DNA of 64,000 nucleotides from NCBI GenBank assembly GCA_947174665.1, contig CAMWJV010000001.1, forward strand, positions 34,242 through 98,241. Direction: 5' to 3'. This DNA is from an uncultured Lachnospiraceae bacterium. GTDB lineage: Bacteria > Bacillota > Clostridia > Lachnospirales > Lachnospiraceae. The first letter of the stretch is position 1. Each line of letters opens with the position of its first letter. Both the position numbers and the translations under genes were made by a program. Under the pieces are notes generated by a model. It ran no database searches and was not told where the DNA came from. It saw only the letters and a list, made by a program, of their open reading frames with translations. This document shows positions 1-64,000 of the stretch, piece after piece.

Positions 1-526
1 GAGCTATTATCTGACCTTTTTGCGGGTGCTGGTGCTCTGGGCACTGGCCCTGCTGGCGGCGCTTTTTGCGGGTGTGCTTATTAACATTTTCAAGGCCGGA
101 TTTCCTCTGTTTCGTTATAGTGTGGCAGTGGTAACCGTGCTGTATCTTGCCCTGTCTTTTGTTCATCCCGATTATATTATTGCCAGGGTGAATGTGGCTA
201 ATATCGCTGTGACAGAGGGCGGGGAAAAGTCTGCGGCAGCATATCATGATTACTGGTATCTGAGCGGGCTGTGCGCCGATGCGGCTCCGGTTCTGGTGCC
301 CTATATGGAGGAGCAGGGATACGCCATGGAGGCGTGGACGGCAGAGGAGACACCAAGAGAATACAGCCGGGAGATCAATGGCGGGCGTGCGGACATAGAC
401 AGGGAGAACACCTTTGGATATACCTGGATGGAGAGGATGCAGAAGCGGACGGAAAACTTTGGCGTGCGTACATTCAATCTGTCCAGATACCGGATGCTAA
501 GGCTGTTGGATAAGGCGGCGGATTGA
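1..526 (+). CDS. DUF4173-like integral membrane protein, C-terminal part (cut by window edge)
   Basis: The reading frame is open from the first bases, so the gene starts before the window. About 174 residues are visible. They begin with a hydrophobic stretch (LVLWALALLAALFAGVLI), followed by a second membrane segment (VVTVLYLALSFV) and then a soluble tail. The segment HPDYIIARVNV resembles the conserved end of DUF4173/DUF4153 membrane proteins, where a similar N-D-x-x-I-A-R-Y-N motif follows the last helix. The function of that family is not established. A TTG codon at 20 could be mistaken for a start, but it has no ribosome binding site and the hydrophobic segment already begins upstream. 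The next gene starts 21 bases downstream on the same strand. Confidence 0.65.
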   Translation, partial: SYYLTFLRVLVLWALALLAALFAGVLINIFKAGFPLFRYSVAVVTVLYLALSFVHPDYIIARVNVANIAVTEGGEKSAAAYHDYWYLSGLCADAAPVLVPYMEEQGYAMEAWTAEETPREYSREINGGRADIDRENTFGYTWMERMQKRTENFGVRTFNLSRYRMLRLLDKAAD

Positions 527-547
527 ACTTATAAAACGGAGACTTAT

Positions 548-1888
548 ATGTATATAAAATTAATACAGCCCAAAATGATAAAACGTCCCATGGACACAGA
601 TATTAAGCTTCATATGGCTCCCCCGCTGGGGCTGTTGACGATTGTGAATCTGCTCAGGGAAGAACATACAGTTTCATTGGAAAACGAAAACATAGAGAGC
701 ATCGATTACTCTGATAAGCCTGATATAGTCGGAATATCCGTTACTGTTGACACTTTGCCGGGGGCTATAAGGATTGCAAAGAAGTTTCGTGATAAAGGCA
801 TTATCGTTGTGGCAGGAGGAATACATATAACAACTGCGTATGATACCGTTCCGAAGGATGCGTTTGACGTATTGTGCATTGGGGCAGCAGAAGGAACGTG
901 GCCCGATATCATAAAAGATTTTGAAAAAGGAACCTTAAAAACAATATATAAGTGCCATAAAAATTTTAATGGGGAGGATATCGTATCTCCGGCATATGAT
1001 TTTTTGACGAAAGATAAATATTTGTATTGTAATGTGATTCATACCAGCAGAGGCTGTCCGTTTCGATGCGATTTTTGTTATAACAGCGCCGGCGGGCGAA
1101 TGTATGTGAACCGTGATATTGAGGCTGTCCTGCAGGATATAAGAGCGGTCAGATCAAAACATATTATGTTTATTGATGATAATTTTGCGGGAAATCCGGT
1201 ATGGCTCAGGGATTTTTTAAACAGACTTATACCTCTGGATATCAAGTGGAACGCTGCCGTTTCGCTAAACGCTTTATGTGACGCTGAGCTGCTGGACCTG
1301 ATGAAACGCAGCGGATGTCAGGGACTGTTTGTCGGGTTTGAAAGTATACAGGCGGATTCGATCAATAATGTCCATAAAATACAGAATAACACAGAGATGT
1401 ATGAGAAAGCAGTTAAAATGGCGCATGACAGGGGAATTATGATCAATGCCAGCTTTGTCTTTGGACTGGATGGTGATACGCCGGAAACATTCAGAACAAC
1501 ACTTGACTGGATAGTAAAAAATAAAATTGAAACGGTCACATCTCATATATTAACGCCTTATCCCGGTACTGAATTATATAACAGGTTAAAAGAGGAAGGC
1601 AGGATCATATCTGACGATCTGTCTGAGTATAACACGGCCCATGTTGTGTTCCGCCCGGCGCATATGTCGGAACAGGAGTTGTATGACGGATACATATGGA
1701 TCTACAAACAGATATACAGTCTGAAAAATATTTTAAAGAGAATCCCCAGGGATAAAAGTCAGCGGGCGGCATATCTTTTGTTCAATTTTTTATACCGCAA
1801 ATACGGCGGATTTACTGATCTGGTATGTAAAATGATCACATATAAAAATGTCGGAATTATTGCAGAAAGACTGTCCCGATATTTATAA
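548..1888 (+). CDS. B12-binding-domain radical SAM protein
   Basis: This 446-residue protein has the two-part layout of B12-dependent-type radical SAM enzymes (RSAD/BchE/MiaB-like class). Residues 1-130 form a Rossmann-like cobalamin-binding-type domain (PPLGLL near 25, DIVGISV near 59, VVAGGIH near 87). The radical SAM barrel follows, with the [4Fe-4S] ligands C170, C174 and C177 in the pattern CxxxCxxC. Later elements typical of the superfamily include FIDDNF and GFESIQ. I see no D-x-H-x-x-G cobalamin-ligating motif, so the first domain may bind B12 base-off without a histidine or not bind it at all. The substrate cannot be named. It could be a methyltransferase or a ring-forming enzyme. 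The start ATG follows a GGAG at about 539. The 3' end overlaps the convergent MATE gene by 6 bases. Confidence 0.8.
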   Translation: MYIKLIQPKMIKRPMDTDIKLHMAPPLGLLTIVNLLREEHTVSLENENIESIDYSDKPDIVGISVTVDTLPGAIRIAKKFRDKGIIVVAGGIHITTAYDTVPKDAFDVLCIGAAEGTWPDIIKDFEKGTLKTIYKCHKNFNGEDIVSPAYDFLTKDKYLYCNVIHTSRGCPFRCDFCYNSAGGRMYVNRDIEAVLQDIRAVRSKHIMFIDDNFAGNPVWLRDFLNRLIPLDIKWNAAVSLNALCDAELLDLMKRSGCQGLFVGFESIQADSINNVHKIQNNTEMYEKAVKMAHDRGIMINASFVFGLDGDTPETFRTTLDWIVKNKIETVTSHILTPYPGTELYNRLKEEGRIISDDLSEYNTAHVVFRPAHMSEQELYDGYIWIYKQIYSLKNILKRIPRDKSQRAAYLLFNFLYRKYGGFTDLVCKMITYKNVGIIAERLSRYL

Positions 1889-3226
1889 TTCAATTTTTTT
1901 TACTGTTGGGAAATAGCTGATAACCAGTATTATATCCGCGCCCAGCCAGGCGGCAATCTCCGCGAAAAAGATGCCGATTTCACCCACTGCAAGGGGCAGC
2001 AGCAGTGCCGTGGAGGTGCGCATGGCAAATTCTGCAATACCGGACAGCATGGGAAGTATGGTGTTGCCCATGCCCTGGATAGCGGAGCGGATAACGTGCA
2101 GAATATACAGGATGGGCAGGCTGATGCTCATGATTGCCAGGTAAAAATAGGCAATTTCCATGGTCTGTTCCACCTCCTCAGGAGTACCGGAGATGAAACA
2201 GCTTAGGATCAGTCTGCCAAACAACAGCATGACGGTGCCGATGCAGACAGAAGTGATCAGAGCAAGACCCAGAGCGGAGCGCATTCCTTTACGGATGCGT
2301 TCTGTTTTTCCTGCCCCCATATTCTGCCCGACATAGGTGATCATGGCGTAGCCGTAGGAAGTGGCCGCAATTTCAAGCAGGCCGTAGAGCTTGTTGGTGG
2401 CGGTAAAACCGGCGATAAAGATGACACCGGCACTGTTGACCACAAACTGGACGATCATGCCGCCGATGGCAATGATACAGTTCTGGAACGCCATGGGAAA
2501 GCCCAGCCACAGGAGCTTTCCGGCCAGACCGCTCTCCGGAAGAAAGTCTTCCCTTGTAAACCGCATGATCTGAATTTTGGAAATGTGGTACAGGCAGTAA
2601 ATACCGGATATAAGCTGGGCGATCAGGGTGGCTGTGGCAGCGCCTGCGATGCCCCGGTTGAAGACCATTACAAAAAGTAAATCCAGAGCAATATTGGCCA
2701 GGGATGCCACTACCATGGCATAAAGAGGTGTCTGCCCGTCCCCCAGGGAGCGCAGGATGCAGGCGAAAAGATTGTATGCCATGACAATGGGTATTCCCAG
2801 AAACATAATGCGGAGGTACAGCAGGGTGTCGTCCATGATAGCTTCCGGGGTCTGGAGCAGGATGAGAACAGGTCTTGCAATCAGTTGTCCCACAGCCATC
2901 AGTAAAAGAGCAAAGACAGCCGAAAGAATGCCGGAACTGCCGATGACTTTGCGGAGTCGTTGGTGGTGCCCGGCACCGAACTCCTGGGCCATAAGGATGG
3001 CAAAGCCCTGAGTGAAGCCCTGGATGATCCCGAGCATCATCCAGTTCAGCCAATCGGACGCTCCCAGCGCCGCAAGGGCGTTGACACCAAGGTATTTGCC
3101 CACTACAGCGGTATCCACTACGGTATACAGCTGCTGGAAGACATTGCCTGCCATCAGCGGCAGAGCAAAGGTCAATATTAATTTGCCGGGTTTGCCCTCG
3201 GTCATACTTTTGATATGAGATGCCAT
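1883..3226 (-). CDS. MATE family multidrug/sodium efflux transporter
   Basis: This 447-residue polytopic membrane protein has the length and hydrophobicity of MATE (NorM/DinF) exporters, with about 12 predicted helices. The N-terminal segment (TEGKPGKLILTFALPLMAGNVFQQLYTV, read as separate blocks) matches the MATE entry sequence in which a short polar lead is followed by P-L-x-x-G-N-x-F-Q-Q. The conserved VVG(K/R) after helix 1 and a second half starting near GLAGKLLWLGFP support two pseudo-symmetric halves. The family exports cationic drugs or metabolites with Na+ or H+; the substrate here is unknown. It is divergent from the XRE regulator at 3405, and 178 bases separate their starts, so shared regulation is possible but unproven. 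Confidence 0.88.
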   Translation of the reverse strand: MASHIKSMTEGKPGKLILTFALPLMAGNVFQQLYTVVDTAVVGKYLGVNALAALGASDWLNWMMLGIIQGFTQGFAILMAQEFGAGHHQRLRKVIGSSGILSAVFALLLMAVGQLIARPVLILLQTPEAIMDDTLLYLRIMFLGIPIVMAYNLFACILRSLGDGQTPLYAMVVASLANIALDLLFVMVFNRGIAGAATATLIAQLISGIYCLYHISKIQIMRFTREDFLPESGLAGKLLWLGFPMAFQNCIIAIGGMIVQFVVNSAGVIFIAGFTATNKLYGLLEIAATSYGYAMITYVGQNMGAGKTERIRKGMRSALGLALITSVCIGTVMLLFGRLILSCFISGTPEEVEQTMEIAYFYLAIMSISLPILYILHVIRSAIQGMGNTILPMLSGIAEFAMRTSTALLLPLAVGEIGIFFAEIAAWLGADIILVISYFPTVKKIEL

Positions 3227-3404
3227 GGCTGCCCTCTTCGTATCTTGATTATATACCTGAAAGAACGCTTCTTCACACTAAGCATAGCACAAAACACGGA
3301 AAAAGTCTCCATTGAAGTTGCGGACTTGACATTTAACAGCATTTTTCATAAGGTATCTATTAGGTGTTCGGAAGGTCAGATACGGGAAGGAGGATTTTTG
3401 CGCT

Positions 3405-4127
3405 ATGCTGTTGATCGGAGCAAAAATACAGGAATATCGGAAGAAGGCGGGCCTGAGTCAGGAAGAATTTGCCGACAAGATCGGCGTGACAAGGCAGGCG
3501 GTATCCAAATGGGAGACTGACAAGGCATATCCCGATCTGGATAAATTGGTGGCAATCTGCGATATTTTTCAGGTCAGCATTGAGGAATTGATTTACGGGA
3601 AAATTGTTTCTTCGTTGGAAGAGAAGCCTGCCGGACAAGCCTTGGAAATGAGAGGAATGTCCGCCCGAAAGGCGCGGAGAAAGGGCGTTTACATACGATT
3701 GTGGGTCCTGTTCGCGCTGACAGGGGCGCTGTTTCTGTTTTGCGGAGTGATTTTTCTGACAACGCTGATCCATTATCCCCGAAAAACGGATGATGCGCTG
3801 ATAGAGCGTATACGGGTGGAGAGAGTGTACCAGCAGTATACAAAAGCGGATCTCAGCTTTTTTGATGATGTGTCGCGCAGAGTCGTAAAAACGGTGTGGC
3901 TGGACGTGAACGGTATCAGGGAGGGCGATTTCCTTTTAGCTTACACGGATGAGGAGCAGTTGGGTCTTTACTATGAGTATAATGGCCGTACACTGATTGT
4001 TCTCGGGGCGGTTGTTATTTTTTTTCTAATCCTTTTTTTGATATGCATTGCGGAATTACGACGCCTTGTAAAAGAAAACGGATGGCACATACTGATTGAT
4101 GAGGTGAAGGAGAACGTACAGCCATGA
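3405..4127 (+). CDS. XRE-family regulator with two C-terminal membrane segments
   Basis: The protein has 240 residues. Residues 1-65 form a Cro/CI-type helix-turn-helix (IGAKIQEYRKKAGLSQEEFA, then KIGVTRQAVSKWETDKAYPD). The rest has two strongly hydrophobic helices (near 98-122 and 196-218) with a short polar region between them, so the DNA-binding domain is probably tethered to the membrane. The start ATG follows GGAAGGAGG at 3385-3393. The gene overlaps the next one by 4 bases (ATGA), so the two are translationally coupled. A plausible job is sensing an envelope signal together with the exported partner, but that is inference. A TTGACA at 3326-3331 could be its -35, though the -10 is weak. 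Confidence 0.8.
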   Translation: MLLIGAKIQEYRKKAGLSQEEFADKIGVTRQAVSKWETDKAYPDLDKLVAICDIFQVSIEELIYGKIVSSLEEKPAGQALEMRGMSARKARRKGVYIRLWVLFALTGALFLFCGVIFLTTLIHYPRKTDDALIERIRVERVYQQYTKADLSFFDDVSRRVVKTVWLDVNGIREGDFLLAYTDEEQLGLYYEYNGRTLIVLGAVVIFFLILFLICIAELRRLVKENGWHILIDEVKENVQP

Positions 4128-5251
4128 ACAGGATAAAAACAGCGGCTTGTATTGCGGCGTTGGGACTATGGCTGCTTGCGCTTATCGGAGGGTTGTGGTT
4201 TGCAGGTGTTATTTCATTTGATGAAGCAGGCGGTGCCCCTGCGGCGGTAGAATCAACCGTGAGAGAGGGAGATGATGGGCCGCGGGTTTGGAAGGTTGTA
4301 TTTAAAGGAATGCAGTTTACTCTGCAGCAAAAGGGAACGGTATATCTCCATGGAAGCGGTTGTATGAATATCCGGCAGGATGAACGGTATCTGATTCAGA
4401 TACAGATTGGGGTTGATACGTTAGATGAAATGTGGGCGCGCATGGAGGAAAAGAGGGAGTCTCTGATAGCGTTCGGTTACCGTATGGAGAAGGAAGCGGA
4501 GCGGCTGACCGGAGAGGGGCATGACTATGTACGTTATGTGATCAGCCTGGAGGAAGAGAGGGGAAGTGATCTTGACCGTACTTATTTTGAAGTAATGCTG
4601 GCACCGGCGGACGAAGGGAGACACTTCCTGGTTGTTATTCCCTTTGATAAGATCGATGTGGAAAAGCTGGACGAGACAATGCGGGAAAAGATATATGACG
4701 AGGCGCTTGTCAGGGCAAGGGAGGTTTTAGATGCGGCGTACCCAACAGATGAGATAGATGACGAAGTGGGGATGCTCTGGACGGAGGATAAGAGTCTTGA
4801 CCCGGAGCAGCGGTATATTTCGGAGGATACGATCGTGTATGGGAACGGGCAGCACAGCCTGTCTTACGTACTGCCGGATCACTGTATGCTGACTGCAGAC
4901 ACTATTGCCGGAAAAACCTATTATGACGAGGATAATCAGGTCTATATTATGACGAGCGTTGTGAAGTATACATGGATGACGGCGGAGGATATGAAGAAAT
5001 CGGCTGCCGACAGGGAGCTTTCCCGCATTCACACAGAGGGAGAGGTTCAGGTAAACGGCAGAACCTTTTATTATTATACCTACTCTGTTTTAGAATATAA
5101 AAAAATGGAGGCGTCAACGACATACTGTTTTCATGCCTATTGTGACCTGGAGGACGGAAGCATTTACACGATATCCGGCTTTACGGATGATTATCCGGGA
5201 GCTCTTGAGGAAATCTACTATCTGGAATGGATGGATATCAGTGTATCCTGA
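4124..5251 (+). CDS. Membrane-anchored exported protein of unknown function
   Basis: I do not recognise this 375-residue protein. An N-terminal hydrophobic helix (about residues 7-31, ACIAALGLWLLALIGGLWFA) without a lipobox cysteine would act as an uncleaved signal anchor. It is followed by about 340 polar, acidic residues outside the membrane. The outer part seems to contain two similar halves of beta-rich character. The first is near VFKGMQFTLQQKG and the second near YVLPDHCMLTADT; each ends in long strands with many aromatic residues. The gene starts inside the stop of the XRE regulator (ATGA), which ties the two together. A sensor or partner subunit for that membrane-tethered regulator is a reasonable guess, no more. 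Confidence 0.6.
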   Translation: MNRIKTAACIAALGLWLLALIGGLWFAGVISFDEAGGAPAAVESTVREGDDGPRVWKVVFKGMQFTLQQKGTVYLHGSGCMNIRQDERYLIQIQIGVDTLDEMWARMEEKRESLIAFGYRMEKEAERLTGEGHDYVRYVISLEEERGSDLDRTYFEVMLAPADEGRHFLVVIPFDKIDVEKLDETMREKIYDEALVRAREVLDAAYPTDEIDDEVGMLWTEDKSLDPEQRYISEDTIVYGNGQHSLSYVLPDHCMLTADTIAGKTYYDEDNQVYIMTSVVKYTWMTAEDMKKSAADRELSRIHTEGEVQVNGRTFYYYTYSVLEYKKMEASTTYCFHAYCDLEDGSIYTISGFTDDYPGALEEIYYLEWMDISVS

Positions 5252-5353
5252 GGAACGGAACTGATAGTTGCGGTTTTGCAACCAGCTTTCGCTTTATTTT
5301 CAGAGCCGGTTTTCATACAATGAAGCTAAAATCTGAAATACAGGAGGAGTTTT

Positions 5354-6223
5354 ATGAAAATTAAAAAAATTATGCTGGCAGGACTTATTATGATAGCGAT
5401 GAATCTTTCTTTGATCGCTTGCGGTAAGGAAGAAAAGGAGGCATCGCGGGGAACGTCTGAGCAGAGGACAGAAAGCACGAAGCAAACGGAGGAAGGCGAA
5501 TCAGGAGAGGAAACGGGCTCGGGAGAAGAGAGTGCTTCAGAAGAAGAGAGTTCTTCAGAAGAAGCCACAGACAGGGAAACAGGGTCAGAGAGCAGTGAAG
5601 AAAGCAGTGAGGCCTCGACAGAATTTGCAGTTCCTATCCAGGAGGATTTCACTCCGGTTGAGGGCTTAAGTGACAAGTATGTGGATTTTGAGAACAGGTC
5701 TTTTGCTTACAATGGAAAGGTTTTCAAGCTTGGAGAGAGCACTCTGAAGGATTTGATTGACGGAGGAATTCCGTTTGATGAAAGTGATCTGAACAATAAG
5801 GGAAACAATGTAAACAAAAATTATGAAACAAGCAGGTATACGGCAGATATTAATAAATATGTGACTATGCAGTTCAAGTTTGTGAACATAACCGGAGATA
5901 CTTTGACGGAGGAAGAGTGTCTGCTGTCATATGTAAGAATAAATTATCTCTATGTGCCGCAGCCTGATTATGATGCGGAGAGGAATGCAACGATAACGGA
6001 GAATATTCTTGACGCAGCGAATACGGTTTGCTTTTCCTTCCCGGCAACCCTTACAAAAGAACAGCTTCTGGAAAACAGCAGTGAAGGCGCGGAACAGGAT
6101 GATTACAATAATGTTGATTACCGCATTAAGTCAGAGGTTTATATGGGCAGCAGCGGTTATCACTTTAGGTTTAACGATACCACAAACCAGATGAAGGAAA
6201 TGACGATGGACTGGCTTCCGTGA
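5354..6223 (+). CDS. Lipoprotein with Ser/Glu-rich spacer, unknown function
   Basis: This is a 289-residue exported lipoprotein. The N-terminus (MKIKKIMLAGLIMIAMNLSL) ends in the lipobox LIAC, with cysteine near residue 23. Residues 30-90 are a low-complexity Ser/Glu/Thr spacer (EESASEEESSSEEATDRE type) that would hold the C-terminal domain off the membrane. The C-terminal 190 residues look globular, but I recognise no family. The start follows AGGAGGAG at 5342-5349. It follows the XRE/exported pair on the same strand after about 100 bases and is closed by an intrinsic terminator at 6282, so the three may form one transcription unit for an envelope function. Confidence 0.65.
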   Translation: MKIKKIMLAGLIMIAMNLSLIACGKEEKEASRGTSEQRTESTKQTEEGESGEETGSGEESASEEESSSEEATDRETGSESSEESSEASTEFAVPIQEDFTPVEGLSDKYVDFENRSFAYNGKVFKLGESTLKDLIDGGIPFDESDLNNKGNNVNKNYETSRYTADINKYVTMQFKFVNITGDTLTEEECLLSYVRINYLYVPQPDYDAERNATITENILDAANTVCFSFPATLTKEQLLENSSEGAEQDDYNNVDYRIKSEVYMGSSGYHFRFNDTTNQMKEMTMDWLP

Positions 6224-6281
6224 TAACGTCCTGTTAAATACCTTAATCTGAAGATTGTGAAATGAATAATGGAACCGGGGA

Positions 6282-6314
6282 GGGTCGCCGAAGCAGTAGT
6301 CGGCGGCCCTTTTT
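6282..6314 (+). terminator. Rho-independent terminator after the lipoprotein gene
   Basis: The arm GGGTCGCCGA (6282-6291) pairs with TCGGCGGCCC (6300-6309) through ten base pairs with one G-U. The loop has 8 bases, and a run of five T follows directly. It would end the XRE/exported/lipoprotein transcript. Confidence 0.85.
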
Positions 6315-6332
6315 AGATGATGGGCGGATTCC

Positions 6333-6360
6333 TTGACACTTTTCCAAAATGGATTAAAAT
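6333..6360 (+). promoter_or_regulatory. Probable sigma-A promoter for the COG3044-type ATPase
   Basis: TTGACA at 6333-6338 and TAAAAT at 6355-6360 are separated by 16 bases. They sit just past the terminator and about 100 bases before the ATPase start. Confidence 0.6.
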
Positions 6361-6460
6361 AGTAGGTGGAGCAAGGAGATTGCGCGGCGCAAAACAGAAC
6401 ATGGCAAAATGAAACGGCGGTTACACGCCGCGTATGCTTAAGGAAAGGCGGAATCGTAAT

Positions 6461-8209
6461 ATGAAGACAGCGGCGGATTTGCAGACCCTGCTGCGGCAGA
6501 TAGATCATAAAAGCTATCCCGCATACAAGGACACGAGAGGAAAATATCAGTTTCAGCAGTATGTGCTGTCCATAGACCATGTGCAGGGAGATCCCTTTGC
6601 GGCACCCTCCAAGGTCAGCATTATTGTGCCCGGTAAGGTGGCGGGTTTTGATGGAAAATGTTATGACAGCAATGTCAGAAAAATCGCGTTTCAGGATTTT
6701 CTGCTGCGGCGGGTAGCGGCGAAGATCAAGGACTACTCCTTTAAGGCAAAAGGCTCCGGCAAGAGCGGTCTTCTGGGCATCAGCCATCCGGGGCAGGAGA
6801 TACTGGAGCGCAGCGCCTGCACGGTGAACACGGCAAACGGTGATCTGACGGTCCGCATGGAGATAGGATTTCCTGCCAACGGGCGCACTATCAATGCAGG
6901 GGAGCTGGGAAAGATTTTGTTTGACTTCCTGCCCCTGTGCGTAAGACAGACGCTGCTGTCCTCGACCTGTCCTAAGGACGGCCTGGAGAAGGTGCTGTTC
7001 CTGGCGGATGACCAGCAGTATATCCGTGAGGAACTGAAAAGAAAAGAATTAGTTGCATTTGTGGCAGACGGCGCTGTCCTGCCCAGAAAATCGGGAGTCT
7101 CTTCCCTGCCCATGAAGGAGGCGGTCGCTTTTAAAAGTCCCGCATCTATGGAGGTGGTTCTGGAATTGCCCCATCACGGGAAACTCACAGGAATGGGTAT
7201 CAAGAAGGGGGTGACTCTGATCGTGGGCGGCGGCTATCACGGCAAGTCCACCCTGCTGGAGGCTCTGGAACTGGGAGTTTACAATCATATTGCAGGTGAC
7301 GGCAGGGAGTATGTGATTACGGATGAGACTGCAATGAAGCTGCGGGCTGAGGATGGCAGGAGCATTCAGAAGACGGACATTTCCATGTTTATCCGCAATC
7401 TGCCGAATGGCAGGGACACAAAGGCCTTTTATACCGAGGATGCCAGCGGCAGCACTTCCCAGGCGGCAAATACGGTGGAAGCCATGGAGGCGGGAGCGGG
7501 GGTATTTCTCATTGATGAGGATACCAGCGCAACGAACTTTATGATTCGGGACGAACTGATGCAGCGCGTGGTGAGCCGTGATGTGGAGCCCATTATTCCG
7601 TTTATTGACAGAGTGCGGGAGTTGTATGAGAAGTATGGTATTTCCACAATACTGGTGGCGGGCAGCTGCGGTTCTTATTTCCACAAATCGGACTGTATTG
7701 TACAGATGAATAAATACCAGCCCGTGGAGATCACGAAGTTTGCTAAAGAGGAGGCCGAGAGCTACCCTTACACCCTGGGGGATGCCGCCGATGCGGAGAA
7801 ACCGGATTTTTGTCGTATAGTCAGGCGGGATGCCGGTTTTGCAAAGGATGACCGCATCAAGATGAGGACGGACGGCCTGGACGGCTTTTCCATTAACCGT
7901 GAGGAAGTGGACCTGCGGTATGTGGAGCAGCTGGTGGATTCGGAACAGCTGACAGCGCTGGCATACATGATCAAAAACATGAAACTTCATGATTTCGACG
8001 GTAAAAAGACATTAGGAGAAGCTGTGGAGAATATGTATAGCCGTATCAGGGAGAGAAGTTTCGGAGCTTTCTGCGGAGGCGGACAGAACGGCCAGGGACG
8101 CGGCGGGGAAGGCGGTGACGCAGGCTCAGTTCCCGGCAATCTTGCCATGCCCCGGAAGCAGGAGCTGTATGCGGCTCTGAACCGGTGCAGGGAGCTGATT
8201 AGCGTGTAG
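6461..8209 (+). CDS. ABC-class P-loop ATPase of the COG3044 type
   Basis: This 582-residue soluble protein has no membrane helices. The N-terminal part carries the block DHVQGDPFAAPSK (near 39-51), which I associate with the predicted ABC-class ATPase family COG3044. Walker A is GGGYHGKST (about 256-264). A signature-like serine-rich stretch SGSTSQAANT lies near 329. Walker B is GVFLIDEDTSATNF (about 347-360), with the acidic pair after it. The family is widespread, but its role is not known. I start at 6461 rather than the upstream in-frame ATG at 6434, because AAGGAAAGGCGG (6440-6451) lies ten bases before it and the conserved family N-terminus begins there. The palindromic element at 8211 starts 2 bases after the stop. 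Confidence 0.8.
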   Translation: MKTAADLQTLLRQIDHKSYPAYKDTRGKYQFQQYVLSIDHVQGDPFAAPSKVSIIVPGKVAGFDGKCYDSNVRKIAFQDFLLRRVAAKIKDYSFKAKGSGKSGLLGISHPGQEILERSACTVNTANGDLTVRMEIGFPANGRTINAGELGKILFDFLPLCVRQTLLSSTCPKDGLEKVLFLADDQQYIREELKRKELVAFVADGAVLPRKSGVSSLPMKEAVAFKSPASMEVVLELPHHGKLTGMGIKKGVTLIVGGGYHGKSTLLEALELGVYNHIAGDGREYVITDETAMKLRAEDGRSIQKTDISMFIRNLPNGRDTKAFYTEDASGSTSQAANTVEAMEAGAGVFLIDEDTSATNFMIRDELMQRVVSRDVEPIIPFIDRVRELYEKYGISTILVAGSCGSYFHKSDCIVQMNKYQPVEITKFAKEEAESYPYTLGDAADAEKPDFCRIVRRDAGFAKDDRIKMRTDGLDGFSINREEVDLRYVEQLVDSEQLTALAYMIKNMKLHDFDGKKTLGEAVENMYSRIRERSFGAFCGGGQNGQGRGGEGGDAGSVPGNLAMPRKQELYAALNRCRELISV

Positions 8210-8210
8210 A

Positions 8211-8307
8211 GTGTGAGAAGAACTTCTAATGACATCCCATCATAGGATGGGATGCCAAGAAGTTCTAAATCTCACACGGAAGAATGCCAAGAGAAGGCAT
8301 TCTTCTC
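8211..8307. repeat. Compound palindromic element (two hairpins) between ATPase and MATE genes
   Basis: The outer arms GTGTGAG (8211-8217) and CTCACAC (8271-8277) enclose AGAACTTCT (8219-8227) pairing with AGAAGTTCT (8258-8266). An inner hairpin is formed by CATCCCATC (8233-8241) and GATGGGATG (8246-8254). Directly after it, GAAGAATGCC (8279-8288) pairs with GGCATTCTTC (8296-8305). No T-run follows, so this is not an ordinary terminator. Its architecture is shared by the element at 9722. Confidence 0.8.
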
Positions 8308-8363
8308 GGAAGCATCTCGGAATGTGTAATTTTTAAAAGTTTTGCAGAGGGTGGATTGAGGGT

Positions 8364-9773
8364 ATGAATGTACGCAGTATGAATCAGCAGGAGAAAGTAG
8401 ACTACATGCTCAATGAGCCGGTGCCCCATCTGGTCTGCCAGATGGCGGTACCCACCATCATCAGCATGCTGGTGACTTCCTTTTACAATATGGCGGATAC
8501 CTTTTTTGTGGGAAGGCTGAATACCCAGGCCACAGCTGCGGTGGGCGTGGTGTTTTCGGTGATGGCAGTGATTCAGGCCTGTGGTTTTTTCTTCGGTCAT
8601 GGCTCGGGAAATTTTATTTCCAGAACGCTGGGGGCAGGGGAGTTTGAGGAATCCAACCGTATGGCTGCCGTAGGATTTTTTACGGCATTTTTTGCGGGCA
8701 TCGTCGCCGGAGTTCTGGGGATTATCTTTTTGACGCCACTTGCAAAGGCGCTGGGCTCCACTCCTACGATTCTGCCATATACAAAGGATTACCTGCGGAT
8801 CATTCTGATGGGATGTCCTTTTATGATGTCCTCACTGGTGCTGAACAATCAGCTCAGGTTTCAGGGCAGCGCATCCTATGCCATGGTTGGAATTGTCACC
8901 GGCGCGGTGCTGAATATAGCGCTGGATCCTTTGCTGATCTATACCTGTGATATGGGAGTGGCGGGAGCGGCGCTGGCTACCGTGATGAGTCAGGTGGTCA
9001 GTTTTGTGATTTTGTTTATCATGAGCAGGAAGGGCGGTAATATCCGAATTTCCTTCCGCAACTTTAAGCCCTGCTGGATGTTCTACAGAGAAATATTCAG
9101 GGGAGGGATTCCCTCTCTCTGCAGGCAGGGGCTTGCCAGCATTGCTCAGGTCTGCCTGAACCATTCCGCCGGATTATATGGCGGCGATTTCAGTGATGCT
9201 GCCATAGCGGCGCTGTCCATTGTGGGACGTATTTCCATGTTTGCCAATTCGGCGCTGATCGGATTCGGTCAGGGCTTCCAGCCGGTCTGCGGTATGAATT
9301 ACGGAGCAAAGCAGTATGGAAGGGTGCGTCAGGCATTTTTCTTTTGCGTCAAATATGCGGCTGTTTTTCTGTTGGTGGTGTCCGTGTCGGGTCTTGTGTT
9401 TGCTAAACCTCTGGTGACCTTATTCAGGAAGGAGGATGAGGAAGTCATTCGCATCGGCACGTTGGCCCTGCGGCTGCAATGTCTGGTATTTCCGCTGAAC
9501 GCCTGGATTGTCATGTGCAATATGATGCTCCAGTCCATCGGTAAGGCTGCCAAGGCATCTCTTGTGGCGGCAGCCAGACAGGGTATTTTCTTTATCCCGC
9601 TGATCTGGATCCTGCCCATGTTTTTCGGCCTGCTGGGAGTGCAGATGAGCCAGACCTGGTCCGACATCTGTTCCTTTGTGCTGTCGCTGCCTTTAGGGAT
9701 AAGCGTGCTGCGGGAGATGAAAGTGCAAGAAGAATTTCTAAGGCGTCAAAATACGCCGCCTAAGGAATTCTAA
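8364..9773 (+). CDS. MATE family efflux transporter
   Basis: A 469-residue polytopic membrane protein of the MATE/MepA type. The block VPTIISMLVTSFYNMADTFF (near 31-50) is the hallmark first helix of the MepA-like subfamily, and LGAGEFEESNRMA and GFQPVCGMNYGAKQYGR are its conserved intracellular loops. It should export cationic compounds by antiport with Na+ or H+ across the cytoplasmic membrane. The substrate is unknown. The chosen ATG has a GAGGG nearby, and a second in-frame ATG 15 bases later is possible. The gene is bracketed by two related palindromes; the second (9722-9783) contains its stop codon. The next gene on the strand, a PHP protein, starts 60 bases later. Confidence 0.88.
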   Translation: MNVRSMNQQEKVDYMLNEPVPHLVCQMAVPTIISMLVTSFYNMADTFFVGRLNTQATAAVGVVFSVMAVIQACGFFFGHGSGNFISRTLGAGEFEESNRMAAVGFFTAFFAGIVAGVLGIIFLTPLAKALGSTPTILPYTKDYLRIILMGCPFMMSSLVLNNQLRFQGSASYAMVGIVTGAVLNIALDPLLIYTCDMGVAGAALATVMSQVVSFVILFIMSRKGGNIRISFRNFKPCWMFYREIFRGGIPSLCRQGLASIAQVCLNHSAGLYGGDFSDAAIAALSIVGRISMFANSALIGFGQGFQPVCGMNYGAKQYGRVRQAFFFCVKYAAVFLLVVSVSGLVFAKPLVTLFRKEDEEVIRIGTLALRLQCLVFPLNAWIVMCNMMLQSIGKAAKASLVAAARQGIFFIPLIWILPMFFGLLGVQMSQTWSDICSFVLSLPLGISVLREMKVQEEFLRRQNTPPKEF

Positions 9774-9783
9774 GTCTTGCACT
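9722..9783. repeat. Palindromic element overlapping the end of the MATE gene
   Basis: AGTGCAAGA (9722-9730) pairs with TCTTGCACT (9775-9783). Inside it, AGAATTTC (9731-9738) pairs with GGAATTCT (9764-9771), and GGCGT (9742-9746) pairs with ACGCC (9753-9757). The nested layout matches the element at 8211: outer arm containing the AAGA/TCTT pair, middle arm AGAA-TTC, and an inner GC-rich hairpin. The MATE stop codon lies inside the right half. Confidence 0.7.
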
Positions 9784-9833
9784 GGTATTGTAATGTTTAG
9801 TGTGAGTAAGCGGATGAATAAGGAGTGGAATGA

Positions 9834-10547
9834 ATGGACGAATTTTTGTATGAGACTCATATGCACACCTCGGAGGCCAGCGCCTGCGCTTCCAATACCG
9901 GAGCAGAGATGGCCAGGGCATATAAAAAGGCAGGTTACGCCGGTATCATTATCACGGACCATTTCGTCTACGGAAATACGGCGGTAGACAGGAACCTTCC
10001 CTGGGGACAGTGGGTGGAGCGGTTCTGTCTGGGCTATGAGCGTGCGAAGGAAGAGGGGGACAAAATAGGCCTGCAGGTCTTTTTCGGCTGGGAATCGTGC
10101 TATAACGGGATGGAATTTCTGGTGTACGGGCCGGACAAGAGGTGGCTGCTGGAGCATCCTGAAATCAGAGATGCAACGGTGGCAGAGCAGCTGGAGCTGG
10201 TGCATGAAGGCGGTGGGATCATCAGTCAGGCACATCCTTACAGGGAGGCCTGGTATATCAAAGAAATCCGTACCTATCCGGATCATGTGGATGCGGTGGA
10301 GGGCGTAAATGCCAGCCATTCCAGCCTGGAAAAGGAGGAGCGCCACCCGGAGTACAATGATCGTGCGCTGGATTATGCCAAAAAACATAATCTGCCCCTG
10401 ACTGCAGGCTCCGACCAGCACAGCGTGCGGATGCTCCATGGCGGCATGGTCTTTCCGCGGAAGTTGTCAGACATTCATGATTTCGGGTGGGCTGTCCTGA
10501 ACCGGGAGGCAGTGCGCCTTCTGGATGGGACGGAGAGATATATATAA
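9834..10547 (+). CDS. PHP-domain metal-dependent phosphoesterase
   Basis: This 237-residue protein shows the four PHP motifs: H9 and H11 in ETHMHTSEAS, the ITDHF block near residue 42, SQAHPYRE near 128-135, and a C-terminal GSDQHS near 200. These residues bind a trinuclear metal site in PolX, histidinol phosphatase and related enzymes. The length is that of a stand-alone PHP hydrolase, such as a histidinol-phosphatase-like or nucleotide phosphoesterase enzyme. The exact substrate is not readable. AAGGAG at 9820-9825 precedes the ATG. The stop codon is followed immediately by the left arm of the palindromic element at 10548, giving a TAATAA. Confidence 0.82.
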   Translation: MDEFLYETHMHTSEASACASNTGAEMARAYKKAGYAGIIITDHFVYGNTAVDRNLPWGQWVERFCLGYERAKEEGDKIGLQVFFGWESCYNGMEFLVYGPDKRWLLEHPEIRDATVAEQLELVHEGGGIISQAHPYREAWYIKEIRTYPDHVDAVEGVNASHSSLEKEERHPEYNDRALDYAKKHNLPLTAGSDQHSVRMLHGGMVFPRKLSDIHDFGWAVLNREAVRLLDGTERYI

Positions 10548-10703
10548 TAACGATTCAGAGCCCATTCGCAAAACCGCCTCTTCGAGGCTTGCTTATATTT
10601 TGCTCATGTATGGCTTCTCGCCATATAGATTTATAAAAACAGTCTTTATCAAGCAAGCTTGAACAGCCTGTTTTATATAAATCTGCATGGCTCTGAATCG
10701 TTA
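10548..10703. repeat. Palindromic element (family P, copy 1) filling the space between PHP and LysR genes
   Basis: A perfect 15-bp inverted repeat bounds it: TAACGATTCAGAGCC at 10548-10562 and GGCTCTGAATCGTTA at 10689-10703. Internal hairpins include CCTC/GAGG around 10583, TATGGC/GCCATA around 10611-10626, and a longer imperfect stem pairing AGATTTAT with ATAAATCT. The right arm supplies the stop codon of the minus-strand LysR gene, and the left arm abuts the PHP stop. Related sequences occur at 19212 and 39656. Confidence 0.8.
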
Positions 10704-11603
10704 CACATTGTACTTCTTTGCCGTGTCCTGGTAAATTTTGGTGATGTGCTGAAGCACATCGGTGTGGGAAAAGGTTTTGTGGTAGACAATATTGGTCTCG
10801 CGTATCATGCTGAGGTTCTCGATGGGAAGCACGGTAATTTTGCCCTTCCGGAGTTCGTCCATGCAGGCGCTTTTCGGCAGAATGGATACGCCCAGTTCCT
10901 TGCGGACCAGATCTTTGATTGTGGCGATATTGTCCACTTCCATTGTGACATCGAAGTCGCCGATACCTTCATCAATACCCTCCAGAGTAGATTCAAAAAG
11001 CTTCCGGGTTGCGGAGGAAGAGGAGCGGAGGATCAGCCGCTCTTTCTTCAATTCAGCCAGCGTGATCATGGAATGTCCGGAAAGGGGATTATTGTTGGAC
11101 ATGACGCAGACCAGGTAATCCGTATCCAGCATCAGGGCATTAAAATTTAAGTTTGTATTTTTTCCCTCCACAACGGCAATATCAATCTCAAAATTTTCCA
11201 ACATAGTATAAAGATTTTTTATGGTATCAGTGATAACTGTAATGCTGATATTTGGGTTCTCGTTGCTGTATCTGGCAAGAACTTCAATCATCAGATTACT
11301 TTCGGAGGTGTGGGTTACGCCCACTCTGATCTTGTTTAAATCCAGCTTCGCATCCGCAATTTCCGCGCGCATCTGGGAATCCAGCGCCTTAATTCTCTTT
11401 GCGTATTTTACAATGATCTCTCCCTCTTTTGTCAGCATCAGACCGCCCTTTTTGCGCACGAAAAGCTGTTCTCCGTAAGCTTTTTCCAGCTGGCTGATAT
11501 GGTGGCTTACGGCGGGCTGAGTCAGGGATAACATTTCGGCGGCTTTGGTAAAATTCTTCTGTTCTGCAACTACTAACAGGGTTTCAAATTTAGAATCTAT
11601 CAT
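10701..11603 (-). CDS. LysR-type transcriptional regulator
   Basis: A 300-residue LTTR of standard length. Residues 1-60 form the winged helix-turn-helix (FETLLVVAEQKNFTKAAEML, then LTQPAVSHHISQLEKAYGEQLF), and the remainder is the periplasmic-binding-like effector domain. I chose the ATG at 11603 because GGTGAG lies about 8 bases upstream and the family N-terminus begins there. An upstream in-frame ATG would add 14 atypical residues. It is divergent from a CPA2 antiporter gene (start 11731), the classic LysR arrangement, so it probably controls that antiporter and MgtC pair. The effector is unknown. Its stop lies in the right arm of the palindromic element. Confidence 0.9.
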   Translation of the reverse strand: MIDSKFETLLVVAEQKNFTKAAEMLSLTQPAVSHHISQLEKAYGEQLFVRKKGGLMLTKEGEIIVKYAKRIKALDSQMRAEIADAKLDLNKIRVGVTHTSESNLMIEVLARYSNENPNISITVITDTIKNLYTMLENFEIDIAVVEGKNTNLNFNALMLDTDYLVCVMSNNNPLSGHSMITLAELKKERLILRSSSSATRKLFESTLEGIDEGIGDFDVTMEVDNIATIKDLVRKELGVSILPKSACMDELRKGKITVLPIENLSMIRETNIVYHKTFSHTDVLQHITKIYQDTAKKYNV

Positions 11604-11730
11604 ATTCTCACCATATAAAAAATTTATTGAAGTTAAAAAAAACATAATTTTACTTTATTGTAGGAATAGTGTAACATATAATAAATTATTTTACAAGGCT
11701 GTTCCGAACAGATGGGAAGAGGGGAAGGGT

Positions 11731-13179
11731 ATGCTGAATTCGTTTTATGAAAAACTGCAGGATTCATCTACGGTAGCTACTATTATCATTTCCGTGGCTT
11801 TCATGCTGTTTTCCGGGTATGCCATGACCCGCATCACAAAAAAGCTGCGTCTGCCCAACGTTACGGCATACATACTGGCGGGAATCCTGCTGGGACCTTA
11901 CTGCTTTAAGATAGTTCCGGCTTCTCTTGTGGAGGGGATGGACTTTATTGCCGACATTGCGCTGGCATTTATTGCCTTCAGCACAGGAGAGTTTTTCAGA
12001 ATTTCCACATTGAAGAAAAACGGTCTGAAGGTAGTGGTTATTACGGTGCTGGAGTCCCTTTTGGCTTCCGTCCTGGTCTTCACGGTTACCTTTTTCCTGC
12101 TGCACCTGGATCTGACCTTCTCTATCGTCCTTGCAGCGCTGGCTGCGGCCACCGCACCGGCTTCCACGGTCATGACCATACGGCAGACAGGGGCAAAAGG
12201 AGATTTTGTGGATACTCTGCTTCAGGTGGTGGCTCTGGATGACGTTGTGGGACTGATCGCATACAGTATAGCGATTTCGGTGGCGCTGGCGGCAAAGACG
12301 GGGGAGTTCAGTGTCGTGAGCATTTTAAAACCGATTCTGGTGAACTTCGGGGTGCTCCTGCTGGGCGGCCTGTTTGGCTGGGTGATGAAGCTGCTGATGC
12401 CAAAGAAGCGCTCCACAGACAACCGTTTGATCATCTCCGTTGCGACATTGTTCGCTTTCTGCGGAATCTGCGCCCTGCTGGATGTGTCTCCGCTGCTGGG
12501 CTGCATGTCTATGGGTATGGTTTATATTAACATTACGGAGGATGACAAGCTGTTTAAGCAGCTTAATTATTTCAGCCCGCCCATCCTTTTGCTGTTTTTC
12601 GTCCGCTCCGGGCTGACGTTTAAGCTGGATGCCCTGGTGGACAATTCCATGTCGGTGGGAGCGGTTCCTCTGCTTGTGGTGGGTGTGCTTTATTTTCTGG
12701 TCCGTATTGTGGGAAAGTATGCAGGGGCCTTTCTGGGGTGCCTGATGGTGAAAAAAAAGAAAGAGGTGCGGAACTATCTGGGACTGGCGCTGATTCCACA
12801 GGCAGGAGTAGCCATAGGGCTTGCAGCCCTGGGAGCGAGGACTCTGGGCGGAGAAATGGGCAGCGCATTGCAGACGATCATTCTGGCATCCAGTGTTCTG
12901 TACGAACTGATTGGCCCGGCCTGTGCGAAACTTTCCCTCTATCTGTCGAAATCCTATTCCAAAGAGCTCGAGGATCTGACGCCGGAAATCACGGCTTTGC
13001 ATGAGGAGAAACTGAGTGAGGTGGAACTGCTGATTCAGCGGATTCAGGCAATTCAAAAGGAACTGCCCGGTCATCCGGGGGCACCGTCGGAGGAAGAGCT
13101 TGCCTTTACGGAGGCAGCGGAAGAACAATACGCCATGATGAGACATTCTCATATGGCAGGCAGGAGGTTTGGAATATGA
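11731..13179 (+). CDS. CPA2-type cation/proton antiporter (Kef/NapA-like)
   Basis: This 482-residue membrane protein has about 12 helices. The opening LPNVTAYILAGILLGPYCF (near 38-56) is the conserved first region of the monovalent cation:proton antiporter-2 family. AATAPASTVMTIRQTGAKGD and VVALDDVVGLIAY carry the acidic residues of the ion site (the DD of the second motif). A hydrophilic tail of about 75 residues replaces the TrkA-N domain of KefB/C, so it is a short, probably Na+(K+)/H+ exchanger. GAAGAGGGGAAGGG precedes the ATG. The MgtC gene overlaps its stop (ATGA). The divergent LysR gene is the likely regulator. Confidence 0.85.
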   Translation: MLNSFYEKLQDSSTVATIIISVAFMLFSGYAMTRITKKLRLPNVTAYILAGILLGPYCFKIVPASLVEGMDFIADIALAFIAFSTGEFFRISTLKKNGLKVVVITVLESLLASVLVFTVTFFLLHLDLTFSIVLAALAAATAPASTVMTIRQTGAKGDFVDTLLQVVALDDVVGLIAYSIAISVALAAKTGEFSVVSILKPILVNFGVLLLGGLFGWVMKLLMPKKRSTDNRLIISVATLFAFCGICALLDVSPLLGCMSMGMVYINITEDDKLFKQLNYFSPPILLLFFVRSGLTFKLDALVDNSMSVGAVPLLVVGVLYFLVRIVGKYAGAFLGCLMVKKKKEVRNYLGLALIPQAGVAIGLAALGARTLGGEMGSALQTIILASSVLYELIGPACAKLSLYLSKSYSKELEDLTPEITALHEEKLSEVELLIQRIQAIQKELPGHPGAPSEEELAFTEAAEEQYAMMRHSHMAGRRFGI

Positions 13180-13904
13180 ATGATGTGATATATGACCCGA
13201 TTGCGAGACTGCTGGGAGAATGGGCCAGCGACATAGGCATCGCTTCGGTGTGTCTGCGCCTGACAATTGCCGTTCTGTTTGCCGCTGTAATAGGCTGCGA
13301 GCGCGCCAGCAAGCGCCACTCTGCCGGGCTTAGAACCTTCATACTGGTGTCGTTTTCATCTGCTCTGGTGATGCTGCTGGATCTGTTTTTGATGCAGGAG
13401 ACGCCCATGAAATTTCCTCTTTTATCGGCGGCAGCTGTCATCAGTGTTGCCATGCTGAGCGGCAATTCCATTTTGTTCAGTTCCCGAAATCAGATCAAGG
13501 GACTGACTACCTCAGCCGGGCTGTGGTCCTGCGGCATTATTGGTTTGACTGCGGGAGCCGGATTTTACACAGTGACATCGATTTCTTTTGTGCTGCTGCT
13601 GTGTATTTTAACTTATCTGCCCGCGGTGGAGACCTATCTGAAAAACAGATCCAATCATTTTGAAATTCACCTGGAACTGAAGAGCAAGGAAAATCTGCAG
13701 GATTTTGTAACAACAATCCGCAGACTGGGGCTGCGGATTGACGATATTGAAGCAAACAGCGCATACCTGGGATCCGGCTTAAGCGTATATTCCGTTACCA
13801 TTACCATTGCCAGCCAGGAGTTGAAGAAGTATAAAACACACAGCGAGATTATAGAGGCACTGCGCTCACTGGATTACATTTCCCACATTGAGGAGATGAA
13901 CTGA
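13176..13904 (+). CDS. MgtC/SapB family membrane protein
   Basis: A 242-residue protein. The first 150 residues hold the MgtC-type helices with the family motif (LRLTIAVLFAAVIGCERASK, then HSAGLRTFILVSFSSALVM). The cytosolic tail is an ACT-like fold (FEIHLELKSKENLQDFVTTI and following). MgtC proteins are linked to magnesium stress, F1Fo-ATPase inhibition and membrane-potential control, mostly in enteric pathogens. In Firmicutes the role is poorly known. Start and stop overlap with the antiporter gene (ATGA), suggesting joint production. That fits a module tuning cation or proton balance. Its stop lies 2 bases from the stop of the convergent ABC exporter gene. Confidence 0.88.
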   Translation: MNDVIYDPIARLLGEWASDIGIASVCLRLTIAVLFAAVIGCERASKRHSAGLRTFILVSFSSALVMLLDLFLMQETPMKFPLLSAAAVISVAMLSGNSILFSSRNQIKGLTTSAGLWSCGIIGLTAGAGFYTVTSISFVLLLCILTYLPAVETYLKNRSNHFEIHLELKSKENLQDFVTTIRRLGLRIDDIEANSAYLGSGLSVYSVTITIASQELKKYKTHSEIIEALRSLDYISHIEEMN

Positions 13905-13906
13905 CT

Positions 13907-15673
13907 TTAGGCAGTTATCTCATGGTGTATCTGCAGCTCATACAGCTTTTTATAGATGCCGTTTTGTGCCAGCAGCTCCTGATGAGTGCCCCGCTCCCGA
14001 ATCTTGCCCTTGTGCATGACCATGATGCAGTCGGCATGCTGAATAGTGGAAAGTCTGTGTGCCACCATGATGGTGGTGCGGCCTTTCATAAGTTTTTCCA
14101 GAGCCTCCTGGATGAGTAGTTCTGTCTCCGTGTCGATGTTGGCGGTAGCTTCATCCATGACCAGGATGCTTGGTTTGTGTGCCAGAGTCCGTGCGAAAGA
14201 CAGGAGTTGGCGCTCACCTGCGGAGAAGGTAGAGCCACGCTCTGAGACAGGCTCTTTATAACCATCAGGCAGCTTTTCAATAAAGTGGGAGGCATTGACG
14301 TACTCAGCCGCTGACTGCAGTTCCTCAGAAGTAATTTCTTCATTGTAAAGCTTGATATTACTTTCCACCGTTCCTTCAAAGATAAACACGTCCTGCTGCA
14401 TCTGTCCGATGGCGCTGCGCAGCTGTTTCTTGCTTAAGTCCCGTATATCGACTCCGTCGATATAGATGTGCCCCCGCTGAATGTCATAGTATCTTCCGAT
14501 CAGGTTCAAAATGGAAGATTTGCCTGCGCCGGTGGCACCCACAAAAGCGACACTCTGTCCGGGCTCAATGACGAAGGACACATCCCGCAGCACATAATTT
14601 TCATCATCATATGCAAACCATACATGATCGAACTCTATACGTCCCTTAATTTCAGGAAGAATAACAGGCTCTTCCGCCTCAGGAACAAGTGCCTTTTCAT
14701 CCATTATGGTGAAAATCTTTTCACCGGAGGCAAGGGAGGACTGGAGGGTGGAAAACTGCTCAGCCAGTTCCTGTATCGGGTCAAAGAAGGACTGGATATA
14801 CTGCACGAAAATGTACAAAGTGCCAATGGGGATGATCTCATCCAGAACATCCAGGCTGCCCTTTCCAAGTACCAGCATCAGTGACAGGATGCTGAGAATA
14901 TAGATCAGAGGGCGAAAGATGGCAAATACCAGCATTTCCCGATAAAAGGCTCTGTAGTATTTATAGTTTTTATCGTTAAATTCCTCAAATTTTCTCTCTT
15001 CCCGCCCGAAGAGCTGGATGATGCGCATACCGGAAAGGTTCTCCGACAGAAAGGTATTCAGGTCGGTGAGGCGGGTTCTGGTAATGCGGTAGGTCCTTCT
15101 GGAAATCTCGCGGAAAACCACGGTCAGTACAACCACCACCGGCAGCAGAACAAAGGAGATCAGTGCCAGCTTCCAGTCCATTATCAGCATAACGGCAGCC
15201 AGTCCCGCGATTTTTACAATATTTCGAAACAGGCGCACCAGAATACCGGAGTACATCTCATTCAGGGCCTCCACGTCATTGGTGACTCTTGTCACCAGCT
15301 TACCCACGGGAGTCAGATCAAAGTATCGGCTGCTTAAGTCCTGAATATGGGAGTAAAGCTCCTTGCGGACGGCATGGATGATCCGCTGTCCGGTTTTTTG
15401 CAGCAGCCATATGGGGACCACTGTAAAAAAGAAGCTTAAGACCAGCACAATGCCGTACTTCACAGCTGTTTCCGTAATGACATTATAATCCCCCTGCTCT
15501 TTAAACAGGTTGATGGCGTCGCCTATCAGAACGGGACGGTAGAGCTCGAGAGCCGTCAGCCCCAGCACCATGATCAGGCAGAGAGTTACCCAGCCCAGAT
15601 ATGGCTTCATATAGGAGAGGAGGCGCAGCAGAACACTTCCTCTGTAATTGGATTCTATCTTGTCTTCCTGCAT
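13907..15673 (-). CDS. ABC exporter, membrane plus ATPase half, canonical site subunit
   Basis: A 588-residue type IV ABC half-transporter with six helices in the first 320 residues and a nucleotide-binding domain after that. Walker A is GATGAGKSS, the signature is FSAGERQ (an unusual A and E instead of SGGQ), and Walker B is ILVMDEATANID with the catalytic glutamate present. The H-loop is MVAHRLST. Together with the upstream gene it makes a heterodimeric multidrug exporter of the LmrCD/BmrCD/TM287-288 class. It starts 5 bases after the stop of its partner, and its AGGAGG lies within the partner's end. Exported drugs or lipids cannot be named from sequence. Confidence 0.92.
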   Translation of the reverse strand: MQEDKIESNYRGSVLLRLLSYMKPYLGWVTLCLIMVLGLTALELYRPVLIGDAINLFKEQGDYNVITETAVKYGIVLVLSFFFTVVPIWLLQKTGQRIIHAVRKELYSHIQDLSSRYFDLTPVGKLVTRVTNDVEALNEMYSGILVRLFRNIVKIAGLAAVMLIMDWKLALISFVLLPVVVVLTVVFREISRRTYRITRTRLTDLNTFLSENLSGMRIIQLFGREERKFEEFNDKNYKYYRAFYREMLVFAIFRPLIYILSILSLMLVLGKGSLDVLDEIIPIGTLYIFVQYIQSFFDPIQELAEQFSTLQSSLASGEKIFTIMDEKALVPEAEEPVILPEIKGRIEFDHVWFAYDDENYVLRDVSFVIEPGQSVAFVGATGAGKSSILNLIGRYYDIQRGHIYIDGVDIRDLSKKQLRSAIGQMQQDVFIFEGTVESNIKLYNEEITSEELQSAAEYVNASHFIEKLPDGYKEPVSERGSTFSAGERQLLSFARTLAHKPSILVMDEATANIDTETELLIQEALEKLMKGRTTIMVAHRLSTIQHADCIMVMHKGKIRERGTHQELLAQNGIYKKLYELQIHHEITA

Positions 15674-15678
15674 AATGT

Positions 15679-17478
15679 TTACTCCTCCTGCAGTTCCTGT
15701 TCCAGCTGTTGTTTTTCGTTTATGTGTGCGTAGAAGCCGCCCAGGGCCACCAGCTCGTCATGGGTGCCGTACTCCGTCAGCTCGCCCTCTGTCAGCACCG
15801 CGATGTGGTCTGCCTGCTGCAGGGTGGAGATGCGGTGTGCAATGACGATGGTAGTTTTTCCTTTGCGCAGACGCATGAGGTTTTCCAGAATCTGCTCCTC
15901 AGTGTCCGTGTCAACAGCCGACAGGGAATCATCCAGAATCAGCACGGCGGAATCCTTCAACAGTGCCCTGGCAATAGAGCTTCGCTGCTTCTGTCCTCCC
16001 GACAGTGTGACACCTCTTTCTCCCACCAGCGTCAGGTAGTTTTCGGGGAAATCCATAATGTTGTCATGAATACAGGCGTCCCTTGCCGCCTGGTGAATGC
16101 TGTCGCGCAGTTCCGGATGTTCCTGAATGCGCTCTTCCAGGCCGAAGGCGATGTTCTCCTCCAGCGTATCGGAAAACAGGAAATTATCCTGGGGGACGTA
16201 AGCCATATCCCGGTGCAGTATACATAAGGGAATCTCATCTATAGGCTTTCCGTCCAGAAGCAGCATCCCCTTTTCACAATCGTAAACCCGCAGCAGCAGA
16301 TCAGCCAGTGAGGATTTTCCGCTTCCCGTCCGGCCCAGAATACCCAGCATCTCGCCGGGGCGGATATGCAGATTGATATTCTTTAAGACGGGAAGTTCGC
16401 CGTCGGGATAGGTAAAGGTAAGATCGTTAAGACGGATATCGCCCTCCAGATGGAGTTCGCAGTCTGCCTGAAGAGAGGTATCAGCGTCCACAATATCCGG
16501 TACCTCTCGAAAGATGGCTGCCACCCGGTGGAAGGCCGCCGCTGCCTGACTGAAGGTGTTGACACAGTCCCCGCAGGCGATCATAGGCCATACCAGCATA
16601 CCTATGTAGGAATTAAACGCCACAAACTGGCCGATGGATACCTGACCGTTCAGCACCATTTTTCCGCCGAATACCAGTGTCAGCAGGAGGCTTAAGCCCG
16701 TGACCATATCCAGCAGTGCCCCGAAGACTGCCTGGAGTTTTGCCACCGCCAGATTCTTTTCCATATTATTCTTGCTTGCGTCCTCAAAGGATTTGAAGTC
16801 AGCCTCCTCCTGGACGAAAGCCTTCAGCACCCGGATGCCTGCGAGACTTTCCTGAGCTTTGTCGGACAGGTAAGAGAATGCTTCCTGCCGCCTGGTCTGG
16901 CGCTTTTTCTGTTCAATGCCATAGTAGTAACAACCGAAGGCCACCAGAGTAAGAGGGATAAAGGCCAGCAGGGTCAGTTTAAGATCCACATAGACGATCA
17001 TTTTGACAAGCACCATGACCGTCATGACCACGGCATCAAAGGTGGTAATGACTGCCATGCCCACAGCCATGCGGATAGCCTGCAGGTCATTGGTAAAATG
17101 AGCCATCAGGTCACCTGTCTTGTGGCTGTTGTAGAAGCGGGCGGAAAGGGTCTCGAGATGCTGAAACAGGTCATTCCGCATTTTATATTCAATTCCCCGG
17201 GAGGCGCCGATGATAAAAAAGCGCCAGCCGAAGCGCCCAAGCATCATAGCAAGTCCTGCCAGAAGGATTTTCAGCAGGATGGGCTTTACGCCTTCAAAGC
17301 CGAAGGTTCCCTTCGTCAGGCCATCAATGATATCGCCTGTATATTGGGGGATATAAAGGCTGGACATATCCACCAGCAGCAGTACTATGACACCCAGAAG
17401 ATAATGCCATTTATAGCTCCACAAATAGGGAATCATGGATAATTTTTTTTGTTTTGTTTCACTCATCGTAGACTTCAT
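15679..17478 (-). CDS. ABC exporter, membrane plus ATPase half, degenerate site subunit
   Basis: A 599-residue half-transporter, first gene of the pair. Walker A is GRTGSGKSS and the signature is LSGGQKQR. In Walker B (AVLILDDSLSAVD) aspartate replaces the catalytic glutamate. Loss of that glutamate in one subunit is the usual mark of heterodimeric exporters with one non-hydrolysing site. The partner at 13907 has the glutamate but a changed signature, as expected, because each composite site uses the Walker motifs of one subunit and the signature of the other. I chose ATG 17478, preceded by AAGGAAA, rather than the TTG 18 bases upstream. Confidence 0.92.
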   Translation of the reverse strand: MKSTMSETKQKKLSMIPYLWSYKWHYLLGVIVLLLVDMSSLYIPQYTGDIIDGLTKGTFGFEGVKPILLKILLAGLAMMLGRFGWRFFIIGASRGIEYKMRNDLFQHLETLSARFYNSHKTGDLMAHFTNDLQAIRMAVGMAVITTFDAVVMTVMVLVKMIVYVDLKLTLLAFIPLTLVAFGCYYYGIEQKKRQTRRQEAFSYLSDKAQESLAGIRVLKAFVQEEADFKSFEDASKNNMEKNLAVAKLQAVFGALLDMVTGLSLLLTLVFGGKMVLNGQVSIGQFVAFNSYIGMLVWPMIACGDCVNTFSQAAAAFHRVAAIFREVPDIVDADTSLQADCELHLEGDIRLNDLTFTYPDGELPVLKNINLHIRPGEMLGILGRTGSGKSSLADLLLRVYDCEKGMLLLDGKPIDEIPLCILHRDMAYVPQDNFLFSDTLEENIAFGLEERIQEHPELRDSIHQAARDACIHDNIMDFPENYLTLVGERGVTLSGGQKQRSSIARALLKDSAVLILDDSLSAVDTDTEEQILENLMRLRKGKTTIVIAHRISTLQQADHIAVLTEGELTEYGTHDELVALGGFYAHINEKQQLEQELQEE

Positions 17479-17626
17479 AATCGTTTCCTTTTGCAAGAGG
17501 TATGCGCGCAGTCAGCAATTAATATTCTAACACATTTTGAAAAAATAGAAAAGCGTTAGACTGATTTTGAAAAATATGATAATATAAATCAAATATAAAT
17601 GATGCAATGAAGGGGGAATTTTTAAA

Positions 17627-18085
17627 ATGGGAATGATTTTATACGGAACCCGTGTTTTTACGAAACAGGAAGGATACTTCGGGGAAAAGGAAGAATGCAC
17701 AGTATGCAAAAGAGTGTATCAAAAAGCATATGTACGATACAAAATATGGGCACATTTGAATTACATACCGCTCTTTCCGATAAAGAAGACATATTTTAAA
17801 ATGTGTCCCATATGCGGAAACGGTCAGGAAATAAAAAGTAAAGAAGCAAAAGCGGAAATGCTGAATACGAAAGAAACATCTGATCAGAATCTGGAAGTGT
17901 ATGCAAAACATATTTTAGCAAATAAACCGAAGGGTATACTGTCAACAGATACCAGCTATGAATTATGGGTAAAAGATTTATCCACAGGAGAAGAAATTTG
18001 TGTGACCACCGACCTTTATAAAGATGCGGTAAAAGACATAAAAAAAGAAAGAGGTTTGAAGAAGCTTGAAATCAGAAATGTATAA
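17627..18085 (+). CDS. Small zinc-ribbon protein, function unknown
   Basis: This 152-residue soluble protein has two cysteine pairs, CTVC near residue 24 and CPIC near 58. They would form a single zinc ribbon around a hydrophobic, aromatic core (IWAHLNYIPLFPIKKTYF). This layout is seen in the zinc-ribbon 15-type proteins of Firmicutes. The remaining C-terminal 80 residues are polar and not assignable. AGGGGGAA at 17610-17617 precedes the ATG. The HAD gene starts 8 bases before its stop (ATGTATAA overlap), so the two are coupled, although no functional link is known. Confidence 0.65.
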   Translation: MGMILYGTRVFTKQEGYFGEKEECTVCKRVYQKAYVRYKIWAHLNYIPLFPIKKTYFKMCPICGNGQEIKSKEAKAEMLNTKETSDQNLEVYAKHILANKPKGILSTDTSYELWVKDLSTGEEICVTTDLYKDAVKDIKKERGLKKLEIRNV

Positions 18086-18740
18086 CACAGTAGTATTTGA
18101 TATGGACGGCGTTTTGTTTGATACGGAGCGCCTTTGTCAGGACAGCTGGCTGGCTGTAGCAGATGAGAACGGACTGCCGGACATGGATAAAATATTTCCC
18201 CGGTGCATCGGCCTGAATGCCAATGACAGCAGACAGATTGTTATGGGAGCATACGGGGAAGACTTTGATTATGAAGGATTCAGGCAGCGTGCATCGGAGT
18301 GGTTTTGGGATTATATAGAAAAGAACGGGCTTCCACTTAAACCGGGTACGGGGGAGATTCTTGCCTGGCTGAAGGAAAACGGCTGGCAGATAGGGCTTGC
18401 ATCATCTACCAGGCGCACCACTGTGTTGAATCACCTGGAACAGGCGGGGCTCAGTGAGTATTTTTCAGTGGTGGTCGCAGGAGATATGGTGGAGCACTCC
18501 AAGCCCCGGCCGGATATTTATCTGATGGCCTGCAAAGAGCTTGGGGCAGAGCCGGGACAGGCTTACGCCATCGAGGACTCGCCAAACGGAATCCGTTCCG
18601 CACATGCAGCCGGGATGACGCCGCTGATGGTGCCGGACATGATCGCGCCGGATGAGGAGATGGTCCGCCTGAGCAGAAAAATATTTAAGGACTTATTGGA
18701 GGTGCTGAGCTTCCTGAAGGCGGAATCGTATTCCCGGTGA
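18078..18740 (+). CDS. HAD-superfamily sugar-phosphatase / beta-phosphoglucomutase-like hydrolase
   Basis: This 220-residue HAD subfamily IA protein carries motif I DMDGVLFDTE (near 7-16, nucleophile and acid D7 and D9), motif II ASSTRR, motif III KPRPD with the lysine, and motif IV EDSPNGIRSA. A four-helix cap lies between motifs I and II. This class covers phosphoglycolate phosphatases, beta-phosphoglucomutases and sugar phosphatases; the fine specificity is unclear. I chose ATG 18078 over the TTG at 18066, because homologues begin directly before the F-D-M-D-G strand. It overlaps the zinc-ribbon gene by 8 bases. Confidence 0.85.
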   Translation: MYNTVVFDMDGVLFDTERLCQDSWLAVADENGLPDMDKIFPRCIGLNANDSRQIVMGAYGEDFDYEGFRQRASEWFWDYIEKNGLPLKPGTGEILAWLKENGWQIGLASSTRRTTVLNHLEQAGLSEYFSVVVAGDMVEHSKPRPDIYLMACKELGAEPGQAYAIEDSPNGIRSAHAAGMTPLMVPDMIAPDEEMVRLSRKIFKDLLEVLSFLKAESYSR

Positions 18741-18791
18741 AGTCAGATTATAATTCCAATGAAAAAGAGTCTGGATTGTAGAGGTACAGAG

Positions 18792-19214
18792 ATGCAGGGT
18801 TATAACGTAATTGCAGTATTTAGCGAAAATGCTGATAAAGTCCTGATGTGCAAAAGAAGAAAGAATCCATATAAGGGATTGTCGAATTTTGTCGGTGGGA
18901 AAATTGAAGAAAATGAGACCGGATTAGATGCGGCGTACAGGGAACTTGAAGAGGAAACTGCAATAACAAAAAATGATATTATTCTTTCTCATTTAATGGA
19001 TTTTACATATTATCTTCAAAATTGTTATCTTGAGGTTTACGTTGGAAAGTTGAATAAAACAATAGATATTTGCGGAGATGAAAACGAGTTGTATTGGTCC
19101 GCGGCGGATAAAGATTTTTTTGATGTAACACAATATGCGGGAGAAGGAAATATCGGACATATTATGATGCATATTGATATGTTTCGAGAGGAACTGTTGA
19201 ATGCCTTTCTGTAA
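18792..19214 (+). CDS. Nudix hydrolase
   Basis: A 140-residue protein with a Nudix box GKIEENETGLDAAYRELEEE(T), which fits GX5EX7REUXEE; the final glycine of the consensus is replaced (T-A-I follows). The core metal-binding glutamates are intact. It resembles the 8-oxo-dGTP diphosphatase/MutT-like group by size and by the KVLMCKRRKNPY lead, but the substrate is not determined. AGAGGT at 18780-18785 precedes ATG 18792. An upstream in-frame ATG at 18759 has no ribosome binding site. The stop TAA is the first triplet of the palindromic element at 19212. Confidence 0.85.
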   Translation: MQGYNVIAVFSENADKVLMCKRRKNPYKGLSNFVGGKIEENETGLDAAYRELEEETAITKNDIILSHLMDFTYYLQNCYLEVYVGKLNKTIDICGDENELYWSAADKDFFDVTQYAGEGNIGHIMMHIDMFREELLNAFL

Positions 19215-19340
19215 CAATTTCGAGCCCATTCGCAAGTGGGGCCTCGGCCACCCTTTTATTGCTTCTGAGTGGTTTTATTTATTTGGAATTTTAATTCCAA
19301 GTTGCTCATTAAATGGCTTCTTGTCATATGGATTTAAAAA
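19212..19340. repeat. Palindromic element (family P, copy 2, right end lost)
   Basis: The left end TAACAATTTCGAGCC (19212-19226) and the following CATTCGCAA match copy 1 (10548 onward) at 21 of 24 positions. The segment TTGCTCAT-AAATGGCTTCTTG (from 19302) again parallels copy 1. A perfect palindrome TTGGAATTTTAATTCCAA lies at 19283-19300. I see no matching right inverted repeat. The sequence instead runs into the ribosome binding site of the next gene, so this copy looks truncated or decayed. Confidence 0.65.
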
Positions 19341-19357
19341 TTCAGGAGGATTCCGGT

Positions 19358-19834
19358 ATGTCAATACAAACGTCTGTACAGGAAACGATAAACACATTAA
19401 ATGCAATTTTTGATAAGCATAAAAATGAGCGCATCTGTGTTTTGGCAACAACATGCTGCGGAAAGACAACCTTGCTGAAGCAAATTCCTGATTGTGTAGA
19501 TTTGGACGATGAATTATGGCCGCAATTGACCACAGAAGAAGCAGACTTTATCAGCCAAAAGCCCTGGACGAAAGAGATAGGCAGCTTTATTGATAAACTT
19601 GTCTATGAGAAAATATCAGTAAAAGCAGGTCATCCGTTATTTACTACAATTATTGTAGATTGTGATGTGGTAGTATATCTGGATATCAGCGATGAATTAT
19701 TAGCTGAGCATTGCCAAAAGCGGGGAAGTAATTTTACAGATTCAAAAAATGTAAAGGAATCTATAGAAGAAGATTGGAATAATCACAAAAAAAGGGGAGG
19801 AAAGGTATTTTATTACTTAACCGTCACAGAATAA
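19358..19834 (+). CDS. Small P-loop (shikimate-kinase-like) protein
   Basis: A 158-residue protein. The Walker A region reads ATTCCGKTT (near 31-39), close to the A/GxxxxGK(S/T) form of small kinases. CVDLDDELWPQL follows as the acidic strand, and VVYLDISDELLAEHCQKR resembles the lid and adenine region of shikimate or adenylate kinases. The phosphate acceptor cannot be read. The start is firm: AGGAGG at 19344-19349 precedes ATG 19358. An earlier in-frame ATG would lie inside the upstream palindromic element. It stands alone between a Nudix protein and two flavoproteins. Confidence 0.6.
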   Translation: MSIQTSVQETINTLNAIFDKHKNERICVLATTCCGKTTLLKQIPDCVDLDDELWPQLTTEEADFISQKPWTKEIGSFIDKLVYEKISVKAGHPLFTTIIVDCDVVVYLDISDELLAEHCQKRGSNFTDSKNVKESIEEDWNNHKKRGGKVFYYLTVTE

Positions 19835-19900
19835 TTTTTATATCGTCAGCAACACTTTTTCGAAAAGAAATGTAAAAATGCTTAATCAGGAGATGCTGGT

Positions 19901-20389
19901 ATGAAATTAATTATTACCGATTTGGTAAATTTCAATATGCCTGTAGAAGGTGAACATAAGATCATCAGGCCTCAGGGCGATATCAGGAACTGCGTGGGCT
20001 GTTTCGGATGCTGGACCAGGACGCCGGGAAAGTGTGTTATCCATGATGGATATGAGAATACAGGGATTGATATGAGTAAATGTACGGAGCTGATTTTCGT
20101 AAGCAGATGCTATTACGGCAGTGTGAGTCCATTTGTAAAAACCGTGCAGGACAGGGCGATTTCCTATATTCATCCGGACTTTGTGATTCGTAAGGGTGAA
20201 ATGCACCATAAGCGCAGATATGACAATGTAATTTCTCTGTCCGCACATTTTTACGGAGAAAATATCACGGATGCGGAAAAGAAGACGGCACGGAAGATTT
20301 TGGAGGCAAATGCGGACAATTATGACGGGCTGGTAAAGGATATATATTTTTATAGATCAGCAGAGGAACTGGAGGGCATAAGTTTATGA
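19901..20389 (+). CDS. Flavodoxin-like protein with CxxCxxC cluster motif
   Basis: A 162-residue protein related to NADPH-dependent FMN reductases and iron-sulfur flavoproteins. The block CVGCFGCWTRTPGKC (near 31-45) has the spaced cysteines that bind an iron-sulfur cluster in Isf-type proteins, although in this case it may only be structural. The typical N-terminal flavin phosphate loop (G-S-P/R) is missing. The protein starts directly with the strand MKLIITDLVNFNMP, so flavin binding is uncertain. The next gene overlaps by 4 bases (ATGA) and has the missing G-S-P-K loop. The two may work as a complex. Confidence 0.65.
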   Translation: MKLIITDLVNFNMPVEGEHKIIRPQGDIRNCVGCFGCWTRTPGKCVIHDGYENTGIDMSKCTELIFVSRCYYGSVSPFVKTVQDRAISYIHPDFVIRKGEMHHKRRYDNVISLSAHFYGENITDAEKKTARKILEANADNYDGLVKDIYFYRSAEELEGISL

Positions 20390-21045
20390 AAATTGCACTT
20401 ATTAACGGAAGCCCGAAAGTAAAATCCGGCGCCAGCGGAATACTGTTGGAGGATTTAAAGGCTTATTTAGGGGAAACGGAAGTTTTGGAATTTGGATTCC
20501 ACACCGGCGCTGTCACAGAGGAAGAAGCGGAAGCGCTGAATCAGGCGGATGCGTTGGTATTATCCTTTCCTCTTTATGTGGACGGAGTTCCCGGACATCT
20601 GCTTTCGTGTCTTGCCGGTTTGGAGGAGGCTTCTTTTAAAAACAGAGAAATCCGGGTTTACGGAATTGTCAACTGCGGATTTTTTGAGGGAATTCAGGCG
20701 GAGACCGCGCTGCAGGTTCTGGAAAACTGGTGTGCAAAGACCGGGTATGTCTGGGGAAGTGGTGTGGGTGTCGGCGGAGGCGGAGCACTGGCACAGATGC
20801 CGAAGACAAAATCGGGACATGGCCCGAGAGAACCTGTTGAGAAGGCATTGAAGGTGCTTGCTGATGCGATTCACGCAGGGAAGACACAGGAAATTCAGCG
20901 GGCACAGGAAAATCAATATGTGTCGGTTGCTTTTCCGAGATTCCTGTATAAGCTGGCGGCACAGACAGGGTGGCGCCAAATGATGAAAGCAAACGGCGGC
21001 AAAATGCGGGATTTGGGTAAAAGACCGAAGATCAGCGAACAATAA
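20386..21045 (+). CDS. Flavodoxin-fold NAD(P)H-dependent oxidoreductase
   Basis: A 219-residue protein with the flavodoxin-like start MKIALINGSPKVKSGASG, where the GSPK loop binds the FMN phosphate. Then come DALVLSFPLYVDGVPGHLL, the substrate/flavin loop, and a central strand ending VGVGGGGALAQMP. The family transfers electrons from NAD(P)H through FMN. No specific substrate is visible. Its gene overlaps the cysteine-rich flavodoxin-like gene upstream (ATGA). rsmA follows after 30 bases, so the three could be one transcript. Confidence 0.75.
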   Translation: MKIALINGSPKVKSGASGILLEDLKAYLGETEVLEFGFHTGAVTEEEAEALNQADALVLSFPLYVDGVPGHLLSCLAGLEEASFKNREIRVYGIVNCGFFEGIQAETALQVLENWCAKTGYVWGSGVGVGGGGALAQMPKTKSGHGPREPVEKALKVLADAIHAGKTQEIQRAQENQYVSVAFPRFLYKLAAQTGWRQMMKANGGKMRDLGKRPKISEQ

Positions 21046-21075
21046 TAAATGTAAGAGCACAGGGGAGACGTGCAG

Positions 21076-21930
21076 ATGGCATCACTGGGCATACCGCGCA
21101 ACACCATAGAGATACTTCAGAAGTATAATTTTAATTTTCAGAAAAAGTTCGGGCAGAACTTTCTGATTGATACCTCTGTTCTGGACAGGATCATTGCGGC
21201 AGCAGAGATAACAGGGGAGGATTGCGTCCTGGAAATCGGCCCCGGGATCGGCACCATGACTCAGTATCTGGCGGAAAATGCCAGAGAGGTGGCAGCGGTG
21301 GAAATCGACAGAAATCTGATTCCCATACTTGAGGAGACGCTTGCAGACTACGACAACGTGACGGTCATCAACGACGACATTCTGAAGGTTGATATCAATA
21401 AAATCGTGGAGCAGAGGAATGGAGGCAGACCGGTGAAGGTGGTGGCAAATCTGCCTTATTACATAACCACGCCCATTATCATGGGGCTGTTTGAGAAGCA
21501 GATCCCCCTGCAGAGCATTACCATTATGGTACAGAAGGAAGTGGCGGAGCGTATGCAGTCAGGCCCCGGCACGAAGGATTACGGGGCGCTTTCTCTGGCG
21601 GTGCAGTATTATGCAAAGCCGGAAGTAGTGGCAAACGTACCCCCGAACTGCTTTATACCCAGGCCGAACGTGGGAAGCGCGGTTATCCGCCTTACCAGGC
21701 ATGCGGAGCCGCCTGTACATGTGGCGGACGAAAAGAAAATGTTTGCTCTCATCAGAGCGTCCTTTGGCCAGCGCCGCAAGACTCTGGTAAACGGGCTTAC
21801 GAACGCGCCGGAGCTGGGAATTTCTAAAGAGCGTGCGACAGCTGCTCTGGAGGAGATGAATCTGTCGCCCATGATTCGCGGCGAGGCGCTGACGCTGGAA
21901 CAGTTTGCGGAGTTAAGCAACCGAATCTGA
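21076..21930 (+). CDS. rsmA: 16S rRNA (adenine1518-N6/adenine1519-N6)-dimethyltransferase RsmA
   Basis: A 284-residue protein with the KsgA/RsmA pattern: KKFGQNFLID (near 22-31), the SAM-binding motif LEIGPGIGTMTQYL (near 52-65), and the catalytic motif NLPYYITTPI (near 122-131). It dimethylates two adjacent adenines in the 3' end of 16S rRNA during small-subunit assembly; loss gives kasugamycin resistance. ATG 21076 has GGGGAG eight bases upstream, while a GTG at 21070 would be too close. Note that an Erm-type paralogue sits at the far end of this window (62643) and has NIPYFITTPI at the same site. Confidence 0.95.
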   Translation: MASLGIPRNTIEILQKYNFNFQKKFGQNFLIDTSVLDRIIAAAEITGEDCVLEIGPGIGTMTQYLAENAREVAAVEIDRNLIPILEETLADYDNVTVINDDILKVDINKIVEQRNGGRPVKVVANLPYYITTPIIMGLFEKQIPLQSITIMVQKEVAERMQSGPGTKDYGALSLAVQYYAKPEVVANVPPNCFIPRPNVGSAVIRLTRHAEPPVHVADEKKMFALIRASFGQRRKTLVNGLTNAPELGISKERATAALEEMNLSPMIRGEALTLEQFAELSNRI

Positions 21931-22423
21931 TTTTTCCGACGCCGTGGGTTATGTTGTCTTTGCAGGAGATAGAACAGAATTTTATTCTGTTGACGTGCTT
22001 CAAGAAATGGAAAGAACACAAAGGAGGCAGATATGGCGCAATCTGAACTTCGGCAATCGGTTAATATCGAGGTCATTATCTAAATTAAAATCATATGTCA
22101 TATAAGCAAGCTGCTGACTATATGCTTTTAAATCCAAATCAAATATGTCCAGCAATATTATAATGTCAATATCTGAATCCGGTCTAAAATCGCCTAGAGC
22201 ATAAGAACCGTACAAAATAATCTGTCATAAATGTGAACCATATTTTTTGGTTTCTGTGATATATTTTTCTATCAAACATTGTATGAATTGTGACATGCTA
22301 ATTTTTTTGGTATAGCTTTTGTGATGAAAGAAACACAAATAAGGCAAATATGGCGCGATATAAATATATATCTGCGTTTTGTCAAAGGGTGATGGAAAGA
22401 AATTAGGGAATATTATGAAGGAA
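21931..22423. other. Degraded intergenic region downstream of rsmA
   Basis: No intact gene is seen here. On the minus strand it holds the broken nucleotidyltransferase gene (22000-22296). On the plus strand two 36-bp stretches, beginning with ATG at 22015 and 22324, are about 81 percent identical. Both would encode a start M-x-x-T-Q-x-R-Q-I-W-R of a gene that is otherwise absent. Confidence 0.6.
22000..22296 (-). pseudogene. Broken MNT-type nucleotidyltransferase gene (copy A)
   Basis: Reading from ATG 22296 the frame gives MSQFIQCLIEKYI, then KYGSHL, then an in-frame TGA (22225-22227). It resumes in the same frame with QIILYGSYALGDFRPDSDID. The G-S-Y-x-x-G-D-F-x-P-x-S-D-I-D block is the hallmark of minimal nucleotidyltransferases (MNT/DNA polymerase beta superfamily, partners of HEPN toxins). 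The frame runs on to about 22062 (NLDNDLDI) and then loses similarity, so the C-terminus is gone. Both the nonsense codon and the truncation argue against function. A second remnant at 24060-24300 has the same stop. Confidence 0.8.
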
Positions 22424-22711
22424 TTAATTGTCGCGTCTTTGAATATCGTTAATGATAGCCGTGACATGAGCCAACTGTTGATCTGTTAAGCCGCTGACTT
22501 CAATATATTTCCGTTGATCCAGGCCTAATAAATAATCTGTTGAAACGGAAAAGAACCCGGCCAGATGAATGAGCATGTCAATAGACGGTTGAATATTGTT
22601 GTTCTCCCAATTAGATATACTCTGTTTTGTAACACCAAGAGCTTTGGCTAAATCTACTTGTGATAAGTTTCTTGTTATGCGCAATTGTCGGATATTTTCA
22701 TTTAGTGTCAT
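22424..22711 (-). CDS. Small XRE-family transcriptional regulator
   Basis: A 95-residue protein. Residues 5-60 form a Cro/CI helix-turn-helix (IRQLRITRNLSQVDLAKALG, then VTKQSISNWENNNIQPS). A short tail follows (TDYLLGLDQRKYIEVSGL). This resembles regulators of small accessory modules or antitoxin-like repressors. GGGAG lies 8 bases upstream of the ATG. Its upstream region, shared with the divergent acyltransferase, carries repeated TAGTA/TACTA half-sites (22725-22752 and 22779-22790), which are plausible operators for it. No toxin gene is seen next to it. Confidence 0.85.
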   Translation of the reverse strand: MTLNENIRQLRITRNLSQVDLAKALGVTKQSISNWENNNIQPSIDMLIHLAGFFSVSTDYLLGLDQRKYIEVSGLTDQQLAHVTAIINDIQRRDN

Positions 22712-22724
22712 TTGAATCTCCCTG

Positions 22725-22790
22725 AATAGTAGTCAAATATTCGTGTACTATTATAAAAAGATAATTGACCCGGTAAAAATACTATAGTAT
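22725..22790. promoter_or_regulatory. Candidate operators for the small XRE regulator
   Basis: AATAGTA (22725-22731) and TACTATT (22746-22752) are a perfect inverted pair 14 bases apart. ATACTATAGTAT (22779-22790) is a perfect palindrome built from the same TACTA/TAGTA half-site and overlaps the -10 of the divergent promoter. A repressor bound here would control both directions. Confidence 0.45.
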
Positions 22791-22793
22791 ATT
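22765..22793 (+). promoter_or_regulatory. Probable sigma-A promoter for the acyltransferase gene
   Basis: TTGACC (22765-22770) and TATATT (22788-22793) are separated by 17 bases. The -10 is overlapped by the TACTATAGTA palindrome. Confidence 0.6.
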
Positions 22794-22884
22794 AATAATG
22801 GACAAATTGATTGAGAAATATGAAGTAAATATGAAAAAGTATTCAAATCAGACAGCAGACGAAAGGTGGGGGTAGGAGATCAGG

Positions 22885-23733
22885 GTGAAAACGATAGACA
22901 GTGAGATCAAAAAATGCATTGAGAAGTGGATTTGGGGGAGGCATAAAAAAGTTATAATCTTCCCGTTTGGGGCAGTAGGCGTTCAGGTCAAGAATATTCT
23001 CCTTCAAGTGTACAATATAGAGGCGGATTTGATATTGGACAACCATTTGTGCAAATATAATGACAAGATAAAGTCCTTGTCATTTTTGGAAAATTATTCG
23101 ACAGAAGACGCTGTACTTTTTTTGGCCTGTACCAATTCGGATATTTATGAGAATCTTAAAAATAGTGCTCTTGCATATGTTGAGGAAGACGCTATTGTGG
23201 AACTTGACTGCATGACAAATCCTAAAAAAAACATGGCTGTTAATTTTAAAACGGACATTGGTCGTCATTGCTATGGCCCCATTGTAAGAAATCATAGTCT
23301 TATTGCTAAAATTGGTAATTTTTGCAGTTTTGCAGCAGGAGTTGATGTTGTCGGAAATCATCTCATGAATCTTATTACTACAAGTCCAGAGGTTTATGCC
23401 GGACAGATACCACCTCATGAACGTATTTATCTACATAAACGAAGTGTTATTGGAAACGATGTATGGTTAGGGTACAATGTAACAATTATTGAGGGAGTTA
23501 ACATTGGCAATGGGGTTATAGCCGGCGCCGGCTCGATCATTACGAAAGATGTTCCGGACTATGCGGTAGTTGTTGGCGCTCCGGCCAGAGTTATTCGTTA
23601 CAGGTACACGCCGGAACAGATAGCTGCACTTAATAAAATCAAATGGTGGGACTGGACCGATCAGGATATCAGAGAGAGGTATGATGATTTTTATATACCG
23701 ATAGATGATTTTATACAAAAGTATTTAATATAA
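22885..23733 (+). CDS. CatB-like hexapeptide acyltransferase with N-terminal Rossmann-like domain
   Basis: This 282-residue protein has two parts. Residues 1-120 (KVIIFPFGAVGVQVKNILLQ, then ADLILDNHLCKYNDKI) look like the Rossmann-type cap found on several capsule/rhamnan-cluster enzymes. Residues 125-245 are a left-handed beta-helix of hexapeptide repeats ending in the xenobiotic/CatB-type acetyltransferase signature (VIGNDVWLGYNVTIIEGVNIG, then GSIITKDVPDYAVVVGAPARV, each in blocks). It probably acetylates a surface polysaccharide sugar. The GTG start has AGGAG six bases upstream. A truncated plus-strand remnant at 23752 is the kind of gene found in polysaccharide clusters, so this may be the survivor of a larger locus. 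Confidence 0.8.
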   Translation: MKTIDSEIKKCIEKWIWGRHKKVIIFPFGAVGVQVKNILLQVYNIEADLILDNHLCKYNDKIKSLSFLENYSTEDAVLFLACTNSDIYENLKNSALAYVEEDAIVELDCMTNPKKNMAVNFKTDIGRHCYGPIVRNHSLIAKIGNFCSFAAGVDVVGNHLMNLITTSPEVYAGQIPPHERIYLHKRSVIGNDVWLGYNVTIIEGVNIGNGVIAGAGSIITKDVPDYAVVVGAPARVIRYRYTPEQIAALNKIKWWDWTDQDIRERYDDFYIPIDDFIQKYLI

Positions 23734-23751
23734 AAACAGGCAGGAAACCAG

Positions 23752-23825
23752 GATGACAAAAGCGCAAAAACGGGAAGTGCTAAGCTGCATAGAAAGCTTG
23801 CGGCAGGCCCATAAAGAAATCAAAG
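23752..23825 (+). pseudogene. N-terminal remnant of a small gene (MTKAQKREVL type)
   Basis: ATG 23752 opens MTKAQKREVLSCIESLRQAH, then KEIKD, before joining unrelated sequence and stopping a few codons later. The start resembles short helical proteins encoded in Lachnospiraceae surface-polysaccharide clusters. The body of the gene is missing. Confidence 0.4.
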
Positions 23826-24110
23826 ATTCCTCTCCGAACTCGCCGTAATCAGCAAGATAATCAAGCACCGTTTTCATCTGCCGGGTGAGAGTAAAATGTT
23901 CTGCTTTCACTGGAGCAACTTTGCCTGCAGCAGAGTTCATGTTCGGAAGAATCAGCTTAAAAGTATCGGGAGTGACTTCGATCTTTGGCTGTGCGCTGCA
24001 TTCATGGTAAAGATTATAGATTTTCCGAATGCCCGTCTGTAAGATTCAATCAACTTCAATCGCCGGAAGATCTCCGGGCCTCTTCCGGGTAGTCCTGCAA
24101 TATTCAATAT
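23811..24110 (-). pseudogene. Remnant of an AAA_4/AlbA_2-type ATP-binding regulator (C-terminus, frameshifted)
   Basis: One minus-strand frame gives EIFRRLKLIESYR and then a shifted frame gives GIRKIYNLYHECSAQPKIEV, followed by TPDTFKLILPNMN. This order (R-L-x-x-I-E-S-Y, then G-I-x-K-I, then I-E-V-x-x-x-x-F-x-V-x-L-P-N) is the C-terminal pattern of the divergent AAA_4 family of putative transcriptional regulators. The N-terminal two thirds are absent and a frameshift lies near 24035, so it is non-functional. Confidence 0.6.
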
Positions 24111-24129
24111 GTTCACTTTTGTCAACAAA

Positions 24130-24300
24130 AAAATGTGAATATTCACTGAACATTCACGTTTTTGTTCATGTTTCGGTCTAAAATTGTCCCTGGCATACGA
24201 ACTGTACAATATAATTTGTCACAAGTGTAAACCTTATATTTTGTAAATTTATGCGATATATTGTTCTATCAAACATTGTATGGACTATGACTCAGTTTAT
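24130..24300 (-). pseudogene. Broken MNT-type nucleotidyltransferase gene (copy B)
   Basis: The minus-strand frame reads SIQCLIEQYIA, several stops, HL, a TGA at 24219-24221, then QIILYSSYARDNFRP. It aligns with copy A (FIQCLIEKYI, HL, TGA, QIILYGSYALGDFRP), and the DNA is clearly homologous over about 120 bases. The conserved G of G-S-Y is lost. Beyond FRPKH it joins unrelated sequence. Confidence 0.7.
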
Positions 24301-24582
24301 TCTACAGAGATGGAACAGTCCAGTCAGGCGGCGTGACTTGCTGCAAGGCTGAATTGTTACATGGCTCTGGCAATCATAGAAATCAATCCCTTGTATATTT
24401 TGGGTGTTTGGTATATACTGTCTTCGTAAGATATTTTTTGGTGTTGGTGAAACCGTTGCTGCCTTGTTTGCCGTAAAAACAGTATAACATCCGGAACAGC
24501 GGCAGCCTGTGAATTTGGATATCTTATTGATAAAAGGAATTGGAAATAATTGGGCTTTAACGGAAGGGAAAAGAGACGAATA

Positions 24583-27500
24583 ATGTTGAAAATAAATGCA
24601 CGGAAAGGAAAACGGATCACCGCTCTGTTGGTATGCTTATTGCTCCTCTTACCGAACTTTTCGGTAAATGCGGCGGAACAGGGAAATAACAGGACGGTGA
24701 AAGCGGGCGTTTTCTATTTTGACGGCTACCACATGGAGGATGAGGACGGCGATCTTGTAGGGTATGGTGTGGAATTTCTGAACCTTGTATCCCAATATTC
24801 ACACCTGAACTTTATATACAGCGGATATGACCGGTCCTGGGATGATATGCTCACCATGCTGGATAACGGTGAGATTGATGTGGTGACATCTGCAAGGAAA
24901 ACGGCTGAGCGGGAAGAAAAATATGCTTTTTCGCTTCCGATTGGAAGAAACAGTACAATTTTGTCCATCCGGGCAAATAATACCCGTCTGCTCACCGGCG
25001 ATTATACCACTTATGACGGTATGACGGTGGGCGTTTTGACCGGAAGCAGTCAGAATCAGAGCCTTGCTGCATTCGCAGAGGAGAAAGGCTTCACTTATCA
25101 TGCAGTGGAGTACACGGATGCCGGCCAACTGGCGGCGGATCTGCAAAGCGGAAATATTGACGCCATTCTCTCCAGCAATCTGCGAAGAACGGAAAATGAA
25201 AAAACGCTGGACACGATAGAGACAGATTATTTTTACGCTATTGTCAGAAAAGGCGACAGGGAGCTGCTTGCCGAGATCAATTATGCCATTGACCAGATGA
25301 ATATCAGTGAAGGGGACTGGTCAAATAACCTGTATTACAAATATTACGGGAGTATGTCATCCTACACTTTTTCGTTTACCGACAGGGAGCTTGCCTATAT
25401 TCAGGACGTAGTTTCAGGCAGGAAAAAGATCACCGTTACTTCAATGGGTGACCGAAAGCCCTATTCCTATGTGGAGAATGGTGAATTAAAGGGGATTCTG
25501 CCGGAATATTTTGCAGGACTCATGGATCTTGCCGGGCTTCCCTTTGAGATCGTGGTACCGGAAGACCGGGCTGACTATTACAACCTTGCGGCTAACAACG
25601 GTGTAGACGTAGTCATTGACTGGCGGCAGTTCCATTCGAAAGCGGAGAATCATCAGAACAACGGATTTTATACCGAGACTTATATGAACACAGGTATGGC
25701 ACAGGTGACCAGAAAAGATTTCAACGGTGAAATTTCCACTCTGGCGGTAGCAGATGTGCAGGGCGACATGCCCATTGAGAAAGACCTGATAGGAAATGCC
25801 CGGATTCTGAGCTATCCAACCAGAGAAAGCGCTTTGGAAGCTGTTCTGGCCGGAGCAGCAGATGCTACGTATGTTTATACCTATACGGCGCAGGCATTTG
25901 TAAACAATGATTCTACGGCTTCGCTGCAATTCAGCATAGTCGATTCCATGCGCTTTGACTTCAAAATGTATGTCCGGGACAGCTGCGACCACGAGCTGAT
26001 CACCATACTGAACAAATGCATCCACCGGATGCCGGATGATTCCATGAACAACATTATCACAAAGTATACCGCAAACACGCTCAGAAATGTGTCGTTGAGC
26101 CAGTATATGCGGGCACATCCGGAGTTGTTGGCGCTGGTGGTGCTGTTGTTTGCCGTAGGTCTTTGTGCGTTTATAACCCTTTGGCTGCGCTCGCGATGGA
26201 GAAAAAGAATCAATCGGGAATTGGGTGAACAGCTTGCTATTGTCAACACCCTGAGCCGCGATTATCTTGATGTCTATGCAGTCAATGCCCGGTGTGCAGC
26301 TGCCAGGATCATAAAAATGTCCGGCTGTGACTCCGTCGGATCGGAACAGGATTACAAAAAAGAATTTTCTTATGAAGAGATTCTTCACCGGTATATCAGC
26401 GAATGGGTTTTCACCGAAGACCGACAGGAGCTGACAGAGGCCCTTGCGCTGGACAGAATCGTGGAAAAAATGAATTCCGGCGCAGAATATTCCGGAACCT
26501 ATCGGGTGCTGAACAACGATGCAATACATATTTACCAGTTCACCTGTGTAACACACCTGGCAGAGGATGGAAACAGCGGCAACAGAGGTGACTTTTTCCT
26601 TGTCGGATTTCGGAATATCGACGAAATTGTCCGCAGGGAGCAGGAACAGAAGGCAATCCTGGAGGAGGCTCTCGCGGAAGCGCAGCATGCGAATATTGCA
26701 AAGACTACATTCCTGAACAATATGTCCCATGATATTCGGACGCCAATGAATGCGATCATCGGTTTTACATCTTTGGCGGTTACTCACGTCGATAATCAGG
26801 AGCAGGTAAAAAACTATCTTGGGAAAATACTCACATCCGGCAAGCATCTGCTGAGTCTGATTAACGATATATTGGATATGAGCCGCATTGAGAGCGGCAA
26901 AGTCAAGATTGAAGAGAACGAGGCGAGTCTTCCGGAGATTCTGCATGACCTGAAAACCATTGTACAATCAGATGTCAAGGCAAAGCAGCTTTCGTTCCAT
27001 ATTGATACGCTGGATGTTACAAATGAGACGATTATCTGTGACAGACTTCGCCTGAGTCAGGTGCTGCTGAATATCCTCAGCAACGCCATGAAATATACCA
27101 AGTCCGGCGGAAGCGTCAGCGTCCGCATTATTCAGACGGATGATGCGCCGGAGGGATACGCCTCATATGAGTTCCGGATTAAGGATACCGGTATCGGTAT
27201 GAGCAAAGAATTTCTGGCGCACCTGTTTGAGCCCTTTGAGCGGGAACAGACCACGACCGTCAGCGGTATTCAGGGGACGGGATTGGGGCTTGCCATTACC
27301 AAAAATATTGTTGACCTGATGAATGGAACGATCACTGTGACCAGCGAGGAAGGGAAGGGCTCAGAGTTTGTGGTTTCCTTCCGGTTCCGTGTCAAAGGCG
27401 ACAGCGATGATACGGAATACATGGAGCATCTTAAAGATCTTCGTGCGCTGGTGGTGGATGACGATACCCATACCTGCACCAGTGTGAGCAAAATGCTCTC

Positions 27501-28236
27501 ATCCCTTGGTATGCGGGCTGACTGGACAACGCGGGGAGAGGAGGCTGTCATCCGGGCGGAATTTGCTTTGGAACAAAATGATCCTTTCAACGTGATTCTG
27601 CTTGACTGGCTGATTCCGGACCTCAACGGTGTCGAGACGGCGCGGCGGCTGCGCAGAATCATTGGAGATGAAGCAATCATTATTATCCTCACGGCATATG
27701 ACTGGTCCGATATTGAGGAGGAGGCAAAAGCGGCGGGCGTCACGGAGTTCTGCTCCAAACCACTGTTCCTGTCAGATCTGCGGAAGATTCTGACGGCACC
27801 GTACAAAGAGAAGGAAGAAACCGGGGAAGAGGATGTGTCTATGCAGTTCTTTTCCGGCAAAAAGATCCTTCTGGTAGAAGACAATGAGCTGAATCAGGAA
27901 ATTGCCAGAACGGTCCTGGAGGAAGTTGGCTTTATCATTGATACGGCGGATGACGGAACAGAGGCTGTGGAGAAGATGAAGACGGCGCAGGCCGGCACCT
28001 ACGACCTGATTCTGATGGATATTCAAATGCCGGTGATGGACGGCTATGAGGCCACCCGGACGATTCGTGCGCTGGCTGACCCGGCAAGGGCAAATATTCC
28101 GATTGTGGCAATGACTGCCAATGCCTTTGAAGAAGACCGCCAGCGTGCCTTTGACGCAGGCATGAACGGCCATGTGCCGAAACCGATTGATATTCCGAAG
28201 CTGTTGGAAACCTTGCAGGATATTTTAGCGGATTAG
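24583..28236 (+). CDS. Hybrid sensor histidine kinase with two SBP_bac_3-type sensor domains and two receivers
   Basis: A 1217-residue membrane kinase. A signal peptide (residues 1-30, LLVCLLLLLPNFSVNA) leads to two tandem periplasmic-binding-protein type 3 domains (about 40-265 and 285-495) outside the cell. A membrane helix (about 510-532) and a PAS-like linker follow. The kinase core has H716 in NMSHDIRTPMNAIIGF and an ATPase domain with NILSNAMKYT, DTGIGM and GTGLGLAI. Two receivers follow, with D1008 (VILLDWLIPD) and D1146 (LILMDIQMPVMDGYEA). BvgS/EvgS-type proteins share this external layout. No Hpt domain is present, so the relay needs a separate protein. The ligand is probably an amino acid or small organic acid. 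ATG 24583 is preferred to an upstream TTG. Confidence 0.9.
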   Translation: MLKINARKGKRITALLVCLLLLLPNFSVNAAEQGNNRTVKAGVFYFDGYHMEDEDGDLVGYGVEFLNLVSQYSHLNFIYSGYDRSWDDMLTMLDNGEIDVVTSARKTAEREEKYAFSLPIGRNSTILSIRANNTRLLTGDYTTYDGMTVGVLTGSSQNQSLAAFAEEKGFTYHAVEYTDAGQLAADLQSGNIDAILSSNLRRTENEKTLDTIETDYFYAIVRKGDRELLAEINYAIDQMNISEGDWSNNLYYKYYGSMSSYTFSFTDRELAYIQDVVSGRKKITVTSMGDRKPYSYVENGELKGILPEYFAGLMDLAGLPFEIVVPEDRADYYNLAANNGVDVVIDWRQFHSKAENHQNNGFYTETYMNTGMAQVTRKDFNGEISTLAVADVQGDMPIEKDLIGNARILSYPTRESALEAVLAGAADATYVYTYTAQAFVNNDSTASLQFSIVDSMRFDFKMYVRDSCDHELITILNKCIHRMPDDSMNNIITKYTANTLRNVSLSQYMRAHPELLALVVLLFAVGLCAFITLWLRSRWRKRINRELGEQLAIVNTLSRDYLDVYAVNARCAAARIIKMSGCDSVGSEQDYKKEFSYEEILHRYISEWVFTEDRQELTEALALDRIVEKMNSGAEYSGTYRVLNNDAIHIYQFTCVTHLAEDGNSGNRGDFFLVGFRNIDEIVRREQEQKAILEEALAEAQHANIAKTTFLNNMSHDIRTPMNAIIGFTSLAVTHVDNQEQVKNYLGKILTSGKHLLSLINDILDMSRIESGKVKIEENEASLPEILHDLKTIVQSDVKAKQLSFHIDTLDVTNETIICDRLRLSQVLLNILSNAMKYTKSGGSVSVRIIQTDDAPEGYASYEFRIKDTGIGMSKEFLAHLFEPFEREQTTTVSGIQGTGLGLAITKNIVDLMNGTITVTSEEGKGSEFVVSFRFRVKGDSDDTEYMEHLKDLRALVVDDDTHTCTSVSKMLSSLGMRADWTTRGEEAVIRAEFALEQNDPFNVILLDWLIPDLNGVETARRLRRIIGDEAIIIILTAYDWSDIEEEAKAAGVTEFCSKPLFLSDLRKILTAPYKEKEETGEEDVSMQFFSGKKILLVEDNELNQEIARTVLEEVGFIIDTADDGTEAVEKMKTAQAGTYDLILMDIQMPVMDGYEATRTIRALADPARANIPIVAMTANAFEEDRQRAFDAGMNGHVPKPIDIPKLLETLQDILAD

Positions 28237-28258
28237 TAGAAATACTAATCCGCCTTTA
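28228..28258. terminator. Bidirectional terminator between hybrid kinase and MATE genes
   Basis: GCGGATTAGTA (28228-28238) pairs perfectly with TACTAATCCGC (28243-28253) around a GAAA tetraloop. The stop codons of both convergent genes lie in the stem. A T-rich tail follows on the plus side and an AT-rich stretch on the minus side. Confidence 0.85.
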
Positions 28259-29603
28259 TTTCCCTGGGAAAATATTTCCGATAAGTAAACAGAAAGAGCA
28301 CGATTGCCAGGCAGGTGGTTAAATAGTCAGTGATAGGCTGCGCGGCGGCCAGCATGGAAGCAGAGTTAAATATTTGACGTAACAGAAACAGAACCGGCAG
28401 GTAAATGAGGCCCTGGCGGCTGACAGACAGGATCAGGGCCGGCAGGGCAGCACCTGTGGACTGGATTGCATTGATAAATACAAACATCAGTCCGAGAACC
28501 GGGCCGGAATAAATGTATATGCGGGCAAAGGACATGCCGAAGGTAAAGGCGTCTTCATTTTCCAGAAATGCGTGGACCAGAGGATCCGCACCGCAGTAGC
28601 ATATTACAGTCATAACGGCGCTGATTCCAAACGCCAGTATGAGTGAAAATTTCAGGACCGCCAGGTAGCGGGCCCGGTTGCCGGCACCAAAACAGTAGCC
28701 TAAGACCGGCTGGATGCCGGAACCCAATCCGATCAGAAGCATGACCACGATCATGTTGACTTTCATTGCGACGCCGAGCCCGGCCACCGCCATATCGCCG
28801 TAATCGGACATGATATTGTTTACAATAATATTTGAAAGGCTCATCAAAATGCTGTTGAGGGACGCCGGAATGCCGATGGCAAATACGCCGATCGCGATGC
28901 CGCTTCCCACACGATAGTATTTCGGGTGAATAGAGAGCGTTGCTTTTTTGGAGAGCAGATGGCGGATATAAAAGAGGGCTGCAAACACATTGCCCAGTAC
29001 GGTTGCGATGGCGGCACCTGCCACATCCCAGTCAAGAGCAAGGATCATGATCGGATCCAGAACGATATTGATCAGATTTCCGATGATCATACCCAGCATT
29101 GCCACCTGTGCATTCCCCTCGGCACGGATTATATTGCTGAAGCTGTTGCTGAGGATCAGGAAGGGGATGGCGGTGGAGACAATGCGCAGATACTGAGAAG
29201 CATAGCCCACGGTATCCTCACTTGCGCCGATGGCCATGCTTACCGGCGTAGCGGCAAAAAAGATGACTATCATGGCAACAACACCGATGCACAGCCCGGT
29301 CCAGAAGCAGAAGGAAGACGCGTTCTTTGCCTTTTCCTCATTGCCTTCTCCCAGAGTTCTGGAGATCAGGGAAGTGCCGCCGATGCCGAAGAGCATACCC
29401 ACAGCCATAAACAACAGGAAAGCGGGAGTGGCTACGGAAACGGCGGCCACCATATAAGCGTCTTTTGTCTGGCCGATAAAGAATGTATCGGCCAGGTTGT
29501 AGATCAGAACCATGATCATGCTGACGATTGACGGAATCACATTGCTGATGACGGCTTTAGGCACCGGCGCGTCACGAAAAATTTCTGTTGTTTTGTCCTT
29601 CAT
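28245..29603 (-). CDS. MATE family efflux transporter
   Basis: A 452-residue MATE protein, the third in the window. VIPSIVSMIMVLIYNLADTF (near 21-40) is the MepA-like first helix. GVGMLFGIGGTSLISRTLGEG-type sequence and GIQPVLGYCFGAGNRARY mark the two half-repeats. It would exchange Na+ or H+ for cationic drugs or metabolites. AGGAGA lies upstream of the ATG. It is transcribed towards the hybrid kinase and shares a bidirectional terminator with it. No dedicated regulator is adjacent, and 113 bases separate its start from the ABC operon end on the same strand. Confidence 0.88.
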   Translation of the reverse strand: MKDKTTEIFRDAPVPKAVISNVIPSIVSMIMVLIYNLADTFFIGQTKDAYMVAAVSVATPAFLLFMAVGMLFGIGGTSLISRTLGEGNEEKAKNASSFCFWTGLCIGVVAMIVIFFAATPVSMAIGASEDTVGYASQYLRIVSTAIPFLILSNSFSNIIRAEGNAQVAMLGMIIGNLINIVLDPIMILALDWDVAGAAIATVLGNVFAALFYIRHLLSKKATLSIHPKYYRVGSGIAIGVFAIGIPASLNSILMSLSNIIVNNIMSDYGDMAVAGLGVAMKVNMIVVMLLIGLGSGIQPVLGYCFGAGNRARYLAVLKFSLILAFGISAVMTVICYCGADPLVHAFLENEDAFTFGMSFARIYIYSGPVLGLMFVFINAIQSTGAALPALILSVSRQGLIYLPVLFLLRQIFNSASMLAAAQPITDYLTTCLAIVLFLFTYRKYFPREIKAD

Positions 29604-29716
29604 ATGTCTTCTCCTGTCTTCGCTGCGTAATATGAACTACACGTTATAGCAAAAACAGTCAATTGTCAACCATGATTCTCTTTTTGTTCTAAACTCCTTT
29701 CCGGAATAGAACGATC

Positions 29717-30586
29717 TTAATAGTTATGCAGATAAATATACGCATCCTCAAGAGTAACAGAAACAGGCCGACAGTCAATCCCCGGCTTTACCCTGCTCAG
29801 GATTCGCAGCCGGATTCCGCCCTCCGTATACTGTTTGGAAGAAACACGGTATTTTTGCTCTATGTCCCGTGCCTTGACGGGGTCTTCTATCTTACACTCC
29901 CACACATAACCCTCTGCGTTGCTGAGCAGATCCTGCACGCTGCCGGAATACAGGAAATGTCCTTTTTTCATCACGGCAAGCTGATTGCAGGTGGCGGCCA
30001 GATCCTCCACCACATGGGTGGAAAACAGAACGGTTCGCTTTTCCGAGAAATCCACCAGAAGGTTCCGAATTCTGATGCGCTCCTCCGGGTCCAGACCGGT
30101 GGTGGGTTCGTCGATGATCAAAAACGCCGGCTCGTTCAGAAGCGCCTGTATGAGCCCCACTCTTCGTTTCATGCCGCCGGAAAGCTGTTTCATTTTCTTT
30201 TTTCGGTGTTCCGTCAGGCTGGTTTTCTCCAGATAATATTGAATCCGCTCCCTGCAGAGGGGTTTGGAAATGCCGGCCAGAGCCCCCATGTATTCCAGAC
30301 ATTCCTGCACGGTCAGGCCGGGATATAAATCTATTTCCTGGGGCAGATAGCCAATCTGTTTTTGAATCATTTCGTAATTATTTTCGTGATACTGGATGCC
30401 GTCCAGGGTCACCGTGCCCTCAGTGGGGGCCAGGGTGGTTGTCAGCACCCGCATCAGCGTTGTTTTTCCGGCGCCGTTTTCACCCAGCAGGCCGAAGATT
30501 CCGGTGGGAATTTCCAGATCCGCGTGGTCGATGGCAGTCACTTTATTTTGAAAGGTTACAGTCAGATTATTAATTTGAATACTCAT
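29717..30586 (-). CDS. ABC-2 type exporter, ATP-binding subunit
   Basis: A 289-residue ATPase with Walker A GLLGENGAGKTT (near 33-44), Q-loop YLPQEIDLYPGLT, signature LSGGMKRRVGLIQALL and Walker B FLIIDEPTTGLD, then the H-loop STHVVED. It has the short C-terminal extension of bacteriocin/antibiotic ABC-2 exporters. It is the last of three genes encoding one ATPase and two membrane proteins, behind a two-component system. That is the classic layout of antimicrobial-peptide or drug sensing and export modules, although the substrate here is unknown. AAGAGGA of the upstream gene end serves as its ribosome binding site. Confidence 0.92.
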   Translation of the reverse strand: MSIQINNLTVTFQNKVTAIDHADLEIPTGIFGLLGENGAGKTTLMRVLTTTLAPTEGTVTLDGIQYHENNYEMIQKQIGYLPQEIDLYPGLTVQECLEYMGALAGISKPLCRERIQYYLEKTSLTEHRKKKMKQLSGGMKRRVGLIQALLNEPAFLIIDEPTTGLDPEERIRIRNLLVDFSEKRTVLFSTHVVEDLAATCNQLAVMKKGHFLYSGSVQDLLSNAEGYVWECKIEDPVKARDIEQKYRVSSKQYTEGGIRLRILSRVKPGIDCRPVSVTLEDAYIYLHNY

Positions 30587-30590
30587 GGTT

Positions 30591-31262
30591 TTATCCTCTT
30601 TTCTTTAACAGGGTTGGAAGGAGCAGAAGCATTGCGGCGCAGAGAGCGATGCAGATGCCCTTTCCGGCAAGCCAGCGGAAATCGCCGGCGTCTTCTGCAT
30701 TTCGGTAGGTATAGGAAAATACATTCCGTGGGCCAAAAGTGCGCTGGGCGAAGGCGGAGGTAGTGAGAATCCATAAAAGCAGGCTTCCGCCCATTCCGAA
30801 CCACAGGTTTCGGAAAATACAGGAGATGGTGTTTGCAAAAACGGACCAGAAGGCCAGCGTCACCGCCATTGCTCCCAGATAGACAAAAAACTGTCGGATT
30901 TCGCTGAACGTTTCCGGATGCATGACGCCGTACAGGAGGGGTCTCTGAAAAAGGAAGAACAGTCCGTAACCTGCCGCTGCCAGCAGCAGAAGAAACAATT
31001 CCTGTATCAGCAGTCGCATGCCCACGGAGCGGAGCCTCTTTTTCATCGGATACAGATGCCAGACCTCCGAACGCCTGCCTGTGATCTCCTGCACATAGGT
31101 GTCCGAGCAGAATGCTGCCGCCAGTATCGCCATGGCGGGCTCTATCGCAATCCCTACTTCATAGCTAACCGATACACCGCGGATCAGGCTCAGAATTGTG
31201 ATAAAAAACAGGGCGCAGGCAATTTTATAGAGGGGCAGGGAAATTTTTATCTCTTTGCACAT
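30591..31262 (-). CDS. ABC-2 exporter membrane subunit (small)
   Basis: A 223-residue protein with about six hydrophobic helices and no soluble domain. I recognise no specific family motif. Its placement between the larger permease and the ATPase identifies it as a membrane subunit. The ATG at 31262 overlaps the stop of the permease gene (TAATG), which indicates coupled translation. A longer ORF starting 21 bases upstream is less likely. Helices begin near residue 14 (IACALFFITILSLIRGV). Confidence 0.75.
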   Translation of the reverse strand: MCKEIKISLPLYKIACALFFITILSLIRGVSVSYEVGIAIEPAMAILAAAFCSDTYVQEITGRRSEVWHLYPMKKRLRSVGMRLLIQELFLLLLAAAGYGLFFLFQRPLLYGVMHPETFSEIRQFFVYLGAMAVTLAFWSVFANTISCIFRNLWFGMGGSLLLWILTTSAFAQRTFGPRNVFSYTYRNAEDAGDFRWLAGKGICIALCAAMLLLLPTLLKKRG

Positions 31263-32326
31263 TATACCCGCCTCCGTTTCCACAGCTGAGCCGAAATCAG
31301 CAGAATCACAGCGGAAGCTGCCACCAGGAAGCTCTGATTGAGCAGCAGCATGGGCGGTTCGGCCGTATCAAAAAATTGTCCCGGAAACCGCACCATGATC
31401 GCCAGCGCTCTCCCGTAGTAGCCATATACCCCCTCCGCGTTGCGGCCGCCCATATTGGAATACACGATAAGGAGAAATAAAAGCGGTGCCCCGGGAAGCG
31501 GGTTTTTAAACAGCAGGGAGATGAGAACATAAATACATACGATTATGAGCATATTCGGCAGAATATATATGCAGGTCGCCCTGATAAAATCATAGAGCCG
31601 CACTTCGAAGCCGCTGTCCCGAGTGAAGATCAGACAGAGCGCCCAAAACACCAGATTCAGGATGGCCAGCGCGATCAGGCAGACTGAAAATCCGCCCAGG
31701 GCTTTTCCTGCCACATAGTTTCCGGCGCTGATTGGTTTGGTATGGAGAAGCTCATAGGTATATGATCTCGTATCCTGCATAAACAGAACTGACAACATGA
31801 TGGTTGCAAAAAATCCCATAAACAATCCTGCAAAATCCGCAAATTTCCTGGAAAAATACCAGGAGAATGACTTTTGAGACAGGACTTCCGTAAGGTAGGC
31901 GTTGATTTCTTCACTGGTTCCTTTCCGGTATTTTGTGAGTTCGTAAGCAGAGGCTGCACCGATAAAACTGTATTTTTCTTCAAAATATCTGCATGCGTCG
32001 GAGATGTTTAAGTCTTTCATTTCGTCTATGACTGCCGCTGCCTCGGCGCTGCTCAATCCAAACGCCGAGACCAGGGTCTCCTGTATACCTGCTTCCCAGA
32101 ATGCCCGCCTTTCCTCCGGGGTTGCCGGAATATAGCCCTCATTGGGGTCCGCTGCATGGATGGTTTCAGGATAATCGTTGACGATCGTTTCGCCCGGTGA
32201 GAGGTAGCGGATGCTAAAGTAAAAACTGACCTGCGAATAGATGCCCAGTATTACGATTGCCATTCCCAGCCAGAACAGGGGCTGTTTTAAGTAGTTTTTG
32301 ATTTCTCTTGTTAAAATTGCAATCAT
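31262..32326 (-). CDS. ABC-2 exporter membrane subunit (large, with extracellular loop)
   Basis: This 354-residue permease has a first helix near residues 17-36 (LFWLGMAIVILGIYSQVSFYF), a long extracellular polar loop of about 110 residues (EGYIPATPEERRAFWEAGIQ and on), and then five further helices. One helix before a large outer domain and a bundle of helices after it is typical of ABC-2 permeases of the YhgE/NatB/ABC2_membrane_3 type. It is first in the three-gene transporter set. A strong AGGAGG sits at 32328-32335 (minus strand). A terminator separates it from the upstream kinase gene, so it probably has its own promoter that the response regulator could act on. Confidence 0.8.
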   Translation of the reverse strand: MIAILTREIKNYLKQPLFWLGMAIVILGIYSQVSFYFSIRYLSPGETIVNDYPETIHAADPNEGYIPATPEERRAFWEAGIQETLVSAFGLSSAEAAAVIDEMKDLNISDACRYFEEKYSFIGAASAYELTKYRKGTSEEINAYLTEVLSQKSFSWYFSRKFADFAGLFMGFFATIMLSVLFMQDTRSYTYELLHTKPISAGNYVAGKALGGFSVCLIALAILNLVFWALCLIFTRDSGFEVRLYDFIRATCIYILPNMLIIVCIYVLISLLFKNPLPGAPLLFLLIVYSNMGGRNAEGVYGYYGRALAIMVRFPGQFFDTAEPPMLLLNQSFLVAASAVILLISAQLWKRRRV

Positions 32327-32404
32327 GTTTTGCCTCCTTTTTTGATATCCGTATGTTCACAGGATACACGGCAAATCACAATGAAAAAGCAATGTAGCAG
32401 AAAT

Positions 32405-32437
32405 AAGAAAAAATACCGGATTGCTCAAACAATCCGG
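32405..32437 (-). terminator. Terminator at the end of the sensor kinase gene
   Basis: On the minus strand CCGGATTG pairs with CAATCCGG around TTTGAG and is followed by TATTTTTTC. The stem contains the stop codon of the kinase gene. It separates regulator transcription from the transporter genes. Confidence 0.8.
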
Positions 32438-33576
32438 CAAAATACCGCGGTTACCGACGCGCCGCCCTGCTGCAGATTCCCCGACAGAAGCCTGCCGCCG
32501 TGCTTTTCGCAATACAGCCTGCTGATATACATGCCCATTCCTGCATGCTTCAGGCTGTCCTTTGTGGATTTTATGGTTTCTCCGGAAAATCCGGTTCCGT
32601 CGTCGGTGACGCGGATCCGGCACTCGGAACCGGACAGGGTGAGGGTGATCTCCACTTCATTTTTGGCATAACGCAGGGCGTTGGACAGCAGATTCTCCGC
32701 AACCTCCAAAATGATCTCTTTATCGCCCCGGAAGGCTTCTCCTGTGGAGGAATTGTGAAGAATGATATTTTTGCCGGCCTCTTTTTCCAAAATACGGAGT
32801 TCCGCAAGCAGATCTGCCTGCAGCTGTTCCGCCGTGAACTCTTCCGGCCACAGTTCCCGCCGCTCCAGGCTGCTCAGCTTCCGCATGGTCTCCACGAACT
32901 TATCCATGCGCGCAAGCTGTTTTTCACACTCCGAAAGCATCTCCATTGCTTTTTCCATGCTGATAGTTTCATTCGGAAGGTAGTCCGTCAGCATTTCATG
33001 GTATCCCTTTAAGACGGACAGGGGAGAGCGGATGTCGTGGGCGATGGCCGCCCGGAGGACACGTTCCTCTTCGAGACTCCGCCACAGCAGGATATTGTTC
33101 TCTGCAAGCTGTTCTCTCATCCGCTCAAATTCCCGGCACAGCTGCCCCATTTCATCTCTGTTTTCATAGGTGATATGAAAAAGCAGATTGTTTTGGGAAA
33201 TGTTTTGGGAAGCCAGTGTAAGCTCAGCGATGGGGTGTTTTAATTTATTCCGGTAGAAAAGAAAAACAGCTGTACAGCTTCCGGCCATGGATAAAATGAG
33301 TATCGCAAAAGTCTGCAGGAAATCACACAGCTCGGAGATAAAATGATCCTGAGGCGTCATTGCATGGAAAGCTACATATTGGGAGGCGTTCATCGGCGTC
33401 AGTTCTGAATAGTTATCCGGATCAATATAATTTCTCCAGACAGCCACCTGTGTATGCCAGGCCAGCTCGGAAATATATGCGGACAGTAAATAGCTGCAGA
33501 GCAAGCTGACTGACATATATAAAAGAATTGTTTTTCTGACAGATAGATTCCTTATTTTATTTTTTATTTTATCCAT
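32425..33576 (-). CDS. Sensor histidine kinase of the ABC exporter module
   Basis: A 383-residue membrane kinase with two helices (about 14-35 and 84-107) flanking a short 50-residue external loop, then HAMP (HPIAELTLASQNISQNNLLF). The dimerisation box has histidine in AAIAHDIRSPLSVLKGYHEM, and the ATPase domain has NLLSNALRYA, DDGTGF and GMGMYI. The small sensor loop suggests it may sense the transporter or a membrane-active compound rather than a soluble ligand. The ATG at 33576 overlaps the end of the response regulator gene by 13 bases. An upstream in-frame start exists but lacks a site. Confidence 0.9.
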   Translation of the reverse strand: MDKIKNKIRNLSVRKTILLYMSVSLLCSYLLSAYISELAWHTQVAVWRNYIDPDNYSELTPMNASQYVAFHAMTPQDHFISELCDFLQTFAILILSMAGSCTAVFLFYRNKLKHPIAELTLASQNISQNNLLFHITYENRDEMGQLCREFERMREQLAENNILLWRSLEEERVLRAAIAHDIRSPLSVLKGYHEMLTDYLPNETISMEKAMEMLSECEKQLARMDKFVETMRKLSSLERRELWPEEFTAEQLQADLLAELRILEKEAGKNIILHNSSTGEAFRGDKEIILEVAENLLSNALRYAKNEVEITLTLSGSECRIRVTDDGTGFSGETIKSTKDSLKHAGMGMYISRLYCEKHGGRLLSGNLQQGGASVTAVFCRIV

Positions 33577-34235
33577 CGGTATCCCATCCCCCATACGGTT
33601 TCAATATATTCCGTCTTCGTTAATGCCGAAAGCTTGTTTCTGATCCTGCGGACAAGTTCGGTAATGACACGGCTGTCACCTTCCGCATCATAGCCGCAGA
33701 CCCGTTCATAGATTCTTTCCTTATCAAACACCATTCCCGGATTCGTGGACAAAAATTCAATGATTCCATATTCCGCCTTTGTAAGTTCCAGGCAGGTGTC
33801 GCCAATCTGTACTGTTTTTGCGGTATAATCGATGGCAAGCCCATCCTGAAAAAAGCAGTTTGACAAAACGCTGCGTCTCTGCTCACGCTTCAGGTGGGCC
33901 GTGATCCTGGCATCCAGCTCCTTTAAGCTGAAGGGCTTTGTAATATAGTCGTCGCCGCCTGAGAGCAGGCCGTTAACCCTGTCGTCCTCCTCCACCTTTG
34001 CGGTCAGAAACAAAATGGGGCAGGACACCTTATCCCGGATAAGCCTGCACAAATGAAGCCCGTCCATCTGCGGCATATTGATGTCAAGGAGAATGATGTC
34101 TGGCCGGGCATTGAGCTTTTCCAGCGCTTCCGCGCCGTTTTCGGCAGTCAGGATTTCATATTTTTTCATCTCAAAATGGCTCCGAAGCATGGTAAGGAGC
34201 GCTCTGTCGTCATCGACGATCAATAATTTAGTCAT
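33564..34235 (-). CDS. OmpR/PhoB-family response regulator
   Basis: A 223-residue regulator. The receiver (1-115) has DDDR at 8-11, D51 in IILLDINMP, the threonine in LFLTAK and the lysine in ITKPFSLKELD. The C-terminal winged helix (125-223) reads LTKAEYGIIEFLSTNPG, then RVITELVRRIRNKL and VWGMGYRWIK. It is the first gene of the RR-HK operon and overlaps the kinase gene. It probably activates the ABC-2 exporter genes downstream. A promoter with TTGTGA-18-TATAAT lies upstream, and the untranslated leader carries a hairpin element. Confidence 0.92.
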   Translation of the reverse strand: MTKLLIVDDDRALLTMLRSHFEMKKYEILTAENGAEALEKLNARPDIILLDINMPQMDGLHLCRLIRDKVSCPILFLTAKVEEDDRVNGLLSGGDDYITKPFSLKELDARITAHLKREQRRSVLSNCFFQDGLAIDYTAKTVQIGDTCLELTKAEYGIIEFLSTNPGMVFDKERIYERVCGYDAEGDSRVITELVRRIRNKLSALTKTEYIETVWGMGYRWIK

Positions 34236-34274
34236 GTGATTATGTTTCCTATGCTTTTTTGACTTCCGATACTC

Positions 34275-34340
34275 AAGAATCCAGCCGCCGCGCGTCTGCC
34301 GCGCTATTCGCTTAAAATCTGCTTCGCAGATTTGATTCTT
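34275..34340. other. Hairpin element in the 5' leader of the RR-HK operon
   Basis: AAGAATC (34275-34281) and GATTCTT (34334-34340) enclose AAATCTGC (34315-34322) pairing with GCAGATTT (34326-34333) through a 3-base loop, plus a short GCGC/GCGC pair. It lies in the leader downstream of the minus-strand promoter. No T-run is present on either side that would make a clear terminator. Confidence 0.6.
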
Positions 34341-34348
34341 TCGTTAAC

Positions 34349-34378
34349 ATTATACTATAAAAGACAATAAATTCACAA
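34349..34378 (-). promoter_or_regulatory. Probable promoter of the RR-HK operon
   Basis: On the minus strand TTGTGA (34378-34373) is followed 18 bases later by TATAAT (34354-34349). The start codon is about 110 bases downstream. Confidence 0.5.
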
Positions 34379-34424
34379 TCAAAGGGTCAAATACTATATA
34401 TTGTATTTTTTTTGCCTTTTCTTT

Positions 34425-34454
34425 TTGACATGTGCACTATATCTATGGTACACT
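34425..34454 (+). promoter_or_regulatory. Probable extended -10 promoter for the TPR/AAA gene and glgB
   Basis: TTGACA (34425-34430), an 18-base spacer, and TACACT (34449-34454) preceded by TGG, the extended -10 element. The TTG start is 60 bases downstream. Confidence 0.6.
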
Positions 34455-34513
34455 TAACAAAATAGTGGGAGAGTATACATTTTGTACGTGCATATTGGAT
34501 AGGGAGTGTTACT

Positions 34514-37500
34514 TTGGATAAATATGAATATAAAGTAAGGGCGGATGAAATTAAAGAGCTGATAGCCGAAGGGGATTACCAGCAGGCGGCGGAAATCGCG
34601 GATACCATTGACTGGCGCAGGGTCAAGAGTGTTATGATGCTCTGCACCATCAGCGATCTGTACAAAATAAACAGGCGGTATGAGGACGCAAAGAACATGC
34701 TGCTGCTGGCATATGAGAGAAGACCGGGGGGAAAAACAATCTGTTATTCCCTCTGTGAGCTTTGTATTAAGACGGAAGAATTTCTGCAGGCCGTTAACTA
34801 TTATAAGGAGTTTGTACAGGTTGCCCCCAAGGACTCAGGGCGTTATATCCTTCAATATAAGCTTTATGAGGCTCAGGATGTTGGACTGGAAGAACGCATC
34901 AGCGTGCTTGAGGAACTGAAAAAGAGGGACTACAGAGAAAAGTGGGCTTATGAACTGGCATATCTGTACCACAGGGTCGGTCTGGCAACGCGCTGCGTGG
35001 AAGAGTGTGATGAATTGATCGTGTGGTTTGGCGAGGGGAAATATGTCATCAAGGCCATGGAACTGAAAATGCTGCATCAGCCGCTGTCCACAAGTCAGCA
35101 GCAGAAATATGACCACAGATTTGATCCGATTAAGGCACCGGCGGAAGAAATAACCGAAGAGAGTGCAGCGGCGGATGCCGGGGCTGTCTGGGCAAAGCCT
35201 GAACAGGCTGTGAAGAAACAGTCCGGTTGGCAGATGCCCGTGGAGAACGTTGGAGAGCAGTCGTTTGCAGAAAGTAGCTCGCCGGTCAGCGGAATGCAGG
35301 CTTTCGATGTGAACCCGGTTGTGGACAGTGCGCCCATGACTCAGCCGGAAGAGGGAATTCCCGGGCAGGGGTCAGCCGCAGATTATTCCGGCTGGTCGGT
35401 ACAGGGTTCAGGGGTTTCGATGGACACCAGGACGGATTGGGTGTTGTCCACTCCGAAGCCGGAGACGCGGGAGAATGTTCTTCCCGCAGCAGTGCAGCAG
35501 CCTGTGCCGGAAGAACTGGATATACAGGTAAAGACCATGGACGTGGGGGCGTACAACACGATTAACCTGCAGGCAGAAATTGCGGCGGGACTGCAGGAGG
35601 TGCTGGCGGAAGACAACACACAGACCGATGCAATTACCCGTTCCATTATTGCTCCCCTGCTGGAATCCGACACGGAGAGTCTGGACCTTCCGGAGATAGA
35701 TGAGGTGGATGAGAATGACCTTGGGCCTGAAGTGGAGATTATGGAGGGTTCGGAGGTGTTTTTCGGTGAGACAGGGGAGCTTGGCACCTTACAGAAAGAT
35801 GAGGAAGGTGCAGGTGCGGGGCCTGTGGCTATGGAACCCGCGGCAGTCGAGCCGGTAACGGAAGAGCCTGCAATGGAGCCCCTCACAGGTGTGGAAGCTG
35901 CAGGTACGGAAACTGTTGTTGAGGAATCTGCGACGGTCGAGTCGGTAGGAGAACAGCCTGCGCCGAATGAGTCTGTAAGCGAAGCGCCTGTACCAGAAGG
36001 GATGGAGGAGCTTCATCCTGATGATACGGCAAAAATAGTGATGGACCAGCTGCGGCTGGAGATGAGCCAGAAGGTGGAGCAGGTGCTGACGGCACAGCCG
36101 CCCAGAGAGCTTGCCGGAGTATTGTCCCAGGAGTCTGACGGGCAGATCAGTCTGGTGGTACCTGAAAGTGAAACGGTGGAAAAGCAGATTACCGGTCAGA
36201 TGAATTTTGAAGAAATACTGGGTGAATGGGAGAAACTGAAGCGGGAAAATGAGGCGAAGCGGCAGGAAGAGGTGCGCCAGCACGTCCTGGAGCAGACAGG
36301 CAATATGTTTACCGAGTTTGAGGCATCTTTGAAGGAGGGCTTACTGGAGCAGCTGGAGAGCGAGCCGGTGGGGCCCGAGGAGGAAGAGTGGGAAGAACCG
36401 GAGCAGCTGGGCGAGATAGAAGAATCGGAAGAGCAGGAAGAATCGGAATGTCCGAATGAATTAGAAGAGCCGGATGAACCGGAAGAGACAGAGCAGCCAG
36501 AAGAGCCGGAGGCGGGATTTGCGGAAGAAGCAGCGGTTGAGCCGGAAACGGAGTCTGAAGAGGAAAAGCCGGAACAGCCGGAAGCAGAGTCTGAGGACGT
36601 AGAGTCTGAAGATGTGGAACCTGAGGAAACAGAATCTGAACCAACGGAATCTGAGGAGACAGAACCTGAGGCAACGGAATCTGAGGAGACAGAACCTGAA
36701 GCAACGGAGTCTGAGGAGAGAGAACCTGAGACAACAGAATCCGAGGGAGCCGAGGAGCAAGAGACCGGGAAACCTGAGTACGAAACAGAGTCTGAGCCTG
36801 AGGAGGAAAAAGTCAAAAAGCAGAAGGAATCAGCACCTGCTCAGCGTGAAAAGGAGACGACGAGAGCGCTGACCCGCGAGGAAAAAGAGCTCTATGCGCC
36901 CTTTATTCAGAGCCGTTCCGGCAGAGAAAACCTGGTGAAAGCGATTGACAGTATCAGCATGGCTGCTTATACCGGAAATGTGATCATTACCGGCGAGAAA
37001 GGGATGGATACGCTTTCCCTTGCGAAAAATATGATTCGCGAGATTCAGATGACTGACAGCAATTTTTCCGGAAAGGCTGCTCAAGTATCAGGACAGGGAC
37101 TGAACTCCAAAAATGTGGAGGAGACGCTGGGGCGTCTGGAAAGCGGTGCTTTGATCATCCTGGAGGCGTCGAAGATGGAGGCTTCCACCGTAGAAATTTT
37201 GCAGAAGGTGCTGCAAAAAGAAAATTTTGGCATTATAGTGTTCCTTGAAGATACTAAAAAGGCCATGGAGCGATTGCTGGCGGCATACCCCAAGCTGCGC
37301 GAAAGCTTTACGGCCAGGCTGGACGTGGAGGCTATGAGCAACGATTCGCTGGTAGCCTTCGGAAGAAAATATGCAAGGGAGATGGAGTATTCCATTGATG
37401 AATTAGGTGTGCTTGCGCTTCATACAAGGATTGAGGAACGGCAGACCCTGGACCATGTGGTGACGGTTCTGGAAGTGAAGGATATCATAGATGAGGCAAT

Positions 37501-37606
37501 TCGTCATGCCAACAGAAAAACAATGGGACATTTCTTTGACATTCTCTTCGCGAGGCGGTATGATGAAGAAGACATGATTATTCTGACTGAAAAAGATTTT
37601 GTATAA
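34514..37606 (+). CDS. Large TPR, acidic low-complexity and degenerate AAA+ protein
   Basis: The protein has 1030 residues in three parts. Residues 1-200 are helical TPR-like repeats (LIAEGDYQQAAEIADTIDW, MLLLAYERRP, LCIKTEEFLQAVNYYKEFV). Residues 210-780 are low-complexity and very rich in Glu, Pro, Thr and Ser, including four tandem 10-residue units of the type ESEETEPEAT. Residues 790-1030 resemble an AAA+ core: GNVIITGEKGMDTLSLAKNM sits where Walker A should be, but the GK(S/T) is GMDT, so ATP binding is doubtful. SGALIILEASKM sits where Walker B should be. Start TTG 34514 follows AGGGAG by 7 bases. glgB follows after 13 bases. The role is unknown; a scaffold is possible. Confidence 0.7.
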   Translation: MDKYEYKVRADEIKELIAEGDYQQAAEIADTIDWRRVKSVMMLCTISDLYKINRRYEDAKNMLLLAYERRPGGKTICYSLCELCIKTEEFLQAVNYYKEFVQVAPKDSGRYILQYKLYEAQDVGLEERISVLEELKKRDYREKWAYELAYLYHRVGLATRCVEECDELIVWFGEGKYVIKAMELKMLHQPLSTSQQQKYDHRFDPIKAPAEEITEESAAADAGAVWAKPEQAVKKQSGWQMPVENVGEQSFAESSSPVSGMQAFDVNPVVDSAPMTQPEEGIPGQGSAADYSGWSVQGSGVSMDTRTDWVLSTPKPETRENVLPAAVQQPVPEELDIQVKTMDVGAYNTINLQAEIAAGLQEVLAEDNTQTDAITRSIIAPLLESDTESLDLPEIDEVDENDLGPEVEIMEGSEVFFGETGELGTLQKDEEGAGAGPVAMEPAAVEPVTEEPAMEPLTGVEAAGTETVVEESATVESVGEQPAPNESVSEAPVPEGMEELHPDDTAKIVMDQLRLEMSQKVEQVLTAQPPRELAGVLSQESDGQISLVVPESETVEKQITGQMNFEEILGEWEKLKRENEAKRQEEVRQHVLEQTGNMFTEFEASLKEGLLEQLESEPVGPEEEEWEEPEQLGEIEESEEQEESECPNELEEPDEPEETEQPEEPEAGFAEEAAVEPETESEEEKPEQPEAESEDVESEDVEPEETESEPTESEETEPEATESEETEPEATESEEREPETTESEGAEEQETGKPEYETESEPEEEKVKKQKESAPAQREKETTRALTREEKELYAPFIQSRSGRENLVKAIDSISMAAYTGNVIITGEKGMDTLSLAKNMIREIQMTDSNFSGKAAQVSGQGLNSKNVEETLGRLESGALIILEASKMEASTVEILQKVLQKENFGIIVFLEDTKKAMERLLAAYPKLRESFTARLDVEAMSNDSLVAFGRKYAREMEYSIDELGVLALHTRIEERQTLDHVVTVLEVKDIIDEAIRHANRKTMGHFFDILFARRYDEEDMIILTEKDFV
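36621..36740 (+). repeat. Four tandem 30-bp repeats inside the TPR/AAA gene
   Basis: Units at 36621-36650, 36651-36680, 36681-36710 and 36711-36740 share the frame and the pattern CTGAGGAGACAGAACCTGAG plus ten more bases. Each encodes ten residues of the type S-E-E-T-E-P-E-A-T-E. The central two differ at only a few positions, which suggests recent slippage, so copy number may vary between strains. Confidence 0.85.
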
Positions 37607-37619
37607 CGGAGGAATAGGT

Positions 37620-39563
37620 ATGGCTAAGGGAGCAGGTGTAGCAAAGGGAGCAGGTGCAGCAAAAGAAGCAGAAAAGGTTTTCATATCGGAGGCGGATCAG
37701 TATCTGTTTTCGCAGGGAACTCACTATGATATTTATAAAAAGCTTGGCGCGCACCCGTCTGTTGAAAATGGTGTGGAAGGCATTTATTTCGGCGTATGGG
37801 CACCAAATGCAGAAGCGGTTCACGTTATCGGCAGCTTTAATGAATGGAATGAGCAGGCAAATCCCATGGAAAAACTTGGACCGGTGGGCATCTGGGGACT
37901 TTTTATTCCGGAAGCGGCGGTGGGGGACATGTACAAGTTTTTGATTACCGCTAAGGATGGCAGGAAGCTCTACAAGGCGGATCCCTTTGCCAATCAGGCG
38001 GAATATCGCCCGGGAACAGCATCCATTGTTGCGGATCTTGCCGGCTTTGAGTGGAAGGACGCGGCATGGATGGAGCAGCGGGATAAGAAAGACGTGAACA
38101 GAGAGCCTATGGCGATTTACGAGTGCCATATCGGATCCTTTATGAAGCATCCGGACGGAACGGAGGAGGGCTTCTATAATTACCGCCAGTTTGCGGACAG
38201 GATAGTGGAGTACTTAAAGGAGATGAAGTATACCCATGTGGAATTGATGGGTATTGCGGAATTTCCCTTTGACGGTTCCTGGGGTTATCAGGTGACGGGG
38301 TATTATGCACCGACCTCCCGTTACGGTACACCTAAGGACTTTATGTATCTGGTGAACCGGCTGCACAAGGCGGGTGTGGGTGTCATTCTGGACTGGGTGC
38401 CGGCCCATTTTGCAACTGATGCCCACGGGCTGGGACAATTCGACGGGCAGTGCATTTTTGAGCATCCGGACCCTCGCAAGGGGGAGCACCCGGACTGGGG
38501 AACCAAGATCTTTAATTATGAGAAGCCGGAGGTAAAGAATTTCCTGATTGCCAATGTGCTGTTCTGGCTGAGGGAATTCCATGTTGATGGTATTCGTGTG
38601 GACGCGGTGGCATCCATGCTGTATCTGGATTACGGCAAGCAGGCCGGTCAGTGGGTGCCGAACAAGTACGGCGGCCATGAGAATCTGGAGGCGATTGAGT
38701 TCTTTAAACATATGAATTCCGTGGTTCGGGGCAGCTATCCCGGTTTCCTTACTATTGCGGAGGAGTCCACTGCCTGGCCGAATGTTACCGGTGAAATCGG
38801 CGGAGAAGGCCTTGGATTCACGTTTAAGTGGAATATGGGCTGGATGCATGATTTCTGTGAATATATGAAGCTGGATCCCATTTACCGCAAGGGCGATCAT
38901 TATGGCATGACCTTTGCCATGAGCTACAACGAGAGTGAAAAGTATATTCTGCCCCTGTCGCATGATGAAGTGGTGCATCTGAAATGTTCCATGGTAAATA
39001 AGATGCCGGGCTATCAGGTGGACAAATACGCAAATCTGCGGGTGGGATATACCTATATGTTCGGCCATGCCGGAAAAAAGCTGTTGTTTATGGGACAGGA
39101 CTTTGGACAGGAGAGGGAGTGGAGCGAGGCGAGAGAGCTGGACTGGTTCCTTCTTGGCGAGAAGAACAACTGTGGGCTGCATGACTATGTGAAAGAGCTG
39201 CTGGCTATATACAGGAAGTATCCCGCAGCCTATGAGCTGGACGATAGCTGGGATGGTTTTGAGTGGATGAACGCAGATGACGCGGAGAACAGTGTGTATT
39301 CCTTTGTGAGAAAGTCCTCCACGGGAAGGAACAGCCTGCTGTTTGTGCTGAACATGACGCCTGTCAGGCGGGAAAACTACCGGGTTGCCGTTCCCAAGAA
39401 CAAGAAATATAAACTGATCCTGAACAGTGACGAGGAGCGCTTCGGCGGCTGGGGCAATGAGCTTCCGGCGGAGATCATGGCGGAGAAGGAACCTTTTCAT
39501 TATCATGATTATTCCTTAACTTTGGACATTCCTCCTTATGGCGCGGCAGTGTTTGTGTTTTAA
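37620..39563 (+). CDS. glgB: 1,4-alpha-glucan branching enzyme GlgB
   Basis: A 647-residue GH13 enzyme. An N-terminal CBM48-type domain (GIYFGVWAPNAEAVHVIGSF, FNEWN) precedes the barrel. The catalytic residues are visible: nucleophile D328 in DGIRVDAVASM, acid/base E381 in TIAEEST, and D449 in LPLSHDEVVH, and also the SWGYQVTGYYAPTSRYG block of branching enzymes. It makes alpha-1,6 branches in glycogen. GGAGG at 37608-37612 fixes ATG 37620. The first residues repeat A-K-G-A-G three times, an unusual but short extension. No other glg gene is nearby; it is instead co-oriented with the TPR/AAA protein 13 bases upstream. Confidence 0.95.
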   Translation: MAKGAGVAKGAGAAKEAEKVFISEADQYLFSQGTHYDIYKKLGAHPSVENGVEGIYFGVWAPNAEAVHVIGSFNEWNEQANPMEKLGPVGIWGLFIPEAAVGDMYKFLITAKDGRKLYKADPFANQAEYRPGTASIVADLAGFEWKDAAWMEQRDKKDVNREPMAIYECHIGSFMKHPDGTEEGFYNYRQFADRIVEYLKEMKYTHVELMGIAEFPFDGSWGYQVTGYYAPTSRYGTPKDFMYLVNRLHKAGVGVILDWVPAHFATDAHGLGQFDGQCIFEHPDPRKGEHPDWGTKIFNYEKPEVKNFLIANVLFWLREFHVDGIRVDAVASMLYLDYGKQAGQWVPNKYGGHENLEAIEFFKHMNSVVRGSYPGFLTIAEESTAWPNVTGEIGGEGLGFTFKWNMGWMHDFCEYMKLDPIYRKGDHYGMTFAMSYNESEKYILPLSHDEVVHLKCSMVNKMPGYQVDKYANLRVGYTYMFGHAGKKLLFMGQDFGQEREWSEARELDWFLLGEKNNCGLHDYVKELLAIYRKYPAAYELDDSWDGFEWMNADDAENSVYSFVRKSSTGRNSLLFVLNMTPVRRENYRVAVPKNKKYKLILNSDEERFGGWGNELPAEIMAEKEPFHYHDYSLTLDIPPYGAAVFVF

Positions 39564-39583
39564 GGCAGCAGTTCGGCAGGGTG

Positions 39584-39610
39584 TAAAGAATCTTTTAACT
39601 TTAACCGAAA
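39584..39610 (+). promoter_or_regulatory. Possible sigma-28 (FliA/SigD) promoter upstream of the flagellar genes
   Basis: TAAA (39584-39587) and a CCGA core at 39605-39608 are spaced as in motility promoters (TAAA, about 15 bases, GCCGATAA), but only the core matches well. It lies just before a terminator hairpin, which weakens the case. Confidence 0.25.
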
Positions 39611-39613
39611 TAA

Positions 39614-39645
39614 AAGGTAAGCGTGTCAGGCGCTTGCCTTTTTTT
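39614..39645 (+). terminator. Rho-independent terminator after glgB
   Basis: AAGGTAAGCG (39614-39623) pairs with CGCTTGCCTT (39631-39640) through ten base pairs with one G-U and a 7-base loop. A run of seven T follows. Confidence 0.88.
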
Positions 39646-39655
39646 ATAAATTATC

Positions 39656-39747
39656 CTGACTATTCAGAACCAACCTTGAAAACACTGCGTGTTTCCGAGC
39701 ATTCATTGCATATTTCCAGTTCAATTTGCCTGGTTCTGAACAGTTAC
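39656..39747. repeat. Palindromic element (family P, copy 3) flanked by an 8-bp direct repeat
   Basis: TTCAGAACCA (39663-39672) pairs perfectly with TGGTTCTGAA (39731-39740). The outermost bases pair imperfectly (CTGACTA against CAGTTAC). The 8-mer AAATTATC stands directly on both sides (39648-39655 and 39748-39755), as expected for a target-site duplication. The terminal motif matches the ends of copy 1 at 10548. The interior is unrelated to copy 1. Confidence 0.7.
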
Positions 39748-39798
39748 AAATTATCATAAGGGCGGCAGGTGAAAGCTGTCGCAATAGGAGAAAGTATC

Positions 39799-42612
39799 TT
39801 GAGAATATCATTTAATCAGCAGTCAGTAAGTGAGAACCATGCAGTACACGGAAAGGATATGAAGACTCATTCGGGAAAAACCCATCCGGACAGCCCGGCG
39901 GCATCTGATGCAGGAGTTTATGTGCCCGGCGGGAGTTGGGGCTGCATATCGGGGAATGCGCCCGAGAAAGGCAAAAGTCTGATTGAGATTCAGCAGGAGG
40001 CTCAAAATGCGGATGTAGGAATCAGTCAGGATTATATGACACTTATGTCACACACCTTGTCTGAGGAGGATTATGCCAAAGCCCGGGAGGAAGGCTTTGA
40101 TTTCAGCAATATGAATCCGGAAGAAACCGTCACTATTGTAGATAAGATTAAGGCGGAGCTGGTGCGTGCAGGCAAGAATGTCGCAGGCTACACGGATGAC
40201 GTGGATATGGAGACCCTTGCAGCGGCCCTGGGGAGTCAGGCGCTGGCTGAGGCGGTAGCCAAAAGTTTCAGGGAGGCAGATGTTCCGCTGACAGAGGAAA
40301 ATCTGGATAGAGTTGCGGCGGCATGGATGATGGCATCGGAGCTTCAGCCTCTGGAGCAGGGGAGTGTCCGGTATCTGATTGACAATGAGATGGACAGTGA
40401 AATATGGAATCTTTATGTGGCGGAGAACAGCGGCGCTGCAACAGGGATACCGGACGGAATTGCGGGAAATATTCCGGAGGGAGAGATTGCTCGTCAGATA
40501 GACGGCATTATCACAAATTCAGGGCGCCAGGTCAATGAGGAGAGCCGTGGGGATGCAGCCTGGCTGCTGGAGAACGGACTGCCTTTGACGGAAGAGAATC
40601 TGGATCGTCTGGAGGAATTTAAGAATCTGGAAATGCCGGTGTCGCCGGAGCGTTTTGCGGATGCGGCTGCGGATGCGGTTGCAGAGGGTAAAGAGCCTAT
40701 ATACGGGTCCCTTTCAGGAAAAACGGAAAACATATATGAAAAGGCTGTCCGGGCAGAGGCATACTACCAGAGCAGTGAGGTGTGGGAAAAATATGCGGGA
40801 GATATCACTGCGAGAAGGCAGTTGGAGGAGATACGCCTGCGCATGACAGCGGAGGTGAATGTGAAATTGCTGAAGAGCGGCTTTTCCATTGACACGGCTC
40901 CTATGGAGAAGTTGGTGGAGGCGCTGCGGCAGGCGGAAGCACAGCTGGCCGAGCAGTATTTTCCGGGAGATGCGGAAAGCGTAGAAAAGTACCGGAATTT
41001 CCGGGATACGAACGCGGTTCTGCAGGAGTTGCCGGGTCTGCCGGCGGATGTGCTGGGAACCTTTGCGGAGGGGCAGAGCACGGAGACTCTGGAGGATTTC
41101 CACAGGGATGGCAAAGCCCTGCAGGATACCTACAGAAAGGCAGGGGAAAGCTACGAGGCACTGATGACAGAGCCCAGGCGGGACCTGGGGGACAGCATCA
41201 AAAAAGCCTTTGCCAATGTGGACGATATTCTGGAAGATCTCGGGCAGGAGCCTACGGAGGAAAACCGCAGAGCAGTACGCATTTTGGGCTATAACCGTAT
41301 GGAGATGAGTCTGGAAAATCTGGAGAAGGTGAAGGAAGCGGACCGGGTGGTTCAGACTGTGGTGGAAAAGCTGACTCCGGCGGCAACTTTGAAAATGATC
41401 CGTGACGGGGTCAATCCTCTGGAAAAGACCTTTGATGAATTGGAGCAGTATTTCCGGGAACTGCCGGAAGACTATAGGAAGGAGTCCGAGAGCTACAGCC
41501 GTTTCCTTTATGGCCTGGAGAGAAATCATGCAATCACCCCGGAGGAGCGGGAGAGTTATATCGGCATTTACCGCCTGGTGCGGCAGATCGAGAAGACGGA
41601 CGGCGCAGCTGTGGGAGCCCTGGTAAACACTCAGGCGGAGCTTCATTTTGCCAATCTTCTCAGTGCTGTCCGCAGCGGCAGGTTTAAATCCCTTGACGCA
41701 AAGGTGGGAGACAAACTGGGAGCCGTGGTGGAGCGGATTCAAAACGGGGAAAGTATTTCCGGGCAGATTGCAAAGGCCTTTGCGGGAGATGCGGAGAAGG
41801 CTGTGACAGATGTGTCATATAGTGAGGAGGCGGAGTGGACTTACAACAGGGAGCAGCTGGAGCAGTACCGCGAGGCTCTCTCATACGCAGATGAGGAGTG
41901 TACTGCGATGCTGCAGAGGGGAGAGATTCCTGCCGGTGCGGATAATCTGCTTGCCGCCGCTGCCCTGCTTGAGGAAGATGAAAATCTGTTTGCTGACGAA
42001 GGCGAAGAAGAGCAGGAGACGGAGCTTTGGGAGCTTCTTGACGAACCGGAAGAATTTGAGAAGGAATATGAAGGTGTTATTGCTCAGGCAAAAGCTGAGG
42101 TGGAGGAGGCTACCTTCCAATCGGCGGATACCAGCCTGGATGTGCGCCGTATGCAGCTGGCTCACAAGCAGCTTACCATCGCCGGTAATCTGGCAAAGAA
42201 ACAGGAATTTTTCATCCCCATGCAGATCGGCGGCAGGATGACGCGGGTGCATCTGACATTTGACAGGAACGCCGAAGGTGCCGGCACGGTGGAAATCCGA
42301 ATGAAATCAGGGGATGAGCAGGGAATACGGGCCTCTTTCCGCTTTGAAGGCGGAGCCTTGAACGGAATAGTAAAAAATGAAAATAAAAATGAGGTTATGA
42401 AAACGGAGCAGATAGCCGATATTTTTAAAGAGGAAGCCGGTGAGAACTGGAAAATGGGAGACATCAGCGTGGTAACAACAGATGTCCGTTTCCCGGAAGC
42501 AATCGGAATGGGCATGGATGCCGGAACAGAAAACGTGGAATTGTACCGCGTGGCAAAAGTATTTTTGCATGCTGTACAGAGTGAACAGGAAGGAGTTTCA
42601 CATGCGAATTAA
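39799..42612 (+). CDS. DUF6240-like protein upstream of flagellin
   Basis: A 937-residue, mostly helical acidic protein without signal peptide or membrane helix. I associate it with DUF6240, a Lachnospiraceae family seen near flagellar genes, though only loosely. Two stretches repeat a motif of the type V-P-L-T-E-E-N-L-D-R-(V/L) (near residues 162 and 260). Residues 800-920 look more compact (FFIPMQIGGRMTRVHLTF) and recall the C-terminal domain of flagellar hook-length control proteins (FliK-like). I start at TTG 39799, because AGGAG lies eight bases upstream and the product then begins MRISFNQ. Its last ten bases overlap the flagellin start, so translation of the two is linked. Confidence 0.6.
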   Translation: MRISFNQQSVSENHAVHGKDMKTHSGKTHPDSPAASDAGVYVPGGSWGCISGNAPEKGKSLIEIQQEAQNADVGISQDYMTLMSHTLSEEDYAKAREEGFDFSNMNPEETVTIVDKIKAELVRAGKNVAGYTDDVDMETLAAALGSQALAEAVAKSFREADVPLTEENLDRVAAAWMMASELQPLEQGSVRYLIDNEMDSEIWNLYVAENSGAATGIPDGIAGNIPEGEIARQIDGIITNSGRQVNEESRGDAAWLLENGLPLTEENLDRLEEFKNLEMPVSPERFADAAADAVAEGKEPIYGSLSGKTENIYEKAVRAEAYYQSSEVWEKYAGDITARRQLEEIRLRMTAEVNVKLLKSGFSIDTAPMEKLVEALRQAEAQLAEQYFPGDAESVEKYRNFRDTNAVLQELPGLPADVLGTFAEGQSTETLEDFHRDGKALQDTYRKAGESYEALMTEPRRDLGDSIKKAFANVDDILEDLGQEPTEENRRAVRILGYNRMEMSLENLEKVKEADRVVQTVVEKLTPAATLKMIRDGVNPLEKTFDELEQYFRELPEDYRKESESYSRFLYGLERNHAITPEERESYIGIYRLVRQIEKTDGAAVGALVNTQAELHFANLLSAVRSGRFKSLDAKVGDKLGAVVERIQNGESISGQIAKAFAGDAEKAVTDVSYSEEAEWTYNREQLEQYREALSYADEECTAMLQRGEIPAGADNLLAAAALLEEDENLFADEGEEEQETELWELLDEPEEFEKEYEGVIAQAKAEVEEATFQSADTSLDVRRMQLAHKQLTIAGNLAKKQEFFIPMQIGGRMTRVHLTFDRNAEGAGTVEIRMKSGDEQGIRASFRFEGGALNGIVKNENKNEVMKTEQIADIFKEEAGENWKMGDISVVTTDVRFPEAIGMGMDAGTENVELYRVAKVFLHAVQSEQEGVSHAN

Positions 42613-43918
42613 TTACAACGTATCCGCCATGCTCTCTAACAATGCGCTGGCTAATAATGACAATCTTCTGGCGCAGTCTCTGGAAAGACTGTCTTCCGGA
42701 TTAAAGATCAATCATGCCAAGGACAATCCTGCAGGGCTTGCCATGGCAAAGAGAATGAACGCACAGATTGAGGGACTGTCCCAGGCAAATGACAATGCCA
42801 ACGACGGAATCTCCGTGATAGAGACGGCGGACGGTGCCATGTCTGAAATCAGCGAGATGCTGCAGCGGATGAACGAGCTTGCAATCAAATCCGCCAACGG
42901 AACCATGTCCGAAGGCGACAGAAGTATCGTACAGGATGAGGTTTCCCAGCTGAAGGAAGAAATTGCCCGTGTGGCTGAGACCACGGAATTTAACGGTCAG
43001 AAGCTGCTGAACGGAGAGTTTGAACTTAAAGGTTATGTCTACGGCGATATTGATGTTAAGGTTGCCGGTTATTCCAAGGAGGTTCCGGCAAAAAATTATT
43101 TTATTTCCGGAATTACATTACAGAAAGAGATGGTGAAGACTCCCGTAAAGGATGAAAATGGCAATATGCTTGATGCGGCGGGCAATATTGTTGATGATCC
43201 CGACATGGCCGAAATGGAGGATGTGTGGACGGGGGATTATCTGGCTGAAGTGACAGTGCCGACAGGCGGCACATTCCCGGAAAACGGTAATTTCCCGGGC
43301 AAATTTCCGGATGGATATAATATAAAGATGACAAAGGATAACCTGCTGACTATCGCGGGCACCAACGGCTTCGAGATGACGCTGGATCTGTCCAGATTGA
43401 ATCAGGATGAAGAAAATAAGCAGAGTTTAAATTTAAATAAGAAATTCGAAGATTTAGATCCGGGGGAGAAACTTGAATATACACCCGTGGATGCGGATGC
43501 GTTGCGGATAGATGCCACAGGTATCGGGGCCATGAGACTGCAGATCGGAGCCAATGAGGGTCAGGTTCTGCCGGTGGAGATTCCGGCTATTTCCCTGAGG
43601 AATATGGGAATCGAGAACCTCGACGTGTCCACAAAGGAAGGCTCACTGAAGGGAATCGAAGATATTGACGGTGCGGTAAAATACGTATCAAAGGTGCGCG
43701 GTATGCTGGGCGCATATCAGAACCGGCTGGAATCCACGGTCAACAGTCTGGATGTTACATCGGAGAATATGACGGCCGCATACTCCAGAATTATGGATGT
43801 GGATATGGCGGAGGAGATGACAAATTATACCACATATCAGGTGCTGACTCAGGCGGGTACATCCATGCTTGCACAGGCCAACGAGAGGCCTTCACAGGTG
43901 TTGCAGCTGCTGCAGTAA
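42602..43918 (+). CDS. hag: Flagellin
   Basis: A 438-residue flagellin. The N-terminal D0/D1 region (MRINYNVSAMLSNNALANND, RLSSGLKINHAKDNPAGLAM) and the C-terminal D1/D0 region (YTTYQVLTQAGTSMLAQANE, RPSQVLQLLQ) are typical of the exported filament subunit, while the central 160 residues are variable. The C-terminal helix is intact and should be bound by FliS. AAGGAG at 42589-42594 fixes the ATG, which lies inside the end of the DUF6240-like gene. A separate promoter was not found; the motility promoter would have to lie inside the upstream gene or before it. The size is in the mid range for Clostridia. Confidence 0.95.
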   Translation: MRINYNVSAMLSNNALANNDNLLAQSLERLSSGLKINHAKDNPAGLAMAKRMNAQIEGLSQANDNANDGISVIETADGAMSEISEMLQRMNELAIKSANGTMSEGDRSIVQDEVSQLKEEIARVAETTEFNGQKLLNGEFELKGYVYGDIDVKVAGYSKEVPAKNYFISGITLQKEMVKTPVKDENGNMLDAAGNIVDDPDMAEMEDVWTGDYLAEVTVPTGGTFPENGNFPGKFPDGYNIKMTKDNLLTIAGTNGFEMTLDLSRLNQDEENKQSLNLNKKFEDLDPGEKLEYTPVDADALRIDATGIGAMRLQIGANEGQVLPVEIPAISLRNMGIENLDVSTKEGSLKGIEDIDGAVKYVSKVRGMLGAYQNRLESTVNSLDVTSENMTAAYSRIMDVDMAEEMTNYTTYQVLTQAGTSMLAQANERPSQVLQLLQ

Positions 43919-44008
43919 TAGTGTGTAAAGAACGGCATTTTTACTGGTTGTATAGTAATAGACAAATTTTGAACGCAAAGGTTATTAAAAATGGAGATTT
44001 TGGATTAG

Positions 44009-44485
44009 ATGACAAGTGTGGAAAAACAGGATTTTACACTGAGGATATCTCAGGCAAACTCTACACAGATGGTAGTTATCTTGTATGAAATGCTGCTCTG
44101 TTATGTGAGGGATGGGAAAGCGGCTCTGGAACAGGAAAACGAGGCGGAATTTCATGCGGCGATCCGCAGGGCAAGAGGGTGTGTGGGCGAGCTGATGAAC
44201 TCGTTGAATCTGCAATATGAGCCTGCACCCGCACTGCTTGGTCTTTACGGATTCTGCATCAGGAGACTTGCTGCGGCGGAAAGCGGGAAAAAAGCGCTGC
44301 CGCTGGAGGAGGTTGAGCACATTGTCACGCCCCTCAGGGATGCTTATGAGCAGATTGCCGGGCAAAACAGTGCCGGGGCGGTCATGGGTAACTCTCAGAC
44401 GGTATATGCCGGACTGACTTACGGCAGAAACTCTTTAACTGAAAACATGGCTGACCAGGGCGCGAATCGGGGAATGTACGTGTGA
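44009..44485 (+). CDS. fliS: Flagellar secretion chaperone FliS
   Basis: This 158-residue helical protein has a central block LRISQANSTQMVVILYEMLL (near 11-30) that matches the first helices of FliS, which binds the C-terminal helix of flagellin to prevent early polymerisation. The last 35 residues are Gly/Asn/Ala-rich and probably flexible. It lies 90 bases after the flagellin gene, as expected. GGAG is 14 bases upstream of the ATG, a wide spacing. The 3' end overlaps the convergent YaaL-like gene by 51 bases, an unusual overlap for two unrelated proteins. Confidence 0.85.
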   Translation: MTSVEKQDFTLRISQANSTQMVVILYEMLLCYVRDGKAALEQENEAEFHAAIRRARGCVGELMNSLNLQYEPAPALLGLYGFCIRRLAAAESGKKALPLEEVEHIVTPLRDAYEQIAGQNSAGAVMGNSQTVYAGLTYGRNSLTENMADQGANRGMYV

Positions 44486-44731
44486 GGGTTCCTGTTCGGA
44501 CGCAGATTCCAGAGCGGCCAGTTCTGTGAGATGTTTGTACTTTTTTTGCAGAGAATTAATTTCATAAATGTAGCTGTCGATTAAGTCTGTATCGGTAGCA
44601 TTGTTAAAACCCGCATAGGCGATGTCAAGCGCTCTGTGGGTTTTTTCTATGGATTCCTTAAGGGTTATAGGTGTAAAATCTTCTTCCACGGTCTGAACGG
44701 TGTCTGCCTTTTGGCTGAAATACATTTTCAT
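44435..44731 (-). CDS. YaaL/DUF2508-like small protein
   Basis: A 98-residue protein, mostly helical (LKESIEKTHRALDIAYAGFN, then DLIDSYIYEINSLQKKYKHL). The pattern of an alpha-hairpin with A-Y-x-x-F-N and Y-x-I-x-x-L fits DUF2508, whose members (YaaL in Bacillus) sit beside bofA. BofA is indeed the adjacent, here divergent, gene. The function of the family is unknown. GGAAAGGAAAG precedes ATG 44731; a longer ORF would add an atypical hydrophobic start. It overlaps the FliS gene at the 3' ends. Confidence 0.7.
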   Translation of the reverse strand: MKMYFSQKADTVQTVEEDFTPITLKESIEKTHRALDIAYAGFNNATDTDLIDSYIYEINSLQKKYKHLTELAALESASEQEPSHVHSPIRALVSHVFS

Positions 44732-44902
44732 GGTAAATCTTTCCTTTCCTATGGTTGTTACAATTATAATCACAAAACAGGAAAAATATTCCGTAACTTC
44801 CAAAAAATGTTATGGCAGGCGTGCAAAATCCGGATTGATACAAATACTGCGAATATTTCCGCGGGACGGGGCATAGGATGTACAAAAAAAGGACGACACA
44901 TT

Positions 44903-45103
44903 ATGAAAAAAGAATGGCTTCTCAATACATTGCTGCGCAGTATATTCGGAGTAATTGCAATCTATTTTATCAATGCCGCACTTGCAAGTGCGGGAATTTC
45001 TCTGGGGGTAGGCATTAACGGAGCGACTGTTTTGACATCCGGAATCCTTGGAATTCCTGGGATTGCGGCACTTTACGGAATCGGACTCTATAAATTTTTG
45101 TAA
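44903..45103 (+). CDS. bofA: BofA-family pro-sigma-K processing inhibitor
   Basis: A 66-residue membrane protein. GVGINGATVLTSGILGIPGI (near 38-57) is the BofA signature (G-I-N-x-x-T-x-L-x-x-G-x-L-G-x-P-G). In Bacillus, BofA tethers and inhibits the SpoIVFB protease until the forespore signal arrives. In Clostridia, the pro-sigma-K pathway is often modified, so the exact target here is uncertain. AAAGGA precedes the ATG. The gene is divergent from the YaaL-like gene, whereas in Bacillus the two are co-oriented. Confidence 0.85.
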   Translation: MKKEWLLNTLLRSIFGVIAIYFINAALASAGISLGVGINGATVLTSGILGIPGIAALYGIGLYKFL

Positions 45104-45139
45104 ACTATTAACAAAAAAAATATATTTTCATTTTATATC

Positions 45140-45168
45140 TTGCAAAGGAAAAATCCATCGGTTATAAT
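45140..45168 (+). promoter_or_regulatory. Sigma-A promoter of the Tad pilus operon
   Basis: TTGCAA (45140-45145) and a perfect TATAAT (45163-45168) are separated by 17 bases. Transcription would begin near 45175 and give a leader of about 105 bases before the first tad gene. Confidence 0.75.
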
Positions 45169-45174
45169 GCGATT

Positions 45175-45237
45175 ACAGTTCGACAGTTGAACTGTTCGGC
45201 AATTATCCTATTTACTCTTAGAGGCAGGTTTCGCCTC
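45175..45237 (+). other. Two hairpins in the 5' leader of the Tad operon
   Basis: ACAGTTC (45175-45181) pairs with GAACTGT (45189-45195). GAGGC (45221-45225) pairs with GCCTC (45233-45237). They are too short and unconserved to assign to a riboswitch class, and no cyclic-di-GMP motif is visible. The first begins exactly at the expected start of the transcript and may protect the 5' end. Confidence 0.4.
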
Positions 45238-45279
45238 GGAATTCAGGTACGAAAAGAATCCGAATACAAAGGAGATGGT

Positions 45280-45786
45280 GTGTTGGCGGTTTTATGTCTG
45301 TTGTTGACAGCTGCCTGTGGATTTGATTATTACAAAAGAAAAATTCCAAACGGTCTGGTGGCAGTTTTGGTCCTGGCGGGAATAGCATTTCGGTTCCGGA
45401 GAGACGGAATGACGGGGGTGCCGCTTTATCTGGGGGAAGCGGCGGCAATTGTGGCGCTGCTGTACTCCTTCTACAAAATCGGCGTGCTGGGGGCCGGAGA
45501 CGTCAAGCTGCTGGGGGCGGCAGCGGGGTATCTTCCATTCAATAAAATCTTTTTATTTTCCTTTGTCTCTTTGCTGATTGCAGCAATTATTTCACTTGTT
45601 AAATTATCGGTAAACAAAAATTTCAGAGAACGTCTGGGCATATTTTTCGGGTATCTGGAAGACATTTCGAAAAAAGGCGCTTTACAATCCTACCCGAAAA
45701 CGGGTAGAGAAAAAAAGTCGGCAAGCGTATGTCTGTCGGGCCCTGTGCTGCTCAGCCTGCTACTCTATCTCGGAGGTGTCTATTGA
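45280..45786 (+). CDS. A24 prepilin peptidase (TadV/CpaA type)
   Basis: A 168-residue aspartic membrane peptidase with about five helices. The two catalytic aspartates are seen in CGFDYYKRKIPNGL (first) and VLGAGDVKLLGAAAGYL (second, the GxGD motif). There is no methylase domain, as in TadV/CpaA. It cleaves the leader of Flp pilins and pseudopilins. I chose GTG 45280 with AAGGAG upstream; TTG 45283 is equally possible. A longer ORF reaching 45187 includes part of the leader and no site. It is the first gene of the tad operon. Confidence 0.85.
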   Translation: MLAVLCLLLTAACGFDYYKRKIPNGLVAVLVLAGIAFRFRRDGMTGVPLYLGEAAAIVALLYSFYKIGVLGAGDVKLLGAAAGYLPFNKIFLFSFVSLLIAAIISLVKLSVNKNFRERLGIFFGYLEDISKKGALQSYPKTGREKKSASVCLSGPVLLSLLLYLGGVY

Positions 45787-45803
45787 AGGGTGAGGAAAGA
45801 ATC

Positions 45804-46781
45804 ATGGTGCTGTGTGATACGGAGGATGAATATGCACAGCTTATGACAGAGTTTTTAAAAAAGAACAGAGATTTGCCGTGGAAAATCCATACTTATACTA
45901 ACATACAGGAGCTGGAGAAGGAGGAGAAGAACAGCCCGGAGCTTCTGGTGGTCTCAGAATCTGCATATTGTGAAGAGCTGCAGAAAATTGAAGCACTGCA
46001 GACGGTGGTGCTGAGTGAAAGCGGAGTCATGCGGTGGCAAAATGTCCTCTATGTGGACAAGTATCAGCAGGCGGAAGAAGTGCTGAAGGAACTGCTTCGG
46101 GTATATATGGAGATTGCCGATACCCGGCTGCCGAAACTGAAAAGAAGCGGCAATATCACATTTATCGGCAACTATTCGCCGGTGCGCAGAGCCATGCAGA
46201 CCTCTTTTGCACTCACCATGGGGCAGATTCTGGCGAAAGAACACTCGACTCTGTATCTGAATTTTGAGCACTATGCGGGTATCGGGGAACTGCGTCCTGA
46301 TATCCAGAGCTCAGACATGGCTGACCTGCTTTATTTTCTCCATGGTGACAGGGAAAAGTTCAGACTGCGGCTGCAGTCAATCTGCAAGCGAATGGGAAAT
46401 CTGGATTACATACCGCCCATGAAGTCAGGGCAGAATCTGCTGACGATCACGGAGGCGGAATGGCTGGAGCTGCTTCAGAGAATAGAGGACATGGGGGAGT
46501 ATGAATACGTCATTCTGGATTTGAGTGAGAGTATGCAGGGACTGTTTGAAATCCTCCGCGCATGCAAGGTGGTATTTACGATCACAAAGGAAGACCGTAT
46601 TGCCCGGAGCAAGCTTCTGCAATATGAGCAGATACTGTCGCTGTATGAATATGAGGATGTGCTGGCTAAGACCAGGCGCCTGAAGCTGCCTCATATACAG
46701 CGTCTGCCGGAGGAACTGGAACAGCTGACCAGAGGAGATCTGGCGGCGCTGGTAAATGATTTGCTGAATGGAATAGTGTGA
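45804..46781 (+). CDS. tadZ: TadZ/CpaE-like pilus assembly protein with non-canonical P-loop
   Basis: A 325-residue protein with a receiver-like N-terminal domain (MVLCDTEDEYAQLMTEFLKK, then LLVVSESAYCEEL) and a C-terminal MinD/ParA-like domain (ITFIGNYSPVRRAMQTSFAL, then YVILDLSESMQGLFEIL). TadZ localises Tad pilus machinery at the pole. Where the deviant Walker A lysine and threonine should be (GGxGKTT) the sequence is NYSPVRRAMQT, so ATP hydrolysis is unlikely. It lies between the peptidase and the TadA ATPase, the usual place. GAGGAAAG at 45792-45799 fixes ATG 45804 within an ORF that is open further upstream. Confidence 0.75.
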   Translation: MVLCDTEDEYAQLMTEFLKKNRDLPWKIHTYTNIQELEKEEKNSPELLVVSESAYCEELQKIEALQTVVLSESGVMRWQNVLYVDKYQQAEEVLKELLRVYMEIADTRLPKLKRSGNITFIGNYSPVRRAMQTSFALTMGQILAKEHSTLYLNFEHYAGIGELRPDIQSSDMADLLYFLHGDREKFRLRLQSICKRMGNLDYIPPMKSGQNLLTITEAEWLELLQRIEDMGEYEYVILDLSESMQGLFEILRACKVVFTITKEDRIARSKLLQYEQILSLYEYEDVLAKTRRLKLPHIQRLPEELEQLTRGDLAALVNDLLNGIV

Positions 46782-46812
46782 AACGCCGCGGAACGGCAGG
46801 ATGGAGGCTGGA

Positions 46813-48030
46813 ATGGAGTATACGGAGCTGAAGCGGGAACTGTGCAGAAAGGTGCAGGAGAGGATGGGCTATATGAAGGAGATGTCTGACGAGGAGGTGG
46901 AGGAGACCATAGACGAAGTGCTTCTGGAGCAGGAAAATCTGGTGACATATCCGGTTGAACTGCGGTGGAAGCTGAAAAAGGAACTGTTTGACTCGCTGAG
47001 GAGACTGGATATCCTTCAGATTTTTGTGGAGGACAATTCAGTGACAGAGATCATGATTAACGGAACAGAGCACATTTTTATCGAGAGAAAAGGCAAGCTT
47101 CAGGAGCTGGATAAGGGCTTTGACTCGATAGAAAAGCTGCAGGATGTGATACAGCAGATTGTGGCAGGATGCAACCGGGTTGTGAATGAAGCGTCGCCGA
47201 TTGTGGATGCAAGGCTTCCGGATGGCTCCCGAGTCAATATTGTCATGAAGCCGGTGGCGTTGAACGGCCCGATTGTGACAATCCGGCGATTTCCGGACAA
47301 GCCCATCACAATGGACTGGCTTGTCAAAAATCAATCCATATCCGAGCAGGCGGCGTTGTTTCTGGAGACGCTGGTAAAAGCGGGATATAACATTTTTATC
47401 AGCGGTGGAACGGGAAGCGGCAAGACAACCTTTTTGAATGCGCTTTCCCAGTTTATCCCCCCTGATGAAAGGGTTATCACCATCGAAGACAGTGCGGAAC
47501 TTCAGCTGCTGGGCCTGCCGAATCTGGTGCGTCTTGAGACCAGAAACAGTAATGTAGAGGGATGTAAGGAGATCAGTATCCGGGAATTGATCCGCTCCTC
47601 TCTGAGAATGCGGCCGAATCGTATCGTGGTGGGGGAGGTCAGGGGAGCAGAGGCCATCGACATGCTGCAATGCCTGAATACAGGGCATGACGGCAGTATG
47701 TCTACAGGCCATGCCAACAGCGGAAAAGACATGCTGTCAAGGTTGGAAAACATGGTATTAATGGGGCTGGAACTGCCGCTGGCGGCAATTCGGCAGCAGA
47801 TTGCATCAGGGATAGACATTATTGTGCATCTCGGCAGACTGCGGGACAAATCGAGAAGAGTCCTTGAGATTACAGAAATTCTGGGCTATGAAAATAATGA
47901 AATCAGGCTGAATCCTCTGTTTGAATTTGAGGAGGAGGGAGAGGACAGTGAAAGGTGTATTATCGGGAGGCTTAATAAAAAAGGGACGCTCCTTCGGGAA
48001 AACAAGCTTAAAGCGGCAGGACTATCATAG
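46813..48030 (+). CDS. tadA: TadA/CpaF secretion ATPase
   Basis: A 405-residue type II/IV secretion ATPase. The N-terminal domain (IMINGTEHIFIERKGKL) precedes the core with Walker A FISGGTGSGKTTFLNAL (near 196-212), the Asp box TIEDSAELQL, Walker B RPNRIVVGEVRGAEA and the His box MSTGHANSGKD. It powers extension and retraction of Flp pili through the TadB/TadC platform. GGAGG at 46803-46807 fixes ATG 46813. It is followed by TadB, whose start lies inside its end. It is the best-preserved marker of the Tad locus in the window. Confidence 0.95.
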   Translation: MEYTELKRELCRKVQERMGYMKEMSDEEVEETIDEVLLEQENLVTYPVELRWKLKKELFDSLRRLDILQIFVEDNSVTEIMINGTEHIFIERKGKLQELDKGFDSIEKLQDVIQQIVAGCNRVVNEASPIVDARLPDGSRVNIVMKPVALNGPIVTIRRFPDKPITMDWLVKNQSISEQAALFLETLVKAGYNIFISGGTGSGKTTFLNALSQFIPPDERVITIEDSAELQLLGLPNLVRLETRNSNVEGCKEISIRELIRSSLRMRPNRIVVGEVRGAEAIDMLQCLNTGHDGSMSTGHANSGKDMLSRLENMVLMGLELPLAAIRQQIASGIDIIVHLGRLRDKSRRVLEITEILGYENNEIRLNPLFEFEEEGEDSERCIIGRLNKKGTLLRENKLKAAGLS

Positions 48031-48769
48031 TTACTGCTGGAGGCGATGGGAGTGGGCTGCCGCGGTGCTTACAGCAGCGGCAGTGACGGTGTTTGCAGCA
48101 TTTTTTTTCTATCGGAGTCTCTGGGCGATACTGCCGCTTTTGCCGGTAGGGGTGGCGTTCTTCCGCAAAATCCGGCGGGAAAAAGGTGAACATGAGAGAG
48201 AGGAGCTGAAGGAACAGTTCAGGGAATGTATTCTTGCAGTAGGGGCGCTGCTGGGGGCCGGCTATTCCGTAGAAAATGCCTTTTTGGAGTGCGAGCAGGA
48301 CATGGCGCTGATGTATGGAAAAGACGCTCTGATCTGCGGGGAACTCAGAATGGTGCGCAGGGGACTGAATATCAATGTTTCTCTGGAGGAACTGCTGACG
48401 GATCTCGGTGAAAGAAGCGGCTGTGAGGAGATGGTACAGTTTGCGGAGGTTTTCACGATTGCCAAAAGAAATGGGGGCAACCTGGCGGAAATCATCCGAA
48501 GCTCCGCGGAGCTGATAAGCAGAAAGGCGGAACTGAAGCGGGAGATTGAGACGCTCCTGAGCGGAAAGAAGATGGAGATGAGCATTATGAGACTTATGCC
48601 CTTTGCCATATTGGTATATATTGGCTCAGCAAATCCGGGATATTTTGATATTCTATACAGCGGTTTGTTCGGAAGACTTATTATGACCGGATGTCTTGGA
48701 GCTTATATGGGAGCTTATGCGCTGGGTGAGCTTGTGATAAGGAGGATGAAGAGAGAATGGAACTACTGA
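47948..48769 (+). CDS. tadB: TadB inner-membrane platform protein
   Basis: A 273-residue protein with one T2SSF (type II secretion F) domain. Two hydrophobic stretches (about 35-70) are followed by a cytosolic helical domain with FRECILAVGALLGAGYSVEN and the C-terminal helices (LIMTGCLGAYMGAYALGELV). The middle motif AKRNGGNLAEIIRSSAELIS is typical of TadB. It forms the platform with TadC. I take GTG 47948 as the start, inside the TadA gene, after GGAGGGAGAGG; a longer frame extends a little further upstream. TadC starts 13 bases before its stop. Confidence 0.85.
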   Translation: MKGVLSGGLIKKGRSFGKTSLKRQDYHSYCWRRWEWAAAVLTAAAVTVFAAFFFYRSLWAILPLLPVGVAFFRKIRREKGEHEREELKEQFRECILAVGALLGAGYSVENAFLECEQDMALMYGKDALICGELRMVRRGLNINVSLEELLTDLGERSGCEEMVQFAEVFTIAKRNGGNLAEIIRSSAELISRKAELKREIETLLSGKKMEMSIMRLMPFAILVYIGSANPGYFDILYSGLFGRLIMTGCLGAYMGAYALGELVIRRMKREWNY

Positions 48770-50103
48770 AAAAAGCGGCAATGTTTTTGTACAAGAAAGC
48801 CTTTATTCTGAAGCTTCCTGTCTTTCGCGGAAAACGCATTGAATCCGATCTGGCACTGCTGCATCCGGGAGAACGGGTGGAGTATGTAAAAACGGATTAC
48901 TATGTAAGAAAAATATCCATGTGCCTTGGGGTTCTGGCAGCAGAGGGATTTCTGGGGCTTTCGGCAACGATAAACGCAGATAGAAACGCGCTTGTGGAGG
49001 CGGGCGGCATCATACGCAGAGGAAGCTATGAGGAAGGGGAAAAGCGGGTGACGCTTGAGGCGGACAACGGAGAGGGAAAATTGCGTTTTGAGATTTCTGT
49101 TTGGCCCAGAACTTTGACTTCGGAGGAGACAGAAGAGCTGTCCGAGGCATTTTTCGAAAAACTGGAGTTTCTTATTCTGAACGGCAATGAAGACACCGGA
49201 CACATTACATCCGATTTGAGTCTTGAGGAGGAATATGAGGGATTTCCCTTTGAGGTGGAATGGGAGAGTGGCAGAGAGGTGATCCTGGACCGCAGCGGAA
49301 GGGTACGGGAGGTGAATGAGCCCGCACAGGTAAAGCTGCGCGCTACGTTAAAGTATCAGGATTTCAGCAAAACAGGGGAAATTGATGTCACGGTGGTTCC
49401 GGCTTGCCTGACAGCCGAGGAGCAGGATTACCTGGAAATGCAGGAATATCTTGTGGCAGAGGAGGCAGGCAGCCGGGGGGAGGAGGGGTGGAGCCTGCCG
49501 GGAGAGTGGAAGGGCAGGGAGATAAGCTGGAGCCTGGCCGCAGTAGATTACAGTCTTTTTATCTGGGCGGCCACTCCTGCCGTTGCAGTGCTGATTTATC
49601 TGTCCTCGGACAGGGACTTGCGAAAGAAACTGGAGAAAAAGCACAGCAGCCTGAGCCGGGAATACCCGGATCTGGTCCATAAACTTGCGCTTTATGTGGG
49701 CGCAGGGATGACGATTCGAGGAGCATTTCAAAAGATAGGGGGTGATTATGAGAAAAAGGTGCAAAAGGGGCAGGCGGTGAGGCCGGGGTGCGAAGAGGTA
49801 CTGTATACCTGCCGGGAGCTGCAGACGGGAGTGGCAGAAGGCGCTGCCTATGAGCATTTCGGGAGAAGAACCGGCCTGCGGGAGTACATAAGGCTCAGCA
49901 CACTCCTGGGGCAGAACCTGAAGCGGGGAAACAGCACACTTCTTGACCGTCTGCGGGAGGAGGCTGAGAAATCCCTGGAAGAGAGCCTGCTCAGGGCAAG
50001 AAAGCTGGGGGAAGAGGCAGGAACGAGGCTGCTGGTGCCCATGGTGCTGATGCTGGCCATTGTGATGGTGATGATCATGGTTCCGGCATTTGGAAACATG
50101 TAA
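48757..50103 (+). CDS. tadC: TadC-like platform protein with a large inserted exported domain
   Basis: A 448-residue protein, longer than the usual 280-320 of TadC. After a first helix near residues 52-72 comes a polar, beta-rich insertion (about 73-262) of roughly 190 residues, rich in Glu, with strands such as RVTLEADNGEGKLRFEISVW and VKLRATLKYQDFSKTGEID. A second helix lies at about 264-282, then a T2SSF domain (290-430, HKLALYVGAGMTIRGAFQKI) and a final hydrophobic end. By topology, the insertion would be outside the membrane. It might anchor the pilus base in the Gram-positive wall. Overlap with TadB supports co-production. Confidence 0.75.
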   Translation: MELLKKAAMFLYKKAFILKLPVFRGKRIESDLALLHPGERVEYVKTDYYVRKISMCLGVLAAEGFLGLSATINADRNALVEAGGIIRRGSYEEGEKRVTLEADNGEGKLRFEISVWPRTLTSEETEELSEAFFEKLEFLILNGNEDTGHITSDLSLEEEYEGFPFEVEWESGREVILDRSGRVREVNEPAQVKLRATLKYQDFSKTGEIDVTVVPACLTAEEQDYLEMQEYLVAEEAGSRGEEGWSLPGEWKGREISWSLAAVDYSLFIWAATPAVAVLIYLSSDRDLRKKLEKKHSSLSREYPDLVHKLALYVGAGMTIRGAFQKIGGDYEKKVQKGQAVRPGCEEVLYTCRELQTGVAEGAAYEHFGRRTGLREYIRLSTLLGQNLKRGNSTLLDRLREEAEKSLEESLLRARKLGEEAGTRLLVPMVLMLAIVMVMIMVPAFGNM

Positions 50104-50154
50104 AGTGTGCAAAACTTATGAAAATCAGTTACAAAAAAGGAGGATAAGAAAGGT

Positions 50155-50370
50155 ATGAAAAGAAATCAGGAAGTTTATATGGAAAGCAGAAACAGTGGGG
50201 AGTTGAAGAAATGGCGGGAATTTCTGCAGGAAGAGGATGGCATGGGAACAGTGGAGATCATTTTGATCATTGTGGTTCTCGTTGGGCTGGTTATCATTTT
50301 TAAGGACCAGATAACACAAATCGTCAACAACCTCTTCAGCAAGATTACCGCGCAGACAGGTAAGATATAG
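50155..50370 (+). CDS. flp: Flp-type IVb pilin
   Basis: A 71-residue prepilin. The polar leader ends in EEDG and is followed by MGTVEIILIIVVLVGLVIIF; cleavage after the glycine puts Glu at position 5, as in class IVb pilins, and leaves a long hydrophobic helix that packs in the fibre core. The mature protein is about 42 residues, a normal Flp size, and ends NLFSKITAQTGKI. AAGGAGG at 50138-50144 precedes the ATG. The gene ends one base before the next ATG. It is the likely major subunit of the Tad pilus. Confidence 0.9.
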   Translation: MKRNQEVYMESRNSGELKKWREFLQEEDGMGTVEIILIIVVLVGLVIIFKDQITQIVNNLFSKITAQTGKI

Positions 50371-51810
50371 ATGAAACGGGAAAATGGTTATCTGACAGTC
50401 TATCTTGCACTCTGTCTGACGCTGATCCTGTCCCTGTACCTGGCTCTGATAGACGGAGCCAGGCGGGGCGGAGCTGCCATGGAGGCGACCTGTGCTGCCG
50501 AGATGGGAATGCAGAATATTATGGCGGAATATCATCGCGGGCTTTTGAATCAGTTTAATCTGTTTGCCATTGATTCTTCTTACGGCACGGATGTATGCGG
50601 AAGAAAAAATACGGAAGCACATCTCATGGGATATCTGAAAAAGAATCTGAGTACGGACAGTGTTCTTGGAAAATATCTGTATCGGGATTTCCTGTGCCTT
50701 AGAGCAGATGATGCAGAACTGACGGGAGTGTCAGTTCTGACGGACGAGGGAGGAGCAGTGTTCCGCGGCATGGCAATAGAGGCGGTAAAAAATGACGTGG
50801 GAATGAATCTTCTGGATGAGATACAGGAATGGATGTCAGTGGTGGAAGTAAACGGATTAAGTGAAGTAAGTTATGATGAGGAAAGGAAGAGATTGGACGA
50901 GACTCTGGAGGAGTATGACGGCAAAGAGGTGGAGATTTCGGAGACGGAAACAATATGTTTGGAGGTGGAAAATCCGGCGGCACAGCTGAATGCAAAAAGG
51001 GGACTGGGAATTTTACATTTGGTGACGGAAAACACAGAAAGCCTTTCCGAAAAGGCTATAGACAGTACGATGCTGGTGGGATACCGCATGAAGCAGGGAA
51101 ATGTCAACAGTGGAAATATGAAGGTACAGTCGGTGGACAGCCTTTGGGACCGTATTTTATTTCAGGAATACCTGTTGCGGTATCTGGGGTGTTATGGGAA
51201 CGGAAAAGAAGACGGGGCGCTGGAGTATCAGATTGAGTATCTCGTTGCGGGAAAAAATTATGATACGGATAATTTACAGAGTGTGGCCAACAGGCTGTCC
51301 GCTCTGCGGGAGGCGGCCAATGTAATATATCTGCTCACGGATGCGGAAAAGAACATGGAAATTCATGAGGCAGCAATTCTTGCCTGCGGCTTTATTGCGC
51401 TGCCGGAGCTGATACCCATAGTGGAAGGTGTCATCCTGTTTGGCTGGGCGTATGCGGAGAGCGTATATGATGTGAAAACGTTGCTGGCCGGAGGGAAGGT
51501 TCCTCTCATAAAGGATAAGGACAGCTGGCATTATGCCCTGGAAAATGCTCTGTGGGGCAATACGGATGATGCGGCCGGAGAGGGGAGAGGCCTGACCTAT
51601 CAGGATTATCTGAGAATACTGATGATGCTGACAGACCTTGACACGCTGACAACCAGAGCCATGGACATGGCAGAGGCGGATATACGTCTGACCCCCGGCA
51701 ATGCTCATTTCCGACTGGATGCCTGTTATGCGGGGGTTGAGGCTGTTATGAGGATCAGCAGTTCCTTCGGATATAAATTTGAACTGAGCAGAAAAAGAGT
51801 TTATCAGTGA
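50371..51810 (+). CDS. DUF5702-like Tad-associated exported protein
   Basis: A 479-residue protein anchored by an N-terminal helix (NGYLTVYLALCLTLILSLYL, near 4-23) that has a pseudopilin-like start. Then a long exterior part follows, with the pattern GARRGGAAMEATCAAEMGMQNIMAEYHRGL that I associate with DUF5702, a family common in clostridial tad loci. A second hydrophobic helix lies near 338-360 (ILACGFIALPELIPIVEGVI). It may be the monoderm counterpart of TadG, a minor pilin or tip/adhesin. It begins directly at the stop of the Flp gene and is followed after 33 bases by the TadE-like gene. Confidence 0.7.
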   Translation: MKRENGYLTVYLALCLTLILSLYLALIDGARRGGAAMEATCAAEMGMQNIMAEYHRGLLNQFNLFAIDSSYGTDVCGRKNTEAHLMGYLKKNLSTDSVLGKYLYRDFLCLRADDAELTGVSVLTDEGGAVFRGMAIEAVKNDVGMNLLDEIQEWMSVVEVNGLSEVSYDEERKRLDETLEEYDGKEVEISETETICLEVENPAAQLNAKRGLGILHLVTENTESLSEKAIDSTMLVGYRMKQGNVNSGNMKVQSVDSLWDRILFQEYLLRYLGCYGNGKEDGALEYQIEYLVAGKNYDTDNLQSVANRLSALREAANVIYLLTDAEKNMEIHEAAILACGFIALPELIPIVEGVILFGWAYAESVYDVKTLLAGGKVPLIKDKDSWHYALENALWGNTDDAAGEGRGLTYQDYLRILMMLTDLDTLTTRAMDMAEADIRLTPGNAHFRLDACYAGVEAVMRISSSFGYKFELSRKRVYQ

Positions 51811-51843
51811 AAACATATCGATAAAAAGGCGGGGAAAACAGTG

Positions 51844-52749
51844 ATGGCTTTTTTATGGAAAAGAAAAGAGAAACCGAAAACAATTTCACAAAAACCTTCT
51901 TCCGTAAACTATGACAAACAAAGGGATTATGCCCGAAATTCCAAAAAAGTTTCCGTAAAAAAGTCATCACTGTTTCCCCCGTTTTGCAGGAGAGTTAAGG
52001 CGGGAATGACGGTGGAGGCAGCAGTTGTTCTGCCCTTATGCCTTTTGTTTCTTATGAATCTCGGATATGCTGTGGAAATCATACGGCTGCACAATAACCT
52101 GCAGTTTGCGCTGTGGGATGCGGGCAGCAGGATTGCCATATATGGCTGTGAACAGGGCGAGGACAGTATTTCTGTTCTTGCGACGGATTTTTATATCGGA
52201 AACAGGCTGCGGGACAGTGTGGGGGAGGATTATCTCAACAGTTCGCCGCTGGTGCGGGGGAGCAAGGGACTGCAGCTCTGGGAGACAGGATTGTCGGATA
52301 CGGGCAATGAGCTTGATATTAAGATTACCTATCAGGCGGGGCCATTGTCCGTCCTTGCGGGCTTTCAACCTTTTCGCATGACGAACCGCTGTTATGTCAG
52401 GCTGTGGAACGGATATGACGTTACCGCAGTATCAGAGGTGACCACCTATGTCTATGTAGCGGAAAACGGGGTGGTCTTTCACAGGGACAGAAACTGCACT
52501 CATTTACAGCTCTCAGTGCGCAGCATTGGCCGGGGAGAGCTGGAAGACCTGAGGAATCAGTGGGGGCAGAGGTACAGTGCCTGTGAAAAATGCGGAAAAG
52601 GAGAGCTGCCTGACACACTGTTCGTGACAGAAGAAGGACACTGCTATCATTATAGGGAGGATTGTTCCGGAATCAAGAGAACCGTGATATCTCTGACGCC
52701 GGAAGAGGCTGCGGATTATCCTCCCTGCAGCCGGTGTGGGGGGCGGTGA
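51844..52749 (+). CDS. TadE-like pseudopilin with two C-terminal metal-binding-type modules
   Basis: A 301-residue protein. A positively charged lead ends in AGMTVEAAVVLPLCLLFLMN (near 54-73), the TadE/TadF type prepilin-like signal, followed by a 130-residue extracellular part. Uniquely, the C-terminus holds two similar modules: VVFHRDRNCTHLQL with YSACEKCG, and HCYHYREDCSGIKR with YPPCSRCG. Each is F/Y-H-x3-C followed by C-x2-C, close to the Y-H-x-x-x-C with P-C-x-x-C motif of small zinc modules in secreted proteins. TadE proteins normally end without them. ATG 51844 is preferred over the GTG at 51841. Confidence 0.75.
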   Translation: MAFLWKRKEKPKTISQKPSSVNYDKQRDYARNSKKVSVKKSSLFPPFCRRVKAGMTVEAAVVLPLCLLFLMNLGYAVEIIRLHNNLQFALWDAGSRIAIYGCEQGEDSISVLATDFYIGNRLRDSVGEDYLNSSPLVRGSKGLQLWETGLSDTGNELDIKITYQAGPLSVLAGFQPFRMTNRCYVRLWNGYDVTAVSEVTTYVYVAENGVVFHRDRNCTHLQLSVRSIGRGELEDLRNQWGQRYSACEKCGKGELPDTLFVTEEGHCYHYREDCSGIKRTVISLTPEEAADYPPCSRCGGR

Positions 52750-52767
52750 AAATAATGGAGGTTGAAT

Positions 52768-53202
52768 ATGTGGAAGGAAGTGCTGACAGCCGTATGGCTG
52801 GTGCCTATGAGTATTATGGATACAAGGAGTAAAAGGGTGCCTGTGTGGATGCTGTGGATTGGATCTGCCGCTGCCATCGGCGTGCTGCTGTACGATGGGA
52901 TAAACGGCGGGCTGAACGGATGGCAGGAATGCAGGGCGCTGTTGCCGGGCGTAATATTGCTGGCAGTTGCATATGCCACCGGAAAAGCAGGCCCGGCTGA
53001 CGGAGTTATCCTGATGCTGCTTGGCGTCTTTATGGGGTATGAAGACTGCGTGGCAGCATCTCTCGGAGGACTTTTTCTGATTGCCCTGTTTTCGGTAGTT
53101 TTGCTGACGCTGCGCAGAGTAAAGAGGGATACAAGGATTCCCTTTGTTCCTTTTCTGGCGGTAGGCTGGTTGATTGTGACCTGCGGAAGGTGGGGTACAT
53201 AA
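52768..53202 (+). CDS. Second A24-type prepilin peptidase
   Basis: A 144-residue membrane protein with about four or five helices. The aspartate pair sits in VPMSIMDTRSKRVPVWML (first) and KAGPADGVILMLLGVFMGY (second). The second motif is G-P-A-D rather than the usual GxGD, so activity is plausible but not certain. It is short, like TadV. Having two A24 members in one tad locus is unusual; this one may process the TadE-like pseudopilins next to it. GGAGG at 52757-52761 fixes ATG 52768. The stop overlaps the start of the following TadE-like gene (TAATG). Confidence 0.7.
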   Translation: MWKEVLTAVWLVPMSIMDTRSKRVPVWMLWIGSAAAIGVLLYDGINGGLNGWQECRALLPGVILLAVAYATGKAGPADGVILMLLGVFMGYEDCVAASLGGLFLIALFSVVLLTLRRVKRDTRIPFVPFLAVGWLIVTCGRWGT

Positions 53203-53669
53203 TGAAGAGAGATATTTCATTGAAGGAAAACACATCATTAAGGAAAAACGCTTACTTTACGGTGGAGGCGGCATTGGTTCTGCCTTTAGTCATAGGGGCG
53301 CTGATTTTCACTGTTTTTCAGTTTATCTTTCAGTACGACAGATGCCTGCTGGAACAGGATATAAATATGCTGGCAGTCCGGGCGGCAACAGCGACAGCAG
53401 AAAGCAGTGAGGCGCTGGAAGAAATTATTCGGAAGAAGGCGTCGGAAGTATTTATGGACAAGTACGCTGCCTGGACAATGAGCGATCTGCAGATTGCGGT
53501 TAAGGGCAACAGGGTAAGCGTAAGAGGCGGGGGATATCTGACACTGCCGCTGCCGGAATGGAACTTTTTTCGAGAAGAAAACGAGTGGGGAGCGCGGACG
53601 CTCAGGGAGACACTGCGCATTTCTCCGGCAGATCATATCAGGTTATATCGAAAAATCAAAGACGATTGA
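53202..53669 (+). CDS. TadE-like minor pseudopilin
   Basis: A 155-residue protein with a polar, basic lead and then AYFTVEAALVLPLVIGALIF (near 19-38), the TadE/TadF signal helix with Glu at the conserved position. The outer part is small and helical (LEQDINMLAVRAATATAESS). It probably caps or primes the Flp pilus, as TadE and TadF do. ATG 53202 overlaps the stop of the second A24 peptidase gene (TAATG). It is followed by the FHA gene after 20 bases. The pair TadE-like/TadE-like with a peptidase between them fits the order TadE-TadF seen elsewhere. Confidence 0.75.
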   Translation: MKRDISLKENTSLRKNAYFTVEAALVLPLVIGALIFTVFQFIFQYDRCLLEQDINMLAVRAATATAESSEALEEIIRKKASEVFMDKYAAWTMSDLQIAVKGNRVSVRGGGYLTLPLPEWNFFREENEWGARTLRETLRISPADHIRLYRKIKDD

Positions 53670-53689
53670 AAATGAGGAGGAGAATAAAG

Positions 53690-54793
53690 GTGCAGACAGA
53701 ATTTGTGAGAAGCCTTAACTGCAACTATGAAAGAATTCTTTTGGAGGAAAAACCGGAGGAAAAGAGATACCAATATTGTATACTGAACAGAGGAGGTATC
53801 AGAGGACTGCTTCCCTGCAGTCTTCGTTATATTAACGGGTCGGCCTATCTGTACTACAATATATCGTCAAAGCAGAATATAAAACAACTGTTCGGAGGGC
53901 GCTGCATTACCAGAGCATGGATAACGGATTTTATGTGGAGTTTCCGACAGATAGAACAGGAGCTGGGAAGGTTTCTTCTGGACAGAAAAAATATCCTTTT
54001 GTATCCGGAGCAGATTTATCAGGATTTGGAGAGCAATGTGTTTTCCTTTCTGTACATTCCTTATCATGCGGGTGAAAACGGGTTTAAGGAGCTGCTGGAG
54101 TTTTGGGTGGAACAGATTGATTATAATGATGAGGCGCTGACCGCCTGTGTTTATCAGATGTATGAGCAATATGAGAGAAACGGAGACGTCTATCTGCAGA
54201 CAAAAATCTTTGAGGACGCGGAGAGGCTGGAGAATGCGGGCAGGCCGGAGCAATCTGAAAAAGCGGCGGAATCGGCACCTCACACAGAGGCATCTGCCCC
54301 AAATACGGAAGGGGAAACAGAGGCAGAAAGAAAAAAACATTTCTTTGGAATTTTTATGTCAAAGAAAAAGGAGCGGGAAATTCGGGAAAACTATCGTCAG
54401 AACATGCAGGAGAGCATGCAGGGATATGCCGTGGCGGAGGAGACGGTATACGGGGAGGAATACGGAAAGACAATTTATATTGAAGGCTCAGGGGAACCGG
54501 TAAAGACAAAAAGAGAGGTCTGCACTCCGGAGGGCAGGGTCCTGGCGGTGATTGACAGACCGATCACCACTATCGGGAAAAGAAAGGAAGAGGCGGATAT
54601 AGTATTGGAAGACATGTCGGTCAGCAGACTTCATGCGAGAATTGTAAAAGAGAAAGAGAAGTATTACATTGAGGATTTGAATTCCACCAACGGCACATTT
54701 AAGAACGGGCTTCGGCTTCAGCCATATGAGAGGCGCGAACTGGAACAGGAGGATGAGATTAAGACGGGAAGAGTCATTATGGTTTTCAGATAG
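53690..54793 (+). CDS. DUF6382-FHA domain protein of the Tad locus
   Basis: This 367-residue cytosolic protein has an N-terminal part (residues 1-165, VRSLNCNYERILLEEKPEEK, then RYQYCILNRGGIRGLLPCSL) that I match to DUF6382, a domain found with FHA in clostridial tad loci. A charged linker follows. The C-terminal FHA domain (about 280-365) has IGKRKEEADIVLEDMSVSRL HAR and LNSTNGTFKNG, the phosphothreonine-binding loops, both intact. It suggests Ser/Thr phosphorylation controls pilus assembly, although no kinase is in the window. GTG 53690 follows GAGGAGGAG; an ATG 18 bases earlier has no site. Confidence 0.8.
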   Translation: MQTEFVRSLNCNYERILLEEKPEEKRYQYCILNRGGIRGLLPCSLRYINGSAYLYYNISSKQNIKQLFGGRCITRAWITDFMWSFRQIEQELGRFLLDRKNILLYPEQIYQDLESNVFSFLYIPYHAGENGFKELLEFWVEQIDYNDEALTACVYQMYEQYERNGDVYLQTKIFEDAERLENAGRPEQSEKAAESAPHTEASAPNTEGETEAERKKHFFGIFMSKKKEREIRENYRQNMQESMQGYAVAEETVYGEEYGKTIYIEGSGEPVKTKREVCTPEGRVLAVIDRPITTIGKRKEEADIVLEDMSVSRLHARIVKEKEKYYIEDLNSTNGTFKNGLRLQPYERRELEQEDEIKTGRVIMVFR

Positions 54794-54826
54794 AATGATT
54801 GAAAAAAGGGGTGAACTGTGTTAATC

Positions 54827-54842
54827 TGTAACTGTTCGGAGT
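54827..54842. repeat. Possible solo end of the family P palindrome
   Basis: TGTAACTGTTCGGAGT shares the ten bases GTAACTGTTC with the inverted end of copy 3 (39656-39747). No partner arm is found nearby. It lies between the FHA and rhomboid genes and may be a relic or chance match. Confidence 0.25.
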
Positions 54843-54870
54843 CAGAGGAATTGTTTTGAGGTGACACAAG

Positions 54871-55464
54871 TTGAGCAGATGGAAGGAATTACCGATTGTC
54901 AGCGGGACCCTGGTTGTTGTCAATATTGTGGTATACATTCTGTGCATGTTTATCGGCAGCCGCCTGTACAGGCTGGGAAATCTGAATGCCGCCGATGTGC
55001 TGATAAACCGGGAGTATGGCCGTATTTTATGGGCGATGTTTCTGCACAGCGGGGTTTCTCATATTTTTAACAACATGTTGATACTTTTCTTCATGGGGGC
55101 TATGATAGAAAAAGAGATAGGACATATCTGTTACGCTCTGCTGTATTTTCTTTCAGGGATAGGCGGAAACCTGGTATCGCTTTATTTTAAGGCGATAAAT
55201 TATGACATGTCTGCGTCTATCGGAGCAAGCGGAGCGGTGTTTGGACTGGACGGTGTTCTGCTGGCTATGGTGCTGTTGTCCGGCAGAAAAATGGAGACTG
55301 TGACGCCAACCCGGGTTATAGCAATGATTCTGCTTTCGTTATATAACGGTTTCAGTGTGGATAATATTGACAATGCGGCTCATGTGGGCGGTCTGGTGAC
55401 CGGATTTCTGGGCGGGTGTGTTGTATGCGCTTTGCAGCGGGCAAGACACAGGAGACAGCAGTAG
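54871..55464 (+). CDS. Rhomboid-family intramembrane serine protease
   Basis: A 197-residue protein with six helices. The catalytic serine is S120 in IGASGAVFG and the histidine is H171 in NAAHVGGLVTGFLGG. The upstream motif HSGVSHIFNNMLILFFMG is the conserved HxxxxHxxxN block. Rhomboids cleave membrane-anchored substrates in the bilayer. Its place directly after the Tad genes suggests that a TadE-like or DUF5702-like protein could be the substrate, but this is inference. Start TTG 54871 follows GAGGTG by about eight bases. Confidence 0.9.
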   Translation: MSRWKELPIVSGTLVVVNIVVYILCMFIGSRLYRLGNLNAADVLINREYGRILWAMFLHSGVSHIFNNMLILFFMGAMIEKEIGHICYALLYFLSGIGGNLVSLYFKAINYDMSASIGASGAVFGLDGVLLAMVLLSGRKMETVTPTRVIAMILLSLYNGFSVDNIDNAAHVGGLVTGFLGGCVVCALQRARHRRQQ

Positions 55465-55475
55465 GAGGTGTGGAT

Positions 55476-56495
55476 TTGAATATTAATATTTATTACGGGG
55501 GAAGAGGACTGATTGATGACCCTACATTGTTTGTGATCAACAAGATGCAGGAGATTCTGGAGGAACTTCGTGTGAATGTGACCCGCTATAATCTGTATGA
55601 GTGCAAGAGCACGATTCCAACGCTTCCGCAGACGCTGAAGGATGCGGACGGGATTATTCTTGCATCCACGGTAGAGTGGTACGGCATTGGCGGATATATG
55701 CAGCATTTTCTGGATTCATGCTGGCTGTTTGGGGATAAAGAGAAAATTGCAAAGATTTATATGTGTCCGGTGGTTATGTCGACTACTTACGGTGAACGGC
55801 AGGGAAAGCTGAATCTTGAAGTCGCATGGGAGATTCTGGGCGGGCTGCCCTGCAGCGGGCTGTGTGGCTATATCGAAAATACCGTTATGCTGGAGATGAA
55901 CGAGCCGTATATCCGAATCATTGAGAAAAAGGCAGAGAACCTGTACAGGACGATCAATCAGAAGGTGGACTGCTTCCCGGCGAGCAGCCAGGCGGTGAAG
56001 CAGAAAATCGCGGTACCAAAGCCGAATGACCTGACGCCTCAGGAGACAGAGCAGTTGTCCCAGTATGTGTCAGACGACAGCTATGTACAGCGCCAGAAGC
56101 AGGATATACAGGAACTGACCAGCCTTTTCCGCGATATGCTGAGCGAAGAGGGCGCAGACAGCGAGGAGGAGTATCTGGGAATGTTCCGCCGACATTTCAA
56201 ACCGCAGGCGGGGTTCACAGCCACATATTCTGTTACCATAGAGGAGAAGAAGAAAAAGCTGATCATAGATGTGGACGGTCCGAAACTGGAATGTTATTAC
56301 GGAAGCGTGGAGCAGGCTGATGTGGAGATGCAGATGACACGCGCTGCCATGGAGGAGATTGTCACCGGAAGAATGACTTTCCAGAGGGCGTTTATGTCAG
56401 GGGCGATGAAGACGAAGGGGGATTTCAGAATACTGAGAACCCTGGATCAGTTGTTTTTGTTTGAAGAAAAGAATAAGACAACAGGTGAGGTATAG
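55476..56495 (+). CDS. Flavodoxin-like protein fused to a SCP2 sterol-binding-type domain
   Basis: A 339-residue soluble protein in two parts. Residues 1-165 are a flavodoxin-like fold (NIYYGGRGLIDDPTLFVINK, then ADGIILASTVEWYGIGGYMQ HFLD), with the flavin loop only weakly recognisable. Residues 225-335 resemble SCP2 (KKLIIDVDGPKLECYYGSVE, then AMEEIVTGRMTFQRAFMSGA MKTKGD), the domain that binds lipids or fatty acyl groups. The D-x-x-x-x-x-x-G-x-x-x and M-K-x-x-G-D ends are typical. It might be a lipid-linked redox enzyme, but no substrate is evident. TTG 55476 follows AGGAGG by 7 bases. The HIT gene follows after 2 bases. Confidence 0.75.
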   Translation: MNINIYYGGRGLIDDPTLFVINKMQEILEELRVNVTRYNLYECKSTIPTLPQTLKDADGIILASTVEWYGIGGYMQHFLDSCWLFGDKEKIAKIYMCPVVMSTTYGERQGKLNLEVAWEILGGLPCSGLCGYIENTVMLEMNEPYIRIIEKKAENLYRTINQKVDCFPASSQAVKQKIAVPKPNDLTPQETEQLSQYVSDDSYVQRQKQDIQELTSLFRDMLSEEGADSEEEYLGMFRRHFKPQAGFTATYSVTIEEKKKKLIIDVDGPKLECYYGSVEQADVEMQMTRAAMEEIVTGRMTFQRAFMSGAMKTKGDFRILRTLDQLFLFEEKNKTTGEV

Positions 56496-56497
56496 AT

Positions 56498-56908
56498 ATG
56501 AAGAAAGAAGATTGTATTTTCTGTAAGATAGCTGCCGGAGAGATACCGTCCGGAACGTTATATGAGGATGAACAGTTCAGAGTGATTCTTGATCTGGGGC
56601 CGGCGACAAAGGGACATACGTTAATTCTGCCGAAGGAGCATACGGCGAATCTTTATGAGCTGCCAGACGAGACGGCGGCAGAGGCTATGAAACTGGCGAA
56701 AAAAATGGCGCTGCTGCTTAAAGATAAGCTTCACTGTGACGGCCTGAATCTGGTGCAGAATAACGGGGAAGTAGCAGGACAGACTGTTTCCCACTTCCAT
56801 CTGCATCTGATACCCAGGTATAAAGGGGATGGACAAAAGATTAACTGGGTTCCCTCCGAGCCCTCCCGGGAGGAGCTGGAGGCCGTAAGAAAGGAAATTA
56901 CGGAATAG
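56498..56908 (+). CDS. HIT-family nucleotide hydrolase/transferase
   Basis: A 136-residue histidine-triad protein. The active-site motif is HFHLHLIPRY (near 100-109), preceded by the N-terminal CIFCKIAAGEIPS, whose cysteines may bind zinc. HIT proteins hydrolyse adenosine-linked phosphoramidates or Ap4A; this is a single-domain HinT-like form. It starts 2 bases after the SCP2 gene and ends directly before the fumarase alpha gene, so all are likely to be one transcript. No direct metabolic link with fumarase is known. Confidence 0.92.
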   Translation: MKKEDCIFCKIAAGEIPSGTLYEDEQFRVILDLGPATKGHTLILPKEHTANLYELPDETAAEAMKLAKKMALLLKDKLHCDGLNLVQNNGEVAGQTVSHFHLHLIPRYKGDGQKINWVPSEPSREELEAVRKEITE

Positions 56909-57751
56909 ATGCGGACGCTGAATGTAAGTGAGATAATCGGAAACATCAAGGAGATGTGTATCGAAGCAAATCATTTTCTGTCGGAAGATATGAAATGTGC
57001 CATGAAATGTGCGGCGGAGGCAGAAAAATCCCCTCTGGGAAAGCAGATTCTGAATCAGCTTCAGGAGAATCTGGAGATTGCGGGCCGGGAGATGATTCCC
57101 ATCTGTCAGGACACAGGCATGGCCGTTGTTTTTGTGGAAATCGGGCAGGAGGTACATTTTGAGGGGGGACTGCTGGAGGATGCCATTCATGAAGGCGTGC
57201 GGCAGGGTTATACAGAAGGATATCTGCGCAAATCTGTTGTGAAAGACCCGCTGATCCGGGAAAACACAAAGGATAATACTCCGGCGGTTATCCATTATGA
57301 TATTGTGCCCGGCGACAAGGTAAAAATTACAGTGGCACCCAAGGGCTTTGGAAGCGAGAACATGAGCAGAGTATTTATGCTGAAACCGGCGGATGGCATC
57401 GAGGGTGTAAAGGAATCTGTGCTGACGGCAGTGAAAGACGCAGGACCCAATGCATGCCCGCCCATGGTGGTGGGAGTGGGAATCGGCGGCACCTTTGAAA
57501 AGTGTGCTCTGCTGGCGAAGAAAGCTTTGACCAGACCAGTGGATGAGCACTCGGATATTCCTTATGTAAGAGAGCTGGAACAGGAACTGCTGGAAAAGAT
57601 CAATGATTCAGACATCGGCCCCGGCGGACTGGGCGGATGCACAACTGCGCTTGCTGTCAATATCAATACATATCCTACGCATATTGCGGGATTACCTGTA
57701 GCGGTTAATATCTGTTGTCATGTAAATCGCCATGCGGTGCGTGTACTATAA
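56909..57751 (+). CDS. Fe-S fumarate hydratase, alpha subunit (class I type)
   Basis: A 280-residue protein of the fumarate hydratase N-terminal class. The cysteines of the [4Fe-4S] site are visible in IPICQDTGM (near 67-75), NACPPMVVGVGIGG and GGLGGCTTALA. The split alpha/beta form is typical of anaerobes. With the beta subunit downstream it would convert fumarate and malate (or possibly tartrate, since L-tartrate dehydratase has the same fold). It follows the HIT gene with no gap. A GC-rich hairpin separates it from the beta subunit gene. Confidence 0.92.
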   Translation: MRTLNVSEIIGNIKEMCIEANHFLSEDMKCAMKCAAEAEKSPLGKQILNQLQENLEIAGREMIPICQDTGMAVVFVEIGQEVHFEGGLLEDAIHEGVRQGYTEGYLRKSVVKDPLIRENTKDNTPAVIHYDIVPGDKVKITVAPKGFGSENMSRVFMLKPADGIEGVKESVLTAVKDAGPNACPPMVVGVGIGGTFEKCALLAKKALTRPVDEHSDIPYVRELEQELLEKINDSDIGPGGLGGCTTALAVNINTYPTHIAGLPVAVNICCHVNRHAVRVL

Positions 57752-57769
57752 GATTTCAGGAACTGTTTG

Positions 57770-57786
57770 TGCCGGCTGCGCCGGCA
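57770..57786. other. Perfect hairpin between the fumarase subunit genes
   Basis: TGCCGGC (57770-57776) pairs with GCCGGCA (57780-57786) with a 3-base loop. No T-run follows. It may affect the ratio of the two subunits or mRNA stability. Confidence 0.5.
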
Positions 57787-57819
57787 ATGATGCCATTAGC
57801 AGCAGAATGAAGGGTGAAG

Positions 57820-58371
57820 ATGGAAAAGTATATTAATGTGCCCCTGGCGGAAGGGGCCGCAGCAGAACTGAGGGCAGGGGATTATGTGTACCTGACCGGG
57901 ACGATATACACGGCACGGGATGCCGCTCACAAGAGAATGTATGAGGCGTTGGAACGAGGAGAGCAGCTTCCCGTAGAAATGGAAAATAATGTGATTTATT
58001 ATATGGGGCCTTCGCCGGCGAGACCCGGAAGACCCATCGGATCTGCCGGTCCCACCACGTCCAGCAGAATGGATAAGTATACCCCGACACTTCTCGACCT
58101 TGGTCTGAAGGGAATGATCGGGAAGGGCAGGCGGAATCAGGAGGTCAGGGATGCGATCGTAAGAAACGGCGCAGTGTATTTTGCCGCCGTGGGCGGGGCA
58201 GGTGCCCTGCTTTCCCGTGCCATTGTATCCTCAGAGGTCATAGCCTATGATGATTTGGGAACAGAGGCAATCCGCAGGCTGGAGGTAAAAGATTTTCCTG
58301 TTATCGTAGTGATGGATGCGGAAGGCAATAACCTGTATGAATCCGGTTCGGCTATCAATCATATGGGGTAA
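57820..58371 (+). CDS. Fe-S fumarate hydratase, beta subunit (class I type)
   Basis: A 183-residue protein of the fumarate hydratase C-terminal class: LRAGDYVYLTGTIYTARDAA HK, GPSPARPGRPIGSAGPTTSS RMD and GLKGMIGKGRR are conserved. It pairs with the alpha subunit upstream to form the complete enzyme, which in fermenting Clostridia runs in the succinate/fumarate direction. I start at ATG 57820, six bases after GAAGGG; GTG 57814 would overlap that site. The block KGMIGKGRRNQEV is intact, as expected for the active form. Confidence 0.92.
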   Translation: MEKYINVPLAEGAAAELRAGDYVYLTGTIYTARDAAHKRMYEALERGEQLPVEMENNVIYYMGPSPARPGRPIGSAGPTTSSRMDKYTPTLLDLGLKGMIGKGRRNQEVRDAIVRNGAVYFAAVGGAGALLSRAIVSSEVIAYDDLGTEAIRRLEVKDFPVIVVMDAEGNNLYESGSAINHMG

Positions 58372-58421
58372 GGCATCCCGCTTTTTTTGTTACTGTATCG
58401 CAATAACGAAGGAGAACAATA

Positions 58422-59024
58422 ATGGTAACAAAGGTGTATTTTGTACGTCACGCACAGCCGGAACATATGTGGGAAGATGACAGAACCAGGCCTTTAACCG
58501 ATGAGGGAAAAGGGGACACTGAAATTGTATTGGACTTTTTGAAAAGTAAAGAGATTGACATATTTTACAGCAGTCCTTATAAGAGAAGCTATGATACGAT
58601 TGCAGATACGGCGGCTTTTTTCGGAAAGAAAATTCTGACCGACGAGAGGCTGCGGGAGAGGGAGAAGGGCGTCAATGGCAATAATCATGGTATGTTTGAA
58701 AAGCGGTGGGCCGATCATGATTATCATGAAGAAAACGGCGAGTCGATCAATATGGTGCAACAGAGGAATATAGCGGCACTTACAGAGATATTGCTGGGAA
58801 ACAGAGGTAAGAGAATTGTAATAGGCACACATGGAACAGCTCTCAGTACAATTTTGAACTACTATGATCCTGAGTTTGGGTGCAGCGATTTTCTGCGTAT
58901 TATAGATTGGATGCCATATATTATTGAACTTGATTTTGCTGGAGATAAGCTGCTGTCAATAGTGGAACACTGTTACATAGAAAAAGTATTTCAGGGAAAG
59001 GAGCGAGCTGATAAAAAAGGATGA
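58422..59024 (+). CDS. Histidine phosphatase family protein
   Basis: A 200-residue protein with the phosphohistidine motif VRHAQPEHMWED (near 8-19) and the second histidine in VIGTHGTALS (near 132-141), plus the SSPYKRSYDTI block. This is the phosphoglycerate-mutase-like superfamily; the RHAQ variant and size are typical of broad phosphatases rather than glycolytic mutases. The substrate is unknown. AAGGAGA precedes the ATG. An AraC-type gene starts 87 bases downstream. Confidence 0.88.
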   Translation: MVTKVYFVRHAQPEHMWEDDRTRPLTDEGKGDTEIVLDFLKSKEIDIFYSSPYKRSYDTIADTAAFFGKKILTDERLREREKGVNGNNHGMFEKRWADHDYHEENGESINMVQQRNIAALTEILLGNRGKRIVIGTHGTALSTILNYYDPEFGCSDFLRIIDWMPYIIELDFAGDKLLSIVEHCYIEKVFQGKERADKKG

Positions 59025-59111
59025 TACCATGGGACAAATTGGTGCAAGCGCGAACAGGACTTTCAAAGTGTGATCAGCTATAATCGATGCATACAAGGAG
59101 GAGAAAACAAA

Positions 59112-59999
59112 GTGTCGATACAGCTTATACAGCAGGCAATATGCTACATGGAAGAACATATTTTTGATGATATAAGTTATGTCGAGGTTGCCAAAAGTGT
59201 GCATATGTCAAGCTACAATTTTCATCGGACATTCAGTTTTATTGTAGGAATGACGGCTACTGAGTACATTAGAAAGCGTCGTCTTACATTAGCGGCTCAG
59301 GAGCTTCAGACAACGGATATATCGGTGATCGATGCGGCATATAAGTATGGCTATGAATCGCCGGAGAGCTTTTCCAAGGCTTTTTCACGATTTCACGGCT
59401 CAACTCCAAAGCAGGCAAAGCATAAAGGTGCAAAACTTCATTTGTTTAATCCTCTTGTGATAAAAATCATATTGGATGGAGGCAGTATTATGGATTACAG
59501 AATTGAGCACAGAGAGAGTCAGCAATTTCTTGCATTGGTAAGAGCTTTTTCGAATGAAAGCAGCAATGATGACAATGGCCGCAGTATCCCTGATTTCTGG
59601 ACAGAATGTTGGGATAAAAACCTGATTGACCCTGTGAAATTGCTTCGCGTTGAAGGGAAAAGAGATTTGTATGGTTTATGCAGCCCTTTGAAAGACAGCG
59701 AGACTCATTTCAATTATGGGATTGGTATTATGGTTGATGAGAATACTGATACCACGAAATTGGAGAATTTTACAAAAAATGGTTATGTCATATGGGAAAC
59801 GGAACCTGCCGACTATGCAGTATTTAAATGCGTTGGTCCTGATGGCGATTGTCTGGGTGAAACGTGGAACAAGTTTTTCAAGGAATTTGTTCCGCAAACA
59901 GGTTACACGCAGACAGACGACACCGACTATGAAATATATTTTGAAAAGGGTGAAAGCGGTGTGTTCTGCGAGTTATGGGTTCCCGTTAAGAAAATCTGA
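59112..59999 (+). CDS. AraC-family regulator with GyrI-like effector domain
   Basis: A 295-residue regulator. Residues 1-105 contain two helix-turn-helix units of the AraC type (DISYVEVAKSVHMSSYNFHR TFSF, then DISVIDAAYKYGYESPESFS KAF). Residues 130-295 are the SoxS/Rob/GyrI-type effector-binding domain (MDYRIEHRESQQFLALVRAF, then YAVFKCVGP). This layout is common to regulators that sense cationic drugs or toxic compounds. AAGGAGGAG eight bases upstream fixes GTG 59112. No obvious exporter target is adjacent. Confidence 0.88.
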   Translation: MSIQLIQQAICYMEEHIFDDISYVEVAKSVHMSSYNFHRTFSFIVGMTATEYIRKRRLTLAAQELQTTDISVIDAAYKYGYESPESFSKAFSRFHGSTPKQAKHKGAKLHLFNPLVIKIILDGGSIMDYRIEHRESQQFLALVRAFSNESSNDDNGRSIPDFWTECWDKNLIDPVKLLRVEGKRDLYGLCSPLKDSETHFNYGIGIMVDENTDTTKLENFTKNGYVIWETEPADYAVFKCVGPDGDCLGETWNKFFKEFVPQTGYTQTDDTDYEIYFEKGESGVFCELWVPVKKI

Positions 60000-60036
60000 A
60001 AGTCGGGCATCCGGTTGGGCGGAGCCAAGCGGTCAG

Positions 60037-60063
60037 GGGCAACGGCCTAAAGTGCTGTTGCCC
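60037..60063. other. Perfect stem-loop between convergent AraC and GNAT genes
   Basis: GGGCAAC (60037-60043) pairs with GTTGCCC (60057-60063) around a 13-base loop. No T-run follows on either strand. It lies between two convergent genes and may be a weak bidirectional terminator. Confidence 0.45.
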
Positions 60064-60078
60064 ATAACGTCGCTCTGA

Positions 60079-60537
60079 TCAGGAGTCAAGCTTGTACTGC
60101 ATGAATTTATTGTTTGACACAAAGCCAAAATCCGTATAAAGTAATACTCCCATATCTGAAGCTGTAATCTGCACAACCCCACAGCCGTATTTTTTCGCTT
60201 CATCCACAACGCGGGTTAGTAATTCTTTTGCAATACCCTGTCTTCGATATTCAGGAGAAGTGAACATGCTTGAAAGCAATCCTATCTTTCCGTTTGGGCA
60301 GCCAAAATACGGCGGTTTCTCGACAAATGACATTCCGCTGGTTCCGACGATTTTATCTTCATCAAAGGCCAGCCACGAGACAAATGTGCCGTCTGACATA
60401 TGCCGATTATAATAATCCAGCAAGGCCGGCTTTAAATCAATTTCCTCCTTTGCACCTTCTTCACGAAGCTGATTTATTCGTATTTGAATAAATGTATCCA
60501 ATTCTTTTTCTGTCAGTCTTTTATAATTTATTGCCAT
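60079..60537 (-). CDS. GNAT family acetyltransferase
   Basis: A 152-residue GNAT enzyme. The acetyl-CoA pyrophosphate loop is RRQGIAKEL (near 99-107), preceded by GLLSSMFTSPEY, the beta-4 strand, and followed by VVQITASDMGVLLYTDFGFV, with the aromatic that often acts as general acid (Y in L-L-Y-T-D). It acetylates an amine substrate that cannot be named. GGAGG lies upstream on the minus strand. It is convergent with the AraC gene and is followed upstream by a short minus-strand remnant. Confidence 0.9.
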   Translation of the reverse strand: MAINYKRLTEKELDTFIQIRINQLREEGAKEEIDLKPALLDYYNRHMSDGTFVSWLAFDEDKIVGTSGMSFVEKPPYFGCPNGKIGLLSSMFTSPEYRRQGIAKELLTRVVDEAKKYGCGVVQITASDMGVLLYTDFGFVSNNKFMQYKLDS

Positions 60538-60871
60538 AGTCAGGTTTCCTCCATATTCATTTTTGGCAATATCGGTTCCCGGCAGTTAAGTTTTGCGGTC
60601 AGTTCCACCGATTATCAGTGTATTCAATATATGGTTTTGCTACAACCTCGTCTTTGTTAATTCCATACCATTCAAACGCTTGATTTAGTCTTTCTTTCAA
60701 AGGCATAGTTTGATCCTGTACCCTCATCTGAATAAACACGTCAGTCAACCTGTGTGTGCTATGAATACCTTACCATATTTTTGCCGGCATCACCACTGCT
60801 TTCAATATAAACTTGCCTTTTTCTTATTTATTTTGTATCATTACCATACCAATGATTAGGAGATTAGTGCT
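60538..60871. other. Intergenic region with a short minus-strand ORF remnant
   Basis: Apart from the GNAT ribosome binding site, these 334 bases hold a minus-strand frame 60706-60599 (MPLKERLNQAFEWYGINKDE, then VVAKPYIEYTDNRWN). It is open for a further 20 codons upstream without an obvious start. No family was recognised; it may be the end of a lost gene. The promoter of the GNAT-Nudix fusion gene should also lie here. Confidence 0.4.
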
Positions 60872-62371
60872 ATGATTCGCCCTGTTGAAAAGTGTGAGAT
60901 TGATAAGTGTGTTGAAGTGATCAGAAAAAGTTTCTTAACAGTTGCTCAGGAGTATGGGTTTACGGAGGAAAATGCGCCTCGTTTTACAGCGTTTGCAACT
61001 ACATCCGAAAGACTTTATCGTCAGTATGATGAAGGCAGACCCATGTATGGGTATTTTGATGAGAATAGGCAGATTCTGGGGTACTATTCGCTGCATATGC
61101 AGGGAAATGAAGAATGTGAGTTAAATAATTTATGTGTTTTGCCGGAATATCGGCATAGACATATCGGAGAAATTTTGTTTTTTCATGCACTTACCACAGC
61201 AGATAACAGAGGCTGCAAAAAAGTGAACATCGGCATCGTGGAGGAAAATCAAAAGCTTCGTATATGGTATGAAAAACTGGGTGCAAAACATATCGGTACT
61301 AAAAAATTTGACTTTTTTCCTTTTACCTGCGGATATATGGAAAAAGACATTAAGGGAAAAAGCATGGAATGCAAACAGAGCATAGAATTATGGGATGCCT
61401 ATCATGAGGATGGAACATTGGCCGGATGTGACCTGATACGTGGTGAAAAAATCCCAAACGGATTGAGACATATGGTTGCAGAAGTTTTTGTGATGCACAA
61501 GGATGGCTCTATTCTTTTGATGCAGAGAGATTTTGATAAACCGAATTATCCGGGCTTTTGGGAAAGCGGTGCCGGTGGCTCTGTGCTGAAAGGAGAGAGT
61601 GCCCTGGATGGAGCCAGGAGAGAACTGCTGGAAGAGACAGGAATCATTGCGGATGATGACCTGGAAAATTTATATTATGTTGTTACAGATACAACAATAT
61701 ATCGGGGATATTTATGCGTGACCGATATTTCTAAAGAAAACGTACAGCTCCAAAAGGGCGAGACTATTGCATTCCGCTGGGCCGATAAGCAGGAATTCAG
61801 GGAAGTTTTTAACTCAGATCAATATGTAGATAAACTGAGGGAAAGATTAAGTGAATTTGCAGCACACGATTTCCAAAAAGAATATGATTGCTGCATTTCG
61901 AGAAACCGTTACTACTTCAGGTATCGCGCCGCAGCTATTATTATAGAAAATGGTGCTGTTCTGATGGCGCGAAACGATATTGATGATTATTATTACAGTA
62001 TAGGCGGAGGCGTTCATTTGGGTGAAACATCGGAGCAGGCTGTAATCCGTGAAGTTTTTGAAGAGACCGGTGTGCATTATGAAGTGGACCATCTTGCGTT
62101 TGTGAACGAATGTTTTTTTGAGGGAGAAGGGTCGCTTCAAGGGAAAGAATGTCATGGAATCGAATTTTATTATCTTATGAAGCCGAGAGGGACAAGAGAA
62201 TTGGGCAGTAACAATGCAGATGTGGGAATGATGGGCGGAAAAGAATACATGTGCTGGCTTCCTGTCGACAAATTGGGTGAATATAAATTATTTCCGACAT
62301 TTTTCAAAGAAAGGCTCATTAACCTTAATAAAGAAATTCAACATCTGATTTCCGATGATAGAAAGACATAA
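60872..62371 (+). CDS. GNAT-Nudix-Nudix triple-domain fusion protein
   Basis: This 499-residue protein has three catalytic-type domains. Residues 1-165 form a GNAT acetyltransferase (ELNNLCVLPEYRHRHIGEIL, with the R-H-R-H-I-G loop). Residues 175-330 are an IPP-isomerase/Nudix-type domain; its box at about 234-257 reads GSVLKGESALDGARRELLEE TGI. Residues 345-490 are a second Nudix domain; its box at about 378-400 reads GGVHLGETSEQAVIREVFEE TGV. Both boxes keep all consensus residues. All three domains are encoded in one uninterrupted frame. This could be a natural fusion that modifies and hydrolyses related nucleotide-linked substrates. I found no known precedent for this order from memory. 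Confidence 0.85.
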   Translation: MIRPVEKCEIDKCVEVIRKSFLTVAQEYGFTEENAPRFTAFATTSERLYRQYDEGRPMYGYFDENRQILGYYSLHMQGNEECELNNLCVLPEYRHRHIGEILFFHALTTADNRGCKKVNIGIVEENQKLRIWYEKLGAKHIGTKKFDFFPFTCGYMEKDIKGKSMECKQSIELWDAYHEDGTLAGCDLIRGEKIPNGLRHMVAEVFVMHKDGSILLMQRDFDKPNYPGFWESGAGGSVLKGESALDGARRELLEETGIIADDDLENLYYVVTDTTIYRGYLCVTDISKENVQLQKGETIAFRWADKQEFREVFNSDQYVDKLRERLSEFAAHDFQKEYDCCISRNRYYFRYRAAAIIIENGAVLMARNDIDDYYYSIGGGVHLGETSEQAVIREVFEETGVHYEVDHLAFVNECFFEGEGSLQGKECHGIEFYYLMKPRGTRELGSNNADVGMMGGKEYMCWLPVDKLGEYKLFPTFFKERLINLNKEIQHLISDDRKT

Positions 62372-62394
62372 AACTAAAACATAAGAAAAAGCGA

Positions 62395-62423
62395 TTGACA
62401 AATAAGGTGGGCTTAGGTATAAT
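62395..62423 (+). promoter_or_regulatory. Consensus promoter for tRNA-Ser
   Basis: TTGACA (62395-62400), a 17-base spacer and TATAAT (62418-62423), both perfect. The tRNA starts 64 bases after the -10. Confidence 0.85.
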
Positions 62424-62487
62424 GATTCTTGCGTCGTGAATTGCAGGCGTGATAATCAAATATTGGCAGAGACGTAGTTCGGATTAA

Positions 62488-62575
62488 GGAGAAATACTCA
62501 AGAGGCCGAAGAGGCGCCCCTGCTAAGGGTGTAGGTCGGGCAACCGGCGCGAGGGTTCAAATCCCTCTTTCTCCG
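62488..62575 (+). tRNA. tRNA-Ser (anticodon GCU)
   Basis: The acceptor GGAGAAA (62488-62494) pairs with TTTCTCC (62568-62574), followed by discriminator G. The anticodon stem CGCCC (62515-62519) pairs with GGGTG (62527-62531) and the loop CTGCTAA holds GCT at 62522-62524, reading AGC and AGU. A long variable arm (GTAGGTCGGGCAACCGGC region) marks it as class II, and the T arm GAGGGTTCAAATCCCTC is perfect. No CCA is encoded. Confidence 0.97.
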
Positions 62576-62594
62576 TTAGCAAATCTGCCAGGAG

Positions 62595-62630
62595 GAGAGA
62601 TGCTTGAAAATCAGGCATCTCTCTTTTGTT
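62595..62630 (+). terminator. Terminator after tRNA-Ser
   Basis: GAGAGATGC (62595-62603) pairs perfectly with GCATCTCTC (62615-62623) around an 11-base loop, followed by TTTTGTTTC. The convergent erm-like gene ends 13 bases further on. Confidence 0.85.
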
Positions 62631-62642
62631 TCTTGGCAATAT

Positions 62643-63431
62643 TTATCCTCCATAATATTTTCTATAGCATCGAAAAAGGCAGAGCCATTGTATATACAGA
62701 GTTTCTCCGCTTGGAGGGATAGGTGGCAGGTTTGCCAGCCTCAGGGCAGCAGACACCTGCTTTTTTGTGAGCAGACCGGTGCCTCCGGTAAATCCGCAGC
62801 GCAGGGAATGCTCAATAAATTTTTCAAAGGAAGCCAGTTCTCTTTTTCCTAAATCCGGCTCCGCTTTTTTTGTCAGGTGAAGCAAAACGGAATCCACCGA
62901 TGGCATGGGATGAAAATCGCATTTGGCAAAGTGATATAGGATTTTCATATTCCAGTTGACCTTGAGCAGCAGGGATTTCTTTGTCTCTTTCGGTATCCCC
63001 AGAAAACGCTTTGCGGCGCCTTTTTCCATGATAAGCCACATGTCCGTGGGCGGGTTGGGGGCACCGGTTAGTTTGTCTAAAATCGGTGTGGTTATGAAAT
63101 AAGGAATATTTGCAAATACTTTATACTGTCCCCTGACAGGCAATGATTGTTTCAGAAAATCCCCATAAATCAGTTTGAGATTGGATTGAGGGGAAAGCTT
63201 TTCCTTTGCTTTTTCAAACAGTTTCCGGTCAATTTCGACAGAATACAGGAATCCGCATTTTTGACACAGAACCTGTGTCAGATGTCCTTTTCCCGTGCCG
63301 ATTTCCCAGACAGTATCTTCCCTTGTGATGCTGCTTATGTTTACGATCCTGTGGAGCAGCCGGGTGTCCGTTATAAAGTTTTGTGAATTTGACAAGTGTT
63401 TTGGGCCGTTGGGTCTTCGCTCTCTTCTCAT
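62643..63431 (-). CDS. erm: Erm-type 23S rRNA (adenine2058-N6)-methyltransferase
   Basis: A 262-residue methyltransferase. SQNFITD (near 16-22) replaces the GQNFL of RsmA; the SAM motif is WEIGTGKGHLTQVL and the catalytic motif is NIPYFITTPIL (near 108-118). A C-terminal helical domain follows. The Erm group methylates A2058 of 23S rRNA and blocks macrolides, lincosamides and streptogramin B. I do not recognise the Erm subtype. CCTCCT on the plus strand at 63441-63446 is its AGGAGG, about nine bases from the ATG. That site is held in a perfect 11-bp hairpin with a short upstream leader ORF, a sign of drug-induced translational attenuation. Convergent to tRNA-Ser. Confidence 0.85.
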   Translation of the reverse strand: MRRERRPNGPKHLSNSQNFITDTRLLHRIVNISSITREDTVWEIGTGKGHLTQVLCQKCGFLYSVEIDRKLFEKAKEKLSPQSNLKLIYGDFLKQSLPVRGQYKVFANIPYFITTPILDKLTGAPNPPTDMWLIMEKGAAKRFLGIPKETKKSLLLKVNWNMKILYHFAKCDFHPMPSVDSVLLHLTKKAEPDLGKRELASFEKFIEHSLRCGFTGGTGLLTKKQVSAALRLANLPPIPPSGETLYIQWLCLFRCYRKYYGG

Positions 63432-63442
63432 ATGATGATACC

Positions 63443-63511
63443 TCCTGCATTTTCATTACAAAAAAGGCAATAAAAATGCAGGATATACTCTCATAATGAG
63501 CGTCTCCTGCA
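63443..63511 (-). promoter_or_regulatory. Translational attenuator of the erm gene
   Basis: Read on the minus strand, three segments compete. Segment 1 TGCAGGA (63511-63505) can pair with segment 2 TCCTGCA (63483-63477). Segment 2 in full (TCCTGCATTTT, 63483-63473) pairs perfectly with segment 3 AAAATGCAGGA (63453-63443), which holds the ribosome binding site of erm. A ribosome stalled in the 12-codon leader (63494-63456), which contains segment 2, would free segment 3. This is the logic of ermC-type induction. Confidence 0.8.
63456..63494 (-). CDS. Short leader peptide of erm (12 residues)
   Basis: ATG (63494) opens MRVYPAFLLPFL and stops at TAA. AGGAG at 63508-63504 lies nine bases upstream. 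Its coding sequence includes segment 2 of the attenuator. It ends 24 bases before the erm start. It does not match the leader motifs I know (IFVI, RLR). Confidence 0.6.
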   Translation of the reverse strand: MRVYPAFLLPFL

Positions 63512-63530
63512 GACTGCATGTACAACAGCA

Positions 63531-63617
63531 TCAAATAAAGCAGGGCAAAAATGCCCTCGCATATCCGGCAAACCTGTGTTTCGAATGTATTCGCACGCAA
63601 AAAAAGCTCATTCTCAT
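63531..63617 (-). CDS. Possible further upstream leader peptide (28 residues)
   Basis: The minus-strand frame from ATG 63617 gives MRMSFFCVRIHSKHRFAGYA, then RAFLPCFI and TGA. It is rich in basic and aromatic residues and lies just upstream of the attenuator. No good ribosome binding site is seen, so translation is uncertain. A third frame starting within it (MRGHFCPALFDAVV) is also open. Confidence 0.35.
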   Translation of the reverse strand: MRMSFFCVRIHSKHRFAGYARAFLPCFI

Positions 63618-63769
63618 GAGAAGATTCAACTGCCTTTTTATTGCCTTATCAGCGAATACGAGCTATTAACACACGTAAGCCACCTTTCCGTTTATAATCT
63701 GAATTTAGTGTAGCATCATCTCATTTCATTTTCAAGAGAAAAAATATTTGAAAAACACAAAATAAATTA

Positions 63770-63798
63770 TTGACAAATGGAGAAAGTTGGGATACTAT
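63770..63798 (+). promoter_or_regulatory. Upstream promoter (P1) of a stable-RNA operon
   Basis: TTGACA (63770-63775), 17-base spacer, TACTAT (63793-63798). An AT-rich run precedes it, as in UP elements. Confidence 0.75.
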
Positions 63799-63865
63799 AA
63801 AATTCCACCGTTAAAAGTGGAAAAGCTTTTTGCTGAATAAACTTTTGAAAAAAATAAAAAAGTTA

Positions 63866-63894
63866 TTGACAAAGAGCAAAGCTCGTGATATTAT
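63866..63894 (+). promoter_or_regulatory. Downstream promoter (P2) of a stable-RNA operon
   Basis: TTGACA (63866-63871), 17-base spacer, TATTAT (63889-63894). Tandem near-consensus promoters 96 bases apart, with no ORF after them, are typical of rRNA operons. The 16S gene itself would lie beyond the window, so the call is inference. A hairpin CTCTTG/CAAGAG (63925-63942) followed by ATTTTGTT lies in the leader. Confidence 0.7.
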
Positions 63895-64000
63895 AAACGA
63901 GTTGCGGCCAAGGATGGCCGGTAGCTCTTGTGAAAGCAAGAGATTTTGTTCCTTGACAAACAAACAGTAATGCAACCCTGAAAGATTCCATAAGAGGGCA

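Follow-up and report, generated by a model that had tools for sequence, protein, structure and literature searches.

Many gut Clostridia have Tad pili. The TadE/TadF minor pilins (PF07811) have a class-III prepilin signal with a glutamate at position +5, a long N-terminal helix and a short body, and are encoded in a Tad operon together with TadV. A prepilin site of the form G/XXXXE[FS] is available for comparison (PMC4322843). In Micrococcus luteus, transformation requires Flp pili; TadE/F were not detected when pili were sheared off, and the pilus base has been favored as their place of action (PMC4322843). In Myxococcus, Tad tips of TadEFG-like minor pilins with variable exposed domains have been shown genetically and modelled (PMC12075869).

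The protein described here shares this signal, helix, body and operon setting with the TadE/TadF minor pilins and differs from them by about 100 additional residues that carry two HCCC modules. It is likewise comparable to the minor pilins of the Myxococcus xanthus Kil Tips and of TadEFG tips, which also bear an added exposed domain for which a part in functionalising the tip has been proposed; those tips differ in that the domains are other ones and the organism is a Gram-negative predator, and zinc modules are not described in the accessible part of that report (PMC12075869). The tandem HCCC tail is uncatalogued in Pfam and NCBIfam. A literature search for this TadE tail found no description.

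The gene lies in a 64,000-nucleotide stretch of DNA (the window). Among named relatives, those closest to the source genome are Acetatifactor and further metagenome-assembled Lachnospiraceae genomes of gut origin. The gene is surrounded by a complete Tad operon (TadA, TadB, TadC, Flp pilin and TadV), laid out as follows in window positions:

46801-48030, forward strand: TadA ATPase (PF00437)
47921-48769, forward strand: TadB platform protein (PF00482)
48757-50103, forward strand: TadC platform protein (PF00482)
50155-50370, forward strand: Flp1-like major pilin (PF16982, E 2.9e-25)
50371-51810, forward strand: DUF5702 protein, a putative TadG-like partner minor pilin (PF18960, E 9.9e-85)
51844-52749, forward strand: TadE-like minor pilin with tandem modules, 301 amino acids (open reading frame; orthologues in same-genus genomes)
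52762-53202, forward strand: TadV-type prepilin peptidase (PF01478, E 9.9e-5, just under the curated cut-off)
53190-53669, forward strand: second TadE-like minor pilin, tailless (PF07811, E 0.0058, under the cut-off)
53558-54793, forward strand: DUF6382-FHA operon protein (PF19909, PF00498)

The arrangement is conserved. The gene is found in 69 of the 73 same-genus genomes, and its absence from the other four is unsure since these are 83-84% complete. Among 70 loci, DUF5702 adjoins the gene in 69, and TadV (68), DUF6382-FHA (67) and the second TadE (65) are nearly as constant as neighbors; the outer flanking genes are absent only where the locus is one of the shorter ones or, in a few cases, has been rearranged. 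Two further observations concern the surroundings. The TadC-like protein has an aBig_2 domain (atrophied bacterial Ig; PF20578, E 1.5e-9) N-terminal to T2SSF, which is unusual on a platform protein. A gene for a rhomboid-like membrane protein (54871-55464) follows the operon, as it does in at least 26 related loci.

The window protein itself gives no match to PF07811. Matches at E <= 0.01 are found in 19 of 60 family members (best 2.3e-7), and a tandem-module relative from another family, L079, reaches 31.2 bits, above the cut-off of 22.9. At the signal, A/G-[GS]-M-T-V-E is present in all 65 orthologues (A-G-M-T-V-E in the window copy), with an invariant Glu58 and a hydrophobic helix behind it, as in TadE/F minor pilins. 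The prepilin is likely to be cleaved between residues 53 and 54, which would place Glu58 at +5. The initial annotation had called the protein a TadE-like pseudopilin, and the matches of its relatives, the signal and the complete operon support this: the product of 51844-52749 is best taken as a TadE/F-type minor pilin of a Clostridial Tad (type IVc) pilus. The annotation also held that TadE proteins usually lack a tail of this kind. This is true of ordinary Bacillota TadE, the module being absent from all 30 of the best PF07811 loci of 120 Bacillota genomes, but not of this Clostridial operon slot, where the tail is the rule.

The reading frame starts at ATG 51844 (GTG 51841 is an in-frame alternative), and the protein is divided as follows:

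52000-52146, forward strand: class-III prepilin signal and N-terminal helix, residues 53-101 (ortholog alignment, AlphaFold2 model)
52147-52437, forward strand: pilin body, residues 102-198, with helices, three beta strands and a low-confidence linker at about 190-200 (AlphaFold2)
52450-52596, forward strand: module M1, residues 203-251, with ligands H213 (52480), C218 (52495), C247 (52582) and C250 (52591) (ligands invariant; tail model)
52621-52740, forward strand: module M2, residues 260-299, with ligands H269 (52648), C274 (52663), C295 (52726) and C298 (52735) (ligands invariant)

M1 reads VYVAENGVVFHRDRNC...YSACEKC and M2 reads LFVTEEGHCYHYREDC...YPPCSRC, so that the pattern [FY]H-x4-C ... 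C-x2-C is found twice in the tail. The two copies had been noticed earlier with a spacing of H-x3-C; the modules are there, but the spacing is x4, and H-x3-C does exist in distant relatives (e.g., L070). Aligned with each other, as had been proposed, M1 and M2 are 27% identical (BLASTP E 2e-6, for a single comparison). The tandem pattern was obtained in 0 of 200,000 shuffles of the tail itself, and even the single pattern occurs in the six frames of the window at these two places only. In the window's own genome, the module is present only in this protein. Scans of the protein, the tail and the single modules against Pfam and NCBIfam gave nothing usable for the tail; matches to HVO_0649 and copper-fist models were far below cut-off and were rejected. 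Each module is most likely a fold around one metal ion held by one histidine and three cysteines, and the metal is most likely zinc. Judged from sequence, it is near certain that these predicted zinc-type modules sit on a Tad minor pilin.

The ligands stand out in the conservation pattern. All eight are invariant in the 65 extracted same-genus sequences (the window's own among them), whereas the other cysteines are not: Cys 48, 66, 102 and 183 vary, and Cys267 is replaced by another residue in most orthologues. L066-L070, five relatives that belong to other families of the order, likewise keep both modules with their eight ligands, and both are intact in 79 of the 80 named loci of the genome collection, a set that overlaps with the same-genus orthologues. 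In the remaining locus, L160, the copy lies close to the end of a contig and its frame breaks ahead of the modules. Loss of the cysteine pattern in orthologues, which had been named as the observation that would count against the modules, was thus not seen. Basic residues of M2 that are not ligands are conserved as well: R279 in 65 of 65, R297 in 60 and K278 in 53. On average, the tail is 51% identical to the window copy and the body 35%. In the two closest usable orthologues (L003 and L157), the tail has a dN/dS of 0.03-0.05, against 0.09-0.10 in the body; in the more distant L004 and L005, where synonymous sites are saturated, the contrast is gone or not computable. The duplication is older than the genus, since M1 copies are closer to other M1 copies (46% identity) than to M2 copies (32%).

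AlphaFold2 predicts a small beta structure for the tail alone (mean pLDDT 91; the model holds no metal). In the model of the full protein (mean pLDDT 84), a long helix (57-100), three body strands and a confident tail are seen, and the linker between body and tail (about 190-200) is of low confidence. Foldseek searches of the PDB with the tail and with the full model returned nothing at E <= 0.001, and neither sequence nor fold searches of the PDB found a solved relative. With phmmer, the tail also hit PDB entries of designed beta-trefoils; these were repeated short matches and were rejected as chance.

The module is not confined to pilins. In other Clostridia and Bacillota it caps secreted SNase nucleases and ComEC-type proteins of the metallo-beta-lactamase fold; further carriers are Cu_amine_oxidN1 (stalk) proteins, M78 peptidase-like proteins, one DUF4236 protein and one ChW protein. 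The proposed likeness to the ends of secreted nucleases proved real: a profile made only from nuclease and metallo-beta-lactamase-fold tails aligns with M2 over the module length (hhalign 98.4%, E 1e-14), with all four ligands matched, which places the tail in the YH-C-CxxC module family. (This profile, A7, took the place of a comparison of profiles A4 and A2, which was partly circular in that A2 contains TadE modules.) Length, ligand order and the flanking VYxTxxGxxYH...C...A...Y-P-C-x-x-C are shared. The TadE tail differs from the nuclease and metallo-beta-lactamase tails in being tandem rather than single, in having H-x4-C instead of H-x3-C, in an RNxxGxxY insertion in M1 and in being less basic on average. 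No Pfam model dedicated to the C-terminal YH-x3-C...C-x2-C module of the SNase and metallo-beta-lactamase proteins was found here.

A second set of TadE-like proteins has a single H-x3-C module (L109, L115, L270, L275, L280, L284, L285, L286 and L294). In five single-module loci from distant Clostridia (L297-L301), the gene occupies the same slot: it follows Flp1 and, as far as the locus includes them, precedes TadV and/or DUF6382-FHA, and DUF5702 was recognized in three of the five; a sixth locus that was checked, L302, has no recognizable Tad neighbor. A module, single or tandem, is thus typical of this Clostridial minor pilin slot, and its doubling may be confined to the order to which the window belongs. 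In L125 and L126, single-module TadE-like proteins of other Bacillota, the final C-x2-C is replaced by H-x-G-C, a changed or degenerate metal site.

A more remote relation leads to the zinc domain of Ada (Ada_Zn_binding, PF02805; PDB 1adn, 1wpk, 1u8b, 1zgw), in which Cys38 is the first zinc ligand and takes up the methyl group (PMC10814553). A broad profile of the module, run against the PDB, found Ada N-domain entries first, at a marginal E of 0.016 and over the second half only. The link is closer through a bridging group (L137-L148, with KFHxPxC and PCKVCxP), which passes the PF02805 cut-off though its first ligand is His. Its alignments run the full length both with Ada (98.3%, E 2e-14) and with the module (98.2%, E 3e-14, with a module profile that includes a few TadE modules). 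Direct comparison of the tandem TadE tail with Ada is weak (50%, over the last 10 columns only); the window protein does not match PF02805, and only 2 of 60 relatives do at E <= 0.01. Through the bridging group, the module family is distantly related to the zinc domain of Ada. The two have in common the second half (xxEAxxxGYxPCxxCxP) and two ligand pairs of like spacing. The tail lacks the four-Cys ligand set with a methyl-accepting Cys38: every orthologue has His as the first ligand, and the context is not one of DNA repair. As the nucleophilic Cys of Ada is His here, repair of methylated DNA by the tail is not expected. L137-L148 are in themselves a second uncharacterised group of H-C-C-C modules, intermediate between the zinc domain of Ada and the module of the secreted proteins. 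With its first half, the module profile also weakly matched the C-terminal part of IscB in PDB entries (7utn and others; residues 468-488, E about 0.7), which is probably due to chance.

What might such a tail do? On balance, we favor the view that the zinc-braced module pair is a binding head at the tip of the Tad pilus, with DNA or another polyanion as its likely ligand. The protein would be exported and then cleaved by the neighboring TadV-type peptidase, as the conserved signal and the operon suggest; it would be assembled at the Flp1 pilus tip along with the DUF5702 protein and the tailless TadE, by analogy to tips of the TadEFG type; and the zinc-braced pair would be displayed there as a ligand-binding head. 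By the same analogy, display of the tail at the tip is likely; the M. luteus result, in which TadE/F were not seen in sheared pili and the base was favored, speaks against it (PMC4322843). The nature of the ligand, DNA or another polyanion, is the weakest step. It is suggested by the module capping secreted nucleases and ComEC-type proteins and by its distant relation to the DNA-binding Ada. DNA alone is a tentative candidate, one on which we would not wager at even terms. The conservation of R279, R297 and K278 also speaks for DNA, as do ComEC in 72 of the 73 same-genus genomes, the lack of a recognizable N_methyl-type pilin in the window's genome and 36 others, and Flp-dependent transformation in M. 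luteus (PMC4322843). Net charge, taken as a sign of DNA binding, gives no clear support: the modules are near neutral rather than strongly basic (M1 +1 and M2 -3 in the window copy; genus means +0.4 and +2.3). Some of the module-bearing partner proteins are without any DNA role, and the weakness of the direct link to Ada and the empty Foldseek searches also count against the favored view.

The same facts can be read otherwise. The modules could be purely structural braces that stabilise a short exposed domain, zinc standing in for disulfides in an anaerobe that forms few of these on exported proteins; adhesion would then fall to other parts of the pilus or to variable loops of the modules, with no special affinity for DNA. 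That conservation is highest at the ligands, with variation at most other surface positions, that net charge ranges from -6 to +7 between orthologues and that the module is found on many unrelated exported proteins all agree with bracing. It explains less well why the non-ligand basic residues are conserved too and why the module is so strikingly linked to partners acting on DNA (SNase, ComEC-type), and we regard it as rather unlikely, if still deserving of attention. Less probable again is a role in assembly, in which the modules contact DUF5702 and the second TadE and hold a tip or base complex together without facing outward. The near-constant DUF5702 neighbor, the single-module relatives in the same slot between DUF5702 and TadV, and the base position favored for TadE/F in Micrococcus luteus (PMC4322843) fit such a role; the C-terminal module on enzymes without a pilus partner does not, nor does the low-confidence linker between body and tail, which in the AlphaFold2 model looks as it might for an independent head.

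That the cysteine pattern is due to chance or to a mis-called frame is hardly credible. The want of a Pfam or NCBIfam match to the tail is the one point found in its favor, and it is set against ligands that are invariant over orthologues down to about 20-30% identity, a dN/dS well under 1 and the failure of every one of the shuffles to produce the tandem pattern.

If the tail is a binding head at the pilus tip, the Tad pilus might itself be a DNA catcher: the zinc head at the tip would bind extracellular DNA and retraction would hand it to ComEC, replacing a missing Com pilus. We consider this extension improbable. It draws on the presence of ComEC, on the Com pilin not being recognized and on the need for Flp pili in M. 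luteus. ComEC is present in 72 of the 73 same-genus genomes, the window's included, which makes it near-universal and too general to discriminate. An N_methyl-type (type IVa/Com) pilin was not recognizable in the window's genome (83% complete) or in 36 others of the 73.

In closing, a predicted zinc module, uncatalogued and strictly conserved, marks one specific minor pilin slot and is common to secreted nucleases and ComEC-type proteins. For annotators, what is missing is a domain model that unites the TadE tails, the tails of secreted nucleases and the Ada zinc domain. Small and expressible, the tail offers a handle on the question of what the Tad pilus binds, and a direct way of asking if Lachnospiraceae use Tad pili for DNA uptake.
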